Of a DNA stretch of 64,000 nucleotides, positions 1-64,000 are shown in pieces. The notes beneath the pieces are model-generated. The model was not told the DNA's origin and searched no databases. It saw only the letters and a list, made by a program, of their open reading frames with translations. Numbering within the stretch: position 1 is the stretch's first letter; each line of letters opens with the position of its first letter. Source of the stretch: Alistipes sp. (GTDB lineage Bacteria > Bacteroidota > Bacteroidia > Bacteroidales > Rikenellaceae); assembly GCA_017379015.1 (NCBI GenBank), contig JAFNXN010000007.1, forward strand, positions 1-64,000. Reading direction: 5' to 3'. Both the position numbers and the translations under genes were made by a program.

Positions 1-403
1 CAACCACTTATCGTATTATTTTGCAAATACCTTGCCAAAGTATTTGACTAAATAATTCTTTTATTTACTCCTCATTTATACCCTCAGTGCAAAACTACTC
101 TTTTGCCCGATTTATAAATAAATGAAGAAACCTAACTACGTGGTTTGACCAGCGTAGCTATACGATGAATGTGCAATCCTCGTGCCAAGATAACGTGTGG
201 CACACTCAAAAAATTGTAATGCATCACCATTTTTCGGCACTAAGCACCAACAATGAGCCATTCGGGACATAAATAGAGTGATCGGACAAGATCGTCATGT
301 GGCAAGCATGCCAGAGGGCGGCAGACAGCAGCGACACTATCTCACACAAAAATATTGACGAGCCTACCCTACTGCAGAGCCACGATTAACCATGCGCAGG
401 TAT
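1..403. other. Gene-less stretch at left edge
   Basis: AT-rich at its left end and more mixed towards the right. I see no open frame with a credible start, no tRNA-like fold and no complete TTTG/TAnnTTTG promoter in either direction. It lies beyond the terminator of the giant lipoprotein gene and may be the tail or leader of something outside the window. Confidence 0.5.
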
Positions 404-437
404 AAAAAATCTGCCCGATGCCGAAGCACCGGGCAGA
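404..437 (-). terminator. Rho-independent terminator of the giant lipoprotein gene
   Basis: An 8-bp perfect stem TCTGCCCG (410-417) / CGGGCAGA (430-437) is followed, on the minus strand, by six T residues (404-409). It lies 22 bp beyond the stop of the minus-strand lipoprotein gene. Confidence 0.85.
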
Positions 438-458
438 GATCTATAAGATAAGGTAGGA

Positions 459-3400
459 TTACTTTGTAGGAGCTGCAGATCCTGGAGTCTTAACCCAGAT
501 CTTCTTAGTAGCTAGATCAAAGTAAACGTCATAAGTGCCAGAAGCAACCCTACAGTTACCACCACCACGTGACATAGCCTTACCAGCAGAGGCATTAACG
601 GTAATAGTGCCACCGCAACCATAATCCTCACCCCATGAGTTATTAGCACGAACCTTAAACTCACCTGTGAGCTTTGCGTTCTTAGCTACATAAAAACCGA
701 TGGTGCCATCCCACTCCAACTTGGTATCAGGAGAGTTCCAACCGTTGTGAGCGCCGCACAAGCCCCAAGATGCACCAGAGAGGTCAGGAGCAGCACCATT
801 CTTAGACTGCTCAACAGCAGATGCAAAGTCAACACCCTCGTTCATAACGTAGATGCGCTTGTTTGCGTTGTCGAAGTAGATGTCGTAAGTACCAGCGTTA
901 ATAACAGACAAGTTAGAACCAGCACTATACACCTTAGTCCAGATGTTAGAATTGAGGTAGGTGATACCACCACCATAGCTTGTGTTCCAGCTACCCTTAG
1001 TCTTAACCTTAAACTCCTTGTAAGCTGCAAACTTAACGCCCTTAGCTACAAAGACTTCTGATACGGTGGTTGTCACCATGGCAAGATCACCCCAAGAGTT
1101 GAAGTCACCAGCCAATGCCCATGTAGATGGCTGATCTGGAGTCTCGCCACCAGAGACAATCTGACCATTCTTTGTCTGCTCCTCAGCTGCGGTGTAATCG
1201 CCACCAGCCTCTACAAGATAGATCTTGCTGTACTCCTTACCCTCAGCATACTCGAAGTAGATATCGTATGAACCCTCGTTAACAACAACGAGATCTGCGC
1301 CATCCTTATATGTCTTAACCCAGATGTTGCTGTCGAGAGTGTTGATATCACCGCCACCATAGTTAACTGTCCAAGTCTTATCCTTACGAACCTTAAACGC
1401 ATCGCCAGCCTTAAGAGCAACGTTCTTAGCTACGAAGAGGTTCTTAGCAAGAGTAGTAACCATAGCAACATCATCGTTCCACTGATTTGCGGTGAACGAA
1501 CCAACAACAGACCATGCGCAAGGCTTGTTAGGGAATGAAGCAGGGAATACTACGAAGTTATCAGCACCAACGATTGACAACTCGCCCTTAGGAGCTACTG
1601 CCTCAACACCCTCCTCATACTCGTTAGAGGTCATTGCAATATCGTATGCACCACCGCGCTTAAGGGTATTCTCGCCCTCGAGAACGAGGTTGAATACTAC
1701 AGCGTCGTCATTAAGTTTACGAACACATACTGGGATATAAGCCTCAATGTTGCAATTCTTGATGTTCACATCCACGGTGTATGATGTAGTACCATCAACA
1801 CGAATACCATACTTTGAAAGACCTGGGAAGTTAACACCCTCGAGTGTGAGGTCCTTAAGAGTACCGAACGAAGCACCACGTACGCAGTTCTTAAGCTCGG
1901 TATCGCGTACAGCGAAGCCTGTGCAGCCTGTTGACTGAACCAATGAGTGCAAGCCCTCGCCCACGCAGTTCTCGATAGCGATGTTCTTACCCTGGTTAAG
2001 TCTTACAGCTACAACGTCAACCTCAGGGTTACCAACGAACTTACACTCCTTAAGAGTAAGGTTGTGTGGGTAAGAGTACTTATCGTTGATCTTAGATGGA
2101 GAGAGGATGAAATCTCTCTTCACAGATGACTCGAAGTTGATAGCAGTGAGGAGCAATGTCTCAGCACCCTCGAAACGAGCATTACCATTTACGGTGATTG
2201 TACCCTCATACTTTCTGCCGCGACCGTCGATCACAACATTTACATTCTCCTGCTGCAAGAGCTCGATATCGCCCTTGAGATCAGCAGCGAAAGCAGCCTT
2301 AACCTCAGCCTTAGCCTCGTTTACAAGTGCAGCCAACTGCTCAGCGGTCTTAACGAGAGTATAGCCATTCTCGTCAACAAAGCCGTAGCCATCCCACTTG
2401 AAGCCATCCATGTAAAGCTCTACGTTCTCACCACCCTCGATGTTGAACATAGGCTCGCCAGTGAACTCGCCAGCAGCGAAGCCCTCAACGGTGCAACGGT
2501 TGATGTTAACAACGTATGAGCTACCCTTTGAGCCGTCAACCTCAAGTGCTGCCTTCTTGCCCTCAGCGGCCTTGAATGTACAGTCGTTGAAGTTAGCAAC
2601 ACGTGCAACGTCGATCTTGTTACCTACGGTACATACCTTAACAGCACGCTCCTGAGCATTGAAAGTACACTCGTTGAAAGTGATCACATTAGCAGCACCA
2701 GTCCAGAAGTACTGACCCTCGTTTGTAAATGTAGACTGAGCAACGATAGTCTCGTCACCAGCAAACATATAGTAGTTCTCGAACTTACAGTTTGTATAGG
2801 TCTCCTTAACAGCCTGAACATAGCCGTTAGCGCTACCTGAGTACTTAGTACCCACGATCTTCAAATCTACGAAGTTAAGCTCTGCACCCTTCCAGAAAGC
2901 ATCCTGGTGGCTAGATACTGGCTCTACGATAGTAGCATTAGCGTCGATACCAACGAAGGTAAGAGCCTTATTCTCGAAATGTGGAAGCTGAGCCTCGCAG
3001 TTAGCAACATAGATAGAATCGCCGCTCTCAGCAGTAGCTACTGCATAAGCAAGCTCCTCAGCGTTGTCAACCTTAACGATAACCTCAACATTCTCAACAG
3101 TGTTATTCTCAACAGTAGCATTCTTAGAGATGCGACCAGCAACCTTACCAGCGTTTACTGCTGCAACCTCACCATACTTAATAGTCTGATCAGCTGTGAT
3201 AACGGCATTCTTAACGCTGTTGCCACGAACAACGCTACCATCATTAGCGCAACCAACAAGGCCTGCTACATCACGGTAAGCACTTACCTCAACATTCTCA
3301 GCCGAGCACTCCTCAACATCGAGGCGTACGGTGTAGCCAAGAAGAGCACCAGCCTTATCGCCGTTATCCTCATCAGCAACAGAGAGGGTAACTGTAGAGT

Positions 3401-4973
3401 TCTTCACGTGGCAGTTCTTGATCACACCACGGTTGTGTGCCTGAGAGTCTACCGACTGAACCCAAGCTGCCAAAGCACCAGCATAGTGGTTACCAACGAT
3501 TGTAGCATCGGTGATTGTAAGGTTCTCAATAGCCTTAGGCGACACCTTGCCAAAGAGACCAGCACCCTCAGCCTCTACTACATAAAGACCTGTTACGGTG
3601 TGACCCTGACCGTCGAACGAACCACGGAAAGTTGCGTTGTGCTTAGTAGAACCGCCGATAGGAGTCCAAAGCTCGCCGTTAAGATCGATATCCTTAGTAA
3701 GCTTGAAGGTCTCACCGAGGAATGTCTGTGGCTCAGAAGCGCGTGAGATAGTACCGTTTACAGCAGCTGCCAACCAAGCAAGCTCAGAAGCCTCAGCGAT
3801 AACGTAGTTACCCTCAGCATCCTTCTGTGGCTCAACAACGCTAAAACCATCCCAAACAGCAACATTGTGCTTACCAGCGAAGTTATCGTTGATAGATACG
3901 TCGATATGAGAAGCTGTAGTCATCACGTTACCAACGATTGTAGTGAGGTAGTTACGCTGTACAGGGATCTCGGTATCAAACTCAGTAGTCTTGATAAGAT
4001 CACCGTTCTTCTCATATACGTTCATCTTGAAGTGTACTGGTGACTGCTCATCAGTAGCAAGGATGTAGTCAGTGAAGAGTGTGATGTGAGTATGACGTGG
4101 ATTGCCGTTAGGATCATTCTCAGTCAAAGCATCGTAGTCAGCAGTGTAGAAGTGGTTAGCAAGCGATTTCTTGCCTACGCCCTCGTTGAACTCTGTTGTG
4201 TAGCTCTTAGTTGAGTAGGCAGTGCTGATCTTACCTGTCACAGCGTTGAAGAGTGACATGTGAGCCTCCTCGTAGATAACCTCAACCTTTGCAGGGTCAA
4301 CATTAAGGTTAAGCTCAGCAAGGTCGGTAGCAATGACACGAAGCTTAGCGTAAGGACGCTTCAACACAACAGTCTCAAGGCGAGAGTCCTTAACCAATAC
4401 ATCCTTGATTGCGAAGTAAGCATCGGTACACTCGTCGTTAAGACCATCCTCCTTGATAGTGATCTCGCGCAAAGTCTCACCGATGTTGTGGTGCAAGCCA
4501 AGCTCAGCCTGAACAGCAACAGCAGAGTTATCAGTAGCATCCTGAGCTACGAAGTCTGCAAACACAACGAAACGGTAGTTACGACCTGGAACAAGGCGAA
4601 GGTCGAACTTAACTGGCTTGTACTCGTCCACGATCTGAACCATACGGTTCTTCACGGGGACTGCGTTAGAGTAGTCGTCAGTCTGATCGTAAACCTCCAA
4701 CGAGTAGCGAAGGTCTACATCGGTCCAGTCAACGCGATACTGATCGCCAGCCTGACCAGCCTGAAGATAATCGATAGCACCATAGGCACTCTCGAGAGCA
4801 GCAATACCATCATCGGCACCGTCAAGACCTGCACGTGTTGCAAGCTCAGAGGCGTCGACAGATAGCTGGAAGTCAACCTCGTCGGCAACGCTTGGGCGCA
4901 CCTCATCGAAGTTGTTCTGACATGATGCCAAACCAAGCACCAAGGCAGCAAGAGCTAAAAATCTTGTCTTCAT
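459..4973 (-). CDS. Giant surface lipoprotein: DUF6562-like, beta-helix and three C-terminal SusE/F-like repeats
   Basis: Predicted exported lipoprotein of about 1504 residues. I chose the start at 4973 because it gives a clean signal peptide with lipobox (MKTRFLALAALVLGLASC); an in-frame ATG at 5024 would add 17 hydrophilic residues. The N-terminal ~380 residues resemble the DUF6562/fimbrillin-like modules of Bacteroidales lipoproteins. Next come GLUG-like segments (FDGQGHTVTGLY) and a long parallel beta-helix-like region rich in 'NCxF/ENNTV' turns (roughly residues 430-1150). The C-terminus has three tandem domains of about 100-130 residues, each with an opening W..G.FN.W-type motif, a 'VAK...FKV....SW...YGGG' core and a closing 'GTYDIYFD' strand. 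These resemble the starch-binding-like domains of SusE/SusF. Adhesion or glycan binding at the cell surface is an inference; the ligand is unknown. No catalytic motif or type IX sorting tail is visible. It has its own promoter and terminator. Confidence 0.8.
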   Translation of the reverse strand: MKTRFLALAALVLGLASCQNNFDEVRPSVADEVDFQLSVDASELATRAGLDGADDGIAALESAYGAIDYLQAGQAGDQYRVDWTDVDLRYSLEVYDQTDDYSNAVPVKNRMVQIVDEYKPVKFDLRLVPGRNYRFVVFADFVAQDATDNSAVAVQAELGLHHNIGETLREITIKEDGLNDECTDAYFAIKDVLVKDSRLETVVLKRPYAKLRVIATDLAELNLNVDPAKVEVIYEEAHMSLFNAVTGKISTAYSTKSYTTEFNEGVGKKSLANHFYTADYDALTENDPNGNPRHTHITLFTDYILATDEQSPVHFKMNVYEKNGDLIKTTEFDTEIPVQRNYLTTIVGNVMTTASHIDVSINDNFAGKHNVAVWDGFSVVEPQKDAEGNYVIAEASELAWLAAAVNGTISRASEPQTFLGETFKLTKDIDLNGELWTPIGGSTKHNATFRGSFDGQGHTVTGLYVVEAEGAGLFGKVSPKAIENLTITDATIVGNHYAGALAAWVQSVDSQAHNRGVIKNCHVKNSTVTLSVADEDNGDKAGALLGYTVRLDVEECSAENVEVSAYRDVAGLVGCANDGSVVRGNSVKNAVITADQTIKYGEVAAVNAGKVAGRISKNATVENNTVENVEVIVKVDNAEELAYAVATAESGDSIYVANCEAQLPHFENKALTFVGIDANATIVEPVSSHQDAFWKGAELNFVDLKIVGTKYSGSANGYVQAVKETYTNCKFENYYMFAGDETIVAQSTFTNEGQYFWTGAANVITFNECTFNAQERAVKVCTVGNKIDVARVANFNDCTFKAAEGKKAALEVDGSKGSSYVVNINRCTVEGFAAGEFTGEPMFNIEGGENVELYMDGFKWDGYGFVDENGYTLVKTAEQLAALVNEAKAEVKAAFAADLKGDIELLQQENVNVVIDGRGRKYEGTITVNGNARFEGAETLLLTAINFESSVKRDFILSPSKINDKYSYPHNLTLKECKFVGNPEVDVVAVRLNQGKNIAIENCVGEGLHSLVQSTGCTGFAVRDTELKNCVRGASFGTLKDLTLEGVNFPGLSKYGIRVDGTTSYTVDVNIKNCNIEAYIPVCVRKLNDDAVVFNLVLEGENTLKRGGAYDIAMTSNEYEEGVEAVAPKGELSIVGADNFVVFPASFPNKPCAWSVVGSFTANQWNDDVAMVTTLAKNLFVAKNVALKAGDAFKVRKDKTWTVNYGGGDINTLDSNIWVKTYKDGADLVVVNEGSYDIYFEYAEGKEYSKIYLVEAGGDYTAAEEQTKNGQIVSGGETPDQPSTWALAGDFNSWGDLAMVTTTVSEVFVAKGVKFAAYKEFKVKTKGSWNTSYGGGITYLNSNIWTKVYSAGSNLSVINAGTYDIYFDNANKRIYVMNEGVDFASAVEQSKNGAAPDLSGASWGLCGAHNGWNSPDTKLEWDGTIGFYVAKNAKLTGEFKVRANNSWGEDYGCGGTITVNASAGKAMSRGGGNCRVASGTYDVYFDLATKKIWVKTPGSAAPTK

Positions 4974-5453
4974 AAAGTTAATTAAATTAAAATTGTTAAA
5001 TGTTTTGTTTAGTATATTTTTCAATGATCAAGTCAACGATCAATATCTCTGCTAAAGTCTAAACACCTCTTCGCTACTAGCAAAAGGATCATGAGTGCAA
5101 TTAGCTCCAGAATATTTCATATCTGCAGAACAAACTGCCTATATTACAGCCACCTACACGCTCTAAAGTCTAAAAGACATTGCAGATTCAAAGATCGTAC
5201 CGCACTACGTGTAACGTAGAGTATAGCAAATTTACAAAAAATTGTATTGCATACCAAATATTTATGCAAAAAATATAGCCCTACAACAAAATAGTTAGCA
5301 AATATCGTCCAAACGGGGCTCTGACCGCAGATATACATAAATGTATAGCAAGTCAAATATTTTAATGCTCAGCATTGGCGATTATGACCAATTATATACT
5401 ATAATGCTATATTCACAATGGCGTAAATATTCAATAAAAACTCACATGTAAAC
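4974..5453. other. Long AT-rich leader of the giant lipoprotein gene
   Basis: About 480 bp without a convincing gene. The only recognisable element is a minus-strand promoter at 5227-5258, which implies an untranslated leader of roughly 240 bases before the lipoprotein start. I see no riboswitch consensus in it. Confidence 0.5.
5227..5258 (-). promoter_or_regulatory. Bacteroidetes-type promoter of the giant lipoprotein gene
   Basis: On the minus strand TTTG (5258-5255) is separated by exactly 20 bases from TAAATTTG (5234-5227), matching the Bacteroidetes -33/-7 consensus TTTG-N19..21-TAnnTTTG. It lies about 250 bases before the chosen start codon. Confidence 0.6.
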
Positions 5454-5492
5454 AGAGAAAAAAATACCCGCCAGAGAGCACTCCGGCGGGTA
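5454..5492 (-). terminator. Terminator of the DUF486 gene
   Basis: Stem TACCCGCC (5465-5472) / GGCGGGTA (5485-5492) followed on the minus strand by a T-rich run (5454-5464). It sits 20 bp beyond the DUF486 stop codon. Confidence 0.8.
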
Positions 5493-5511
5493 AGTAACGT
5501 TCTCAATTAGG

Positions 5512-5880
5512 CTACTTGCGGAAGATGAAATAGACGGCGAGCACAAGACATGCAAAGCCCGCAAGATGGTTCCATTTCAGAGGGTCGCCCTTGACAAATA
5601 GCACGGCAAAGAGCGTGAACACAACAAGCGAGATCACCTCCTGGATCACCTTTAGCTGCCAAAGGGTAAATGGACCTCCAAGCTCCTGGCTGCCTATGCG
5701 ATTTGCTGGCACCTGGAAGCAGTACTCGAAGAGTGCTATACCCCAGCTTAGCAGCACGATAGCAACCATGCCATAACGCTGCAGCTGCGACTTAAAAGCG
5801 ATGTGTCCATACCATGCCAATGTCATGAAGACATTTGAACAGACGAGTAGTCCTATTGTTGCAATACCACGTAGAAGCAT
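5512..5880 (-). CDS. DUF486 family small integral membrane protein
   Basis: A 122-residue, four-helix membrane protein of the DUF486 (DMT-like) family. Hydrophobic segments lie at about residues 5-22, 38-53, 75-95 and 100-120. The segment between helices 2 and 3 carries the family's 'FEYCFQVPANRIG' and 'FTLWQLKVIQE' motifs. Its function is unknown; the fold suggests half of a drug/metabolite-transporter-like unit. It stands alone with its own terminator and faces away from the M49 peptidase gene. A TACATTTG box (5911-5904) could be its -7 element, but I found no TTTG at the right distance. Confidence 0.85.
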   Translation of the reverse strand: MLLRGIATIGLLVCSNVFMTLAWYGHIAFKSQLQRYGMVAIVLLSWGIALFEYCFQVPANRIGSQELGGPFTLWQLKVIQEVISLVVFTLFAVLFVKGDPLKWNHLAGFACLVLAVYFIFRK

Positions 5881-5952
5881 ACCTATTATATATTTAGAGA
5901 GGGCAAATGTACAAAAAATTATTAAGTATGTTGCCTCAAGCCGATAAAAGTT

Positions 5953-5983
5953 TTTGCTATCTCACATTTTCGTTGTACATTTG
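5953..5983 (+). promoter_or_regulatory. Promoter of the M49 peptidase gene
   Basis: TTTG (5953-5956), 19 bases, then TACATTTG (5976-5983): a full match to the Bacteroidetes consensus, 32 bp before the chosen ATG at 6016. Confidence 0.75.
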
Positions 5984-6015
5984 CACCAAATTTGCAAACT
6001 TTATATTTAGATCTA

Positions 6016-8034
6016 ATGAACAGATTTTTTGTATCTTTGGCTATGGGAGTTATCGCATTGACTTCATGTAGTAAGGCTGTCGAGCAGGAGGCTGAGCAGC
6101 CATGGATCGTCGATCGTTTCGACGACATCAAGGTTATTCGCTACGAGGTACCAGGCTTCGAGAACCTAACACTCGAGGAGAAGCAGCTCGTTTACTATCT
6201 TGCTGAGGCAGCAAAGTGCGGTCGCGACATCCTCTTCGACCAGAATTTCAAGTACAACCTTGCTATTCGTCGCACACTTGAGTCTATCTACACCGCATCT
6301 GAGGTTCGCGAGGGTGATGAGTTCAAGGCATTTGAGAAGTATTTGAAGAAGGTGTGGTTTGCCAACGGTATCCACCACCACTACTCTAACGACAAGTTCA
6401 AGCCAGAGTTCTCTGAGGGTTGGTTCCGCGAGCAGCTTGCTCAGTATATCAACGACGAGAACCGTCAGATTGAGGAGGAGCTTCTCTGCAAGATCATCTT
6501 CGACGAGACTCTCTACGCATCACGTCTTAACCGCGCTGAGGGTGTAGATGTAATCACAGCATCTGCTGGCAACTACTACGAGGGTGTTACTCAGGCTGAG
6601 GTAGAGGCATTCTATGGCGGCATGGCTGCTGCTGACGAGGGCAACCCAGAGCCTATCTCATACGGTCTTAACTCTAAGCTTATGCGCGATGCCGAGGGCA
6701 AGATCTTCGAGAACGTTTGGAAGGTTGGTGGCATGTACTCTCCAGCTATCGAGCAGATTGTTTACTGGTTGGAGAAGGCTGCAACAGTTGCTAACCCTAC
6801 ACAGCGTGAGATCATTGGTGCGCTCATCAAGTACTACAAGTCGGGTGACTTGAAGGACTTCGACGCATACAACGTATTGTGGGTTAAGGACTCAGCATCA
6901 AACGTTGACTTCGTAAACGGCTTTATCGAGAACTACGGCGATCCACTTGGCTACAAGTCATCATGGGAGTCTGTTGTTAACTTCCGCGACGTTGAGGCTT
7001 GCAAGCGTACCGAGATCATGGCAGCAAATGCTCAGTGGTTCGAGGATAACGCTCCTATCAACCCTGCATACCGCAAGAAGGAGGTTAAGGGTGTATCGGC
7101 TAAGGTTATCACTGTAGCAATGCTTGGTGGCGACTGCTACCCTGCTACAGCTATCGGTATCAACCTTCCTAACGCTGACTGGATCCGCAAGGAGCATGGC
7201 TCAAAGTCGGTTACCATCGACAACATCACCTACGCTTACGACAAGGCTGCTCAGGGCAATGGCTTCATGGAGGAGTTCGTTCTTCGTGAGGAGGATCGCG
7301 AGCGTATGAAGCAGTACGGCAAGCTCTCTGACGACCTTCACACCGACCTTCACGAGTGCCTTGGCCACGGCTCAGGTCAGCTTGCAGAGGGTGTTAAGGG
7401 TGGCGAGTTGCGCACCTACTCTTCAACATTGGAGGAGGCACGTGCCGACCTCTTCGCACTCTACTACCTTGGCGATGAGAAGCTTATTGAGATTGGTCTT
7501 ATCCCAACTTTGGATGTTGCATGGGCACAGTATAGCGACTACATCATGAACGGTATGATGACCCAGCTTTCACGTATCGAGCTTGGCAAGACCGTAGAGG
7601 AGGATCACATGCGTAACCGTAAGCTTATCGCAGAGTGGTGCTACGAGAAGGGTAAGGCTGACAACGTTATCGAGATCGTAAAGCAGAATGGCAAGAGCTA
7701 TGTTGTTATCAACGACTTCGTTAAGCTTCGCGAGCTCTTTGGTGAGCTTCTTTGCGAGGTACAGCGCATCAAGTCGGAGGGTGACTACGAGGCTTGCAAG
7801 GCGTTGGTTGAGACCTACGCAGTACAGGTAGACCCAGAGCTCCACAAGGAGGTTATCGCTCGTAACACAGCACTTAACATTGAGCCTTACGGTGGCTTTG
7901 TAAACCCTGAGTACGAGCTTGTTACCGACGCTGAGGGCAACATCACAGATGTTAAGATCTCATACCCAGCAAACTACATCGAGCAGCACCTTCACTATGG
8001 CAAGGATTACTCATTCCTTCCTTCGATGAACTAG
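6016..8034 (+). CDS. Dipeptidyl peptidase III family (M49) zinc peptidase, lipoprotein
   Basis: Zinc-dependent exopeptidase of family M49, expected to remove dipeptides from the N-terminus of oligopeptides. It is 672 residues long from the start at 6016. That start gives a short lipoprotein signal (MNRFFVSLAMGVIALTSC); an upstream in-frame ATG at 5992 would add eight residues before it and overlap the transcription start. The hallmark HExxGH motif is present as H446-E-C-L-G-H451, and the second zinc-ligand motif EEARAD starts at E473, both as expected for the family. A Tyr/Gly-rich active-site segment (LGGDCYPATAIGINLPN) precedes them. The lipobox suggests a membrane-anchored periplasmic or surface enzyme supplying peptides to the cell, which is an inference. 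It has its own promoter and a strong terminator. Confidence 0.93.
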   Translation: MNRFFVSLAMGVIALTSCSKAVEQEAEQPWIVDRFDDIKVIRYEVPGFENLTLEEKQLVYYLAEAAKCGRDILFDQNFKYNLAIRRTLESIYTASEVREGDEFKAFEKYLKKVWFANGIHHHYSNDKFKPEFSEGWFREQLAQYINDENRQIEEELLCKIIFDETLYASRLNRAEGVDVITASAGNYYEGVTQAEVEAFYGGMAAADEGNPEPISYGLNSKLMRDAEGKIFENVWKVGGMYSPAIEQIVYWLEKAATVANPTQREIIGALIKYYKSGDLKDFDAYNVLWVKDSASNVDFVNGFIENYGDPLGYKSSWESVVNFRDVEACKRTEIMAANAQWFEDNAPINPAYRKKEVKGVSAKVITVAMLGGDCYPATAIGINLPNADWIRKEHGSKSVTIDNITYAYDKAAQGNGFMEEFVLREEDRERMKQYGKLSDDLHTDLHECLGHGSGQLAEGVKGGELRTYSSTLEEARADLFALYYLGDEKLIEIGLIPTLDVAWAQYSDYIMNGMMTQLSRIELGKTVEEDHMRNRKLIAEWCYEKGKADNVIEIVKQNGKSYVVINDFVKLRELFGELLCEVQRIKSEGDYEACKALVETYAVQVDPELHKEVIARNTALNIEPYGGFVNPEYELVTDAEGNITDVKISYPANYIEQHLHYGKDYSFLPSMN

Positions 8035-8056
8035 TGCTCAAGTAGCATAAATCAAT

Positions 8057-8094
8057 AAAACTGCCAGACTCTCTAACGATTGTCTGGCAGTTTT
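8057..8094. terminator. Bidirectional terminator between the M49 and Pmp3 genes
   Basis: Perfect 13-bp stem AAAACTGCCAGAC (8057-8069) / GTCTGGCAGTTTT (8082-8094). The T-run on either strand makes it usable by the plus-strand peptidase gene and by the converging minus-strand Pmp3 gene. Confidence 0.85.
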
Positions 8095-8102
8095 ATTTTC
8101 TA

Positions 8103-8258
8103 CTACTCACTCCTATTTAGTATCACCAATGCTCCGATAATCCCCGGTGCCCAACCACAGGCAGAGAGAAGGAAGACGATAAGGAAGGATCCACACCCCT
8201 TGTCTATGACGGCCAGAGGAGGGAAGAATATGGCAAGCAGTACGCGGAATAGTGACAT
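8103..8258 (-). CDS. Pmp3/YqaE family small membrane protein
   Basis: A 51-residue protein read directly from the minus strand: ATG at 8258-8256, TAG at 8105-8103. It begins MSLFRVLLAIFFPPLAVID, followed by KGCGSF and a second hydrophobic helix ending in WAPGIIGALVILNRSE. This two-helix layout with 'PPLAV' and 'GWxPGIIxAL' is the signature of the Pmp3/YqaE proteolipid family, which in other organisms influences membrane potential and salt or stress tolerance; its role here is unproven. It has its own promoter (8283-8314) and shares a bidirectional terminator with the M49 gene. Confidence 0.88.
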   Translation of the reverse strand: MSLFRVLLAIFFPPLAVIDKGCGSFLIVFLLSACGWAPGIIGALVILNRSE

Positions 8259-8282
8259 AGCATATAGGGTTTAAAAACATCA

Positions 8283-8314
8283 CAAAGGTAGATAATATCG
8301 TGAAAATCTGCAAG
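8283..8314 (-). promoter_or_regulatory. Probable promoter of the Pmp3 gene
   Basis: Minus-strand TACCTTTG (8290-8283) preceded at 20 bases by CTTG (8314-8311), one mismatch from the -33 consensus TTTG. It is about 25 bp before the ATG at 8258. Confidence 0.5.
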
Positions 8315-8338
8315 CCCTATCACGATGCCAACAAAATA

Positions 8339-8365
8339 GGGATGACTAATCGTATTAGTCATCCC
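8339..8365 (-). terminator. Terminator of the MFS gene; copy 1 of the GGGATGACTAA hairpin family
   Basis: Perfect 12-bp stem GGGATGACTAAT (8339-8350) / ATTAGTCATCCC (8354-8365) with a 3-base loop; on the minus strand it is followed by TATTTTGTT. Between this hairpin and the MFS stop codon lies the segment 'TTTAGAGTTGAAGAAAAA' (8372-8389), which also follows the related hairpins near 35.7 kb and 52.1 kb. Confidence 0.8.
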
Positions 8366-8390
8366 CATATATTTAGAGTTGAAGAAAAAA

Positions 8391-9752
8391 TTACTCCTTG
8401 ATATTAGGCAACTCAAGACCGTAAGACTTCTTGCGGTCCTCAACCTTAAGAAGCATGCCGATGAAGAGTGCTACAACGCCGAATGACGAGAAGATAACCA
8501 TAGGCAATGTATAGCCGCCAGTAGCATCGAGAACCTTACCGATGATCACTGGAACAAGCAACAAGCCCCAGTTCTGAATCCAGAAGATCACGCAGTATGC
8601 TGAGCCAAGGATGCGCTCGTCGATGATCTTTGGTACTGATGGCCACAAGGCTGCAGGCACCAACGAGAATGACACACCAAGGATGGCGATGATAGCAACT
8701 GCAAGAACCTTTGATGGGAACATTGGGAGAAGGAATGCGAAACTTAGGTGGCAAGCGATCATGATGAGCGAACCAACCATAAGCATCGATGCAGCCTTAC
8801 CCTTACGATCGATGAATGCGCCCAAGAATGGGGTGAGCACCATAGCAAGGATTGGGAAGCAGCTGAAGAGCTGTGAGCCATTCGAGATGTTGAGGGTCTT
8901 GTCGAGGAAGTCAGGAGCGTAACGCTGGAATGGGAAGATTGCCGAGTAGTACAATACGCAGAGCAATGCTACCAACCAGAACATCTTGCTAGTGAAGATC
9001 TTACCAAGGTCGCTGAACTTGAACTCCTCCTCTGAAGCCTCCTTAGAGAGCTCGCCACATGCCTCAAGCTGCTTGTCGAACTTGCGGTCGAGAAGTACGA
9101 ATACGAAGTAGAAGATAAGACCGATCATGAGCAACACTGCGCCGAAAGCAACAGGCATTGACACCGACTCGTTGAAGGCGTTAGAGACCATAGGCGAGAG
9201 CCACATAGCCGCAAACACACCAAGACGAGCGATAGACATCTCAAGACCCATAGCCATAGCCATCTCCTTGCCCTTGAACCACTTAGCAATAGCCTTAGAG
9301 ACTGTTGTACCAGCCATCTCACAGCCACAACCAAAGATCATAAAGCCCAAGCATGAGAGCTTTGCAGAGCCTGGGAGTGATACCCACCATGAGTTGAGCC
9401 ACATCTCAAGACCTGTGCCTACGAACATATCGCTCATACCGTAGAACTTGATGCAAGCACCAATCACCATCAACGAAGCCGAGAGAAGACCAGTGAAGCG
9501 GATGCCCATCTTATCGAGGATGATACCTGCGAAGATGAGGAAGAAGCAGAATACATTGAGGAAGTACTCCGAAGCGGCATAGGTACCAAATGTGGTGCTA
9601 TCCCAGCTAAGCTTGGTGTCGAGGAGCTCCTTAAGTGGCGAGAGCATGTCCACGAACATGTAGGCGAAGAACATCATCAGGGCGATGAGGATCAACGCTG
9701 ACCAGCGTACAAACGCCGAGTCGTTGAGTTTTCGTTGAATTGTTTGAGTCAT
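8391..9752 (-). CDS. Major facilitator superfamily transporter
   Basis: A 453-residue MFS permease with about 12 predicted membrane helices in two halves, separated by a hydrophilic loop of charged residues around residue 215-245 (KFDKQLEACGELSKEASEEE). The 'FIDRKGKAASM' loop at the start of the second half is the conserved MFS loop between helices 8 and 9. The substrate cannot be read from the sequence; the overall look is that of the anion/nitrate- or organic-acid-type MFS proteins common in Bacteroidales. It begins 57 bp after the TPR gene on the same strand and may be transcribed with era and the TPR gene. It ends at the GGGATGACTAA hairpin. Confidence 0.88.
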   Translation of the reverse strand: MTQTIQRKLNDSAFVRWSALILIALMMFFAYMFVDMLSPLKELLDTKLSWDSTTFGTYAASEYFLNVFCFFLIFAGIILDKMGIRFTGLLSASLMVIGACIKFYGMSDMFVGTGLEMWLNSWWVSLPGSAKLSCLGFMIFGCGCEMAGTTVSKAIAKWFKGKEMAMAMGLEMSIARLGVFAAMWLSPMVSNAFNESVSMPVAFGAVLLMIGLIFYFVFVLLDRKFDKQLEACGELSKEASEEEFKFSDLGKIFTSKMFWLVALLCVLYYSAIFPFQRYAPDFLDKTLNISNGSQLFSCFPILAMVLTPFLGAFIDRKGKAASMLMVGSLIMIACHLSFAFLLPMFPSKVLAVAIIAILGVSFSLVPAALWPSVPKIIDERILGSAYCVIFWIQNWGLLLVPVIIGKVLDATGGYTLPMVIFSSFGVVALFIGMLLKVEDRKKSYGLELPNIKE

Positions 9753-9809
9753 AATAATTTTGTTTAGGTTTATAAAAATTGTTATATGATTTCTCAGCTA
9801 TCTAAATAT

Positions 9810-11816
9810 CTAATACTCAGCAATACGGAACTCGCGAAGCAGGTCGTAGGCAGCCACAATGCCCAGCTCGCCCGCCTTCGATAGGTCCATACACCCCTTG
9901 CGCGTATCCTTCATATATATCTGCACCAAGCCGCGGTTGTAGTAAGCCTCGCCAAACGACCCATCGAGCTCAATGGCACGCGAGTAATCATCATAGGCAG
10001 CTGGCAGATCACCCGATATTGCCATCAGGTTACCTCTGTTGTAGTATGCCTCAGCAAACTCGGGATATAGCTTAATCACCTTGTTAATATCCTCTATCGC
10101 CTCGTCATAGCTATAGGTACGCTTGCTGGTATTATTCAGACGCTTAGCGGGGTCAGAGCCGTAGTTAATGGTGCTATACGAGTTATCCATCGACGATATA
10201 AAGTCGATCATCTCGGCACGCGTTGTCGCACGATTGAGATATAGAAATGGGTTTGTCGGGTTGAGCTGTATCGCCTCGCCAAGAGTGTTTACGGCAGATG
10301 TGTACTGCTTGATAAGTGCCTGGCTCACACCACGCTCAAAGAGCAACAGCCAGTCTGCCTCCAGCGTAGCGTGCTGACGAGCCTCTATTTGAGCATCTAT
10401 GGCAAGGAGCGAATCGGGCGAGAGGTTGGACTCGCGGCAATCGAGGCTAAGGTATCTGTTTGCCACGCGCTCCTCGAAGTCACGCACACGCTGAGTGCGG
10501 TAGCGCACCTCGCGACGGTCGATACGCACCGAATCCTCCCTAATGAGCGTAAAACGATACATCGGGATTAGTGCCAAGTCGCCACTCTCCGCCACGGATG
10601 ACGATGCTATACGCTCAAAGTTACGCTCCACGAGCTTACTCTCGAGCGATAGGAGCTTATCGAAACGCGCCGACGTGTCGGAGAATATCGAGTAGGAGGA
10701 GTCACGCAGACGTGCACGATGTTGCGCTATCTTGCGGTTAGCAATACGCTCATCACTCTCCGCACCACGCACATCGCGCTGCGAGCGACGCAGGATACTA
10801 CGATTAAGGTAGGCATTCGCGAAGTCGGGATATAGCTCTATGGCACGCGAGTAGTCGTCGATAGCTGCACGCAGGTTGCCTAGACGCGTATGTAGCAGTG
10901 CTCGGTTATAGTAGACTAACACATTATCGGGTGAGAGGCGTGCCACCATATCAAAATCCTCAAGAGCACGGTTATAATCGCCTATGTCAAAGCGAATTAA
11001 CGCGCGATTGAAATAGCCTATTGAGCTAAGCGAGTCGATGGCAATCACACGATCGAGATCGGCAATGGAGAGCATCGGACGATCCAGATAGTTGTGCACC
11101 AGAGCGCGATTGAAGAATGCTGGCAGGAATGTCGAGTCGCACGAAACCGCCATATCTAGATCTGCGATAGCCTCCTCGTAACGCTCCTGCGCCATGAGCA
11201 ACGCACCACGGCGGTTGTAGGCATCGGGGTCCTCGCGATTGGTGCGTATAGCCAGGTCGTAGTTCTCGTAGGCACGCACCGTATCCTTGAGATTGAGATA
11301 GCAGATACCACGATTGATATATGCTGCCACATGACGCTTCTCGAAGCGGATGAAGAGGTCGAAATCGGCTATGGCAGCCTCGAACTGCTGGTTGAGTAGG
11401 CGCGTGACGCCACGGCTATAATAGGGGTCTGGCAGATCGGGACGAAGCTCTATGGTCTGACGGAAGTCATTGAGAGCATCGTCGTAATTGCCTAGTCGTG
11501 AACGTGTTATGGCGCGATAATAGTAAGCACCCGTGAACACGGGGTTAAGCGCGATAGCTTGCGAGAAATCGGCATCGGCACCAAGCAGATCATCGAGATT
11601 ATACTTGGCAATGCCACGCAGGAAGTAGGCATCAAAGTCCTTGGCTTCGTGACGCAACAAGAGGTTAAGCACCTCGATTGCCTCATGGTAGTTGTTGTTT
11701 ACCATCTTCTGCTGCCCCATCCAGTAGATGTAGTTGCGGTTGTACTGCGCCTCCGACCTATTGGTCGAAAGAGAGAGTACAAAAAGCAACATTATTATGG
11801 TAATCAACCTACGCAT
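9810..11816 (-). CDS. Secreted tetratricopeptide-repeat protein
   Basis: A protein of 668 residues from the start at 11816, which gives the signal peptide MRRLITIIMLLFVLSLSTNR; an ATG at 11828 adds four residues. From about residue 30 to 360 it is a continuous series of 34-residue TPR units with recurring 'AYxNRGxL', 'GDYxxALxDF' and 'AIxLxP' patterns. A charged non-TPR section (about 360-490) follows, then further TPR units to the C-terminus (AYYNRGNLMA, EAYYNRGLVQIYMKD). TPR arrays form superhelical scaffolds for protein contacts; its partner is unknown. It lies 21-33 bp after era on the same strand, so co-transcription is likely. A periplasmic location is inferred from the signal peptide, which has no clear lipobox cysteine. 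Confidence 0.85.
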   Translation of the reverse strand: MRRLITIIMLLFVLSLSTNRSEAQYNRNYIYWMGQQKMVNNNYHEAIEVLNLLLRHEAKDFDAYFLRGIAKYNLDDLLGADADFSQAIALNPVFTGAYYYRAITRSRLGNYDDALNDFRQTIELRPDLPDPYYSRGVTRLLNQQFEAAIADFDLFIRFEKRHVAAYINRGICYLNLKDTVRAYENYDLAIRTNREDPDAYNRRGALLMAQERYEEAIADLDMAVSCDSTFLPAFFNRALVHNYLDRPMLSIADLDRVIAIDSLSSIGYFNRALIRFDIGDYNRALEDFDMVARLSPDNVLVYYNRALLHTRLGNLRAAIDDYSRAIELYPDFANAYLNRSILRRSQRDVRGAESDERIANRKIAQHRARLRDSSYSIFSDTSARFDKLLSLESKLVERNFERIASSSVAESGDLALIPMYRFTLIREDSVRIDRREVRYRTQRVRDFEERVANRYLSLDCRESNLSPDSLLAIDAQIEARQHATLEADWLLLFERGVSQALIKQYTSAVNTLGEAIQLNPTNPFLYLNRATTRAEMIDFISSMDNSYSTINYGSDPAKRLNNTSKRTYSYDEAIEDINKVIKLYPEFAEAYYNRGNLMAISGDLPAAYDDYSRAIELDGSFGEAYYNRGLVQIYMKDTRKGCMDLSKAGELGIVAAYDLLREFRIAEY

Positions 11817-11849
11817 TGTAGCCATCAAACGTATTACGTCTAACCATTA

Positions 11850-12734
11850 TTATTCGAGCTCGTAGCCAAAACGCTTGAGCTCTCTATCGTTATTACGCCA
11901 ATCCTCGTTCACCTTGACATAGAGCTCTAGGAAGACTCTCTTGCCTAGGAAATCTTCGAGGTCGTGGCGTGCTGCCTGACCCACCCTCTTGAGGCGTTCA
12001 CCCTTATGACCGATGATGATGCCCTTCTGCGAGTTGCGTGCCACGAATATTGTTGCCGAGATACGATCAATGGTAGGCTCCTCCTTGTAGCTCTCGATGG
12101 CGATCTCGCACGAGTATGGGATCTCCTTGTCGTAGTTGAGCAGGATCTTCTCGCGAATGATCTCCGAGGCAAAGAACCTAAGCGTCTTGTCGGTTAGCGT
12201 ATCTTTGGGGTAGAATGGCTCGCCCTCGGGCAGACGCTCAAGGATGAGGTTGAAGACACCCTCGACGTTGAAGTTCTCCTTTGCCGAGCATGGGGCAATG
12301 ATGGCATCGGGCAGGAGTGCCTGCCACTTCTCAACAAGAGCCGTTAGCTTCTCGGCATTTGTAAGGTCCACCTTGTTGATCACCACAATGGTAGGAATAC
12401 CCGCGAGGCGCACCTTCTCGATGATCTCTGCCGAACGGTCGCTATCCTCCACCGTATCGGTCACATAGAGCAACACATCGGCATCGGTGATTGCGCCACG
12501 CACAAACTTCATCATCTTCTCCTGTAGCTTGTAGTTGGGCTTCAGGATGCCTGGAGTATCTGAGTAGACAATCTGAAAGTCCTCGCCATTGACAATACCC
12601 ATAATGCGATGACGCGTAGTCTGCGCCTTGGAGGTTATTATCGATAGTTTCTCGCCAACAAGCTGGTTCATGAGCGTCGATTTTCCGACGTTGGGATTAC
12701 CAATGATATTTACAAATCCACTACGGTGTGCCAT
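11850..12734 (-). CDS. era: GTPase Era
   Basis: Essential GTPase that binds 16S rRNA and assists assembly of the small ribosomal subunit. The 294-residue length is typical. The N-terminal G domain shows G1 GNPNVGKST, G3 DTPG and G4 NKVD. The C-terminal KH domain contains the RNA-binding loop IIGHKGERLKRVG and the closing motif VKVNEDWRNN. It is the first gene of a minus-strand run continuing with the TPR protein and the MFS transporter, and has a good promoter at 12764-12795. Confidence 0.97.
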   Translation of the reverse strand: MAHRSGFVNIIGNPNVGKSTLMNQLVGEKLSIITSKAQTTRHRIMGIVNGEDFQIVYSDTPGILKPNYKLQEKMMKFVRGAITDADVLLYVTDTVEDSDRSAEIIEKVRLAGIPTIVVINKVDLTNAEKLTALVEKWQALLPDAIIAPCSAKENFNVEGVFNLILERLPEGEPFYPKDTLTDKTLRFFASEIIREKILLNYDKEIPYSCEIAIESYKEEPTIDRISATIFVARNSQKGIIIGHKGERLKRVGQAARHDLEDFLGKRVFLELYVKVNEDWRNNDRELKRFGYELE

Positions 12735-12763
12735 AATTCCTTAATTATAGTATAATTAACTTA

Positions 12764-12795
12764 CAAAAGTAGCAATAATTTGGCAAAAGAGCAAA
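12764..12795 (-). promoter_or_regulatory. Promoter of the era transcript
   Basis: Minus-strand TTTG (12795-12792), 20 bases, TACTTTTG (12771-12764). It lies 30 bp before the era start codon. Confidence 0.7.
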
Positions 12796-12941
12796 TCTAC
12801 GCACCAAGAAGCCGTGGCAAGAGATGCAAAAGGGTGCAAAATATCGAAAAAAATTAACGGAGTAATGAAACAAATAGCACACTTCGTGCGTATATGTAGG
12901 CGTAAAAACGTGGAATAAAAGTTGTAAGAAGATATAGATTT

Positions 12942-13802
12942 ATGCGTCAATTAAAGATTACCAAGTCGATTACAAATCGTGAGAGTGCATCACTCGACAA
13001 GTATTTGCAGGAGATCGGCAAGGAGGAACTTATCTCCGTTGAGGAGGAGGTAGAACTCGCCCAAAGAATTAGAAAGGGAGACCAGGAGGCTCTCGAGAAG
13101 CTTACCAAGGCAAACCTACGTTTCGTAGTATCAGTAGCCAAGCAGTATCAGAATCAGGGTCTTAGCCTCCCTGATCTTATCAACGAGGGTAACCTCGGCC
13201 TAATCAAGGCTGCCGAGAAGTTCGACGAGACACGAGGCTTCAAGTTTATCTCGTATGCCGTGTGGTGGATCCGTCAGTCTATCCTTCAGGCCCTCGCCGA
13301 GCAGTCGCGTATCGTGCGTCTGCCACTCAACCAGGTAGGCTCGCTCAACAAGATCAACAAGGCTTTTGCCCGCTTCGAGCAGGAGCACGAGCGTACCCCA
13401 TCTGCCGAGGAGCTTGCCAACGAGCTTGAGCTACCCAAGGAGAAGGTTACTGACACACTGCGTGTTGCGGGTCGTCACATCTCTGTTGATGCCCCCTTTG
13501 CCGACGGCGAGGATAACTCACTGCTCGACGTGCTTGTCAACACCGACTCGCCAAATGCCGATCGTGGTCTTATCAACGAGTCGCTAGCAACAGAGGTGGA
13601 GCGCGCGTTGGAGACTCTTGCGGAGCGTGAGCGCGACATCATACGCTACTTCTTCGGCATCGGATGCTCGGAGATGACCCTTGAGGAGATTGGCGAGAAG
13701 TTCGACCTTACGCGTGAGCGTGTGCGCCAGATCAAGGAGAAGGCTATTCGCAAGCTCCGTCAGTCGGCACGTAGCGGCGTGCTGAAGTCTTATCTAGGCT
13801 AA
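12942..13802 (+). CDS. rpoD: Primary RNA polymerase sigma factor (SigA/RpoD)
   Basis: Housekeeping sigma factor of 286 residues, the short form typical of Bacteroidetes, without the long N-terminal region 1.1 of proteobacterial RpoD. Region 1.2 is near residues 15-45 ([16 protein letters not shown]). Region 2 includes '[19 protein letters not shown]', '[17 protein letters not shown]' and the promoter-melting and -7 recognition segment '[13 protein letters not shown]'. Region 3 follows, and region 4.2 ends with the helix-turn-helix '[19 protein letters not shown]'. It should recognise the TTTG/TAnnTTTG promoters seen across this window. It is divergent from era. Its own promoter is not clear from sequence. 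A terminator hairpin follows. Confidence 0.96.
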
Positions 13803-13822
13803 ACGTCAGACATAAATAGCTA

Positions 13823-13859
13823 AGGGGCACTTTCCTATTTGGGAGGTGCTCTTTTTTTT
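13823..13859 (+). terminator. Terminator of sigA
   Basis: Stem GGGGCAC (13824-13830) / GTGCTCT (13846-13852), with two G-U pairs, followed by a run of T (13853-13859). Confidence 0.75.
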
Positions 13860-13866
13860 AATGTAA

Positions 13867-13889
13867 AGTGGCACGAAATATGCCACACT
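13867..13889 (+). promoter_or_regulatory. Dyad in the leader of the glutamate decarboxylase gene
   Basis: Inverted repeat GTGGCA (13868-13873) / TGCCAC (13881-13886) with a 7-base spacer, about 30 bp before the gadB start codon. It could be an operator or a leader hairpin. No consensus promoter was found beside it, so its role is unknown. Confidence 0.35.
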
Positions 13890-13917
13890 CGTTGCGAATA
13901 CTTAAAACAAAAGAACT

Positions 13918-15327
13918 ATGAGCAACGAAAAACACTCTACCGCAACAACGGCGGTCTACGGATCTCAGGAGATGGTACACCCAGCTCCGACAATGACAAT
14001 CCCCGAGCACGCAACAACCCCTGAGATCGCCTATCGCATGGTCAAGGATGAGACATACGCCGAGACGCAGCCACGTCTTAACCTTGCCACATTTGTCACA
14101 ACCTACATGGACGACTATGCTACACGTCTGATGAACGAGTCGATAGCGATAAACTATATCGACCAGACGGAGTATCCGCGCGTTGCGGTCATCGCCAGCC
14201 GCTGCATAAACATCATCGCCAACCTTTGGAACAGCCCCGAGCAGGGTGAGTCGAAGACGGGAGCTGTGGGCATAGGCTCGTCGGAGGCCTGCATGCTGGC
14301 AGGCGTGGCGGCATGGCTACGTTGGCGCAAGCGTCGCATGGAGGAGGGCAAGCCCTACGACAAGCCCAACCTGGTGATGAGCTCAGCCATGCAGGTGGTA
14401 TGGGAGAAGTTCTGCCAGCTCTGGCAGATAGAGCTACGCCAAGTGCCTCTAAGCAAGGAGCATCGCACGCTATCGCCCCGCGAAGCACTGAAACACTGCG
14501 ACGAGAACACTATATGTATCGTCCCCATTGCAGGTGTGACATGGAGTGGTCTTAACGACGACATTGCGGCCCTCGACCATGAGCTTGATGCCTACAACAA
14601 GATGACGGGCTACGACATACCAATACACGTAGATGCCGCCTCGGGAGGCTTTATACTCCCATTCATCAACCCCGAGCTAAAGTGGGACTTCAGACTAAAG
14701 TGGGTGAAGTCGATATCTACGTCGGGACACAAGTATGGCCTAGTATATCCAGGTCTTGGCTGGGTCGTATGGCGCGATCGCAGCCTTCTCCCCGACGAGA
14801 TGTCCTTCTCGGTGAACTATCTAGGCAGCGAGGTTACACAAGTGGGCCTTAACTTCTCGCGCCCCGCAGCGCAGATCCTTGGTCAGTACTACAACTTTAT
14901 ACGTCTTGGCTGGGAGGGCTATCACGACATCCAGCATAACGCCATGGAGATTGCTCGCTACTGCCACGACCGCATAGGCAAGATGGAGTGCTTCGAGAAC
15001 TACTCCGACGAGGTGGTCAACCCACTCTTTATCTGGAGCTTAAGCGAGGAGTATGAGCGCAAGGCACTGTGGACGCTCTACGATCTTCAGGATCGCCTAC
15101 AGCAGAGTGGATGGATGGTGCCAGCCTATACGATGCCTAAGGACATCGAGGATATGGTTGTTATGCGCATCGTCATACGTCAGGGCATGTCGCGCGACAT
15201 GGCAGATATGCTTCTTCGCGACATCGAGAATGCCGTCACCGAGCTCAACAAGCTAAAGCACCCAACGCTATCGCGCGAGGCTTTCGAGAAGCGGGTACAC
15301 CAGCACGGACGTGTCTTCACGCACTAA
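13918..15327 (+). CDS. gadB: Glutamate decarboxylase
   Basis: PLP enzyme converting L-glutamate to GABA and CO2 while consuming a proton; in gut bacteria this supports acid tolerance and GABA export. The 469-residue length matches GadB (about 466). The PLP-binding lysine lies in STSGHKYG (K272), preceded by the conserved 'HVDAASGGF' aspartate motif. An upstream 'GSSEACMLAGVAAW' motif is typical of the glutamate decarboxylase branch. No glutamate/GABA antiporter (gadC) or glutaminase lies next to it in this window, whereas many Bacteroides acid-resistance loci keep them together, so the transporter must be elsewhere or absent. It is probably transcribed alone, because a sigA terminator lies upstream and hairpins lie downstream. 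Confidence 0.95.
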   Translation: MSNEKHSTATTAVYGSQEMVHPAPTMTIPEHATTPEIAYRMVKDETYAETQPRLNLATFVTTYMDDYATRLMNESIAINYIDQTEYPRVAVIASRCINIIANLWNSPEQGESKTGAVGIGSSEACMLAGVAAWLRWRKRRMEEGKPYDKPNLVMSSAMQVVWEKFCQLWQIELRQVPLSKEHRTLSPREALKHCDENTICIVPIAGVTWSGLNDDIAALDHELDAYNKMTGYDIPIHVDAASGGFILPFINPELKWDFRLKWVKSISTSGHKYGLVYPGLGWVVWRDRSLLPDEMSFSVNYLGSEVTQVGLNFSRPAAQILGQYYNFIRLGWEGYHDIQHNAMEIARYCHDRIGKMECFENYSDEVVNPLFIWSLSEEYERKALWTLYDLQDRLQQSGWMVPAYTMPKDIEDMVVMRIVIRQGMSRDMADMLLRDIENAVTELNKLKHPTLSREAFEKRVHQHGRVFTH

Positions 15328-15350
15328 ACAGGGCTAGATAACAAGAGAAA

Positions 15351-15389
15351 GATGGGAATGACTAAATTTAATTTGTAGTCCTCCCCATC
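15351..15389. repeat. GGGATGACTAA hairpin family, copy 2 (degenerate)
   Basis: 'GATGGGAATGACTAAATTT' on the left arm and 'AATTTGTAGTCCTCCCCATC' on the right arm form an imperfect long stem directly after the gadB stop. It keeps the ATGACTAA / TAGTC..CCC core of the copies at 8339, 35710 and 52122. Confidence 0.55.
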
Positions 15390-15395
15390 ACTCTT

Positions 15396-15429
15396 CGGAG
15401 GCTCAGAACAGGGGTGTTCAGAGCCTCCG
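15396..15429. terminator. Strong hairpin between gadB and DUF975 genes
   Basis: CGGAGGCTCAGAACA (15396-15410) pairs with TGTTCAGAGCCTCCG (15415-15429), one mismatch, with a 4-base loop. There is no T-run directly after it, so it may act as a processing or termination hairpin for the two converging genes. Confidence 0.5.
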
Positions 15430-15592
15430 CTGCTCGAGGGCAAAGAGAGGGCAGAGGACGAGAGGGACGAGAGAGACGAGAGAGACGAAAACGAAGTCGA
15501 GCATCATATTTTTTTTGTTTTTTCTCCTGTTGTCCGCGCTTCTCTCTGTTGTCTCTGCGTCTCTGTTGTCTCTGTTCTCCCTGTTGTCCGCG
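15430..15592. repeat. Purine/pyrimidine-skewed low-complexity tract
   Basis: A plus-strand purine-rich block built from repeated GAGGGACGAGAGAGACGAGAG-type 10-mers (about 15440-15493) is followed by a T-run and then a pyrimidine-rich block of TGTTGTCTCTG-type repeats (15530-15592), in which TGTTGTCCGCGCT occurs twice. The two blocks are roughly complementary, so the transcript could fold back. No gene is likely here. Confidence 0.5.
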
Positions 15593-16219
15593 CTACCATT
15601 CAACCATCTCTGCCCTAACACTCTCGTAGAAGCGCGCAAACACAGTCATGTAGTATGGCACGAGCCACAACAGAGGGATGCACAACAAAAATGTCGATAG
15701 GATAGCAAGCCCCCAAAAGCCAAGCATCATAAGGAAGAGATCCATCTTGTGTCCCTGCATCATCTTCATACTACGACAGATAGCCTCCTCGCTCGATAGT
15801 TGAGGGTTGTCAACAAGAATATATGGGGCAAGGAAGTATGACAAAGCCTTGATGACACCAGGCACGATGAAGAGCATCGTCCACAGAAAGGTGTAGATGC
15901 TGGTCAAGATGTTGAGCAGTATGCTCTTGGCATAGTATGTCGAGTTAAAAGCACCGAAAAGCCCCTCGACGGCGAGTTCCGAGCCACGCGAAGCACGAAG
16001 AAAGGTCATTGTGATGCCGAGGCTCACAGGCATGCCAACAAAGATGAGTGCCAAGAGATAGAGCAAGCTAGCCGACTCCGAGGGTTGCGCAAATGCCACC
16101 TGTGGCGACGCCACAAGACCCTGCAACAGACCCGCCACAAAGATTACGACAATAGCACTACCCCACCTATTAGCAAGTATACCCTTTGCCTCGTTTCTAA
16201 TTTCAGCATTTGTTTTCAT
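15593..16219 (-). CDS. DUF975 family integral membrane protein
   Basis: About 208 residues from the start at 16219 (MKTNAEIRNEAKGILANRWG), the conserved amphipathic beginning of DUF975 proteins; an upstream ATG at 16282 would place the start on top of the promoter. The rest has five or six hydrophobic helices with 'LLIVPGVIKALSYFLAPYIL'-like and 'SMKMMQGHKMDLF' segments that recur in the family. The function is unknown. It has its own well-formed promoter and ends in the low-complexity tract that converges on gadB. Confidence 0.85.
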   Translation of the reverse strand: MKTNAEIRNEAKGILANRWGSAIVVIFVAGLLQGLVASPQVAFAQPSESASLLYLLALIFVGMPVSLGITMTFLRASRGSELAVEGLFGAFNSTYYAKSILLNILTSIYTFLWTMLFIVPGVIKALSYFLAPYILVDNPQLSSEEAICRSMKMMQGHKMDLFLMMLGFWGLAILSTFLLCIPLLWLVPYYMTVFARFYESVRAEMVEW

Positions 16220-16251
16220 AGTCGTAGTAATTTGGTTGGTTTGAATTATCA

Positions 16252-16283
16252 CAAAGGTAGTCAAAAAAGATGAAAAAAGCAAA
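16252..16283 (-). promoter_or_regulatory. Promoter of the DUF975 gene
   Basis: Minus-strand TTTG (16283-16280), 20 bases, TACCTTTG (16259-16252). It is 33 bp before the ATG at 16219, which supports that start. Confidence 0.75.
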
Positions 16284-16338
16284 CTATCCAGAGCGAAGCG
16301 GACCTACCCACCCCACACGCTATCTGGGCGCATAAGAC

Positions 16339-16369
16339 AAAAAAACAGATGACCTTTTTAGGTCATCTG
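16339..16369 (-). terminator. Terminator of tRNA-Pro
   Basis: Perfect 10-bp stem CAGATGACCT (16346-16355) / AGGTCATCTG (16360-16369) with a 4-base loop, followed on the minus strand by a T-run (16345-16339). It lies 22 bp after the tRNA 3' end. Confidence 0.88.
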
Positions 16370-16390
16370 CTCAGCAATCTCTTAACTTCG

Positions 16391-16465
16391 TCGGGATACC
16401 AGGATTCGAACCTGGGACCCCCTGCTCCCAAAGCAGGTGCGCTAACCGGACTGCGCTACATCCCG
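16391..16465 (-). tRNA. tRNA-Pro (anticodon TGG)
   Basis: Minus-strand cloverleaf of 75 nt. The acceptor stem is CGGGATG / TATCCCG with discriminator A. The D arm contains AGTCCGGTTA, the anticodon stem is CCTGC / GCAGG around loop TTTGGGA (anticodon TGG), and the T arm is CCAGG-TTCGAAT-CCTGG. No CCA is encoded. It has its own promoter and terminator. Confidence 0.96.
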
Positions 16466-16483
16466 TGATCTCTAATTGCGGTG

Positions 16484-16515
16484 CAAATGTACGGCAAAAT
16501 TTTCAATCCACCAAA
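16484..16515 (-). promoter_or_regulatory. Promoter of tRNA-Pro
   Basis: Minus-strand TTTG (16515-16512), 20 bases, TACATTTG (16491-16484), about 19 bp before the tRNA 5' end. Confidence 0.75.
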
Positions 16516-16576
16516 TAAATCGCAATATTTTTTCAAATTATTTTCACTTTCCCCCTATTTCGACACCCCGCGAGCC

Positions 16577-17776
16577 CTACTCGGCATATAAAAGATAGTC
16601 GCGACGCTCAATTTTGAAGCGTTCAACATCCTCTGCCCAGCGAGCCTCGATCTCATCGGCGGTAGCACCAGAAAGGATCATCTGACGCACATAGTCGACA
16701 CCAATAAGCTTTTCAAACACCGGCTTAAAGAACTTCTCGCCAATGGCAAGGTTGTGGTAAGCCTCAACCAAGCACTCAAGGTCGATGCCCTCTGCCCATA
16801 TATCCTCAACAGGGATGCCGCGCATATCGACGCCATGGCAGAGCTCTCCCTCGAAGGGAGGAGTCTTTGAGCCCGCATTAGGCTCAGGCGTAAACGTAAA
16901 GCTACAACCGCGCATATCGGGATGACCATAGATCTCAAAGGGGGCATCGGTGCCTCGTCCCATGCTCATCACAGTACCCTCAAAGAGGCAGGTCGTAGGA
17001 TAGAGATAGATGGAGTGCTGCGTAGGGAGGTTTGGCGATGGGGCAATAGGGAGCTGATAGTGTGTCGAGTGGTCGTAGTTGCGACACCTAACCACGTGTA
17101 GCGACACCCATGGTGTCCACCCCTTACCAACAGCCATATTGGCTATCTCGCCCATCGTAAGACCATGCACAACGGGGATGGGTAGCCACCCCACGCCCGA
17201 CTTATACCTCATATCTAATATAGGGCCGTCGACATAGTGACCATTGGGATTTGGTCTGTCGAGGATCACAACCTCCTGACCATATTCGGCACACACCTCC
17301 ATAATTTGCAGCATGGTTATATAATAGGTATAGAACCTTAGACCTACATCCTGCATATCGACCACAAGCATATCGAACGAGCGCATAACCTCGTCCGAGG
17401 GTCGCTTCTTAGTGCCCGTATAGAGCGACAAGATAGGGACTCCTGTGCGCTCATCCGTAGAGTTGCGGACGACCTCTCCCGCCTCAATAGCACCACGAAA
17501 GCCATGCTCGGGGGCAAATATCCCGACAAGGTTAATACCCTCACGGTGCATCATATCGACGATATGCTCCTCGGGGCTAAACATAGCCGTATGGTTTGCC
17601 AGCACCGCCACACGCTTTCCACGCAGCAGCGGCATATATTGAGCCGTGTCGGTAGCACCCACCAGCACCTCGGCACGTGGCGCATCCTCAACATGTCTAT
17701 CCCCCTTAGCCTCGGCACGTGAGCCGCACGCAAGGGTTGTCGTGATCAGTATAAGGGCAAAGATCAGTCGAGCCAT
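16577..17776 (-). CDS. namZ: NamZ-type exo-beta-N-acetylmuramidase (DUF1343)
   Basis: A 399-residue secreted protein of the DUF1343/GH171 family. Characterised members remove terminal N-acetylmuramic acid from peptidoglycan fragments, so cell-wall recycling is the likely role. The signal peptide MARLIFALILITTTLACG ends at a possible lipobox cysteine. Conserved family segments are 'LANHTAMF', 'FAPEHGFRGA', 'SLYTGTKKRPSDE', 'DMQDVGLRFYTYYITM', 'ILDRPNPNG' and the C-terminal 'MRGCSFTFTPEPNAGSKTPP'. It starts 6 bp after the prfB stop on the same strand, so it is probably translated from the same mRNA as cysS and prfB. Confidence 0.9.
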   Translation of the reverse strand: MARLIFALILITTTLACGSRAEAKGDRHVEDAPRAEVLVGATDTAQYMPLLRGKRVAVLANHTAMFSPEEHIVDMMHREGINLVGIFAPEHGFRGAIEAGEVVRNSTDERTGVPILSLYTGTKKRPSDEVMRSFDMLVVDMQDVGLRFYTYYITMLQIMEVCAEYGQEVVILDRPNPNGHYVDGPILDMRYKSGVGWLPIPVVHGLTMGEIANMAVGKGWTPWVSLHVVRCRNYDHSTHYQLPIAPSPNLPTQHSIYLYPTTCLFEGTVMSMGRGTDAPFEIYGHPDMRGCSFTFTPEPNAGSKTPPFEGELCHGVDMRGIPVEDIWAEGIDLECLVEAYHNLAIGEKFFKPVFEKLIGVDYVRQMILSGATADEIEARWAEDVERFKIERRDYLLYAE

Positions 17777-17782
17777 AACACA

Positions 17783-18883
17783 CTAATACTGAAGTAGATA
17801 CTCCTTAATAAAGCCATCTATATCGCCATCCATCACCGCGTCTACGTTCGATGTCTGGTAGCCTGTGCGATGATCCTTCACACGGCGGTCGTCAAAGACA
17901 TAGCTACGTATCTGCGATCCCCACTCGATACGTTTCTTGGTTGCCTCGAGTGCCTGCTGCGTTGCCATACGCTTGTCCAGCTCACGCTGATAGAGCTTCG
18001 AGCGAAGTATGCGCATAGCATTCTCGCGGTTCATCAGCTGCGAGCGCGTCTCCATATTCTCGATAAGGAACTCCACGGGCTCTCCCGTATCGGGGTCCTT
18101 GCCATGGTAGCGCAGACGCACAGCCGTCTCCACCTTATTTACGTTCTGACCACCCGCACCACTCGATCGGAAGGTGTCCCACTCGTAGTCCGCAGGCGAG
18201 ATGTTGATCTCGATGGTGTCGTCCACAGCGGGCGAGATGAATACCGAGGCGAATGTTGTCTGACGCTTGTTGTTGGCATTGAAGGGGGATAGTCGCACCA
18301 TGCGGTGCACACCACTCTCGCTGCGCAGATAGCCGTAGGCATACTCGCCCTCAAACTCCAAGGTGCACGACTTAACGCCCACCTCTTCGCCAGCCTGATA
18401 TGCCGCAACCTTCACCGTGTAGCCATGCGCCTCACCCCAACGCGTGTACATGCGCATAAGCATCTCAGCCCAGTCGAGAGCCTCAGTGCCACCAGCACCA
18501 GCGTTGATGTCCATTATAGCACCCAGCTTATCCTCCTTTCCCGAGAGCATCTGACGAAGCTCCTCCTTCTCGACACCCTCAACGGCAGCAGCATACTGCG
18601 CATCAGCCTCCTCCTCGCTGAGCACCCCTTCGGCTAGGAAGTCGGGCACAAGGTCGAGATCGGCAACCATGCGCTGACACGCCTCGAAGTCTGAGATGAG
18701 GCTTTTGATGTCGGCAACCTTTTTAAGTTGCTTGCGCGCCTCGTCGGGATTATCCCAGAACGAGGGCTCCTCGGTACGCTCCTGCTCGTTTTGTAGATCT
18801 ATGCGACGCTGCTCCACATCTATCGATGCGGAGAGCTTCGCCACACGCGCCTTTAGGTCGTTTATCTGTTCAAGTGATACCAT
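17783..18883 (-). CDS. prfB: Peptide chain release factor 2
   Basis: Recognises UGA and UAA stop codons and triggers peptide release. The 366-residue length is standard. The catalytic GGQ lies in SSGAGGQNVNK, and the C-terminal segment 'IEWGSQIRSYVFDDRRVKDH' (20 residues) is strongly conserved in RF2. The whole protein is read in a single frame from MVSLEQINDLKARVAKL. There is no in-frame UGA or frameshift site near codon 25, so the programmed +1 frameshift that autoregulates prfB in many bacteria is absent here. It lies between cysS (89 bp upstream) and namZ. Confidence 0.96.
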   Translation of the reverse strand: MVSLEQINDLKARVAKLSASIDVEQRRIDLQNEQERTEEPSFWDNPDEARKQLKKVADIKSLISDFEACQRMVADLDLVPDFLAEGVLSEEEADAQYAAAVEGVEKEELRQMLSGKEDKLGAIMDINAGAGGTEALDWAEMLMRMYTRWGEAHGYTVKVAAYQAGEEVGVKSCTLEFEGEYAYGYLRSESGVHRMVRLSPFNANNKRQTTFASVFISPAVDDTIEINISPADYEWDTFRSSGAGGQNVNKVETAVRLRYHGKDPDTGEPVEFLIENMETRSQLMNRENAMRILRSKLYQRELDKRMATQQALEATKKRIEWGSQIRSYVFDDRRVKDHRTGYQTSNVDAVMDGDIDGFIKEYLLQY

Positions 18884-18904
18884 CTACTCAATACTTTGGC
18901 AGTT

Positions 18905-18969
18905 AGCATAGTGAATTTAGTGAAGATAAGGAATTTAGTGAATCGTTAAACTCTCTAAACTCCTTAAAC
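18905..18969. other. Imperfect long hairpin between cysS and prfB
   Basis: Repeats of AGTGAATTTAG / GGAATTTAG on the left face CTAAACTCC and TTAAACTCACT on the right, forming a long G-U-rich stem just beyond the cysS stop codon. It could be an intra-operon processing or attenuation hairpin. No T-run follows. Confidence 0.35.
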
Positions 18970-18972
18970 TCA

Positions 18973-20442
18973 CTATTCGATCTCCCAGTCAAAGCCATCC
19001 TTACGATCCTTAACTCGGATGCCTATGGCTGTGAGGTTGTCACGGATCTTGTCAGATGTAGCCCAATCCTTAGCCGCCTTAGCCTCAAGGCGCATGTTAA
19101 GGAGCATATCTACGAGTGGTGACACCATATCCTTGCCACCAGCCTCGGCAGCCTTCTCGTTGCGAAGACCGAGAATGTCAAATACGTAGCGGTGGACGGT
19201 AGCCTTCAAGCTATCGAGGTCCTCTGCCGTAAATGTCTGCTGACCTTCGGCTGCCTGGTTGATGATACGCACCCAGTCGAAGAGTGCTGAGATAACCATT
19301 GGCGAGTTAATGTCGTCAGCCATTGCCTCGCTACAACGACGCTCCAACTCCTTGACATCTGCGGTAGACTTATCTGCGGGCTTAACCTTCGCCAAGGTCT
19401 CCACAGCCTTCATCATTCTATCGAGTCCCTTCTCGGCAGCCTGCAACGCCTCGTTCGAGAAGTCGAGCGTCGAGCGATAGTGTGCCTGAAGCACGAAGAA
19501 GCGGATGGTCATTGGCGAGTATGCCTGCTCGAGCATAGGGTGCGAGCCAGTGAATAGCTGCTCAAGGGTGATGAAGTTACCGAGCGACTTACCCATCTTC
19601 TGACCATTGATGGTGATCATGTTGTTGTGCACCCAGTAGCGTGCCGAGTCCTTGCCTAGAGCCGCTGTCGACTGCGCAATCTCGCACTCGTGGTGAGGGA
19701 ACATAAGGTCCATGCCACCACCGTGAATGTCGAACTGCTCACCGAGATACTTTGTGCTCATCGCCGAGCACTCCATGTGCCAACCTGGGAAGCCATCGCT
19801 CCAGGGCGAGGGCCAACGCATGATATGCTCGGGTGAGGCCTTCTTCCACAACGCAAAGTCGAACGAGTGGTGCTTATCCGACTGGCCATCAAGCTCGCGA
19901 GTATTTGTCACGATGTCGTCGAGGTTACGACCCGAGAGGCGACCATAGTGGTAGTCGCGGTTATACTTCTCAACATCGAAATAGATTGAGCCATTAGACT
20001 CGTAGGCATATCCAGCATCGAGGATGCGCTTAACCATCTCTATCTGCTCGATGATGTGTCCCGAGGCGTGTGGCTCGATAGATGGCGACTTCACACCAAG
20101 CTCACGCATAGCATCGTGATAACGCTCTGTGTAGTAGTGTGCAATCTCCATAGGCTCAAGCTGCTCGAGGCGTGCCTTCTTAGCGATCTTATCCTCGCCC
20201 TCGTCGGCATCCTGCTCGAGGTGACCTACGTCGGTGATGTTACGCACGTAGCGCACCTTATAGCCTAGCGACTGAAGATAGCGAAACAAGAGGTCAAAGG
20301 TCACGGCAGGACGCGCATGACCAAGGTGTGGATCACCATAGACCGTAGGTCCGCATACATACATACCCACATGCTCGGGGTTGATAGGCTCGAACGTCTC
20401 CTTACGACGTGTGAGCGTATTGTACAAAACAATCTTATCCAT
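18973..20442 (-). CDS. cysS: Cysteinyl-tRNA synthetase
   Basis: Class I synthetase charging tRNA-Cys, 489 residues. The HIGH-type motif appears as [10 protein letters not shown] and the KMSKS motif as KMGKSLGN. The zinc-site cysteines and histidines are in '[10 protein letters not shown]', '[10 protein letters not shown]' and 'FPHHECE'. The C-terminal tail '[20 protein letters not shown]' is conserved. It starts 33 bp after the DUF2723 gene on the same strand and is followed by prfB, so the four genes from 24.6 to 16.6 kb look like one operon read from the promoter at 24622-24652. Confidence 0.97.
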
Positions 20443-20475
20443 ACTCTATATTATTTAATTTTCTATTCGTTCAAA

Positions 20476-23400
20476 CTAGATGTTGCCGCTAATGATACCA
20501 CTTAGCTCCGGACGGTTGAGGAACCTCTCCATAGCATCAAGATAGTCGGCTGCGACATATCCCGACTCTGTTAATCGCTCCACAGGGAGTCTTTGATAGA
20601 TGTCGAGGATGTTCAACACATGTGGCTCCATAACCACCATGTATGAGGCTTTTGGGTCGCCTGGTGTGAGGCGATTTACAAACTCAACATAGTCTGCTAC
20701 GAGCTCGTCAAACGCCACCTGATTTTCAACCAACGACTTGCCCTCGCTAGGGTTTGCCACCCAGTCGAAGCTGCCCGATAGTAGGCTGCTATCGACAATC
20801 TCAACCATGTCGAGCATAGCGTCGTAGAGCTCCGAGCTTATCGTTGGCGAGAAGCTATACTGCGAGTCGTACTGCATATAGTAACGCACCCACTCGGCAC
20901 GGTTAACTATGTTTTGCGCCGCCATCTTATCGCCCTTGCCAAAGAGACGATCCATGTTGTCGTGCGCCTCGTTGCTAAGCTGAAGGTGGCGATCCGCCTC
21001 AACACTTACGAGCGACTGCTTGCGCATGGTCGACTGCATGGCTGCTGCCAAATCAGATAGCTCATAGTAGCGCGTAAACTCGTCGCCCGACTCACTTAGG
21101 CTAGGCGTTGTACCCAAGCTCTCGCTCATAAGGCGTACTGCCTCCTCGAGCTCCACAGTTGCCTGGCGCAGGAAGTACTCTCCGGCAATATAGTAGCCAT
21201 TGATATAGGCGAGTGTTGCGCTATGCAGATAGCCCACACGATCCGCAGGAAGTAGCTCTGTGCCTCTGTCGAGGAGTCTTTCGGCAGACAACACATCCTC
21301 GTTCGTAGCACGACGAACAAGTGCATGAGCAACGCGCGCAAAGTTATCACGAAGGCGCGATGCCGAGAGGTTGAAGCGCACAAAATAGTCGACATAGACC
21401 CTATCATCGGCGATATTACCATAGCGCAATGGCTGGTGAAGCTCCTCTGTAGCATCGCCCGAATAGAGAGGATAGACCTTATCGAGGTTCATCGCACCCA
21501 CATCCCTACCACGCGAATATGGCGTCTTGATTGGGACAAACTGATAGCTATAACCGTTAAAACGAGCATAGTCCACAATGCCGTAATCCTGCATCATAGA
21601 TGGCTGCGTGAAGGTCAACGGACGCTTCCAGTCGAAGTTGGCAAAGAGGTCCAGCATCATCAGGTGATCGCGTGTGATAACACTCTTATCGAGCTTGATC
21701 GCTACACGCTCAGCCACGTTGTCGAGGTCGCTCTCGTCGATAATCTTTGCCTCGAGTGCCGCCTCTGCATCGACAGGGATATAGTAGCCATTAGCCGCAA
21801 GGATATAGTCCGATAGCTTGCCGTCGATATGGCTATCAATCTTGGGGCTTAGCTTACCCACCCAGCTATAACCCTCAGGCAGTGCCTCGCCCTCAGCCAA
21901 GATACGAGGATTTCTACCATCGGTTGCCAAGTACATAGGCTCATCCGAGATGAATAGCTCGATAACCTCCTTAAGATTGAGATCGCCCGCAAGTCTACGG
22001 TTTACATCCCAGTATTCGTACATCGTATGATAGTCCTCCATGAACTTATCATTTGCCATGATACCCTCAAGGATATTGAACGACATCGAGTAGTTCCAAA
22101 TGATGTCGTACTCCTCGTCGCTAGGCTCACTGGCTGAGTCTACAATATCCTGAACGTAGGGCTCGAGCTCCTTAACAGCATCCTCGGCCTGGATCATCGT
22201 ATCGTAGATGGTGTAGAACGTACCATCCATGCTTCGCAGACGGTTCTCCATGTCGTAGTAGCGGATGGTGTATATCTCCATATTCTCAATCTGACGCTTC
22301 TTGAGGCGCAGATCACGAAGCTCCTTGGTGTCGAGCACATCAGCAAGCTCGGCAACAACAACCCAGTCGTTGACAAAGCTATGCTTGGTGGCAGGGATGG
22401 TAAATGGCACGCCAGCAGCATCGTTTGCCGCAAGCTTCATCTCGTCGATATACCACTCTCCACCCAGATACGATGAGTTCATCACACGCACATCCTTGCG
22501 CACGCCCTCAACCTCCTGACAGTACCACACAGGGAAGGTATCATTATCGCCGTAGTTTATCAGAATGCCATTCTCGGGCACCGTCTGGAGATAGTTCCAG
22601 CCAATGTCGCGGGCAAAGTAGCGATGCGAACGGTCGTGATCATCCCAGTTCTCCGAGGCAAGCACCACAGGGACACTACAACTGAAGATCAAGGCTAGCA
22701 CAACAACGACACTCTGTGCTCTTGACGAGCGCAGCTTAAGTCGCTCTGCCATATCTGCAAAGAGGTCGGCAACCGCCAAGACCCCCAGACCAATCCAGAT
22801 AGAGAAGGCGTAGAAAGCACCCGCATATACGTAGTCACGCTCACGAGGCTCATCGGGGGCTGTATTGAAGTAGACCACAAGGGCAATACCCATCATCACA
22901 AAGAGGAGCAACACCACAAAGAAGTTACGCCAATCGCGATTTAGCTGATAGATAAGACCCATCAAGCCAAGAAGAAGCGGCAAGAAGAAGTAGGTGTTGC
23001 GTGCCGCATTATTTGCCATCTCCGAGGGTAGATTCTCCTGTGTGCCGCAGAATATCTCATCTACGAAGTCGATACCCGAGATCCATCCGCCATGCAGATA
23101 GCGGCCATTCTCGTCCTTGGTTAGCTGAGTATCATCCTGACGACCCGCGAAGTTCCACATGAAGTAACGCCAGAACATATCGCCCATCTGATACCCCACG
23201 AAGTAGCGTATATCCTCCCATGCCGTAGGCTCATACCACTCGCCAGCACCCTCTGCCGAGCGTTTCACCGTAGGGTGTCGATCCTCGAGCGCAACCCAGC
23301 CACTCTCGTAGGATGACTTACGCGAGAAGAACCACATGCGAGGGAACCAGCGCATAGCCTCCGAGGGATACTTGTAGTTCTCGAACACCTCACGCTTCTC

Positions 23401-24582
23401 ATACTCACCACTCTCAGGGTTATACCACACCATCTCCTGCGACTCATACTCGCCAGGCACAAACTGGTCGTCGCTCTCCAAATCGGGGTTTGCCGCCACA
23501 GCAGCAAGAGGCTGCGCCGAGTAGTATGGACCACGAATAAGCGGACGCTGACCATACTGATCACGGTTTAGCAGGCTGAGCAACGAGTGGGGATTCCATG
23601 GGTTATTCGAGTTCATCGGTGGGTTGGCATTGGCACGTATGATGACCATCGCATAGGACGAAAAGCCCACGAGGATCATCGTCAGGGCAAGGACCACCAC
23701 ATTGGCAATACGCAACGATCGCTTATGCGTAAAGAGTATTAACCAACCGAGCGCACCAAAGAGCAACGCAACAAAGAGTGTCATACCCACATTCACAGGC
23801 ATGCCAAGACTATTCACCGCAAAGGTATCTACCGCCGCACCAAGTGCCACGGTATATGGGATGATAACACCGTTTATCACACCTAGGATAACCATCGAGA
23901 CAACTAGCGCGATGAGGATCTTAAGCAAGTAGTCCTTCACTGAGCGCATCTTAAAGCGACGGAAGAAGTAGATCATCACCAACGCAGGGATGGTCAACAG
24001 GTTGAGGATATGAACACCTATCGAAAGACCCATTAGGTAGGCGATGAGGATTATCCATCGCATAGAGGTCGGACGATCGGCATTCTCCTCCCAGCGCAGC
24101 ATGAGCCACACCACAAGCGAGGTAAACATCGACGAGAGGGCATACACCTCGCCCTCGACAGCCGAGAACCAGAAGGTGTCGGTATAGGCATAGGCAAGAG
24201 CACCAATACCACCAGCACCCAACACAAGGATCATGCGCTGGAGGCTCATCTGCTCGCCTTCACGCGACATGATTCGACGTGCCAAGTGGGTGATGGTCCA
24301 GAAGAGGAAGAGGATGCAAAATCCGCTTGCCACAGCGTTCAGCCCATTGATCATCATCGGCACATACTCAGGCGAAGGGGCCAAGAGTGCAGCAAGACGC
24401 GCAAGCATCATGAACAAGGGTGCTCCGGGAGGGTGTCCGACCTCAAGTTTGTATGATGTAGCTATAAACTCGCTACAGTCCCAAAGGCTCGACGTAGGCT
24501 CAATGGTAAGTATGTAACTAAGTGTTGCAATGGCGAAAACACCCCACCCCACATAGTTATTCCAACGCTTAAACAAATCCAT
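20476..24582 (-). CDS. DUF2723 family membrane glycosyltransferase-like protein
   Basis: A very long membrane protein of 1368 residues. The N-terminal DUF2723 domain has the signature 'LWDCSEFIATSYKLEVGHPP' (20 residues) followed by GAPLFMMLARLAA. This acidic-residue loop after the first helix is shared with protein O-mannosyltransferase-type GT-C enzymes, and TMEM260 in animals belongs to the same family. About ten to twelve helices occupy residues 10-350 and 530-680. The C-terminal ~650 residues are soluble and start with 'NYGDNDTFPVWYCQEVEGVR'; the section near residues 1100-1180 looks TPR-like. A role in protein O-glycosylation, with lipid-linked sugar as donor, is inferred from the family. 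It is the first gene of the run with cysS, prfB and namZ. Confidence 0.85.
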   Translation of the reverse strand: MDLFKRWNNYVGWGVFAIATLSYILTIEPTSSLWDCSEFIATSYKLEVGHPPGAPLFMMLARLAALLAPSPEYVPMMINGLNAVASGFCILFLFWTITHLARRIMSREGEQMSLQRMILVLGAGGIGALAYAYTDTFWFSAVEGEVYALSSMFTSLVVWLMLRWEENADRPTSMRWIILIAYLMGLSIGVHILNLLTIPALVMIYFFRRFKMRSVKDYLLKILIALVVSMVILGVINGVIIPYTVALGAAVDTFAVNSLGMPVNVGMTLFVALLFGALGWLILFTHKRSLRIANVVVLALTMILVGFSSYAMVIIRANANPPMNSNNPWNPHSLLSLLNRDQYGQRPLIRGPYYSAQPLAAVAANPDLESDDQFVPGEYESQEMVWYNPESGEYEKREVFENYKYPSEAMRWFPRMWFFSRKSSYESGWVALEDRHPTVKRSAEGAGEWYEPTAWEDIRYFVGYQMGDMFWRYFMWNFAGRQDDTQLTKDENGRYLHGGWISGIDFVDEIFCGTQENLPSEMANNAARNTYFFLPLLLGLMGLIYQLNRDWRNFFVVLLLFVMMGIALVVYFNTAPDEPRERDYVYAGAFYAFSIWIGLGVLAVADLFADMAERLKLRSSRAQSVVVVLALIFSCSVPVVLASENWDDHDRSHRYFARDIGWNYLQTVPENGILINYGDNDTFPVWYCQEVEGVRKDVRVMNSSYLGGEWYIDEMKLAANDAAGVPFTIPATKHSFVNDWVVVAELADVLDTKELRDLRLKKRQIENMEIYTIRYYDMENRLRSMDGTFYTIYDTMIQAEDAVKELEPYVQDIVDSASEPSDEEYDIIWNYSMSFNILEGIMANDKFMEDYHTMYEYWDVNRRLAGDLNLKEVIELFISDEPMYLATDGRNPRILAEGEALPEGYSWVGKLSPKIDSHIDGKLSDYILAANGYYIPVDAEAALEAKIIDESDLDNVAERVAIKLDKSVITRDHLMMLDLFANFDWKRPLTFTQPSMMQDYGIVDYARFNGYSYQFVPIKTPYSRGRDVGAMNLDKVYPLYSGDATEELHQPLRYGNIADDRVYVDYFVRFNLSASRLRDNFARVAHALVRRATNEDVLSAERLLDRGTELLPADRVGYLHSATLAYINGYYIAGEYFLRQATVELEEAVRLMSESLGTTPSLSESGDEFTRYYELSDLAAAMQSTMRKQSLVSVEADRHLQLSNEAHDNMDRLFGKGDKMAAQNIVNRAEWVRYYMQYDSQYSFSPTISSELYDAMLDMVEIVDSSLLSGSFDWVANPSEGKSLVENQVAFDELVADYVEFVNRLTPGDPKASYMVVMEPHVLNILDIYQRLPVERLTESGYVAADYLDAMERFLNRPELSGIISGNI

Positions 24583-24621
24583 AAAACAAATCGTTTTCCG
24601 ATGTTAACTGATTAAAACTCG

Positions 24622-24652
24622 CAAATATAATATATTTGCCCGACAAAACAAA
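24622..24652 (-). promoter_or_regulatory. Promoter of the DUF2723-cysS-prfB-namZ run
   Basis: Minus-strand TTTG (24652-24649), 19 bases, TATATTTG (24629-24622), 40 bp before the start at 24582. Confidence 0.7.
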
Positions 24653-24698
24653 CTATTCTGACGAGATTTTATTGTATAGCACAATCGAACTACTGTCG

Positions 24699-25628
24699 TC
24701 ACCTATCAAGATGCTCCCGAGCATTTAGCCTTGCATTGCGACGCAGACGCTCAAGACCAGCACGCATCATCGGCGTAGCACCAGCCACTGCGCGAAACTC
24801 CTCGTCGCCCATAGAATCAAGATTCTCGAGGCTCAACATATCGGGGTTAAGTATAGGGTCGAACTTGGAATTTGCATGCATCGGCGCATGGCGATTAAAG
24901 GGACATACCGATTGGCAAATATCGCAACCAAAGATCCAGCCATGCAGAGGAATATGGTCATCTGCCTCACGCTCAATCGTGCGACAAGAGATGCAGCGTC
25001 GCGTGTCGATAGTCCTATCATCACGAATAGCACCATTGGGACACGCCTCAACACAGGCACGACAACTGCCACATCCCACACCCTCCATAGGGGTATCATA
25101 CTCATCAACATCCTCGTCGATAACAAGCTCACCAAGATGCATCATTGAGCCCAATTTAGGGTTGACAACCAGCGAGTTACGACCTATCCACCCGATACCT
25201 GCACGACGTGCCAACGACTTCTCTGCCAAGGGTGCCGAGTCGGTAAAGGCTCTAAAACGAAGCTCTGGCGACACACGACGAAGCTGCTCGGCGAGCGAGA
25301 ATAACATCTCTTTGATTGTTACGTGATAATCACGATTTAGGGCATACGACGCAACCTTCGTCACAGAGCCCCCGTCGTAGTCCCACGCGTATGGCGGCAG
25401 GTACGAAACAGCACAAATTATAACGCTGCGCGAACCCTCCACTAAAAGTCTACTATCAAAGCGTTTTTCGATATTGCGACTGAGATACTCAAGCGTCGAA
25501 GCGTTACCACCCAACAACCACTCATTAAAGCGGTTACGCTCCTCTGTCAACTCCTCCGAGCGAACCACTCCCACAAGGTCAAAACCGGCACTAAGTGCGG
25601 CGTTAATTATAACTTTTCGACTGATCAT
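24699..25628 (-). CDS. queG: Epoxyqueuosine reductase QueG
   Basis: Cobalamin- and iron-sulfur-dependent enzyme that performs the last step of queuosine synthesis in tRNA (epoxyqueuosine to queuosine). It is 309 residues from the start at 25628 (MISRKVIINAALSAGFDLVG); the upstream ATG at 25685 would add 19 residues not expected in the family. The N-terminal domain carries 'FDLVGVVR' and 'RAGIGWIGRNSLVV'. Two [4Fe-4S] motifs follow: CGSCRACVEACPNGAI and the pair CISC... GCDICQSVCPFN. B12 dependence links it loosely to the B12 uptake locus 2 kb away. It is divergent from the acyl-CoA synthetase gene. Confidence 0.93.
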   Translation of the reverse strand: MISRKVIINAALSAGFDLVGVVRSEELTEERNRFNEWLLGGNASTLEYLSRNIEKRFDSRLLVEGSRSVIICAVSYLPPYAWDYDGGSVTKVASYALNRDYHVTIKEMLFSLAEQLRRVSPELRFRAFTDSAPLAEKSLARRAGIGWIGRNSLVVNPKLGSMMHLGELVIDEDVDEYDTPMEGVGCGSCRACVEACPNGAIRDDRTIDTRRCISCRTIEREADDHIPLHGWIFGCDICQSVCPFNRHAPMHANSKFDPILNPDMLSLENLDSMGDEEFRAVAGATPMMRAGLERLRRNARLNAREHLDR

Positions 25629-25724
25629 TGAAAAATATTTTGTAGCAAAAATAGCAAATTTTAATAAATTATTGGTAACTTGCACCCGATTTTTGTATCA
25701 CACAACAGAAAATAAGACACAACT

Positions 25725-27374
25725 ATGACATTTAACACTCTTTATGAGATAGTAAAGCATAGCGTGGAGAAGTTCTCAAAGCGCATAGCTTTCTCGATGA
25801 TCGGTGGCGAGGATGTGACTTACGAAGAGGTTGGTGAGCGTATCGAGAAGGTGCAGGAGATGCTCCTCGATGCTGGCGTAGGTGCTGGCGACAAGGTGGC
25901 AATCCTCAGCTCTAGCATGCCCAACTGGGGCGTATCATACTTTGCAGTGACTACAGCAGGCATGATCGCCGTGCCAATCCTCCCTGACTTCACAGGCGAA
26001 GAGCTCGACCTGATCATCGAACACTCCGAGGCAAAGGCAATACTAGTATCCGACAAGCTCTACACCAAGCTCTCAAAGAGCACTGTCGAGAGGATGAACA
26101 TTGTGATTCGCACCAAGGGTCTTAACATCATCTCGCAGAGCGTTGAACAACGCGCCGAGAAGCAGATACCTCAGGCAGACGACCTTGCAGTGATCATCTA
26201 CACCTCGGGAACAACATCGAAGCCTAAGGGCGTGATGCTCACCCACTACAACATCGCGGCACAGACAACCATCGTCTCGCCACTCTTCGACTACAACGAG
26301 AACGACGTGCTACTCTCGATCCTTCCGCTAGCACACACCTACGAGTGTACGCTCGGCATGATCTACCCCTTTGCACGCGGTGCTCGCATCCACTACCTCG
26401 ACCGTCCACCTACCGCCTCGGCACTCATGCCAGCCTTGGCTGCCGTGCGCCCTACGGTGATTGCCTCTGTGCCACTTATCATGGAGAAGATCTACCGTGG
26501 CAAGGTGTTGCCAACATTTGAAAAGCGCGCCATAACCCGCAAGCTATACAGCTGGCGTTGGTCGCAGAAGCTGCTACACAAGGTTGCTGGCAAGCAGCTT
26601 AAGAAGCTCTTTGGTGGTCGTATGCGTCTATTCGCCATTGGCGGCGCGAAGTTCGACTCGGCAGCCGAGCAGTTCCTCTTCGATGCTGGCTTCCCATACG
26701 GCATTGGCTACGGCCTTACTGAGACAGCACCACTCATCGCCGGTTCTGTAGGTAACATGTTACGCGTAGGCTCGACAGGTCCTTCGCTCCCCGCCGTGAA
26801 GATACGTCTTGATGATGTCAACCCAGAGACGGGACAGGGAGAGATTGTGACACTCACACCATGCTGCATGCGTGGCTACTACAAGAACGAGGAGGCTACA
26901 AAGGCGGTATTCACCGAAGATGGTTGGTTCCGCACGGGCGACCTTGGAGCAATCACCGAGGATGGCTGGATCTACATCAAGGGCCGCTTGAAGAATATGA
27001 TCGTTGGTCCTTCGGGCGAGAACATCTACCCCGAGGATATTGAGGAGGTGCTAAACTCTAACCGTTTTGTTGCAGAATCAGTTGTAACTGAGGAGGATGG
27101 CAAGCTCATTGCCCTTGTACATTTCGACACATCGGCACTCGAGGAGGCGTACGATGAGTTTAAGCATAAGGTGGCTGTCAACAAGGAGCAGGCGAGCCTC
27201 AAGATGGAGGAGATCAAGCGCGAGGTGTTGGAGTATGTAAACTCGAAGGTAAACCGCTTCTCGAAGATCTCGAAGGTGGTAGACAACGAGGGCGAGTTCG
27301 AGAAGACTCCAACAAAGAAGATTCGCCGATTTATCTACGATCGTAGCAATAAACCTAGCGAGGGTAAGAAGTAA
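25725..27374 (+). CDS. AMP-forming long-chain acyl-CoA synthetase
   Basis: ANL-superfamily ligase of 549 residues that activates a carboxylic acid, probably a fatty acid, with ATP and CoA. The P-loop-like A3 motif is YTSGTTSKPKGVMLTH. The A5 motif is 'GIGYGLTETAPL', the A7/A8 motifs are 'WFRTGDLGAI' and 'IYIKGRLKNMIVGPSGENIY', and the catalytic lysine is expected in 'EKTPTKKIRRF' near the C-terminus. The substrate range cannot be fixed from sequence. It is monocistronic: a strong terminator follows 30 bp later and the next gene has its own riboswitch. Confidence 0.92.
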   Translation: MTFNTLYEIVKHSVEKFSKRIAFSMIGGEDVTYEEVGERIEKVQEMLLDAGVGAGDKVAILSSSMPNWGVSYFAVTTAGMIAVPILPDFTGEELDLIIEHSEAKAILVSDKLYTKLSKSTVERMNIVIRTKGLNIISQSVEQRAEKQIPQADDLAVIIYTSGTTSKPKGVMLTHYNIAAQTTIVSPLFDYNENDVLLSILPLAHTYECTLGMIYPFARGARIHYLDRPPTASALMPALAAVRPTVIASVPLIMEKIYRGKVLPTFEKRAITRKLYSWRWSQKLLHKVAGKQLKKLFGGRMRLFAIGGAKFDSAAEQFLFDAGFPYGIGYGLTETAPLIAGSVGNMLRVGSTGPSLPAVKIRLDDVNPETGQGEIVTLTPCCMRGYYKNEEATKAVFTEDGWFRTGDLGAITEDGWIYIKGRLKNMIVGPSGENIYPEDIEEVLNSNRFVAESVVTEEDGKLIALVHFDTSALEEAYDEFKHKVAVNKEQASLKMEEIKREVLEYVNSKVNRFSKISKVVDNEGEFEKTPTKKIRRFIYDRSNKPSEGKK

Positions 27375-27402
27375 ACCGCAGACAGCTATTTAAATAGGTA
27401 TC

Positions 27403-27444
27403 AAAAAAAATATGTGGCTTGGCGTACAAGTCACATATTTTTTT
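27403..27444 (+). terminator. Terminator of the acyl-CoA synthetase gene
   Basis: A stem of about 17 bp: AAAATATGTGGCTTG (27407-27421) pairs with CAAGTCACATATTTT (27427-27441), with one G-U pair and loop GCGTA, ending in a T-run. The apex CTTG-GCGTA-CAAG shares CTTGGCGTACA with hairpins near guaA (36377) and resembles those near guaB and gap. Confidence 0.9.
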
Positions 27445-27446
27445 CT

Positions 27447-27454
27447 TATATTTG
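27447..27454 (+). promoter_or_regulatory. Probable -7 box of the B12 locus
   Basis: TATATTTG fits the -7 consensus and lies just before the riboswitch. No good TTTG is found 19-21 bases upstream, where the terminator stem sits, so the -33 contact is weak or absent. Confidence 0.45.
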
Positions 27455-27464
27455 CACCAGCATT

Positions 27465-27640
27465 GGTTCTTTGGCGTGCCACAAGCACTCCGGAAGATTA
27501 AAAGGGAATCGGGTGTAAATCCCGAACAGTTCCCGCTGCTGTGAGTCTCATAAAGCTCTACGACATCAAGTTGTCACTGGGGTAAATCCCTGGGAAGGCA
27601 TCGTAGAGCGAGACAAGTCAGAAGACCTGCCAAGCTAGTT
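27465..27640 (+). ncRNA. Cobalamin riboswitch
   Basis: The sequence contains the conserved cobalamin-aptamer elements in order: GGGTGTAAATCCCG, ACAGTTCCCGCTGCTGTGAG, CACTGG, CCTGGGAAGGC and the B12 box AGTCAGAAGACCTGCC. The closing helix is TTGGC (27471-27475) with GCCAA, and a long P6-like stem CTCTACGA / TCGTAGAG encloses the core. It precedes four genes for outer-membrane B12 capture and should lower their expression when adenosyl- or other cobalamin is plentiful. Confidence 0.95.
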
Positions 27641-27827
27641 ATTACGAGATTATGCCTGCGGCGAATGGGCCAATCCGACAACTTGATTTTATCAAGATCT
27701 ACATTGTATCCAAAGCTTCCCGCGAAGGGAGGGCTTGGTGGCATCGTATAGGTAGTGTCGAGTGCTTATTGTAGCATAATCTTGTAGTGTTAAAGATTAC
27801 GGAGAATGACCTTTTAACAACTAGATT
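27641..27827 (+). promoter_or_regulatory. Expression platform and leader after the cobalamin riboswitch
   Basis: GACAACTTGAT (27677-27687) is perfectly complementary (11 bp) to ATCAAGTTGTC (27565-27575) inside the aptamer. It can alternatively use CTTGAT (27682-27687) to form a local hairpin with ATCAAG (27691-27696). A stable hairpin, CCAAAGCTTCCC with GGGAGGGCTTGG (about 27710-27742), follows. No T-run terminator is visible, so control may act on translation or on a further structure. Confidence 0.5.
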
Positions 27828-29072
27828 ATGAGACAGTTTATGTACTTGGCTCTAAGCATAGTAGCTATGCTTTTTGCCGCAACAAGTTGCTCGTATGATG
27901 ACGGAGCAGTTTGGGACAAGTTTGAGGAGTTGGAGAGTGATATCGAGCAGAATCGTGCCGACATCAAGACTCTAACCCAACTAATGGATGCACTTAGTGG
28001 AGGCAAGGTTATCGTCGCAACCGAAGCTACCGAGGAGGGCATAGTGCTGACATTCAGCGATGGCTCGCAGGTAACAATCCGCAACGGCAAGGATGGTGCG
28101 AATGGCAAAGACGGTGAGGATGGTGAGGACGGCAAAGATGGTGCGAATGGCAAGGATGGTAAAGATGGCAAGGACGGCAAGGACGGCGACTCTATGTTTG
28201 AGTCGGTAGAGGAGACCGACACCGAGGTGATCATAACGCTCACCGATGGTCGAGTAATCCGCCTACCAAAGGCTAGCAGCGAGGGCGGCAGCGAGGGCGA
28301 GGGCGATACTTACACCCTACGCACTCTTTCGTTCGAGGATGTTGATGCACAATTTACGGGCTACACGCTCTACGGTGGTGCTGAGATCAACACTTGGAGC
28401 GACCTCATCGACGACATGCAGTATGGTGGTTCGCTGACCTACACCGACTACACGACCGATGTCTACTACTGGTACGACGAGGGTAACACCGAACTATACC
28501 ACGCCTTCGCAACACCTTACTGGGGTGGTGGTCACGTCATCTCGAACTACGTTATCGAGGACTACTCTACCCTACCCGAGGGTCACTACGGCTGGTACGA
28601 GCTACAGATGTCAAATCCCTTAGGTGGACACAACGGCTCAGCAAACTTTGCTGTTCACAACGGATATAGCGACTTCTACAACTCGCAAATCTACGACTCG
28701 TCGTTGCAGACTATCGAGTTTGCAGATGGCGTAGAGAGAGTTATTGACCACATGTATGTCACCAACACCTGCTATGTGCTTAACTCTTTAACCTATGGCG
28801 ATGGCTTTAACTCGCCAGCCACAGAGGAGACCTTCATCAAGGTTGTGGCATACGGCTACAACGCCAACGATGAGGAGACAGGCTCGGTAGAGTTTACGTT
28901 ATGCGAGAATGGTGTGCTTGTTACCGAGTGGACAAAGTGGGATCTATCGTCACTGGGCAAAGTTATGCGCATTGCCTTTAACTTCGCTGCATCGGATGAT
29001 CAGATCGGAAGCTATGGCCTTAACTGCCCTGCATACTTCGCCTACGACGATGTAGCGGTGCGCTGGGAATAG
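27828..29072 (+). CDS. Riboswitch-controlled surface lipoprotein: collagen-like repeat plus DUF4465 domain
   Basis: A lipoprotein of 414 residues (lipobox MLFAATSC). Residues ~25-85 form a short coiled coil and a DUF4988-like head. Residues ~86-125 are a collagen-like Gly-X-Y tract of GKDG/GEDG/GANG triplets. From ~150 to the end is a DUF4465-type domain opening with 'LSFEDVDAQFTGYTLYGG' and ending 'GLNCPAYFAYDDVAVRWE'. DUF4465 proteins are regularly encoded in Bacteroidetes B12 uptake loci. A role as an accessory cobalamin- or corrinoid-binding surface protein is inferred from position directly behind the riboswitch; I cannot say whether it corresponds to the published BtuH class. It is the first gene of the operon with btuG and btuB. 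Confidence 0.85.
   Translation: MRQFMYLALSIVAMLFAATSCSYDDGAVWDKFEELESDIEQNRADIKTLTQLMDALSGGKVIVATEATEEGIVLTFSDGSQVTIRNGKDGANGKDGEDGEDGKDGANGKDGKDGKDGKDGDSMFESVEETDTEVIITLTDGRVIRLPKASSEGGSEGEGDTYTLRTLSFEDVDAQFTGYTLYGGAEINTWSDLIDDMQYGGSLTYTDYTTDVYYWYDEGNTELYHAFATPYWGGGHVISNYVIEDYSTLPEGHYGWYELQMSNPLGGHNGSANFAVHNGYSDFYNSQIYDSSLQTIEFADGVERVIDHMYVTNTCYVLNSLTYGDGFNSPATEETFIKVVAYGYNANDEETGSVEFTLCENGVLVTEWTKWDLSSLGKVMRIAFNFAASDDQIGSYGLNCPAYFAYDDVAVRWE
28082..28187 (+). repeat. In-frame 9-base (GGCAARGAY-type) tandem repeat encoding Gly-X-Y triplets
   Basis: About a dozen near-identical 9-bp units, GGC AAG GAT / GGT GCG AAT / GGT GAG GAC, encode a GKD/GAN/GED collagen-like stalk. Units are similar enough to recombine or slip, which would change stalk length without breaking the frame. 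Confidence 0.75.
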
Positions 29073-29112
29073 AGTTTTTAAGGGGCAACACTAGTGCCTC
29101 AAACCGAAATAT

Positions 29113-30819
29113 ATGAGAGTATTTAGATTTTTATTGTTTTTAAGTGTGGTGATGGTAATCGCCTCGTCGTGCAACCGCGACGAGGTGATAACCACCCAGC
29201 CTGCCCCCGAGATTGTGCTCGAGGGCGATGGAACATATAGTGTGATGATAGGCGAGGAGATTCGCCTTAAGCCCGACTACCGCAATGCCGAGGGTGCTAC
29301 GTTCGAGTGGCGCATGGACGAGGAGGTTGTCGGCACGGAGCGCGCCTACGTATTTATGTCTGAAGAGGTTGGCGAGTACTACGTCACCCTGACTGTGACT
29401 ACTGATGCTGGTAGCGACAGTGAGGAGATGCGCATCGACGTTACGGCGCACGAGACCCCTGCAATAGACATCGCAATGGAGGATATTGTCGTGGCAGTAG
29501 GCTATAAGCAGACTATCATGGCTACGCTACGCAAGACAGAGCACGAGTGCGAGGTGCGATGGACGGTAAACGACGAGGAGGTAGCCACAGATGTCACAAC
29601 CTATGAGTTTGAGGCTACCGAGGTAGGCACATACCACATCGTGGCAACGGCAACAAACCCACACGGCGAGGCGAGTGACAGCGTGACCATAGAGGTGGTA
29701 AATGCCGAGGATCTCGACCTTATCTATGAGTTTGCAACTACCGAGTATCACACCACGGAGGGTCGCACACTACTTATCAGCCCAACAGCATTAAACAAAA
29801 ACGAGGGTGTAACCTACACCTGGACCTTAGATGGCGAGAGCAATGCCACCGAGTGGAACAGGCCACACTTCGTGTTTAACTCTACGGAGGTGGGCACGCA
29901 CACCTTGGAGGTGACAGCCACAACATATATCAACCAACCAATAGAGGTTAGCCTGAGCTTCACCGTCGAGGTTATCGAGGAGGGCAAATATCGTCGTGAG
30001 CGCACCGCTAGCTCAACAGGAGTATTCAGCGAGGTGATCGAGTATCTCCCAGCACCGGGTCAGTTTATCGGCGATATGAAGACCGGAGGTTTTACGGGCG
30101 AGGAGCTTACGGCAGAGGATGCTGCCAACTATGCTGAGAGGCGTCTACGTCAGAATAATTGGGTGTCGCTCGGAGCATTTGGCGGCTACATCATCGTAGG
30201 CTTCGACCACAGCGTTGAGAATATCTCGGGAGCTGATATTGCTATCACGGGCAACTCTTTCGATGGCTCATCGGAGCCTGGCGTGGTGTGGGTGATGCAG
30301 GATGAGAATGGCAACGGTAAGGCGGACGATACGTGGTACGAGCTACGAGGCTCGGAGACAGGCAAGGGAACGACCATTCAGGAGTATGAGGTTACGTACT
30401 ACCGTCCAATATCGCCAGGAATGCCCGTGGGCTGGATAGATAATAGAGGTGGCAGCGGCACGGTGGACTACCTCTCATCGTTCCACAACCAACCATGGTA
30501 CTACCCAACATGGGTTACGGAGGATAGCTACACGCTACGAGGCACACGTCTTGAGCCACGCAACTACGATCGCTCAGGCAACGGATCGATGTGGGTGCTA
30601 CCCGCCTACGACTGGGGATATGTCGACAATGCCTCACCAAGGGATTGTGCCGATGCCATAAACAGCCTCGACATAGCTAACGCAATAGATATTCTCGGCA
30701 GAGCTATCGAGTTGGAGTATATCGACTTTGTGAAGATCCAGTCGGCAGTACAGTCGAAGAGTGGCTGGTTAGGCGAGCAATCGACCGAGGTATGCAACAT
30801 TGTAGAGATCTTGAAATAG
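29113..30819 (+). CDS. PKD/Ig-like surface lipoprotein of the B12 locus
   Basis: A lipoprotein of 568 residues with signal MRVFRFLLFLSVVMVIASSC. Residues ~30-290 hold three consecutive PKD/Ig-like domains. Each has the pattern 'G....F.W..D......' and closes with 'VGxYxVTLTVTT', 'VGTYHIVATATN' or 'VGTHTLEVTATT'. The C-terminal ~270 residues form a separate globular domain with 'GGYIIVGFDHSVEN', 'GVVWVMQDENGNGKADDTWY' (20) and 'GNGSMWVLPAYDWGYVDN', a domain seen in lipoproteins next to BtuB in Bacteroidetes. The function is unproven; surface presentation or assistance in B12 capture is inferred from the operon. It is 40 bp after the DUF4465 gene and abuts btuG. Confidence 0.82.
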   Translation: MRVFRFLLFLSVVMVIASSCNRDEVITTQPAPEIVLEGDGTYSVMIGEEIRLKPDYRNAEGATFEWRMDEEVVGTERAYVFMSEEVGEYYVTLTVTTDAGSDSEEMRIDVTAHETPAIDIAMEDIVVAVGYKQTIMATLRKTEHECEVRWTVNDEEVATDVTTYEFEATEVGTYHIVATATNPHGEASDSVTIEVVNAEDLDLIYEFATTEYHTTEGRTLLISPTALNKNEGVTYTWTLDGESNATEWNRPHFVFNSTEVGTHTLEVTATTYINQPIEVSLSFTVEVIEEGKYRRERTASSTGVFSEVIEYLPAPGQFIGDMKTGGFTGEELTAEDAANYAERRLRQNNWVSLGAFGGYIIVGFDHSVENISGADIAITGNSFDGSSEPGVVWVMQDENGNGKADDTWYELRGSETGKGTTIQEYEVTYYRPISPGMPVGWIDNRGGSGTVDYLSSFHNQPWYYPTWVTEDSYTLRGTRLEPRNYDRSGNGSMWVLPAYDWGYVDNASPRDCADAINSLDIANAIDILGRAIELEYIDFVKIQSAVQSKSGWLGEQSTEVCNIVEILK

Positions 30820-30820
30820 C

Positions 30821-31882
30821 ATGATTATGAGGTGGTTAATATTAATATTGTCGCTACTTGCCGTCGGCTGCATGGAGTGGGACTACGCCCTTGACGAGGA
30901 GTTTTCGATCGACAGCTCAGGGCGCGGACTCTTCATCTGCAACGAGGGTAACTTCCAGTATGGCAATGCCACCCTATCGTACTACAACCCCGAGACATGT
31001 GAGGTTGAAAACGAGGTCTTCTTCCGTGCTAACGCCATGAAGCTTGGCGACGTGGCGCAGTCGATGACCATGTACAACAATCGCGGATGGGTGGTTGTAA
31101 ACAACTCGCACGTCATATTCTCGATCGACCTCGACACCTTCAAAGAGGTGGGACGCGTCACGGGACTCACCTCGCCTCGATACATACACTTCTTATCGGA
31201 CCAGAAGGCCTACGTAACGCAAATTTGGGACAACCGCATATTTATCATCAACCCAACACGCTACGAGATTACAGGCTACATCGAGGTGCCAAATATGACC
31301 ATGGAGCAGGGCTCTACGGAGCAGATGGTGCAGAAGGGCAAATACCTCTATGTAAACTGCTGGTCGTACCAGAACAGAATACTTAAGATAGATACCGACA
31401 CGGATAGCATAGTCAGCGAATTGGAGGTAGGCATTCAGCCCACGTCGCTTGTCCTAGATCGTAACGGCAAGCTATGGACGGTGACTGATGGTGGCTATGA
31501 GGGCTCGCCATACGGCTACGAAGCCCCAGCACTATACCGCATCGACCCCGAAAGCATGACCATCGAGCAGGAGTTTGAGTTCAGGCGTGGTGACGCACCA
31601 TCAGAGATTCAGATAAACGGCTCGCTGGATACCATCTACTGGATTAACGACGACATCTGGGCGATGAGCGTAGAGGCCGAGAGAGTGCCAGTGCGACCAT
31701 TCCTCGACAGCCGCGGCACGATATACTACGGCCTCACGGTAGACCCTACAAATGGTGATGTCTACATTGCCGATGCCATAGACTACACCCAGCAGGGCAA
31801 GATTTATCGCTACTCCTCTGACGCAGAGCTCATTGATGAGTTTTACGTGGGCATAATACCTGGAGCATTCTGCTGGAAATAG
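30821..31882 (+). CDS. btuG: BtuG-like surface B12-binding lipoprotein (beta-propeller)
   Basis: A lipoprotein of 353 residues (lipobox LSLLAVGC) of the DUF5074/YncE-like seven-bladed propeller type. Repeated blade motifs include 'RGLFICNEGNFQYGNATLSY' (20), 'GWVVVNNSHVIFSIDL', 'AYVTQIWDNRIFIINP', 'LYVNCWSYQNRILKIDTD' and the end 'GIIPGAFCWK'. Characterised BtuG proteins bind cobalamin very tightly on the cell surface and pass it to BtuB, on which they sit as a lid. The gene order (1 bp after the PKD lipoprotein, 10 bp before the TonB receptor) and the riboswitch support this. A second ATG at 30827 is an equally possible start. Confidence 0.85.
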   Translation: MIMRWLILILSLLAVGCMEWDYALDEEFSIDSSGRGLFICNEGNFQYGNATLSYYNPETCEVENEVFFRANAMKLGDVAQSMTMYNNRGWVVVNNSHVIFSIDLDTFKEVGRVTGLTSPRYIHFLSDQKAYVTQIWDNRIFIINPTRYEITGYIEVPNMTMEQGSTEQMVQKGKYLYVNCWSYQNRILKIDTDTDSIVSELEVGIQPTSLVLDRNGKLWTVTDGGYEGSPYGYEAPALYRIDPESMTIEQEFEFRRGDAPSEIQINGSLDTIYWINDDIWAMSVEAERVPVRPFLDSRGTIYYGLTVDPTNGDVYIADAIDYTQQGKIYRYSSDAELIDEFYVGIIPGAFCWK

Positions 31883-31892
31883 ACCTTATACG

Positions 31893-33923
31893 ATGAGAAG
31901 AGCCTACACCATACTACTATTTATGCTATGTGTCACACTCACGGCGGTGGCGCAGGAGCGTCATTTCGACATCGACGCTGTGTCAATCGTGGGTAGGCGC
32001 ACAATCAAGGAGATTGGCGTGCAGCAGACACGCATAGACTCCACACAGCTGCGCGAGAACATATCGCTATCTATGGCCGATGTGCTGACGTTCAACAGCT
32101 CGATATTTGTCAAGAGCTACGGTCGCGCCACACTCTCCACAGTATCGTTTCGAGGCACTTCGCCATCGCATACGCAGGTGACGTGGAACGGCATGAAGCT
32201 CTCGAACCCCATGCTCGGCATGACCGACTTCTCGACCATTCCATCCTACTTTATCGACGACGCCTCGTTGCTACACGGCACCTCGTCGGTAAACGAGACG
32301 GGAGGTGGTCTGGGTGGTGCTGTGAAGCTCTCGACAACACCTGCGAACACCCAAGGCTTCAAGCTTCAATATATTCAGGGCATAGGCTCGTTTCGCTCGT
32401 TCGATGAGTATCTACGCCTTACGTGGGGCAACGACCACTGGCAGACATCGACACGCCTAAGCCTTGCCACCTCGCCCAACGACTTCAAGTACGTAAATCG
32501 CGATAAGAAGCTCAACATCTACGATGATGAGATGAACATCATCGACCAATACTACCCCACAGAGCGTAACCGCAGTGGCGCATATCGTGATCTGCACATC
32601 CTCCAGGAGGCATATTACAATACGGGGCGTGGCGATAGATTTGGTCTTAGCGCGTGGTACGTGAACTCCAACCGCGAGCTACCGATGCTTACTACCGACT
32701 ACGCCGAGGATACCAAGTTTGAAAACCGCCAGCGTGAGCAGACCTTCCGTGGCATCCTCACATGGGATCACCACCGCTCGTCGTGGCGCATAGGTGCAAG
32801 TGGCGGCTATGTACATACCACGCTTAAGTACGACTACCTACGCGACCCTGGTAATGGCACGATGACACCTATGACACGTTCACGCTCACTGGTGAACACC
32901 CTCTATGCACGTGCCGAGGGCGAGTACTATATCGGCAGCAAGTGGCTCTTCACGGCAAACCTCGCAGCACATCAACACTTCGTCGAGAGCCGCGATAAGA
33001 ATATCATCCTACAAGAGGGCAACAAGGCTATCGTAGGCTACAACCAAGCACGCGTCGAGCTATCAGGCTCAGCATCGGCAAAGTGGCGTCCTAACGATAG
33101 GCTCGGCTTGTCGGTGGTGCTACGCGAGGAGATGTTTGGCGATAGGTTTGCCCCCATCATCCCAGCACTCTTTGTCGACGTCGTGGCATCACGCCGTGGC
33201 AACGTCATAGTCAAGGCATCAGCATCACGCAACCACCGCTTCCCCTCGCTTAACGATCTCTACTTCCTCCCCGGCGGCAACCCCGAGCTGCGCAACGAGA
33301 GTGGCTGGTCTTACGACGCAGGTGCAGAGTTCACCATCGGCAAGGAGGGGACATATAGCCTTCATGGCTCGGCATCGTGGTTCGACTCCTATATCCACGA
33401 CTGGATTATATGGCTACCTACGACTAAGGGCTTCTTCTCGCCCCGCAACGTCAAGGATGTACACGCATACGGCGTGGAGCTTAAGGCAAGCGGATATGTG
33501 GCTTTGGGTCGTGGCTGGAGGATAGATGGCGATGCTAACTACTCGTGGACACCCTCGATCAACTGCGGCGAGAAGCTCTCTGAGGCAGATCGCTCGGTAG
33601 GTCGTCAGCTACCCTACGTGCCACTACATACCCTAACCATCAACGGACGCCTCTCGTGGCGCGGCTGGTCGTTCAACTATAAGTGGTGCTACTACTCGGA
33701 GCGCTACACAATGTCGTCGAACGACTTTACGCTTACAGGCAAGCTCCCCGAGTACTTTATGTCGAACATATCGCTCGAGAAGTCACTCACTCTCACATGG
33801 GCAGATCTTACCGTTAAGGGCAGCGTGAACAACCTCTTCGACGAGGAGTATATGTCCGTCCTATCGCGCCCTATGCCCGGCATCAACTTCCAGCTCTTGG
33901 TCAGCATCACCCCAAAGTGGTAA
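31893..33923 (+). CDS. btuB: TonB-dependent vitamin B12 receptor (BtuB-like)
   Basis: Outer-membrane receptor of 676 residues with a cleavable signal (MRRAYTILLFMLCVTLTAVAQ, cleaved after AVAQ) and a likely TonB box at HFDIDAVSIVG. The plug domain shows 'MADVLTFNSSIFVKSYG', 'STVSFRGTSPSHTQVTWNG' and 'GTSSVNETGGGLGGAVKL', followed by a 22-strand-type barrel ending 'GINFQLLVSITPKW'. It is a classic-size receptor rather than a SusC. Placement behind btuG and a cobalamin riboswitch supports a B12 substrate. The inner-membrane BtuCD-F transporter is not in this window. Last gene of the operon. Confidence 0.87.
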   Translation: MRRAYTILLFMLCVTLTAVAQERHFDIDAVSIVGRRTIKEIGVQQTRIDSTQLRENISLSMADVLTFNSSIFVKSYGRATLSTVSFRGTSPSHTQVTWNGMKLSNPMLGMTDFSTIPSYFIDDASLLHGTSSVNETGGGLGGAVKLSTTPANTQGFKLQYIQGIGSFRSFDEYLRLTWGNDHWQTSTRLSLATSPNDFKYVNRDKKLNIYDDEMNIIDQYYPTERNRSGAYRDLHILQEAYYNTGRGDRFGLSAWYVNSNRELPMLTTDYAEDTKFENRQREQTFRGILTWDHHRSSWRIGASGGYVHTTLKYDYLRDPGNGTMTPMTRSRSLVNTLYARAEGEYYIGSKWLFTANLAAHQHFVESRDKNIILQEGNKAIVGYNQARVELSGSASAKWRPNDRLGLSVVLREEMFGDRFAPIIPALFVDVVASRRGNVIVKASASRNHRFPSLNDLYFLPGGNPELRNESGWSYDAGAEFTIGKEGTYSLHGSASWFDSYIHDWIIWLPTTKGFFSPRNVKDVHAYGVELKASGYVALGRGWRIDGDANYSWTPSINCGEKLSEADRSVGRQLPYVPLHTLTINGRLSWRGWSFNYKWCYYSERYTMSSNDFTLTGKLPEYFMSNISLEKSLTLTWADLTVKGSVNNLFDEEYMSVLSRPMPGINFQLLVSITPKW

Positions 33924-33981
33924 CACACAGCATAGGGTGGTTGGCAATCATACGAAAAATAATTAAATCTTGCTTATTTAC

Positions 33982-34011
33982 TTTGCAAATAGAGATTTAT
34001 TTCTAAATTTG
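33982..34011 (+). promoter_or_regulatory. Probable promoter of the repeat-domain lipoprotein
   Basis: TTTG (33982-33985), 18 bases, TAAATTTG (34004-34011). The spacing is one short of the usual 19-21; it lies 32 bp before the ATG. Confidence 0.5.
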
Positions 34012-34043
34012 CAATTAGAAATAATATCACAAAATCCAATATT

Positions 34044-35639
34044 ATGAGAAAATTTATCTATTTACTCCTTGCATTGCCACTCTTCATTGCAGGATGTAGC
34101 AACGATCCTGAGACATTAGCACCTGAACAGCTTACCATAACATTGCCCGCCAAAGGTCTTACATTTGACGCAGAGGGTGGAATTGGTGCTATTGCCTACA
34201 CTATTACTAATGCCGCAGAGGATGCTACGGTTGAGGTTACATGCGATGCGGACTGGGTGACAAACATCAAGATTAACAAAAACATTGTATTCTCGGTTCT
34301 GCCTAACGACGATGCGGAGCGTAGCGCACAGATGACTATTAGTTACAAGGATCAGTCATTCACGGTGGACATCATGCAGGTAGGACAGGTATATGACTAT
34401 GACATTTCGTTCAATAATGCAATCCGCATTCCAGTCATAAATGAATACCCTGACAACTACTGCTACTTATATCTATCTAATGATTCCGACGCTGCATTTG
34501 CCCGATTAATGATGATCAACGAGCAGAATGAGATTATCCTCAAGGCTGGCACATACAGTGATTCACAATCAAATATTGAGGCTGAATACAGTGTTTTATC
34601 AATAAATGCAGACACTATTGTTGACCTAGCGGCTTGTGATGCTTCGATTGTTGTTGGTGGCGACATCAATGGCTATACCATTGATGCTAAGTTTGTAAAC
34701 GCGGAGAATCGCAGATGCCGCTTGCGATTTAGCGGCGTAATTGAGGGCATGGCTGACGCCTACAACCACATATCTACTGAGCCATCATCAATGGAGGCAC
34801 ATTTCATTGATGGTACTTACTATGCCTTGATGTATAGCCCAACATTCAACTACACCATCTATATCTCGGATGTAGGCATCGAGAATGACAAATTCATTAG
34901 TAACGGCACATACTATGTATTGGACCTATATGGCGTTATGCCTGAATTTGACAAGGATGGCTATCTTATCATCCCTCAGGGCACATACACCTTCGATCCG
35001 ACAAATAGTCTTAATGAGATGACTATTAGCAATGAATATTCTTCATACTTTGTTATGAACGAGGTTGCTAATGGCCAGTATGCGTATGCCCTATATGACG
35101 ATGCCAAACTTGTTGTTACAGAGGATGGCTTAACTCTTGATGCAACCATCAATGGCGCAAAGCATACGGTAACCTACAGTGGCACCACCAAGTTCTTTGT
35201 TGGCACTTCTGAGGATCGTACATTTGATGCAGATCTCTTGCTTGGTGAGTACTATAGCACCCAGTATTCACAGACATACAATTACAATATATTCCTCACA
35301 GACTTGGGCTTTGATAATAATGGCAACCCAGTACCTGGTAGTACACACTATTCTATTGACCTCTATGGCTTGGAGCCAGAGATTGATGCAGATGGCTACC
35401 TTCATATTCCATGCGGCACCTACACACTCGACTCAACAGGCACCTACCCTGAGTGGAGTGTGGGTACAAGCTACACTGCATACTACAAATTTGACAGCAA
35501 TGGCAATTTTGAGGAAGAGAGCTCATTTGATACAATGACAGTAGTAGTCTCTGAGGGTGGCATCACTGTTGATGGTTATAGCCTTGGTGCTCATCACACT
35601 GTCACATATAATGGAGAGCCAAAGTTCAGCATGGAATAA
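34044..35639 (+). CDS. BACON-like lipoprotein with two copies of an undescribed ~135-residue domain
   Basis: A lipoprotein of 531 residues (LPLFIAGC lipobox). Residues ~30-115 are a BACON-like Ig domain ('GGIGAIAYTITNAAEDATVE', 20; 'DDAERSAQMTISYKDQSFTV', 20). After a diverged first section, two clear repeats follow at ~250-390 and ~395-531. Each opens with G.YY...YS.T.NY, continues with 'LYG..PE.D.DGYL.IP.GTYT.D', and closes with 'HTVTY.G..KF'. The same domain occurs once in the lipoprotein at 62627-63901. Its function is unknown; BACON domains are usually linked to glycan or mucin binding. It is monocistronic, with the repeat-rich intergenic region downstream. Confidence 0.8.
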   Translation: MRKFIYLLLALPLFIAGCSNDPETLAPEQLTITLPAKGLTFDAEGGIGAIAYTITNAAEDATVEVTCDADWVTNIKINKNIVFSVLPNDDAERSAQMTISYKDQSFTVDIMQVGQVYDYDISFNNAIRIPVINEYPDNYCYLYLSNDSDAAFARLMMINEQNEIILKAGTYSDSQSNIEAEYSVLSINADTIVDLAACDASIVVGGDINGYTIDAKFVNAENRRCRLRFSGVIEGMADAYNHISTEPSSMEAHFIDGTYYALMYSPTFNYTIYISDVGIENDKFISNGTYYVLDLYGVMPEFDKDGYLIIPQGTYTFDPTNSLNEMTISNEYSSYFVMNEVANGQYAYALYDDAKLVVTEDGLTLDATINGAKHTVTYSGTTKFFVGTSEDRTFDADLLLGEYYSTQYSQTYNYNIFLTDLGFDNNGNPVPGSTHYSIDLYGLEPEIDADGYLHIPCGTYTLDSTGTYPEWSVGTSYTAYYKFDSNGNFEEESSFDTMTVVVSEGGITVDGYSLGAHHTVTYNGEPKFSME

Positions 35640-35931
35640 ACATATACAACATAGTGTAAGAGTGGTTGGATTGATGCACGACCATCCCACTCTTCAGCCT
35701 ACACAAAATGGGGATGACTAAAAGTAAATTAGTTATCCCTATTTGTTGAGTTGAAGAAAAGGTGCAGTCTTAGGCTTAAGAACCTTTCACCGCTAACGCT
35801 AGGCACAAACAACAAGCAGTCTCTGCGCTCACTTAATCGCAGTGCTACGAAGTCCGGAAAAGCGCAGTTTAGTACGCCTAAATGATCATTTTGGGAACGA
35901 GCAAATTTGAAGTCAGAAGGGACTTACTTGA
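35640..35931. repeat. GGGATGACTAA hairpin copy 3 plus degenerate compound-hairpin element
   Basis: GGGGATGACTAA (35710-35721) pairs with TTAGTTATCCCT (35729-35740). It is followed by 'GTTGAGTTGAAGAAAAGGTG' and later by 'GTCCGGAAAAGCGCAG' with apex TTTAG-TACGC-CTAAA (35868-35882) and 'ATCATTTTGGGAACGAGC'. This is the same order as the complete elements at 52.2 and 54.5 kb, but about 70 bp are inserted between the left arm and the core, and the right CTTTTTATTC end is missing. No gene is seen here. Confidence 0.65.
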
Positions 35932-36101
35932 CCTCGGCATTGATCAGCGAGATAACTTTTAGCGTCAGAGTGGTGTAGCAGTGGCGCTGATATGAAAAAG
36001 CCCTGGATGGACGGGTGTCCGCCTCGTTTGATGTCAGAATGGGTTAGGCTTGTGTTGATTAGCGAGAGGGGATTTATTGTCAGAGCGGTGTGGGAGTGGT
36101 G

Positions 36102-36166
36102 TATCACAAAAGAAATCACCCAAGGGATAGTACTTGACGTACATTCCATTCAGGGCTCTTGTGATA
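36102..36166. other. Hairpin inside the guaA-side tandem array
   Basis: TATCACAAAAG (36102-36112) pairs with CTCTTGTGATA (36156-36166), one mismatch. It encloses ATAGTACTTGACGTACATTCC, whose centre GTAC-TTGAC-GTAC is a small stem. The interior closely matches the guaA terminator interior at 36371-36391, but the outer stem is different. Confidence 0.6.
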
Positions 36167-36356
36167 GAATGAGTTAGGTTGGGGAGTGAGAGGGGATTTT
36201 GTGTTAGAAGGCTGCAGATACAACGCGCAGCAGAAATCCCGACGATGGGCTGCGTGAGGGCACGTTTGATGTCAGAAGGGGTTAGGCTTGGCCTCGGCAT
36301 TGATCAGCGAGATAACTTTTAGCGTCAGAGTGGTGTAGCAGTGGCGCTGATATGAA

Positions 36357-36404
36357 AAAGCCCTGGATGGATAGTACTTGGCGTACATTCCATTCAGGGC
36401 TTTG
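36357..36404 (-). terminator. Terminator of guaA with conserved apical hairpin
   Basis: AAAGCCCTGGATGG (36357-36370) pairs with CCATTCAGGGCTTT (36390-36403), 14 bp with one G-U. The interior is TAGTACTTGGCGTACATT with a GTAC-TTGGC-GTAC apex. On the minus strand TTTTT follows the stem, 40-87 bp after the guaA stop. Confidence 0.8.
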
Positions 36405-36443
36405 ATTGAAGCGTCGCTGATGCGCCGCTATCACGCTAAAAGC

Positions 36444-37973
36444 CTACTCCCACTCAATCGTTGCTGGTGGCTTCGACGAGATGTCGTAGACTACGCGGTT
36501 GACGCCGCGGACCTTATTGATAATCTCGTTTGAAAGACGTGCGAGGATCTCGTATGGGATGTGTACCCAGTCGGCGGTCATACCGTCGGTAGACTGCACA
36601 GCACGAAGTGCCACGCAACGCTCATAGGTACGCTCATCGCCCATAACGCCTACACTCTGCACGGGGAGGAGGATAGCTCCTGCCTGCCAGATCTTATCGT
36701 ACCAGCCTGTCTCACGAAGGATGTCGAGGTAGATCTTATCAACGTTCTGAAGGATCTCAACCTTCTCGCGAGTGATATCACCGAGGATGCGGATAGCAAG
36801 GCCTGGGCCTGGGAATGGGTGACGGCCGATAAGGTGCTCAGGCATGCCCATAGAGCGACCTACGCGGCGCACCTCATCCTTGAACAATAGGCGCAAAGGC
36901 TCAACAACCTTAAGACCCATCTTCTCGGGAAGGCCACCTACGTTGTGGTGCGACTTGATGACTACGGCAGTGCCGTTAACCTGTGCCGACTCAACAACAT
37001 CGGGATAGATGGTACCCTGTCCGAGCCACTTAACGCCCTCGAGCTTCTTAGCCTCCTGCTCGAATACCTCCACGAAGTCACGACCGATGATCTTACGCTT
37101 GGTCTCAGGGTCTGAAACACCTGCAAGGTCGCCAAGGAACTTATCCGAGGCATCAACACCCTTAACATTAAGACCCATACCACGATACGACTCGATAACC
37201 TCGTCGAACTCGTTTTTGCGAAGTAGACCTGAGTCTACGAAGATGCAGTACAGACGCTCGCCAATAGCCTTATGTAGCAACATTGCGGCAACTGATGAGT
37301 CTACACCACCCGATAGTCCTAGGACAACCTTATCCTCGCTAAGCTGCTCGCGTAGCTGCGCCACGGTGCTCTCCACGAAGCTCTCAGGAGTCCAGCTACC
37401 TGCGCAACCGCAGATGCCCATAACGAAGTTACGCAACATCTCGAAGCCCTGCTCCGAGTGGTAGACCTCTGGGTGGAACTGAATACCCCATGTCTGCTCA
37501 GCCTCGATGCGATAAGCAGCTACGGCAACATCCTCGGTAGAGGCAACTATCGAGTAGCCCTCGGGTATTGTGGTGATGGTATCGCCATGCGACATCCACA
37601 CCTGTGACTCGGCATTTAGACCCTGCATGAGAGGATCGGCAGCATTCACCACGCGCATCTTAGCACGGCCATACTCGCGGCTAGGCGAAGCCTCAACCTT
37701 GCCACCGAAGAAGTGAGCAAGATACTGAGCACCATAGCATACGCCGAGTAGTGGCAGCTTACCCTTTATTGCGTCGAGGTCGAAATGCGGAGCGAACTCA
37801 TCGCGCACCGAACGAGGTGATCCTGAGAGGATTACACCACGTACCGACTCATCCAACGCTGGAGGGTTGTTGAATGGGTGAATCTCACAATATACCTGCA
37901 TCTCACGAATGCGTCGTGCGATGAGCTGCGTGTACTGCGAGCCGAAGTCGATAATTAAAATCTTCTCTGTCAT
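36444..37973 (-). CDS. guaA: GMP synthase (glutamine-hydrolysing)
   Basis: Converts XMP to GMP using ATP and ammonia from glutamine. It is 509 residues from the start at 37973 ([20 protein letters not shown], 20); the in-frame ATG at 38051 would add 26 residues not seen in the family and lies within a leader hairpin. The N-terminal class I amidotransferase has its catalytic cysteine in [11 protein letters not shown] and the His-Glu pair in '[11 protein letters not shown]'. The ATP-pyrophosphatase domain has the P-loop SGGVDSSVA. The C-terminal dimerisation domain ends '[15 protein letters not shown]'. It lies downstream of guaB on the same strand, separated by 255 bp of structured repeat. Confidence 0.98.
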
Positions 37974-38005
37974 ATTGTGTTTATTGTTTCTCTTTTTTAG
38001 CTCTA

Positions 38006-38047
38006 CGGAAATATTACCCACACGCGTTGCATGTCTTGATATTTCCG
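38006..38047 (-). promoter_or_regulatory. Leader hairpin upstream of guaA
   Basis: Perfect 9-bp stem CGGAAATAT (38006-38014) / ATATTTCCG (38039-38047), 33 bp before the guaA start codon on the minus strand. Its right arm is the beginning of the 35-bp repeat that recurs next to guaB. It may influence guaA expression or mRNA processing. Confidence 0.45.
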
Positions 38048-38076
38048 ACACTGGCAGATGCCAAATCAGCCTTACT
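38042..38076. repeat. 35-bp direct repeat, copy A
   Basis: Identical over 35 bases to 38196-38230. It begins TTTCCGACACTGGCAGATG and ends CAGCCTTACT; a further CAGCCTTACT lies at about 38092-38101. Confidence 0.9.
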
Positions 38077-38078
38077 CA

Positions 38079-38128
38079 TTAATCACGACAGCAGCCTTAC
38101 TAACTCCACCTAGTTTGGTCGTGGTTAA
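38079..38128. other. Hairpin between the two 35-bp repeats
   Basis: TTAATCACGAC (38079-38089) pairs with GTCGTGGTTAA (38118-38128): 11 bp, one G-U pair. It lies in the guaB-guaA spacer. Confidence 0.6.
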
Positions 38129-38139
38129 TAGGAAGAGAT

Positions 38140-38230
38140 GATTTGAAGCTGCTCTGTGGCGGAAATACCGGAGCATACTTGGCGTATGTGAGGATTTTCC
38201 GACACTGGCAGATGCCAAATCAGCCTTACT
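38140..38230 (-). terminator. Compound hairpin at the guaB 3' end, including 35-bp repeat copy B
   Basis: GATTTG (38140-38145) pairs with CAAATC (38216-38221), CTGC with GCAG, GTG with CAC, and CGGAAA (38160-38165) with TTTTCCG (38195-38201). The apex is CATAC-TTGGC-GTATG (38174-38188). It starts immediately beyond the guaB stop (38229-38231), whose first bases lie inside the repeat (38196-38230). It has no T-run, so it may be a processing or partial termination site within the guaB-guaA transcript. Confidence 0.55.
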
Positions 38231-39704
38231 ATTCACCACGAGAATAGTTAGGAGTCTCGCTAGTAATAGTAATATCGTGTGGATGGTTCTCCGTCACACC
38301 GCTTGAAGTAATGCGGATGAAGCGAGCTGTCTGCAAGGTGTCAATATCCTTAGCACCGCAGTAGCCCATACCTGCACGAATACCACCAACAAGCTGATAA
38401 ACAGTCTCAGCAAGCTTACCCTTGAAAGGAACGCGACCCACGATACCCTCTGGCACGAGCTTCATGATGTTGCCCTCAGAGCCCTTCTGGAAGTAGCGAT
38501 CTGCAGATCCAGCCTTCATAGCGTCGATAGAGCCCATACCGCGGTATGCCTTGAACTTACGACCGTTGTAGATGATGGTCTCACCTGGTGACTCCTCGGT
38601 ACCAGCGAACATTGAGCCTACCATCACGCAGTTACCACCAGCAGCCAACGCCTTAACAATATCGCCCGAGTAGCGCAAGCCACCATCAGCGATAATAGGC
38701 ACACCAGCCTTCTTTGCCTCTGTCGAAGCATCGTAGATTGCCGAAAGCTGTGGCACGCCAACACCTGCGATGATACGTGTAGTACAGATCGAGCCTGGGC
38801 CGATACCCACCTTGATGCCGTCAGCACCATTCTCGATGAGATACTTAGCTGCCTCAGCTGTAGCGATGTTACCCACAACAACGTCGAGGTGAGGATATGT
38901 CTCCTTGATCTGACGAAGAAGACCCACAACACCCTTAGTATGACCATGTGCCGAGTCAAGAACTACGGCATCCACCTCCTCATTTACGAGTGCAGCCACA
39001 CGATCCATAGCATCAGGTGTGATACCGATACCCGCAGCTACGCGAAGGCGACCCTTAGAGTCCTTACAAGCGTTAGGGTTATCCTTAAGTTTGGTGATGT
39101 CGCGGTAGGTGATAAGACCCACAAGCTTACCATTGTCGTCAACCACAGGGAGCTTCTCAATCTTGTTTGCAAGCAACACCTCAGCAGCAGACTTAAGGTC
39201 TGTCTCGTGTGTTGTCACGATATTCTCCTTGGTCATCACCTCGTCGATGAGGCGGTTCATATCGCTCTGGAAGCGGAGGTCACGGTTTGTGACAATGCCG
39301 ATGAGCATACCCTCGTCATCAACCACTGGGATGCCACCGATCTTGTTCTCCTGCATCAAAGCGAGGGCATCACCCACGGTGTTATCCTTGCGGATGGTCA
39401 CAGGGTCGTAGATCATACCGCTCTCGGCACGCTTCACACGGCGAACGTGCGCAGCTTGCGCAGCGATAGACATGTTCTTATGGATTACGCCGATACCACC
39501 CTCACGAGCCAGTGCTATGGCTAATGTTGCCTCGGTCACGGTATCCATTGCCGCAGAGACGATAGGTATGTTCAGCTGAATATTGCGAGAGAAACGACCC
39601 ACAGTCGATACCTCGCGAGGCAAAACCTCAGAATAGGCAGGCACGAGCAACACATCATCAAATGTGAGACCTGTTGTCAGTACCCTTTCATCGATAAAAG
39701 ACAT
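38229..39704 (-). CDS. guaB: Inosine-5'-monophosphate dehydrogenase
   Basis: NAD-dependent oxidation of IMP to XMP, the committed step to GMP. The 491-residue length is standard. The barrel carries the catalytic loop [20 protein letters not shown] (20), with the active-site cysteine in SICTTR. Two CBS domains (about residues 95-205; '[20 protein letters not shown]' and '[20 protein letters not shown]', 20 each) are inserted as usual. The C-terminal flap region has '[10 protein letters not shown]'. It is the first gene of the pair with guaA and has a promoter overlapped by a long dyad (39729-39767). Confidence 0.98.
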
Positions 39705-39728
39705 AGCAATCAGGTTTATAATTTTATG

Positions 39729-39767
39729 TTGCGCACAAAATTACGAAAAATAATCGTAAAGTGCAAC
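39729..39767 (-). promoter_or_regulatory. guaB promoter overlapped by an extended dyad
   Basis: Minus-strand -7 box TAATTTTG (39743-39736) with GTTG (39767-39764), one mismatch from TTTG, 20 bases upstream. Between them lies the inverted repeat TTACGA (39741-39746) / TCGTAA (39754-39759), flanked by outward arms GTTGCGCAC and GTGCAAC. The dyad would cover the whole promoter, as expected for an operator; no regulator can be named. Confidence 0.5.
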
Positions 39768-39827
39768 ATGTATCGTTATTTTTTTAACATATACGAATAT
39801 TCGGTTATCGCTACATGCCGAAATCCG

Positions 39828-41930
39828 CTAAAAGTTTTTAAACGTACTCCACGATCCATTCTGCTCAGCCTCAGCCTCGAGCGCATCGGGCAGCTCGGGG
39901 AAGTAGTCAAATCCGGTCCACTTCTCGATCTGGTCGACACTCACCGCATAGTTGGTATATGAGTCCGAATATGCGCGATGCTCGAACCAGAAGCCTACCG
40001 TAGAGGCATCGACAATGGCTCCCGAGGAGTCAGTCTTCACCTTAAGCACCACCTTGTAGAAGTAGTTAGGCACGGGGACCTGCTTTGAGTCATCCTTTGC
40101 CTTGGTGTAGTTTATCGTCTTGCTCTCGCCACTCTTGTTGAACGCCACACCAGTGACGATGTAGAGCGTCTTGCTCTCAGCCATATCCTGCAATGCTGCC
40201 TCCAGCTTCTGCCATATACCGCCATTGAAGCCAGCCTGAATCTGTGGCACAGAGTTAGTTACGTAGAATGTCTGAAGCTGCATCTCGCGAATACCGTTAC
40301 GCGAAGCATTAGGTATAAGATGTCCTCGCGAGTAGTCCCCCGCATAGCTTCGCGAACAGAGGTTTACCTGATCCGAGGTGCTGATATATGGGTTCCAATC
40401 CCAGCTGCCGGGGCGCGAGTAAGAGCCCATGTGACGGCTCTCAAGCGGATACGCCACCCAGAGCGACGTATAGGTATCTACGTCGTAGAAGTGGGTATAG
40501 TTACGCTCAGCACCCACCTTGATAGGCACTGTCAGGGCATTGGGATATGCGCCATCTGTTCGCTCGGCAGGGAGCTCCAAGAAGCCCTCAACATCGGGGG
40601 TTACTGGGGGCTCTGGTTTCTCGATAACAAGTTCGCCATCAAGCTCATAGAGTACAGGAAGCACACCTCCACTCTGAAGCGAGGCGTAGCTACCAAAACT
40701 ATCATAATCCCTATGATACTGCACAAACTTTGCAACCGAGAGGTTCTCGATGCGAAAACGCCCCTCACCCTCGTGCTTAACACTCCATAGCGCACCCTCC
40801 TCCTGGTTGGTGCTCACATTGAAGCTATTGTAGTTGCCCTTCTGATAGAGGTAACGACCATCGACAGCCTGACAAATAGTGTAACCATTTGCCGCCGCCT
40901 CGAACACAAAGGCATTCTCGCAACTCTGAACTTTAATCTCGCCATCGTCATCGAGATCGCCCTCAGCGGTATCAAGATAGCCGTATGACGAGAGCACGGG
41001 GAGTGCCACACAACGCTCAGCACCAATAAGATATGCCTTTCCCGAAGTAACCTTATCGACACGTCGGAAGGTATAAGTTGCCTTCTCAGGCTCAGGATCT
41101 GGCAGTGTTACAGGGAGTTCGGTATAGCCTCCAGCCGCAAGCATCAATCTATCATCCTCATCTATCACTACGCTCTGCTTAAAGCTCTTATCGCCAGAGA
41201 CAACCTCTACTGTATAGTTGTCGCCACCACGCAACTCGAGAGGCATCGCAACGAAGTATATTGGGTTGGTGGCCAACAGCGGCTCCGAAGGCTTAAGGGT
41301 TATGCTGCGCGAAGCACTCACCGAGCTATAGTCTACAACGCCTTTAACTAGGTCGACGCAGCACTTGCCAGCCAACGAGCGACCACTCATCGTAAGAGTT
41401 ATCTCGTCGACAAGCATTCCCTCCTCAACATTTTTCAGTATTATAGCTCCATGGGCTGCAATGCGCTGAAAGGAGACAACAAGCTCCTCGGGACGCTCCT
41501 CACACATCTCATGACGAGCTATGCGCAGATCGGCATTCGAGTCATAGCACAAAGCTGTAGGATGCTGCACCTCGGGGATTTCAATGTAAACTTGATTGAT
41601 ATTGAGCTTCTCACTGGCAATATATGCCGAGTGTGGGTATATAGCATCGTAGCTCCACGCCTCAGTCTCAACATCTTGCTCAGGGTCAACATTGAAGATA
41701 GCCTGACCCTTCTCATCGACCGCAGAGCACGTCACCTCGTAGCCACGAACACCATTCTCAATAAACAATATCTCATCACCCTCGCACCACGACACCTCGC
41801 CAACAAGTGAGGGGGCAACAACCCTCATCACCAAGGAGTCAGCCTCAACGGTGGGTGTTGACACACTTGCGTTGCACGCCGTAACAACTACAAGGAGTAC
41901 CGATAATATAAGCTTAACAATAACTCTCAT
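39828..41930 (-). CDS. Lipoprotein with fimbrillin-like N-terminus and C-terminal DNA/RNA non-specific endonuclease domain
   Basis: A 700-residue lipoprotein (lipobox VLLVVVTAC). Residues ~30-275 resemble the fimbrillin/Mfa-like family ('VSWCEGDEILFIENG', 'AWSYDAIYPHSAYI'). Residues ~290-430 form an unassigned domain rich in aromatic residues, perhaps beta-trefoil-like. Residues ~465-690 match the NUC1-type beta-beta-alpha-metal nuclease family: the catalytic histidine is H537 in YSRGHLIPNASRNG, and the metal-site asparagine segment is 'NSVPQIQAGFNGGIWQKLE' (19). The usual DRGH has Ser instead of Asp. Degradation of extracellular DNA or RNA at the cell surface is inferred. It follows the esterase gene by 17 bp on the same strand. 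Confidence 0.85.
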   Translation of the reverse strand: MRVIVKLILSVLLVVVTACNASVSTPTVEADSLVMRVVAPSLVGEVSWCEGDEILFIENGVRGYEVTCSAVDEKGQAIFNVDPEQDVETEAWSYDAIYPHSAYIASEKLNINQVYIEIPEVQHPTALCYDSNADLRIARHEMCEERPEELVVSFQRIAAHGAIILKNVEEGMLVDEITLTMSGRSLAGKCCVDLVKGVVDYSSVSASRSITLKPSEPLLATNPIYFVAMPLELRGGDNYTVEVVSGDKSFKQSVVIDEDDRLMLAAGGYTELPVTLPDPEPEKATYTFRRVDKVTSGKAYLIGAERCVALPVLSSYGYLDTAEGDLDDDGEIKVQSCENAFVFEAAANGYTICQAVDGRYLYQKGNYNSFNVSTNQEEGALWSVKHEGEGRFRIENLSVAKFVQYHRDYDSFGSYASLQSGGVLPVLYELDGELVIEKPEPPVTPDVEGFLELPAERTDGAYPNALTVPIKVGAERNYTHFYDVDTYTSLWVAYPLESRHMGSYSRPGSWDWNPYISTSDQVNLCSRSYAGDYSRGHLIPNASRNGIREMQLQTFYVTNSVPQIQAGFNGGIWQKLEAALQDMAESKTLYIVTGVAFNKSGESKTINYTKAKDDSKQVPVPNYFYKVVLKVKTDSSGAIVDASTVGFWFEHRAYSDSYTNYAVSVDQIEKWTGFDYFPELPDALEAEAEQNGSWSTFKNF

Positions 41931-41947
41931 ATTGATAAAGATAGATG

Positions 41948-43129
<1,182 letters not shown>

Positions 43130-43191
43130 TTAATAATATTACAAAGGTAAGATTTTTTTCGTATATTTGCTACCCAACCAAGACATATTAT

Positions 43192-43689
43192 ATGAAAATA
43201 GGAATTATCTCAGATACTCACCTAACATTCGACGATCAACTACGCGAATTTCTTGCGCCGTGCGACGAGATATGGCATGCAGGAGATATAGGCTCACTCG
43301 AGCTTGCCGACGAGATCGCCCAATTCAAACCTCTGCGCGCCGTCTATGGCAATATCGACGGAGGCATCATACGTCGCGTCTACCACGACTTCACACTATT
43401 CGAGGTTGAGGGCGTTCGCGTGCTGATGACACACATTGGCGGTAAGCCACGCAACTACTCGCCCAAGGCACTGCAACACATCCACGCCTCACGCCCAAAG
43501 ATCTTTGTTGCAGGTCACTCCCACATACTTCGCGTCGAGTATGACAAGATCTACGAGATGCTATTTATCAACCCAGGAGCTGCTGGAAACTACGGAATAC
43601 ACCACCTCCGCACCGCAATACGCCTCGATATTGAGAATGGCGAGATAAAGAATATGGAGATTGGTGAGTGGAACAAACATGTAGGATAA
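43192..43689 (+). CDS. yfcE: YfcE/MJ0936 family metallophosphodiesterase
   Basis: A 165-residue calcineurin-like phosphoesterase. The metal-binding motifs are in order: SDTH (residues 6-9), 'WHAGDIGS', 'VYGNIDG' (GN-D type), 'MTHIGG', and 'VAGHSHI' (GHSH). Its natural substrate is unknown; homologues hydrolyse phosphodiesters. A TATATTTG box (43162-43169) lies 22 bp upstream as a probable -7 element, overlapping the divergent region of the esterase gene. It is followed 19 bp later by a hydrolase gene. Confidence 0.9.
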   Translation: MKIGIISDTHLTFDDQLREFLAPCDEIWHAGDIGSLELADEIAQFKPLRAVYGNIDGGIIRRVYHDFTLFEVEGVRVLMTHIGGKPRNYSPKALQHIHASRPKIFVAGHSHILRVEYDKIYEMLFINPGAAGNYGIHHLRTAIRLDIENGEIKNMEIGEWNKHVG

Positions 43690-43708
43690 ACCATTAACAA
43701 TAAACGAT

Positions 43709-44659
43709 ATGCGAAAAATAGCTCTTCTCATATTCACTGTGCTGCTAACTACTTTAAGCTATGCTCAGGAGGTAGTGTGCGACACCTATCACTATGCCAC
43801 GCACCACGGCGAGAGACTTCTACTCGACCGCTACATGCTTTGTGACGAGAGTGACGAGCCACGCCCATGTATGATATTTGCCTTTGGCGGTGGCTTTGTG
43901 CAGGGGTCGCGCGACGTGGACTACTATAAAATCTACTTCGAGCATCTGGCGCGTGAGGGTATTGTGGTTGTTTCGATCGACTATCGCCTAGGTCTGAGAA
44001 ATATTCCAAAGATAGAGGGTGCAAAGGCTATGATCTGTGTCTTTGACAATGCCATAACCATCGCCGTAGAGGATATGTACTGCGCCACGAACTTCGTATA
44101 CGCCAACGCAGAGGCGTGGGGCATTGATCGCACAAAGATTATGCTCAGCGGCTCGAGTGCTGGTGCTATAACCGCGTTACAGGCAGAGTGGCTACGCGCC
44201 AACGGCAGCCCTTTAGCTGAGGTACTTCCCGAGGGATTTCGCTATGCTGGCATAGTATCGTGCGCTGGGGCAATCTTCTCGCTCAACGGCAGACCCAAGT
44301 TCGCCACACCACCTGCACCGATGCTACTGTTCCACGGCACGTCGGATAGCAACGTGCCCTACGACCACGGTTCACTCTTTGGCATAGGCTTCTACGGCTC
44401 AGCATATATCACCCGTCAACTAGATAAGATCAAGTCGCCCTACTGGTTCTACAGCGTGGAGTATGCCGACCACCGTATTGCCGGCACACCACTCTTCGAG
44501 CAGTGCGACATTATCGTGCAGTTTATCAAGGAGTTTGTCATTGCTGGCAAGCGCGAGAGCATCTTAACAACAGTGAAAACGATCGATGGCGAACGCCGCC
44601 GCACTCGCTTTAGCCCAATGGATTATATCAAGGCTAACTACCAGAGAAAGAATAGGTAA
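43709..44659 (+). CDS. Secreted alpha/beta hydrolase (carboxylesterase-like)
   Basis: 316 residues with a signal peptide (MRKIALLIFTVLLTTLSYAQ, 20). The alpha/beta-hydrolase fold is marked by 'IFAFGGGFVQGSRD' (oxyanion loop), 'VVSIDYRLGLRN', the nucleophile elbow SGSSAGAITAL, and 'LLFHGTSDSNVPYDHG' with the acid residue. A late 'YADHRIAGTPL' probably supplies the histidine. It resembles BD-FAE/acetyl-esterase-like enzymes; the substrate is unknown. It lies 19 bp after yfcE and is probably co-transcribed with it. Confidence 0.85.
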   Translation: MRKIALLIFTVLLTTLSYAQEVVCDTYHYATHHGERLLLDRYMLCDESDEPRPCMIFAFGGGFVQGSRDVDYYKIYFEHLAREGIVVVSIDYRLGLRNIPKIEGAKAMICVFDNAITIAVEDMYCATNFVYANAEAWGIDRTKIMLSGSSAGAITALQAEWLRANGSPLAEVLPEGFRYAGIVSCAGAIFSLNGRPKFATPPAPMLLFHGTSDSNVPYDHGSLFGIGFYGSAYITRQLDKIKSPYWFYSVEYADHRIAGTPLFEQCDIIVQFIKEFVIAGKRESILTTVKTIDGERRRTRFSPMDYIKANYQRKNR

Positions 44660-44688
44660 CAGCGAAAGAGAGTAGTAAAGCGTAGAGC

Positions 44689-44842
44689 GAGAGCATAAGC
44701 TCTCTAAAGGGGAGTGCGCAAGCGTTGCTTGCTAAAGTGTAGTGCGCTCGCCTTCGCGAGCTAAAGGGAAACACGCAAAAAACTACCCTTTAGCACCGCA
44801 GGTGCGAACTACCCTTCGACTACCCTTTAGCACCGCAGGTGC
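44689..44842. repeat. TAAAG-hairpin array, locus A (3' side of gap)
   Basis: Three direct units of 28-29 bp each contain a different 6-bp stem followed by TAAAGnGnAGTG: GAGAGC/GCTCTC (44689-44704), GCAAGC/GCTTGC (44718-44732), GCTCGC/GCGAGC (44746-44761). Two units follow in the opposite orientation (CCCTTTA then GCACC-GCA-GGTGC, at 44785-44805 and 44823-44842). The stems differ but remain paired, while the linker is conserved. A second, homologous array lies at 58.4 kb. Confidence 0.85.
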
Positions 44843-44941
44843 GAACAACCCTGAAAGGCTCCCTGACGACTGCGACGATGAGGCGGACAACGACAAAAGG
44901 ACAAAGGGACAGAGGAACAAAAGATTGGTCGCGGACCAGAC

Positions 44942-44995
44942 AAAAATGACTACCGCAGGATTGTACTTTGACGTACAGCCTGCGGTAGTCTACTT
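44942..44995 (-). terminator. Terminator of gap
   Basis: Perfect 12-bp stem GACTACCGCAGG (44948-44959) / CCTGCGGTAGTC (44979-44990), with an apical TGTAC-TTTGAC-GTACA stem. On the minus strand ATTTTTG follows. It could also stop plus-strand transcription through TTTTT at 44994-44998. Confidence 0.88.
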
Positions 44996-45033
44996 TTTGG
45001 GATGTGCCGCAGATGCGGCCTTATCATCAAAAA

Positions 45034-46062
<1,029 letters not shown>

Positions 46063-46106
46063 TTATATTAATAGTTGATAAATCTCTATTATTGAGTTTC
46101 AATTCG

Positions 46107-46138
46107 CAAATTTACTTACTTTATAGTGAACTTACAAA
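46107..46138 (-). promoter_or_regulatory. Promoter of gap
   Basis: Minus-strand TTTG (46138-46135), 20 bases, TAAATTTG (46114-46107), about 57 bp before the start codon. Confidence 0.78.
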
Positions 46139-46175
46139 TAAAATTTAAAATTTTTAAATAGAATTCGCAACTTTG

Positions 46176-46931
46176 CTATTTGCCTACACTCTTAGCACGC
46201 TTTGCCATTGCCGATGCGAAGACAAAGTCATTAAGTTCGGGATTATCGGACTGAAGAATATCATCCTTGGAGCCCTCCCACCATTTATGACCTTCGTGGA
46301 TATAGACAATTTTCTCGCCAATCTCCATCACCGAGTTCATATCATGGGTATTAATAATGGTCGTTATGTTAAACTCCTTGGTAATATCGTAGATAAGGTT
46401 GTCGATAACAACCGATGTCTGTGGATCGAGACCCGAGTTAGGCTCATCGCAGAAGAGATAGCGAGGGTTGAGCACTATGGCACGTGCTATAGCCACACGC
46501 TTGATCATACCACCACTAAGCTCCGAGGGGTATAGGTGGTCGGCACCCACCAAACGCACACGCTCGAGGCAGAAGTCCACACGCTCACGCTTCTCAGCAT
46601 CCGATAAATCGGTGAAGAGGTCCAGCGGCAGGCGTACATTCTCACGCACGGTTGATGAGTCGAGCAGTGCACCACCCTGGAAGATCATGCCAATATCCTT
46701 ACGTATCTTCTTACGCTCCTTGAAGCCAAGATCGGTGTAGCACACATCGTCGTAGTAGATCTTACCTAAATCCACATCGTGGAGTCCCACAAGGCTTTTG
46801 AGCAACACGGTCTTTCCCGAGCCACTGCGTCCGATGATAAGGTTTGTCTTGCCTGTCTCGAACTCTACGCTAATATCGTCGAGCACCTTACGTCCTTCAA
46901 ATGTCTTTGATATATGGTCTGCACGTATCAT
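46176..46931 (-). CDS. mlaF: Mla-type ABC transporter ATP-binding protein
   Basis: ATPase of 251 residues from the MlaF/Ttg2A group that powers phospholipid trafficking between inner and outer membrane. Walker A is IIGRSGSGKTVLLKS, the signature is LSGGMIKRVAIARA, and Walker B is YLFCDEPNSGLDP; the H-loop lies in 'TTIINTHDMNSV'. Its start overlaps the end of mlaE by 4 bp, so translation is coupled. The MCE-domain substrate-binding partner (mlaD) is not adjacent here and must be elsewhere. Confidence 0.93.
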   Translation of the reverse strand: MIRADHISKTFEGRKVLDDISVEFETGKTNLIIGRSGSGKTVLLKSLVGLHDVDLGKIYYDDVCYTDLGFKERKKIRKDIGMIFQGGALLDSSTVRENVRLPLDLFTDLSDAEKRERVDFCLERVRLVGADHLYPSELSGGMIKRVAIARAIVLNPRYLFCDEPNSGLDPQTSVVIDNLIYDITKEFNITTIINTHDMNSVMEIGEKIVYIHEGHKWWEGSKDDILQSDNPELNDFVFASAMAKRAKSVGK

Positions 46932-47671
46932 ACTCGCATAATCTGTGTTAGGATGAGGTCAAAAATCATGATTGTCACCGAGCTTGCCACAACGGCAAGA
47001 GTAGAGGCGCGTCCCACCTCCAGAGAGTTGCCCTTAGCATAGTAGCCACAATAGGCCGATATTGAGGTGATGATAAAGGCAAAGACAGCACCCTTAACTA
47101 GGGCATAGGTAAACGAGAATGGCTCGAAGTAGTAGAACAAACCCTCGATGTAGTCACCCGTGAGCACGATACCCGTGAGGTAGGCTATGGCATAACCACC
47201 CACAATACCCACAAAGATGCTAAAGAGTGTGAGTATTGGGAAGAAGATCACCGTAGCCACAATCTTTGGCAGGATGAGATACGACGCCGAGTTTACGCCC
47301 ATGATCTCTAGGGCGTCGATCTGCTCGGTAATACGCATAGTACCGATCTCCGAGGCGATGTTCGATCCCACCTTACCTGCAAGGATAAGGGCAACAACCG
47401 TAGAGGAGAACTCGAGCACCATAACCTCTCGCGTAGCGTAGCCGATCATAAACTTGGGAATGAATGGCGACTCGAGGGTGATAGCCATCTGAAGTGCCAC
47501 AACAGCACCAATAAATGCTGAGATGATGGCAGTGAGCGATATGGAGTTAAAGCCCAATGCCTCGATCTCAAACAAGACACGACGCGAATAGATACTCATC
47601 TTCTCGGGACGCGAAAAGACCTTGCCCAGAAGCATGAAGTATCGTCCTATGTTTTCAAATAGTTTAATCAT
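46928..47671 (-). CDS. mlaE: Mla-type ABC transporter permease
   Basis: A 247-residue MlaE/YrbE-family permease with five or six membrane helices. Conserved family segments are 'SLTAIISAFIGAVVALQMA', 'REVMVLEFSSTVVALILAGK' (20) and 'ASEIGTMRITEQIDALEIMG' (20); the last contains the EQIDAL coupling motif that contacts the ATPase. It lies between the DUF4834 gene (52 bp upstream) and mlaF. Confidence 0.93.
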   Translation of the reverse strand: MIKLFENIGRYFMLLGKVFSRPEKMSIYSRRVLFEIEALGFNSISLTAIISAFIGAVVALQMAITLESPFIPKFMIGYATREVMVLEFSSTVVALILAGKVGSNIASEIGTMRITEQIDALEIMGVNSASYLILPKIVATVIFFPILTLFSIFVGIVGGYAIAYLTGIVLTGDYIEGLFYYFEPFSFTYALVKGAVFAFIITSISAYCGYYAKGNSLEVGRASTLAVVASSVTIMIFDLILTQIMRV

Positions 47672-47723
47672 CGTCCTTTTTTATCAGCTTGGTATAGAGT
47701 TATAAACTTATTTTTGGGGTGAT

Positions 47724-48167
47724 CTACTCAACCTCCTCGAAATCTACATAGTCGCCAACCTTATCATTGACACGCTTCTGCTGAGCAGTTGACGACTGAG
47801 TGGTGGTTGACGAGTAGGTATCCTGCGAACGACGCTTTGCCTCAGCCTCCGCCTGCATGCGGCGCACCAGTTCCTCGAGGCTCATACCCTGAGCCGAGCT
47901 AAATCCTGATGAGAAGCCTCCAGACGAGAAGCCTGCTGACGACGTGCTACGAAACTGATCCTCAACCTGCTTGCGCATCTTGTGCATACGAAAAGCAGCA
48001 ACGCCAACTATTAGAAGAAGCGCAAACAACACCGCTACAATCACCCAACCAATAGCCTTCCAAACCACAGGTGCAAAGATGCTTATCAAGATGATAAAGA
48101 GCGTGAAGAGAGGATGACGCTCAATAAAGGCGAGTATCCCGTAAAAAATTATCTTAAGATATACCAT
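47724..48167 (-). CDS. DUF4834 family membrane protein
   Basis: A 147-residue protein with two N-terminal hydrophobic helices (about 5-30 and 34-58) and a hydrophilic, Ser/Gln-rich tail containing 'SSAGFSSGGFSSGFSSAQG' (19) and a basic patch before it. It matches the Bacteroidetes-specific DUF4834 family, of unknown function. It is upstream of mlaE-mlaF on the same strand, so a supporting role near the lipid transporter is possible but unproven. Minus-strand TATCTTTG (48241-48234) may be a -7 box, but no matching -33 was found. Confidence 0.8.
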   Translation of the reverse strand: MVYLKIIFYGILAFIERHPLFTLFIILISIFAPVVWKAIGWVIVAVLFALLLIVGVAAFRMHKMRKQVEDQFRSTSSAGFSSGGFSSGFSSAQGMSLEELVRRMQAEAEAKRRSQDTYSSTTTQSSTAQQKRVNDKVGDYVDFEEVE

Positions 48168-48332
48168 TTTTTCAAGTTAATATACATTAAAAGCCTATCT
48201 ACCTAATAACATAAGGTAAGACGCTATACGCGGCAAAGATAATAAATTAATGCCAAATCTAAAAAACTATTGCCCTAATAAAGGTTTTTATGAGCCATAT
48301 AGATTAGTTTACGCAGGGTCGTTTAGAAAAAA

Positions 48333-48364
48333 TTTGCATAATTAAAATAAAATATTTAAATTTG
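48333..48364 (+). promoter_or_regulatory. Promoter of the methionine operon
   Basis: TTTG (48333-48336), 20 bases, TAAATTTG (48357-48364), 21 bp before the leader-peptide ATG. It is one of the best promoter matches in the window. Confidence 0.8.
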
Positions 48365-48385
48365 CACTAACATCAAACTACGAGA

Positions 48386-48475
48386 ATGAATCGAATTAGC
48401 AACATAACTATCACTGACAAGGCATCACACGGTGTCAGAATGACTATGGTTATGTCTATGCGAATGTGCCGCTAG
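48386..48475 (+). CDS. Methionine-rich leader peptide upstream of metY-metX-hom
   Basis: A 29-codon open frame (ATG 48386, TAG 48473-48475) that ends MTMVMSMRMCR: five Met codons within ten, followed by Cys-Arg-stop. It starts about 21 bp after a strong promoter and is followed 130 bp later by genes for homocysteine and methionine synthesis, so the amino acid it is rich in is a product of the operon. This is the classic arrangement of ribosome-mediated attenuation. The frame has no other reason to be Met-rich. That it is translated and regulatory is inference. Confidence 0.75.
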   Translation: MNRISNITITDKASHGVRMTMVMSMRMCR

Positions 48476-48574
48476 GCACGCGACTTCATCATGCAGACAT
48501 AGGTATCTGCACCTCCCCACAGATTAAAACAAAAACAGCTCCTCACTCGTCACTAATAGTGCGAAGGAATGAGG
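48451..48574 (+). promoter_or_regulatory. Putative attenuator region of the methionine operon
   Basis: TATGTCT (48451-48457), lying over the Met codons, is complementary to AGACATA (48495-48501). The latter overlaps TGCAGA (48492-48497), which pairs with TCTGCA (48506-48511), so the two folds exclude each other. A third hairpin, GTGCC-GCTA-GGCAC, spans the leader stop codon, and CCTCA / TGAGG (48541-48574) encloses CACT/AGTG just before metY. No T-run is present, so control could be translational or Rho-dependent. Confidence 0.5.
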
Positions 48575-48605
48575 CATTATTACTAATACGCATTACTATA
48601 ACAAT

Positions 48606-49889
48606 ATGGACAACAAGGATTTAAAGTTCGAGACTAGACAAATACACGGAGGCTATCACGTCGACTCATCACAGGCAAGAGGCATCGCCATACACCCTAC
48701 GGCAGCATACCACTTCCCAACGTGCGAGTATGCCGCTAACCTCTTCACACTCAGCGAACCTGGATATATCTACACTCGTCTACACAACCCCACCACAGCG
48801 GCCTACGAAGAGCGTATAGCTGCACTCTATGGAGGTGTGGGTGCTCTGGCAACATCGTCGGGCATGTCGTCGATACTCCTTACGGTAACCGCGCTATGTA
48901 ATCATGGCGAGAACATCGTTGCCTCGCCATACCTCTACGGTGGAACACACAACCAGTTTGTCATATCGCTCAGAAACGTGGGTATCGAGTGTCGCTTGGC
49001 TAAGAGCGACTCGGCTGAGGACATGGCGGCTCTCGTAGATGAGAATACACGCGCTCTGTTTGTCGAGTCGATGGGCAACCCAACATGCCGAGTAGCCGAC
49101 ATCGAGGCACTTGCCAAGGTTGCACACAGCAACAACATACCTCTTATTGTCGATAACACGTTTGGTGCAGGAGGCTACCTCTGTAACCCATTCGAGTGGG
49201 GAGCAGACATCATCACCGACTCGGCGACCAAGTGGATTAATGGTCATGGCACAGCCATGGGAGGCATCATCGTAGATAGCGGCAACTTCGACTGGAGAGC
49301 ATCGGGCAAGTTCCCACAGATAGACGGACCATCTGAGGGCTACCACGGTCTTAACCTCTGCGATGCGTTTGGCTCACAGGCATTCATCGTCAAGTGCAGA
49401 GTGGATGGCATGCGCGACTTTGGTTGCTGCCCCTCGCCCTTCGATGCTTATCTAATGCTCATCGGACTAGAGACCCTATCGCTACGTGTCAAGCACGAGG
49501 TAGAGTCGGCATACAAGCTTGCTGAATATTGCCGCCAGCACCCTAAGGTTGAGCGAGTTAGCTTTGTGGGCTTCGAGGACCACCCAAGCCACGAGCTAGC
49601 CAAGAAATACTATCGCTTCGGTGCATCGGCGGTGCTCACCATCGAGCTTAAGGGCGACCTTGAGTCGACTGTACGCTTTGTCGAGAGCCTCAAGCTATCT
49701 GGCAACATGACGATGATTGGCGACTCAATATCGGTTGTTACTCACCCCGCCTCGACCACTCATAAGCAGCTCTCGGATGAGGCTAAGCGCGCTGCAGGCA
49801 TAACTCCAACGCTGCTACGCATATCACTAGGATTGGAGAATGTCGAGGACATCATCGCCGACTACGAGCAGGCACTTAACAACATCTAA
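48606..49889 (+). CDS. metY: O-acetylhomoserine sulfhydrylase (PLP-dependent)
   Basis: Forms homocysteine from O-acetylhomoserine and sulfide. The 427-residue Cys/Met-metabolism PLP enzyme is longer than metB/metC types, as usual for MetY. The PLP lysine lies in SATKWINGHGTAMGG, the phosphate-binding 'TSSGMSSILLTV' and the ring-stacking region 'SPYLYGGTHNQF' are present, and the early motif 'HPTAAYHFPT' is typical. It is the first structural gene of the operon; metX follows after 2 bp. Confidence 0.95.
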   Translation: MDNKDLKFETRQIHGGYHVDSSQARGIAIHPTAAYHFPTCEYAANLFTLSEPGYIYTRLHNPTTAAYEERIAALYGGVGALATSSGMSSILLTVTALCNHGENIVASPYLYGGTHNQFVISLRNVGIECRLAKSDSAEDMAALVDENTRALFVESMGNPTCRVADIEALAKVAHSNNIPLIVDNTFGAGGYLCNPFEWGADIITDSATKWINGHGTAMGGIIVDSGNFDWRASGKFPQIDGPSEGYHGLNLCDAFGSQAFIVKCRVDGMRDFGCCPSPFDAYLMLIGLETLSLRVKHEVESAYKLAEYCRQHPKVERVSFVGFEDHPSHELAKKYYRFGASAVLTIELKGDLESTVRFVESLKLSGNMTMIGDSISVVTHPASTTHKQLSDEAKRAAGITPTLLRISLGLENVEDIIADYEQALNNI

Positions 49890-49891
49890 CC

Positions 49892-50908
49892 ATGGCACAA
49901 GTATATCACCATAGAGCACCTATAACACTCGAATCGGGGGAGGTACTGCCAGAGTTGGAGATCGCCTACGACACCTTTGGCACTCTCAACGAGGCAAAGG
50001 ATAACGTCATCTGGGTATGTCACGCCCTCACGGCCAACTCTGATGTTGCCGACTGGTGGCCACATACTGTTGAGCGAGGCAAGTTTCTCGACCCAGAGCG
50101 ATACTTTATCGTATGTGCCAACTTTCTCGGCTCGCACTATGGCACCACGTCGCCACTGTCGGTAAACCCCGCCACAGGCAAGAAGTACTATTACGACTTT
50201 CCTCGCATCAGCGTGCGCGACATGGTGCAATGCCACAAACTGCTTGCCAAGACACTGGGCATCGAACGTGTTAAGCTACTCATAGGCAGCTCGATAGGCG
50301 GTTTTCAGTGCATGGAGTGGGCAATCAGCGAGCCTCGCTTCATGGAGCGTTTGGCACTTATCGCCACCACATGTTGCTCGGAGCCATGGGCAGCAGCCTT
50401 CAACGAGTCACAACGCATGGCGATACGCCTTGACCCTACATGGGGAGAGCTTCGTGACGATGCTGGCATAGATGGCATGGCAGTAGCACGCTCCATGGCC
50501 CTCATAAGCTACCGAGGAGGTGCTGCCTACAACGCCACACAGCAGGACGAAGAGCTCAACGAAGCGTCGTTCGAGCGTCGCGCACACAGCTACCAACGCT
50601 ACCAGGGCGAGAAGCTACGCCGCAGGTTTAACGCCATCTCCTACTACCGACTATCTGAGGCTGTCGACTCGCACAACATAGCACGCCATAGAGGGAGCAT
50701 AGCCGAGGCGTTACGATCAATCGAGGCACGCACACTCATAGTTGCCATCTCCTCGGATATACTCTTTCCACCCGAGGCACACGACCCTATGCGTGAGCAC
50801 ATTGCGAACAACGAGTATCACCTCATAGAGTCGTCGTTTGGCCACGACGGATTTCTTGTCGAGCACGAGAAGCTAAACAGAATAATTGAGAATTTTATGA
50901 ACAAATAA
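49892..50908 (+). CDS. metX: Homoserine O-acetyltransferase
   Basis: Alpha/beta-hydrolase-fold acyltransferase that activates homoserine with acetyl-CoA, supplying MetY. 338 residues. Family motifs: 'WVCHALTANSDVADWW', 'ANFLGSHYGTTSP' (GS.YG.TGP-like), the nucleophile serine in GSSIGGFQCMEWA, the acid in 'ISSDILFPP' and the histidine in 'SSFGHDGFLVE'. It is tightly packed between metY (2 bp) and hom (12 bp). Confidence 0.94.
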   Translation: MAQVYHHRAPITLESGEVLPELEIAYDTFGTLNEAKDNVIWVCHALTANSDVADWWPHTVERGKFLDPERYFIVCANFLGSHYGTTSPLSVNPATGKKYYYDFPRISVRDMVQCHKLLAKTLGIERVKLLIGSSIGGFQCMEWAISEPRFMERLALIATTCCSEPWAAAFNESQRMAIRLDPTWGELRDDAGIDGMAVARSMALISYRGGAAYNATQQDEELNEASFERRAHSYQRYQGEKLRRRFNAISYYRLSEAVDSHNIARHRGSIAEALRSIEARTLIVAISSDILFPPEAHDPMREHIANNEYHLIESSFGHDGFLVEHEKLNRIIENFMNK

Positions 50909-50920
50909 ATATACCAAACT

Positions 50921-52102
50921 ATGAAAAATCTAAATATCGGACTCTTCGGCTTTGGTAACGTGGGACGCGGTCTATACGACGTACTACAGCGCATCAACTC
51001 CGACAACGTACACATCAAGCGCATCTGCGTGCGCAACATCGACAAGGAGCGTGGCATCAAGGCGCAGTTTACGGATAACCCAGACGAGATATTCAACGAC
51101 AAGGATATAAACCTTATCGTCGAGGTTATCGACGATGCTGAGGCTGCCTACGACATCGTCAAGCGCGCGCTCAAGAGCCGTATTCCAGTTGTTTCGGGCA
51201 ACAAGAAGATGCTCGGTCACCACATTATTGAGCTTATCGACCTTCAGGAGCAGTACAACACTGCCCTACTCTACGACGCCTCAGCCTGTGGCTCGATACC
51301 CGTTATTCGCAACCTCGAGGAGTACTACGACAACGATCTGCTATGCTCCGTGAAGGGTATCCTCAACGGCTCGTCGAACTTCATCCTCTCGAAGATCTTC
51401 AACGAGAAGATGGGCTACAAGGAGGCTCTTAAGCTGGCTCAGGATCTAGGCTTTGCCGAGAGCAACCCTACGCTCGACATCGACGGCTGGGACTCGCTCT
51501 ACAAGCTAATCATCATCACTATGCACGCCTTTGGTGTCTACGTCGCTCCAGAGGAGATATTCACATACGGCATCTCAACGATGAATGACTCGGACATTCG
51601 CTTTGCCGAGGAGAAGGATCGCCGCATAAAGCTTGTGGCTCACGTCGAGAAGATCGACGACCGCCTTATCATGTGCGTAATACCGCAGCTCATCTCGCGC
51701 AACAAGTATATCTATAGCGTCGAGGACGAGTTCAACGGCGTGGTTATCAAGGGTCTGTTCTACGACAAGCAGTTTATGTTTGGTCGTGGTGCTGGTGGTC
51801 ATCCTACAGGCTCGGCTGTGCTCAGCGACATTACGGCATGTGCCTACAACTACCGCTACGAGTATAAGAAGCGTAACGACTCGGTGCTTCCACGCTACAC
51901 CATGGAGCACACCTTCCGCGTCTACTTCCGCTATAAGAGTGCCGAGCAGCGCAACTTGCTCAACTTCCTCAAGATCCGCGAGCAGTACACCTCGGACGAG
52001 TATAACTACATCGTAGGCGACGTTACGATAGCTAACCTCAAGGCTCATCAGGAGGAGCTACGCACGGCAGATTGCTTCGTAGCGGCATATCCGTTTGACT
52101 AG
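50921..52102 (+). CDS. hom: Homoserine dehydrogenase
   Basis: Reduces aspartate semialdehyde to homoserine. 393 residues, single-function (not fused to aspartokinase) and without a recognisable C-terminal ACT domain. The NAD(P) loop is GLFGFGNVGRGLYDVL; 'EVIDDAEAAYDIVKRAL' and 'VSGNKKMLGHH' follow; the catalytic region is 'GILNGSSNFILSKIF' and 'GFAESNPTLDIDGWDSLYKL' (20), with the conserved D.DG.D acidic cluster. Placement behind metY-metX dedicates this copy to methionine synthesis, which is inference. Confidence 0.94.
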   Translation: MKNLNIGLFGFGNVGRGLYDVLQRINSDNVHIKRICVRNIDKERGIKAQFTDNPDEIFNDKDINLIVEVIDDAEAAYDIVKRALKSRIPVVSGNKKMLGHHIIELIDLQEQYNTALLYDASACGSIPVIRNLEEYYDNDLLCSVKGILNGSSNFILSKIFNEKMGYKEALKLAQDLGFAESNPTLDIDGWDSLYKLIIITMHAFGVYVAPEEIFTYGISTMNDSDIRFAEEKDRRIKLVAHVEKIDDRLIMCVIPQLISRNKYIYSVEDEFNGVVIKGLFYDKQFMFGRGAGGHPTGSAVLSDITACAYNYRYEYKKRNDSVLPRYTMEHTFRVYFRYKSAEQRNLLNFLKIREQYTSDEYNYIVGDVTIANLKAHQEELRTADCFVAAYPFD

Positions 52103-52121
52103 GCGGAAGTGTAAAACAAAT

Positions 52122-52153
52122 GGGGGTGACTAAAAAGTAAATTAGTCATCCCC
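52122..52153 (+). terminator. Terminator-like hairpin of the met operon; GGGATGACTAA family copy 4
   Basis: GGGGGTGACTAA (52122-52133) pairs with TTAGTCATCCCC (52142-52153), one G-U pair. It lies 19 bp after the hom stop and is followed by 'ATATGTTTAGAAGTTGAAG', as at 8.37 kb. No long T-run follows. Confidence 0.65.
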
Positions 52154-52168
52154 ATATGTTTAGAAGTT

Positions 52169-52276
52169 GAAGAAAAAGATGTAGTTTTAGGCATGCGAAG
52201 CCCGAAAAACCGGAGTTTATTAAGCGTAAATGAGGATTTTGAGGGCAAGCATAACGACAAGATACACTTTTTATTC
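52169..52276. repeat. Compound-hairpin element, complete copy 1 (about 108 bp)
   Basis: Ends GAAGAAAAAG (52169-52178) and CTTTTTATTC (52267-52276) pair at 9 of 10 positions. Inside, GTAGTT pairs with AACGAC (5 of 6), GCATGC with GCAAGC (5 of 6), AAAACC with GGATTTT, and the apex is TTTA-TTAAGCG-TAAA (52216-52230). It lies between hom and the minus-strand plug protein. It is homologous to 54464-54570. Confidence 0.8.
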
Positions 52277-52296
52277 AGCTTCTGTTTTTTAGGCTA

Positions 52297-52977
52297 CTAC
52301 CTCTTTCTATCAAGCGCATCCTCAGCCGACATCGTCGTGATGAGCACAACGCCATTCACACCCCTGAAGCCATACATGTTGGAGCCCTTGATGATCTCCA
52401 CAGACTTTACGTCGTAGAGGTTGATAAGCTCGGGGCGAGTCTCCATGCCATCGCATAGCACCAACACCGCCGAGGAGCTACCCAGCGAGTTTTGGGTAAG
52501 TAGGCAGAGTTCTCCGTTGATATATCTTAGACCTGGATAGCACATCTGAATAGCCTCAATAATGCCCTTTGCCCCCGTAGCACGAAGCCTATCGCCCGAT
52601 ATTCCCGAGGAGTAGTCCGTCGACTCACGACGCTTGACATAGCCATAGCCATAGTTCATCAGCTCCTCAGACTCGGTAGCCTCGTGGCTAAATTCGCTAA
52701 TATTCAGACGTATATCGATGCTACGTCGCCCCGCCACATCAATACGCAACGTGTCGCGCTTATAGATCACAAGTAGAATATCATCTGCCTCAATGTCGGT
52801 AAGACCAAAGCGACCCTTGCCATCCGATATGGTCTGCTTATTGCGACCCTCGACGACAACACGTGCACGGATACCCTTGCCATCCTCACGCGTGATACGT
52901 CCGTTGAATGGTTGCTGAGCACTCAGGCTCGAAACAACAACAACAAGAGAGATCAGAAGAGTATATAATCTTCGCAT
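52297..52977 (-). CDS. TonB-dependent receptor plug-only protein with carboxypeptidase-like N-domain
   Basis: 226 residues with a signal peptide (MRRLYTLLISLVVVVSSLSA, 20). Residues ~22-95 form a carboxypeptidase-regulatory-like (CarboxypepD_reg) beta-sandwich ('FNGRITREDGKGIRARVVVE', 20; 'ISDGKGRFGLTDI'). Residues ~105-220 are a SusC/TonB plug-like domain ('LRATGAKGIIEAIQMCYPGL', 20; 'VLVLCDGMETRPELINLYDV', 20; 'SVEIIKGSNMYGFRGVNGVV', 20). The chain stops where the beta-barrel would begin. Such stand-alone plug proteins exist in Bacteroidetes; whether this is a functional accessory protein or a truncated receptor cannot be decided here. It has no partner SusD nearby. Confidence 0.8.
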   Translation of the reverse strand: MRRLYTLLISLVVVVSSLSAQQPFNGRITREDGKGIRARVVVEGRNKQTISDGKGRFGLTDIEADDILLVIYKRDTLRIDVAGRRSIDIRLNISEFSHEATESEELMNYGYGYVKRRESTDYSSGISGDRLRATGAKGIIEAIQMCYPGLRYINGELCLLTQNSLGSSSAVLVLCDGMETRPELINLYDVKSVEIIKGSNMYGFRGVNGVVLITTMSAEDALDRKR

Positions 52978-53053
52978 GGTTCAAAATGTTTTGATGCTTA
53001 ACACGTGTAAAGTTAACTATAATTTTGCGAAAAATTGGAATAGTGTCATAAAA

Positions 53054-53086
53054 TTTGTTATTTCTTAAAATTATTTATTATCTTTG
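53054..53086 (+). promoter_or_regulatory. Promoter of the PPi-PFK gene
   Basis: TTTG (53054-53057), 21 bases, TATCTTTG (53079-53086), 43 bp before the start codon. Confidence 0.75.
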
Positions 53087-53129
53087 TGGTATAAAACTAA
53101 GAAACTTAATCAACTAAATATAACGCACT

Positions 53130-54362
53130 ATGAAAGAGGCTATTGCAATTCTCACCGGTGGCGGTCCTGCGCCTGGCATGAACACTGTTGTTGGCTCTGT
53201 TGCAAAGACATTCCTTGCTAAGGGCTATCGTGTTATTGGTCTACACTACGGCTACTCGGGTCTTTTCAACCCAAATCCACGCTACGAGGATCTCGATATG
53301 TTCCGCGTAGACTACATCTTCAATCAGGGTGGTTCGTACCTTACAATGAGCCGCTTCAAGCCTTCAAACGAGGACTTCGAGAAGAACTTCAACCTTGACT
53401 TCTTCAAGGAGAATAACATCAAGCTTCTCGTTACCGTGGGTGGCGACGACACAGCGTCAACAGCTAACCGCATCGCTAAGTTCCTCGAGGCTAAGCAGTA
53501 TCCTATTGCAAACATCCACGTTCCTAAGACCATCGACAACGACCTTCCATTGCCCGCAGGTATGCCTACATTTGGCTACCAGTCAGCAAAGAATGCTGGT
53601 TCGGTGATCGGTCGTGCTGTATATAACGATGCTCGTACATCGGCTAACTGGTTTGTGGTAGCAGCCATGGGTCGCTCAGCAGGTCACCTTGCGTTCGGTA
53701 TCGCTTCGGCTTGCCACTACCCTATGATCATCATCCCTGAGATGTTCAACAAGACAAAGATCACTATCGACAAGATCGTGAGCCTCATCGTGTCGGCTAT
53801 CGTTAAGCGTAAGCTCCTCAACATGGACTACGGCGCAGCGATGGTATCGGAGGGTGTATTCCACTCTCTTGACGAGGAGGAGATCCTAAAGTCAGGCATC
53901 CACTTCTCATACGACGACCACGGCCACCCAGAGCTTGGTAAGGTGTCGAAGGCTGAGATGTTCAACACTCTGCTTGAGAAGCGTTGCAAGGCACTCGGCC
54001 TTAAGGTTAAGTCGCGCCCAGTAGAGATTGGCTACGAGGTACGCTGCCAGACTCCTTGCGCCTTCGACCTTGTTTACTGCTCACAGCTCGGTATGGGTGT
54101 CTATAAGCTCTTCTCGGAGGGTAAGACAGGCTGTATGGTCTACATCAGCCAGGAGGGTTACGTATCGCCACTCTACCTCAAGGACTTGCAGGATCCTGAG
54201 ACTGGCAAGATTCCACCACGCTTGGTTGACATCAACGCCGATAAGATCCACCAGGTTATCGACAACCTTATGCACTACATCACCCCTGCCGACTACGAGG
54301 CAGCTAAGGCATACCTCCCAAATCCTGAGGAGTATGACTTTAAGAAGATCCTCGAGTGGTAA
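53130..54362 (+). CDS. pfp: 6-phosphofructokinase, probably pyrophosphate-dependent
   Basis: 410 residues of the PFK superfamily. The phosphoryl-donor loop reads GGDD (residues 104-107); aspartate in the fourth position, where ATP enzymes have glycine (GGDG), marks the PPi-dependent type. PKTIDND (132-138) carries the lysine also typical of PPi enzymes, and MGR (180-182) is the fructose-6-phosphate site. The predicted reaction is reversible conversion of fructose-6-phosphate and PPi to fructose-1,6-bisphosphate and Pi, saving ATP in an anaerobe. It has its own promoter and terminator, and strong codon bias. Confidence 0.92.
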   Translation: MKEAIAILTGGGPAPGMNTVVGSVAKTFLAKGYRVIGLHYGYSGLFNPNPRYEDLDMFRVDYIFNQGGSYLTMSRFKPSNEDFEKNFNLDFFKENNIKLLVTVGGDDTASTANRIAKFLEAKQYPIANIHVPKTIDNDLPLPAGMPTFGYQSAKNAGSVIGRAVYNDARTSANWFVVAAMGRSAGHLAFGIASACHYPMIIIPEMFNKTKITIDKIVSLIVSAIVKRKLLNMDYGAAMVSEGVFHSLDEEEILKSGIHFSYDDHGHPELGKVSKAEMFNTLLEKRCKALGLKVKSRPVEIGYEVRCQTPCAFDLVYCSQLGMGVYKLFSEGKTGCMVYISQEGYVSPLYLKDLQDPETGKIPPRLVDINADKIHQVIDNLMHYITPADYEAAKAYLPNPEEYDFKKILEW

Positions 54363-54423
54363 TTTGTCGTGATAGTGGAGCTACTGCGCCACTTCAACTA
54401 TTAGGCGAAAGGGAAATACTATA

Positions 54424-54453
54424 AAAGCGGGTATTGTTTCTAATACCCGCTTT
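54424..54453 (+). terminator. Terminator of the PPi-PFK gene
   Basis: Perfect 12-bp stem AAAGCGGGTATT (54424-54435) / AATACCCGCTTT (54442-54453), followed by AGTTTTATGT. Confidence 0.85.
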
Positions 54454-54463
54454 AGTTTTATGT

Positions 54464-54570
54464 GAATAAAAAGCTGTAGTTTAGGCTTGCGAAGCTCGAA
54501 AACCGCAGTTTACTGAAGCGTTAATGAGGATTTTGAGGGCGAGCGTAACTACAAAATAGACTTTTTATTC
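54464..54570. repeat. Compound-hairpin element, complete copy 2 (107 bp)
   Basis: Perfect inverted ends GAATAAAAAG (54464-54473) / CTTTTTATTC (54561-54570). Further nested pairs are GTAGTT / AACTAC, GCTTGC (54485-54490) / GCGAGC (54539-54544), and CTCGAAAACC / GGATTTTGAG with one mismatch and a bulge. It lies between the PFK terminator and the clpB 3' end. Confidence 0.85.
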
Positions 54571-54612
54571 AGCATCAATACGCAAATAATTCTAAGCCAA
54601 GATAGGCTCAAA

Positions 54613-57204
54613 CTAATTGCTGAATACCAGGCCATCTGCATCTGCATCAATCCGAATAGGTGTCGAGCGGTTGACAGCACCAGCAAGGATACGTTTTGAA
54701 AGAGTGTTGACCACCTCACGTTGGATAGCACGTTTGATAGGACGTGCGCCGTAGATAGGGTCAAAACCAACGTCGGCAATATGGCGGCGTGCATCGGCTG
54801 TATAGATAAGCTCTATGCCATTCTCGCGCAACATACGCTGCACCTCACGAAGCTGGATATCGACGATCTTCTCGATAAAGCTTCTACCAAGAGGCTCAAA
54901 CATCACGATCTCGTCGATACGGTTGATAAACTCGGGTTTTAGCTGCTGCTTCATAAGCTCGATGACCTCCTGCTTAACACTCTCGCGCACCTTGTGCGAA
55001 GAGTCATTACCCGCCTCGGCAAAGCGCTCAGCGATGATCGGCGAGCCGAGGTTCGAGGTCATGATAACTATGGTATTGCGAAAATCTACCGTGCGCCCCT
55101 TATTATCAGTGAGTCGACCATCGTCGAGCACCTGAAGCAAGATGTTGAAGACATCGGGGTGTGCCTTTTCGATCTCGTCGAGAAGCACCACAGAGTAGGG
55201 CTTACGGCGGACAGCCTCGGTAAGCTGACCACCCTCGTCGTAGCCTACATATCCCGGAGGCGCTCCCACAAGGCGCGACACGGAGTGACGCTCCTGATAC
55301 TCCGACATGTCGATACGCGTAAGCATCTGATCGTCATTGAACAGAAACTCGGCAAGTGCCTTAGCAAGCTCGGTCTTGCCAACACCCGTTGTGCCGAGGA
55401 AGATAAACGAACCTATAGGGCGACGAGCATCCGATAGCCCTGCGCGTGAGCGGCGCACAGCATCCGAGACCACCTCGATAGCCTCCTCCTGACCCACAAC
55501 CCTACGTCGCAGCTCCTCCTCCATGTTGAGCAACTTCTCGCGCTCTGAAGCCAACATACGCTTTACGGGTATACCCGTCCAGCGTGACACCACCTCGGCG
55601 ATATCCTCCGAGTCTACCTCCTCCTTGATCATCGCCGTATCGGAGATTAGTCGTAGCTCCTCCTCGAGGGTGGCTACACGCCTCTCGAGTTCAACGATGG
55701 TGCCATAGCGAAGCTCTGCCACACGACCATAATCTCCCGCACGCTCCGCCTGCTGAGCCTCGATCTTTGCCTGCTCGATAGACTCCTTGGCATGTTGCAG
55801 CTCTGCGAGTCTATCGCGCTCCGACTGCCACTTAGCGCGTAGCTGCGCACACTCCGACTTACGATCCTCGATCTCGGCATCAAGACGCTCTATGCGCTCC
55901 TTGTCCTTTTCGCGACGTATCGCCTCGCGCTCGATCTCCAACTGGCGGATATGTCTATCGAGCTGGTCTATCTCCTCGGGCACGGAGTTCATCTCTAGAC
56001 GCATACGTGCTGCCGCCTCATCAATGAGGTCTATCGCCTTGTCGGGCAAGAAACGATCGGTAATATATCGGTGTGAGAGCTCTACCGAGGCAACAATAGC
56101 CTCATCCTTGATGCGCACGCGGTGGTGGTTTTCGTAGCGCTCCTTCAGACCTCGCATAATCGAGATGGCATCCTCCATCGTAGGCTCAGCCACCATTACC
56201 TTCTGGAAACGACGCTCCAGCGCCTTATCGTTCTCGAAGTACTTCTGATACTCATCCAACGTCGTAGCACCTATGGTACGTAGCTCACCACGTGCCAAGG
56301 CTGGCTTAAGGATATTGGCGGCATCCATCGCGCCATCTGACTTACCAGCACCCACAAGCGTATGTATCTCATCGATAAAGAGTAGTACACGACCCTCTGC
56401 CGAGATCACCTCGCGCACAACGCTCTTTAGTCGCTCCTCGAACTCTCCCTTGTACTTGGCTCCCGCGATGAGTGCTCCCATGTCGAGCGAGTAGATTATC
56501 TTGTCCTTAAGGTTTTCGGGGACATCGCCATCGACGATACGATGGGCAATACCCTCGGCAATAGCTGTCTTGCCGACACCCGCCTCACCTACAAGTATCG
56601 GATTATTCTTGGTGCGGCGCGAGAGTATCTGCAACACTCGACGTATCTCCTCGTCACGACCTATAACAGGGTCAAGACGCCCTGAGCGCGCCTCGACATT
56701 TAGGTTTACGGCATACTTGCCTAGGGCATCAAACTCAACCTCCTCGGTTTGCGAATCAATGGTCTGACCCTTGCGAAACTCGCGTATCGCCTCGAGTAGC
56801 ATATCTTCACTTATGCCCTCGCGCTTAAGGATATCGCGAGCCGAAGAGCGCTCGTGCGCCATGGCAGCAACGATATGCTCGACCGAGGCGTAGCGATCCG
56901 AGAGTTTGCGTGTGAGGTCTACCGCACGCTGAATGAGCGCTGATGTCTCGCGCGAGAAGTAGACATTATCGTCCGATGTCTCGACACGTGGCAAACGCTT
57001 AATGGCATCTGTCACTTCGCGACGTATCGACTGAAGGTTACCACCCACACGACCAATAAGATAGCTCGCTACGGAGTTATCGTCGGCGGTAGCCACCTCG
57101 AGTATATGCAGCGGCTCGAGCGCCTGTTGCTTCTGCTGGCGCGCAGTGGCGATTGCACTCTGCAACAGCTCCTGCGCTTTGATTGTTAGTGTGTTAACGT
57201 TCAT
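54613..57204 (-). CDS. clpB: ATP-dependent disaggregase ClpB
   Basis: Heat-shock AAA+ hexamer that, with DnaK, extracts proteins from aggregates. 863 residues from the start at 57204 ([20 protein letters not shown], 20); the frame remains open 57 codons further, but those residues are foreign to the family. The N-domain (1-145) has two Clp-N repeats. NBD1 has Walker [10 protein letters not shown] (about 205) and Walker B '[14 protein letters not shown]'. The middle coiled coil (~400-525) distinguishes ClpB from ClpA. NBD2 has [13 protein letters not shown] and '[16 protein letters not shown]'. No promoter of the standard type is apparent, so stress-specific control is possible. Confidence 0.97.
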
Positions 57205-57504
57205 ATTTCGTTTATTTAGCTTTTGACTATGGAGGCGACAAAACTCTTGCCAATCGAGAAAATAAGAAATTATGTCACTCGCGAACGACACCTCGACATG
57301 AGGGATAAGACACTGTACGCCAAATTGACGACAATAAAATGCCACAATGTCATGGGAGTGGGTCGCATGTGACAAATGCGACGGAGCGAGGAGAATTCAG
57401 GGAGGGGGTTAGGAGGAGCAAACAAATTAGGGGGATCAAGGAGTAAACCATCAACTCCCTAATCCCCCCTAGGCTCTAATCATAAACCCTGAAGGCAGAC
57501 AACG
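57205..57504. other. clpB leader region and hairpin downstream of the small lipoprotein
   Basis: The stretch has no credible gene. TAGGGGGAT (57428-57436) pairs with ATCCCCCCTA (57462-57471, one bulge), and inside it GGAGT pairs with ACTCC. The hairpin lies 34 bp beyond the small lipoprotein's stop and may be its terminator, but lacks a T-run. Confidence 0.45.
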
Positions 57505-58170
57505 CTACTTGGCTGACCACTCATCAAACAGACGCTTCCACTCGGCTGGTGCGTCGCTATCGAGAGTAAATATATATACTATCCTTCTATCGGCATAGTT
57601 ATCGTTCCATACATCATCAATACCGAGAATGCCATCAAAGATCACAACATTATCCTTGAAGTATATCACCTTTGCCTGATAAGTATAATCATGGCAGATG
57701 CTCTTGGAGTAGAGCGTAGCTGAAGCTATGTCGTAAGAGTAATCATACTCAAGGCAGAATTTCTCCATATCACCGAGATGGTTCACTAAATCACCATAGA
57801 TATGGTAAACCTCGTCACCAAGCGCAAAGCCATAGTAACATGGCATACCAGGCATATGAAAGTCATGCCACCCATTACCGGTGTCGAGGAATCTCGCTTT
57901 GAGGACTACACCACAAGAGGTAAGCGACTTGTAGAGAGCGTCAACGTCATACTCTTCGTTGCATAGCTCAAGGAGCTTGTCAACATTCTCACACGTAACG
58001 TTGTCAAAGTTAATCTTATCGCCATCCATCAAGTCTGAAACGAGTTCATCTTCGTGGGTGACATTACCGATATTATCGGTATTACCATCGTTCAAATTCA
58101 AATCTGAATCGCTATCGCATGCAACAACCATCACTGATGCCGCGAACAAAATTGCAAATAACTTTTTCAT
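57505..58170 (-). CDS. Small lipoprotein of unknown family
   Basis: 221 residues from the start at 58170 (MKKLFAILFAASVMVVAC, a textbook lipobox followed by DSDSD, which suggests an acidic surface-export tag). An ATG at 58233 would add a second hydrophobic stretch. The rest has no motif I recognise: an acidic linker, then a domain with 'LLELCNEEYDVDALYKSL', 'MPGMPCYYGFALGDEVYHIY' (20) and 'VVIFDGILGIDDVWNDNYAD' (20). It stands alone between clpB and the repeat array near nifJ. Lower GC than its neighbours suggests an accessory gene. Confidence 0.75.
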   Translation of the reverse strand: MKKLFAILFAASVMVVACDSDSDLNLNDGNTDNIGNVTHEDELVSDLMDGDKINFDNVTCENVDKLLELCNEEYDVDALYKSLTSCGVVLKARFLDTGNGWHDFHMPGMPCYYGFALGDEVYHIYGDLVNHLGDMEKFCLEYDYSYDIASATLYSKSICHDYTYQAKVIYFKDNVVIFDGILGIDDVWNDNYADRRIVYIFTLDSDAPAEWKRLFDEWSAK

Positions 58171-58416
58171 AATCATCAGTATATTAAAGGTTAACAAACA
58201 AATTAATAACAGTGATAGTTCTCTAAAGTACACTCTGTTCCTAAACGGTAATTATACTACAAAATAGTGTGGAACAATCCATATATATATAATACATAGA
58301 AACACTCATGCGTACACTAGGAAACCTATTTACCTACAAAATTAGGTATTTAGATCGTATTTTCAAAATTTTTGGATAAAAGTTTTTCATTGTGAGGGGT
58401 TGATAAAGAGTAGAGC

Positions 58417-58604
58417 GAGAGCTTTAAGCTCTCTAAAGGGAAGAGCGCAAGCGTTGCTTGCTAAAGAGCAGTGCGCTCGCCTACGCGAGCTAAAGGGAAC
58501 AAGCAAAAACAACCCTTTAGCACCGCAGGTGCGAACTACCCGCCAACTACTCTTTAGCACCGCAGGTGCGAACTACCCTTCAACTACCCTTTAGCACCAT
58601 AGGT
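58417..58604. repeat. TAAAG-hairpin array, locus B (3' side of nifJ)
   Basis: Same order as at 44.7 kb: GAGAGC/GCTCTC-TAAAGGGAAGAGC, GCAAGC-GTT-GCTTGC-TAAAGAGCAGTGC and GCTCGC-CTAC-GCGAGC-TAAAGGGAAC. Three inverted units with GCACC-GCA-GGTGC (twice) and GCACC-ATA-GGTGC follow, each preceded by CTTTA. Both loci continue with TTATCATCAAAAAT at some distance. Confidence 0.85.
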
Positions 58605-58639
58605 GCATCCTTATCATCAAAAATAATTTTGTTCTATCG

Positions 58640-58689
58640 CAAAAAAAGACCCTTTGGGATAGTAGTTTTAACTACAGCCCAAAGGGTCT
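58640..58689 (-). terminator. Terminator of nifJ
   Basis: Perfect 12-bp stem AGACCCTTTGGG (58647-58658) / CCCAAAGGGTCT (58678-58689), with apical GTAGTT-TT-AACTAC; on the minus strand TTTTTT follows (58646-58641). Confidence 0.9.
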
Positions 58690-58732
58690 AATTATTAGGG
58701 ATAGGACGAAGATGCCCTATACAAATCGAGAA

Positions 58733-62251
<3,519 letters not shown>

Positions 62252-62553
62252 ACTTTATTACTATTAAATACTCAATTTCAAACGATATTTGCGTGGGCCC
62301 CATTGTAGCTACCCCTAAGGGGTAAAATCACCGTGTTGCCAGATGGTTGCGGGAATAGACCAAAACAGTCTCTAACTCCCCAATCAACAAAAATCGTGGC
62401 AAAGGTACACATTTAGAATTAAAAATCATAGCATTTTAACTGTTAACTTTTTAACACTAAGATACAACTACAAACAGCGATTTACAACACCCGAGGAAAC
62501 TGTTCTTTTTTTCCTATTTGCATGCAACTACTGAGTGCCCTAAAAAGTTATAA
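62252..62553. other. nifJ upstream region with a palindrome
   Basis: The stretch contains the perfect palindrome TACCCCT-A-AGGGGTA (62310-62324), 59 bp before the nifJ start, which could be an operator or leader hairpin, and a possible -7 box (62407-62400). No gene is visible on either strand. Confidence 0.4.
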
Positions 62554-62583
62554 AGCCTCAAATGGGATACTCCATTTGAGGCT
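62554..62583 (-). terminator. Terminator of the BACON lipoprotein gene
   Basis: Perfect 12-bp stem AGCCTCAAATGG (62554-62565) / CCATTTGAGGCT (62572-62583) with a 6-base loop. On the minus strand TTATAACTTTTTAGG follows. Confidence 0.8.
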
Positions 62584-62626
62584 CTACCTAATTAAGTTTC
62601 GCAGCCCAATTCAAAGCTTCAGAGAA

Positions 62627-63901
62627 CTACTGAGCAAGACCGTCGTAGAACTCGAGGACGCTACAGCTAAATCTTCCCTGAACCTTATAGCCGAGGTCAT
62701 CGACACAGTCAACGGTGAGGACATAGTTGCTACCATCCTTCTCAATCTTGATCTTACCACCGACCATAGGAGCTCCCGATGTCTGAACGATGTAGTTATC
62801 CTCAACAACGCGATACCACGAGAATGTCATCTGACGATTATCCATGCCACCAGCGAAGAATACGCCATTGGCAGCCTCATCCTCCGTAGCTACACAGGTG
62901 TACTCGCCACAAATATCCTCGAAATCAGTGCCTGTGTTTGCTGTCACGATATCGAACATAAAGTAGTCACCGTTGATAGGCTCAGGGCACTCCATAGCAG
63001 AGATAGTCCAGTTAGTACCACCAGTGTTGTAGAAATCACCGTAGTAGGTCATACGCATAACACCAAGATCGTGATCGAACGAATAGTCCTCAGTAAGGTA
63101 TGAGTAGTAGTCAGGCTCAGGAATCTCAACCCAGCCAAGCTCGAGCGAGCCATCGTATGTCACGTGGTGAACCATGCCATTCTCCAAAGTAAGAAGTGCA
63201 TCGATATGGTTCTCAGTAACTGTGACTGTACCATCTACAAAGTGCTCCTCGGTGAGGTTACCATCAGACATAGGCTGAAGACGAACGCTATACTGATTGC
63301 CAAACGTACCAGCCTGACCCATGCTAAATGGATCAAAGGTATATGTACCGTGTGGTATTGTGATTGTGTCTCCAGTCAAAGCAACATCAGAGTAGAGGTC
63401 AAGGCGATAGTAGATGTCTACATACATATCGCTAAAGCCTGTAGTACCATTCTCCGAGAGCACAACAAAGTAGTTGTGGCCAGGAGAGTATGTGGTGCCG
63501 TAGTAGTCACCATTTAGGGTCTTAGCAACGTGCTCAACATCAGCCTTTACAGCTGCTGCCTGCACGATAGTGACCTGAACCTCATCCTCGTTGTAGCTAA
63601 GGGTGATCATCGCCATACGCGACTCCTCAACATCATTAGCATCGACGCTAAATGTCACCTTGTCGCTCACATTGATGTTGTTAACCCAAGGCTGAGAGCT
63701 CACAGCAGTAGGCACATCACCTGGCTTGCCACCCTCGATGGTGAAGGTAATCTCGCCAGCACCACCAACATAGCCAAAGTCGAGCTTTTTGGCAGAAGTA
63801 ACAGTCATCTTGCCAGATACCTCAGGAGTATCTGGAGTCTTAGACTCACAAGCCACCATAGCCACAAGCGCAGCTACAGCAAACAAAAGAAACTTTTTCA
63901 T
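62627..63901 (-). CDS. BACON-domain lipoprotein sharing the GxYY..GTYT domain
   Basis: A 424-residue lipoprotein (MKKFLLFAVAALVAMVAC). Residues ~30-117 are a BACON domain ('LDFGYVGGAGEITFTIEGGK', 20; 'SSQPWVNNINVSDKVTFSVD', 20; 'RMAMITLSYNEDEVQVTIVQ', 20). Residues ~130-262 are one copy of the domain found twice in the 34.0-kb lipoprotein: 'LNGDYYGTTYSPGHNYFVVL' (20), 'IPHGTYTFDPF' and 'HHVTYDGSLELG'. The C-terminal ~160 residues appear to be a diverged relative ('LTEDYSFDHDLGVMRMTYYG', 20; 'ISAMECPEPINGDYFMFDI'). Glycan or mucin contact is the usual suggestion for BACON proteins and is unproven here. TATCTTTG at 63949-63942 may be the -7 box. Confidence 0.82.
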   Translation of the reverse strand: MKKFLLFAVAALVAMVACESKTPDTPEVSGKMTVTSAKKLDFGYVGGAGEITFTIEGGKPGDVPTAVSSQPWVNNINVSDKVTFSVDANDVEESRMAMITLSYNEDEVQVTIVQAAAVKADVEHVAKTLNGDYYGTTYSPGHNYFVVLSENGTTGFSDMYVDIYYRLDLYSDVALTGDTITIPHGTYTFDPFSMGQAGTFGNQYSVRLQPMSDGNLTEEHFVDGTVTVTENHIDALLTLENGMVHHVTYDGSLELGWVEIPEPDYYSYLTEDYSFDHDLGVMRMTYYGDFYNTGGTNWTISAMECPEPINGDYFMFDIVTANTGTDFEDICGEYTCVATEDEAANGVFFAGGMDNRQMTFSWYRVVEDNYIVQTSGAPMVGGKIKIEKDGSNYVLTVDCVDDLGYKVQGRFSCSVLEFYDGLAQ

Positions 63902-64000
63902 CTTAAAGTAAAGTATTTAGTTAGTATATTCTTCCTTCGCGCAAAGATACATATTTTTTATAATATATGTGTGTATCAAAAGAAGAATATTTAAGAGTAG

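Follow-up and report, generated by a model that had tools for sequence, protein, structure and literature searches.

The region upstream of the metY-metX-hom operon in the Alistipes DNA analysed here (a stretch of 64,000 nucleotides, referred to as the window) is probably a methionine-responsive leader-peptide attenuator. From the compared sequences, leader-peptide control before metY is well supported, because the Met codons of the leader are specific to one reading frame, because a near-invariant core is tied to metY and because a sister form, the type II leader, has the layout of a complete attenuator. The window carries the other form, type I. Judged from its codons, the control would be methionine-specific. 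Control of methionine genes is usually ascribed to SAM riboswitches, T-boxes or repressors, and ribosome-mediated attenuators are known for the trp, his, leu, thr and ilv leaders. The elements of the window are the following:

48333 to 48364, plus strand: promoter of the Bacteroidetes type, with TTTG at 48333-48336 and, after 20 nt, TAAATTTG at 48357-48364
48386 to 48475, plus strand: leader peptide frame of 29 codons, MNRISNITITDKASHGVRMTMVMSMRMCR and a stop; the frame is kept in relatives and its Met codons are frame-specific
48458 to 48479, plus strand: near-invariant 22-nt core ATGCGAATGTGCCGCTAGGCAC (codons for M R M C R, the stop and GCAC)
48466 to 48479, plus strand: hairpin 1, GUGCC-GCUA-GGCAC, lying across the leader stop codon and paired in 74 of 74 aligned sequences
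48480 to 48491, plus strand: spacer, pyrimidine-rich in relatives (T 0.49, C 0.23 and G 0.08 in the 13 nt past hairpin 1, 77 leaders)
48492 to 48511, plus strand: hairpin 2, TGCAGA/TCTGCA in the window; in relatives a variable, covarying stem with an often UACG-like loop
48512 to 48540, plus strand: C-rich, G-poor stretch, by base composition a candidate Rho loading site
48541 to 48574, plus strand: hairpin 4 (CCTCA...TGAGG) from folds, with no T run after it
48606 to 49889, plus strand: metY, O-acetylhomoserine aminocarboxypropyltransferase (TIGR01326, 551.1 bits, cut-off 495.1)
49892 to 50908, plus strand: metX, homoserine O-acetyltransferase-like (best NCBIfam model TIGR01392, 339.6 bits, below the cut-off of 500)
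50921 to 52102, plus strand: hom, homoserine dehydrogenase (NF004976, 303.3 bits, cut-off 205)

An earlier note, made from the letters of the window, had described a textbook promoter and a 29-codon frame stopping 130 bp upstream of metY. All of these are present, the distance from the frame end to the metY ATG (48606) being 130 nt, and the promoter position is kept in relatives. The promoter follows the consensus TTTG, 20 nt, TAnnTTTG, which we take to be the Bacteroidetes pattern. TAnnTTTG lies at most 60 nt upstream of the leader ATG in 66 of 79 distinct leaders, versus 3.6 in shuffled and 4 in reversed sequences, and the commonest spacing to the ATG in type I is 20 nt. Thus, one feature of classical attenuators, a short frame with codons for the product immediately after the operon promoter, is found in the window. 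Other features of the window include genes for an ABC ATPase and an MlaE-like permease on the minus strand upstream of the metY operon (46176-47671, both below curated cut-offs), a Cobalamin riboswitch on the plus strand (27446-27648, RF00174, 109.3 bits) and a tRNA gene on the minus strand (16391-16465, RF00005).

The 79 distinct type I leaders were gathered via the string ATGCGAATGTGCC, those from the scan of species genomes also via TAG and GGCAC; the metY-upstream set and the species-genome set overlap, some genomes being present in both. Between the start and the MRMCR end, Met accounts for 204 of 1639 codons, compared with 28 in shuffles (maximum 43 in 500), whereas the same count gives 11 in frame +1 and none in frame +2. 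Slightly different borders in a second count gave 206 of 1643. Leader starts were limited to at most 45 codons before the stop, so that some longer frames (up to 88 codons) are cut in this count. The Met codons are concentrated in the last 14 codons of the leaders. Outside the core, type I leaders show no enrichment in Cys (45 versus 51 shuffled). The in-frame Met codons and the conserved frame end are thus far beyond chance, and the Met-rich frame of the earlier note proved to be a kept and frame-specific property of the relatives. By contrast with this signal, the amino-acid constraint on the variable part of the leader is weak: N/S is 2.3 versus a neutral 3.4 (30 overlapping pairs), a mild lean towards synonymous change. 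The N-terminal parts are diverse, being Met-rich in the genus of the window and short and Met-poorer in several other genera (MYIFASHIMRMCR and a stop), and Met beyond the core is scarce in leaders such as MMRMCR-stop and MRMCQ-stop. The frame-specific Met bias is an indirect sign that the leader frame is translated.

The Met-rich end noted earlier, MTMVMSMRMCR, is real, but the same note overlooked that its last codons belong to an invariant core laid over the stop codon. The invariance of this core (MRMCR in 75 of 79 leaders, TAG in 77 of 79, hairpin 1 paired in 74 of 74) is partly a matter of construction, because the same letters were used for collection. A control was provided by metY upstream regions chosen regardless of the core. 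Of 200 genomes searched for metY in the window's family (Rikenellaceae, judging by named relatives), 169 gave a match. The control set of 110 regions consists of 30 loci, the window included, and 80 taken further down the match list; it leaves out three genomes with contig ends (G164, G146, G018) and the weaker rest of the 169 matches. In this set, 45 regions contain CGAATGTG, in the setting ATGCGAATGTGCCGNTAGGCAC or a near variant. All 45 frames are open from the ATG through M R M C, 43 of them stop at TAG, and hairpin-1 pairing is found in 45 of 45 by eye. All 45 use the Arg codon CGA, which is rare (60 of 972 Arg codons, 6%, in the 37 frames of the window that have 200 codons or more), and none of the 110 regions has an MRMC frame using other codons. 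The fixation of TAG is barely informative, since it is also the commonest stop of these window frames (20/37). Hairpin 1, the loop of which contains the UA of the leader stop codon, has no covariation support because it is nearly invariant in the 74 aligned sequences.

Methionine starvation alone does not explain the fixed CGA and TGC codons. They ask for more than tRNA charging, namely, a slowly translated codon, the hairpin or some recognition of the nascent chain. The last of these leads to an alternative in which nascent MRMCR at the stop codon senses methionine or SAM directly and the variable Met codons are secondary. The model for such a switch is TnaC, which responds to tryptophan; in the Met leader, ligand-induced arrest would be hypothetical. 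Besides the constancy of the peptide end and of CGA, the alternative would account for the retention of MMRMCR alone in Prevotella, for two relatives that keep MRMC without the GGCAC arm (L263, L265) and for one in which RMC is encoded by other codons (L244). However, that single match may be chance, and the invariance at the level of codons, not only of residues, suggests more than peptide recognition. In addition, the last residue is altered in L024, L113 and L179 (MRMCL and a stop in the first two), the stop is lost in L110 (MRMCLAARF and a stop), TAG carries little weight for the reason given above, and the strong extra enrichment in Met is left unexplained. We therefore assign a low probability to direct sensing by the nascent peptide.

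It is very unlikely that the core and hairpins act as RNA only, as a riboswitch or a protein-binding RNA with an incidental frame. Such an element would fit the 22-nt near-invariant core, the covarying hairpin 2 and the fixed wobble positions of CGA and TGC, but not the frame-specific Met codons outside the core, the start codon positioned after the promoter or the Met bias of type II leaders, which lack the core. Consistently, no Rfam family, SAM families included, reached the gathering score in the window leader, and in six loci, the window's among them, searches up to E = 1 gave no SAM family and no convincing match. An Rfam miRNA match in one locus (L048, E 0.1) was discarded as being at chance level. 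Least probable of all, and hardly tenable, is a DNA operator in which the palindrome GTGCC-N4-GGCAC is bound by a methionine repressor. The palindrome is kept in the aligned type I leaders, in part through the collection method, but it sits where the leader frame ends, about 100 bp past the promoter, has only one other exact copy in its own incomplete genome, and is missing from L263 and L265, in which MRMC persists. The possibility that hairpin 1 is a dispersed repeat was rejected: its own assembly (78% complete) contains it exactly at two sites and with one mismatch in 16 rows; some of these form a local tandem. The palindrome GTGCCGTTAGGCAC was also encountered in another family (L211, from position 1500), its 14 letters being identical to hairpin 1 in many leaders; it adjoins a transposase-like frame and was judged to be separate from the leader system.

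Unlike hairpin 1, hairpin 2 covaries. Over 74 sequences, 76.8% of its cells are paired, with 110 double-change cells versus 41 in shuffles (0 of 500 as high) and 30-50 in slid controls. The earlier note had proposed that TATGTCT over the Met codons pairs with AGACATA, in exclusion of the TGCAGA/TCTGCA hairpin. Both heptamers (48451-48457 and 48495-48501) and the hairpin (48492-48511) are present in the window as described, but the alignment of relatives, which retains the frame and the Met codons, does not retain the complementary segments: AGACATA occurs in 1 of 79 leaders, that of the window. The mutually exclusive pairing was therefore rejected as a conserved feature, being absent from the other 78 leaders. 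More generally, duplexes between the Met segment and hairpin 2 are hardly stronger with their own partner than with a swapped one (-12.8 versus -12.3 kcal/mol; the own partner gave the stronger duplex in 40 of 73), and the window's own duplex is an outlier (-19.3 versus -11.8 kcal/mol swapped). Nor was a conserved downstream partner found for the core or hairpin 1 of type I (duplexes only slightly stronger, at -9.2 versus -8.0 and -11.3 versus -9.9 kcal/mol against mononucleotide shuffles). Folded as a whole, the leader is only mildly more stable than its shuffles (z -1.64; 14 of 200 shuffles did as well).

The absence of a visible T-run terminator, on which the earlier note had based an unusual final step, was borne out for the window's type. 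A scan of 48200-48700 found no intrinsic terminator, and type I leaders have terminator-like sites in only 15 of 77 cases, weak, scattered and formed by differing hairpins (1.3 and 2.4 in two kinds of shuffles), against 15 of 15 in type II. The bases following the hairpin before metY are not T-rich (0.16-0.23 at positions 1-3, 44 leaders), and an intrinsic terminator was rejected for type I. A T-rich stretch starting GAGTTTTTAAGA is common to L105, L108 and L110, two of which are Tidjanibacter leaders, and lies between the hairpins and metY. Instead, Rho probably terminates type I leaders on the C-rich, G-poor stretch after hairpin 2, as suggested by base composition: windows of 16 nt that begin 54-78 nt past the start of the core contain 0.22-0.33 C and 0.08-0.15 G in 77 leaders, compared with 0.15 C and 0.17 G in 19 other upstream regions of the window. 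This step is not established, because the core has no conserved partner and the 15 terminator-like sites are weak and scattered.

The lack of a conserved intrinsic terminator in type I could also be taken to mean that the leader controls translation of metY and not its transcription, the leader ribosome altering the folding near hairpin 4 and the metY start. The strongest hairpin before metY is indeed more stable than in shuffles (mean -9.6 versus -6.2 kcal/mol). However, by a near-perfect-stem criterion, which did not recover the hairpin 4 stem in the window, this hairpin is missing in 33 of 77 leaders, and of the 44 leaders that have it, 43 show 13-51 nt between its end and the metY ATG. Moreover, the sister type II is laid out as a transcriptional attenuator. 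We regard translational control as unlikely.

By its sequence, the type II leader is a complete classical methionine attenuator, with terminator and antiterminator. Frames of this type (for example, MNTARRYDRVSEMLHQNMMMVMCMCNRFRRV and a stop) were recognised in 15 cases by a Met-density scan and in L097, which is cut by a contig end. A pattern search yielded 15 distinct type II leaders at metY, 12 from the 110 regions and three from the family search. In 15 of 15, the last codons, GCCGGRTGTAR, can pair with ATCCGGC, which is the 5' arm of a hairpin followed by T6-T8. The terminators have energies of -10 to -13 and the competing duplexes of -13 to -15 kcal/mol, with the loop cost not counted. 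Met makes up 92 of 439 codons versus 6.8 in shuffles, and Cys 29 of 439 versus 13, none of 300 shuffles being as high. Three further leaders (L078, L083, L089) end in GCCGGGTATAG, outside the pattern, and have the same terminator; L242, from another family, has the type II layout with MSMMMVTCMRNRRSRV, a stop and T6. Within the family, the pattern occurs at 21 places in 19 of 200 genomes. Five of these places are not at metY, and three of the five (not L235 and L240) hold a frame without Met richness or a T run. In four loci (L226, L230, L237, L131) the type II leader precedes a metY only about 47% identical to that of the window, and type II is therefore found at two divergent metY lineages.

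Across the 110 upstream regions of the family, 45 carry a type I leader, 16 a type II leader and 49 neither. The sign against the idea that the earlier note had named, relatives without the frame, is thus partly present. Of the 49 leaderless copies, 22 follow a co-directional frame of 150 codons or more whose end is at most 100 nt from metY, an arrangement found in 0 of 45 type I and 0 of 16 type II regions, whereas 27 have no such long frame. With a limit of 60 codons, the test fails to separate the groups (15 of 45 type I, 13 of 16 type II, 30 of 49 with neither). On a quick MetY tree, type I leaders are found in both deep halves, requiring about eight changes, four of them forced by well-supported branches.

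In contigs of species genomes (84,980 species by the database description), the pattern ATGCGAATGTGCCNNTAGGCAC matched 76 stretches, mainly from Alistipes, Tidjanibacter and other Rikenellaceae, but also from Prevotella brunnea, P. ihumii and P. corporis, and from single records titled Muribaculaceae, Bacteroidales and Bacteroidetes. Named records sharing the core come mostly from Rikenellaceae, in particular from metagenome assemblies of Alistipes, and their metY is up to 93% identical to that of the window. metY follows on the same strand in 73 of the 76; in the other three the contig ends 38, 199 and 548 nt after the core, the third being P. corporis. In this P. corporis record (L180), the core and MMRMCR-stop are kept and the 548 nt behind them contain no metY where sister species have it. 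For 77 of 79 distinct leaders a metY start was assigned, at a distance of 117-283 nt from the core ATG. The order metY, metX, hom was found in all 31 loci with more than 4.2 kb of room and in 18 shorter ones, and no other order was seen. The leader is reduced to MMRMCR-stop in Prevotella and to MRMCQ-stop in RGIG9295. The metY of the record titled Muribaculaceae (L178) groups with Alistipes on the quick tree, pointing to transfer or a misnamed assembly. Among 393 genomes of the order, the core pattern with two mismatches matched four genomes, the three besides the window being unrelated by their surroundings. A model (R1) run on 65 core-less metY upstream regions gave no match up to E = 5. A covariance-model search of the 393 genomes returned the window only; since just 11 of several hundred candidates were scored in each genome, it is not usable as evidence of absence. 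In a blast comparison of the leader DNA with 60 relatives, matches outside the core and metY were mostly A+T-rich noise.

For the wider Bacteroidales, 247 genomes of the order were searched and loci were analysed for 29 metY genes, the best matches other than that of the window and all from other families. A SAM-I riboswitch (RF00162), which is absent from the window leader, lies upstream of the same gene in 13 of the 29. A short frame with at least three Met or Cys among its last 10 residues occurs in seven of the 29 upstream regions versus 0.35 in shuffles; by this measure the other 22 have none, L242 excepted. Four of these frames stand behind a SAM-I riboswitch (L251, L257, L263, L264) and three do not (L244, L265 with MLLSKQIFFSTLFAAMRMCCCC and a stop, L269 with MVMDMMCRMMMTI and a stop); one of the seven ends in MRMCCCC and a stop. 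SAM-I riboswitches also directly precede type I leaders in the family, in L138 (the same as L113) and L140 (the same as L122). Positions for three of the tandem arrangements at metY are:

L138, 1435 to 1533, minus strand: SAM-I riboswitch before the Met leader
L140, 1636 to 1731, plus strand: SAM-I riboswitch before the Met leader
L263, 966 to 1070, plus strand: SAM-I riboswitch before the Met leader

By their predicted functions, these are two sulfur sensors in tandem. The earlier note missed the relatives in which the riboswitch precedes the leader. A bolder and, in our view, improbable reading of these arrangements is that MRMCR-stop, down to the six-codon MMRMCR-stop of Prevotella, is a minimal sensor made of nascent peptide and mRNA hairpin that reads methionine or SAM at the UAG, and that in some Bacteroidales SAM-I gates translation of the leader, producing a two-input switch on one gene.

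In the preferred reading, attenuation by a methionine-sensing leader ribosome, the transcript would begin just 5' of the short Met-rich frame and a ribosome would trail RNA polymerase into the leader, its progress across the Met codons reporting the charging of Met-tRNA. With ample charged Met-tRNA, the ribosome would reach the UAG and be released, and the leader RNA would adopt a state that stops most transcription short of metY. When charged Met-tRNA is scarce, the ribosome would pause on the clustered Met codons, mostly within the last 14, so that hairpins 1 and 2 are masked or formed in another order and transcription continues into metY. In type II, the last step would be a choice between the GCCGGGU/AUCCGGC pairing of the leader end and the T6-T8 terminator that uses AUCCGGC as its 5' arm. 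In type I, the position of the ribosome may set whether hairpin 1 and the following RNA are covered, with Rho acting on the C-rich stretch once the ribosome has gone. The idea of methionine attenuation by a leader peptide is thus upheld by the frame-specific Met codons of relatives and by the terminator and antiterminator of type II, but not by the AGACATA pairing with which it was first proposed.

Like the trp, his, leu, thr and ilv attenuators, both types have a short frame with product codons just after the promoter, and type II also has the terminator, with which a pairing of the leader end competes. Unlike them, the Met leaders would, judging from their codons, respond to methionine (in type II also to Cys), and the window's type has a near-invariant core over the stop codon. 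It has neither a conserved intrinsic terminator between leader and first gene, which all 15 type II leaders possess, nor a conserved, mutually exclusive antiterminator involving the leader end, which type II has as well. The window's version is therefore a variant of the classical attenuator class. The Bacteroid-trp motif, a proposed leader-peptide element in Bacteroidetes, concerns tryptophan and has another sequence; it is set apart from the Met leader by description only. Leader frames with Cys codons before cys operons of Actinobacteria resemble the window leader in being sulfur amino-acid frames with no visible terminator and with Rho proposed, but they contain runs of Cys and come from another phylum; according to PMC1262725, they have no conserved terminator-like hairpins, and Met operons of Actinobacteria have no conserved RNA structures upstream. 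A short frame, events at the stop codon and Rho, conjectural for type I, are shared with the tna operon leader TnaC (compare PMC8429421). The sign of control should be opposite to that of TnaC, because the metY operon is biosynthetic. Long 5' UTRs of B. thetaiotaomicron are noted to contain short frames that recall leader peptides (PMC7366714), and leader peptides are described for Proteobacteria, Actinobacteria and, newly, Firmicutes (PMC2965389); the word methionine is absent from PMC4833913. No methionine leader-peptide attenuator was found among the matches listed for the open-access literature.

If the preferred reading is true, a gut lineage would govern the synthesis of sulfur amino acids through the position of a ribosome. 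Sister species would hold complete-terminator and core-only versions of the same control, and some relatives a version in which a SAM riboswitch is joined to the leader. Since the terminator, core-only and SAM-plus-leader versions coexist in relatives, the evolution from one sensor to another would be readable and testable in this group.
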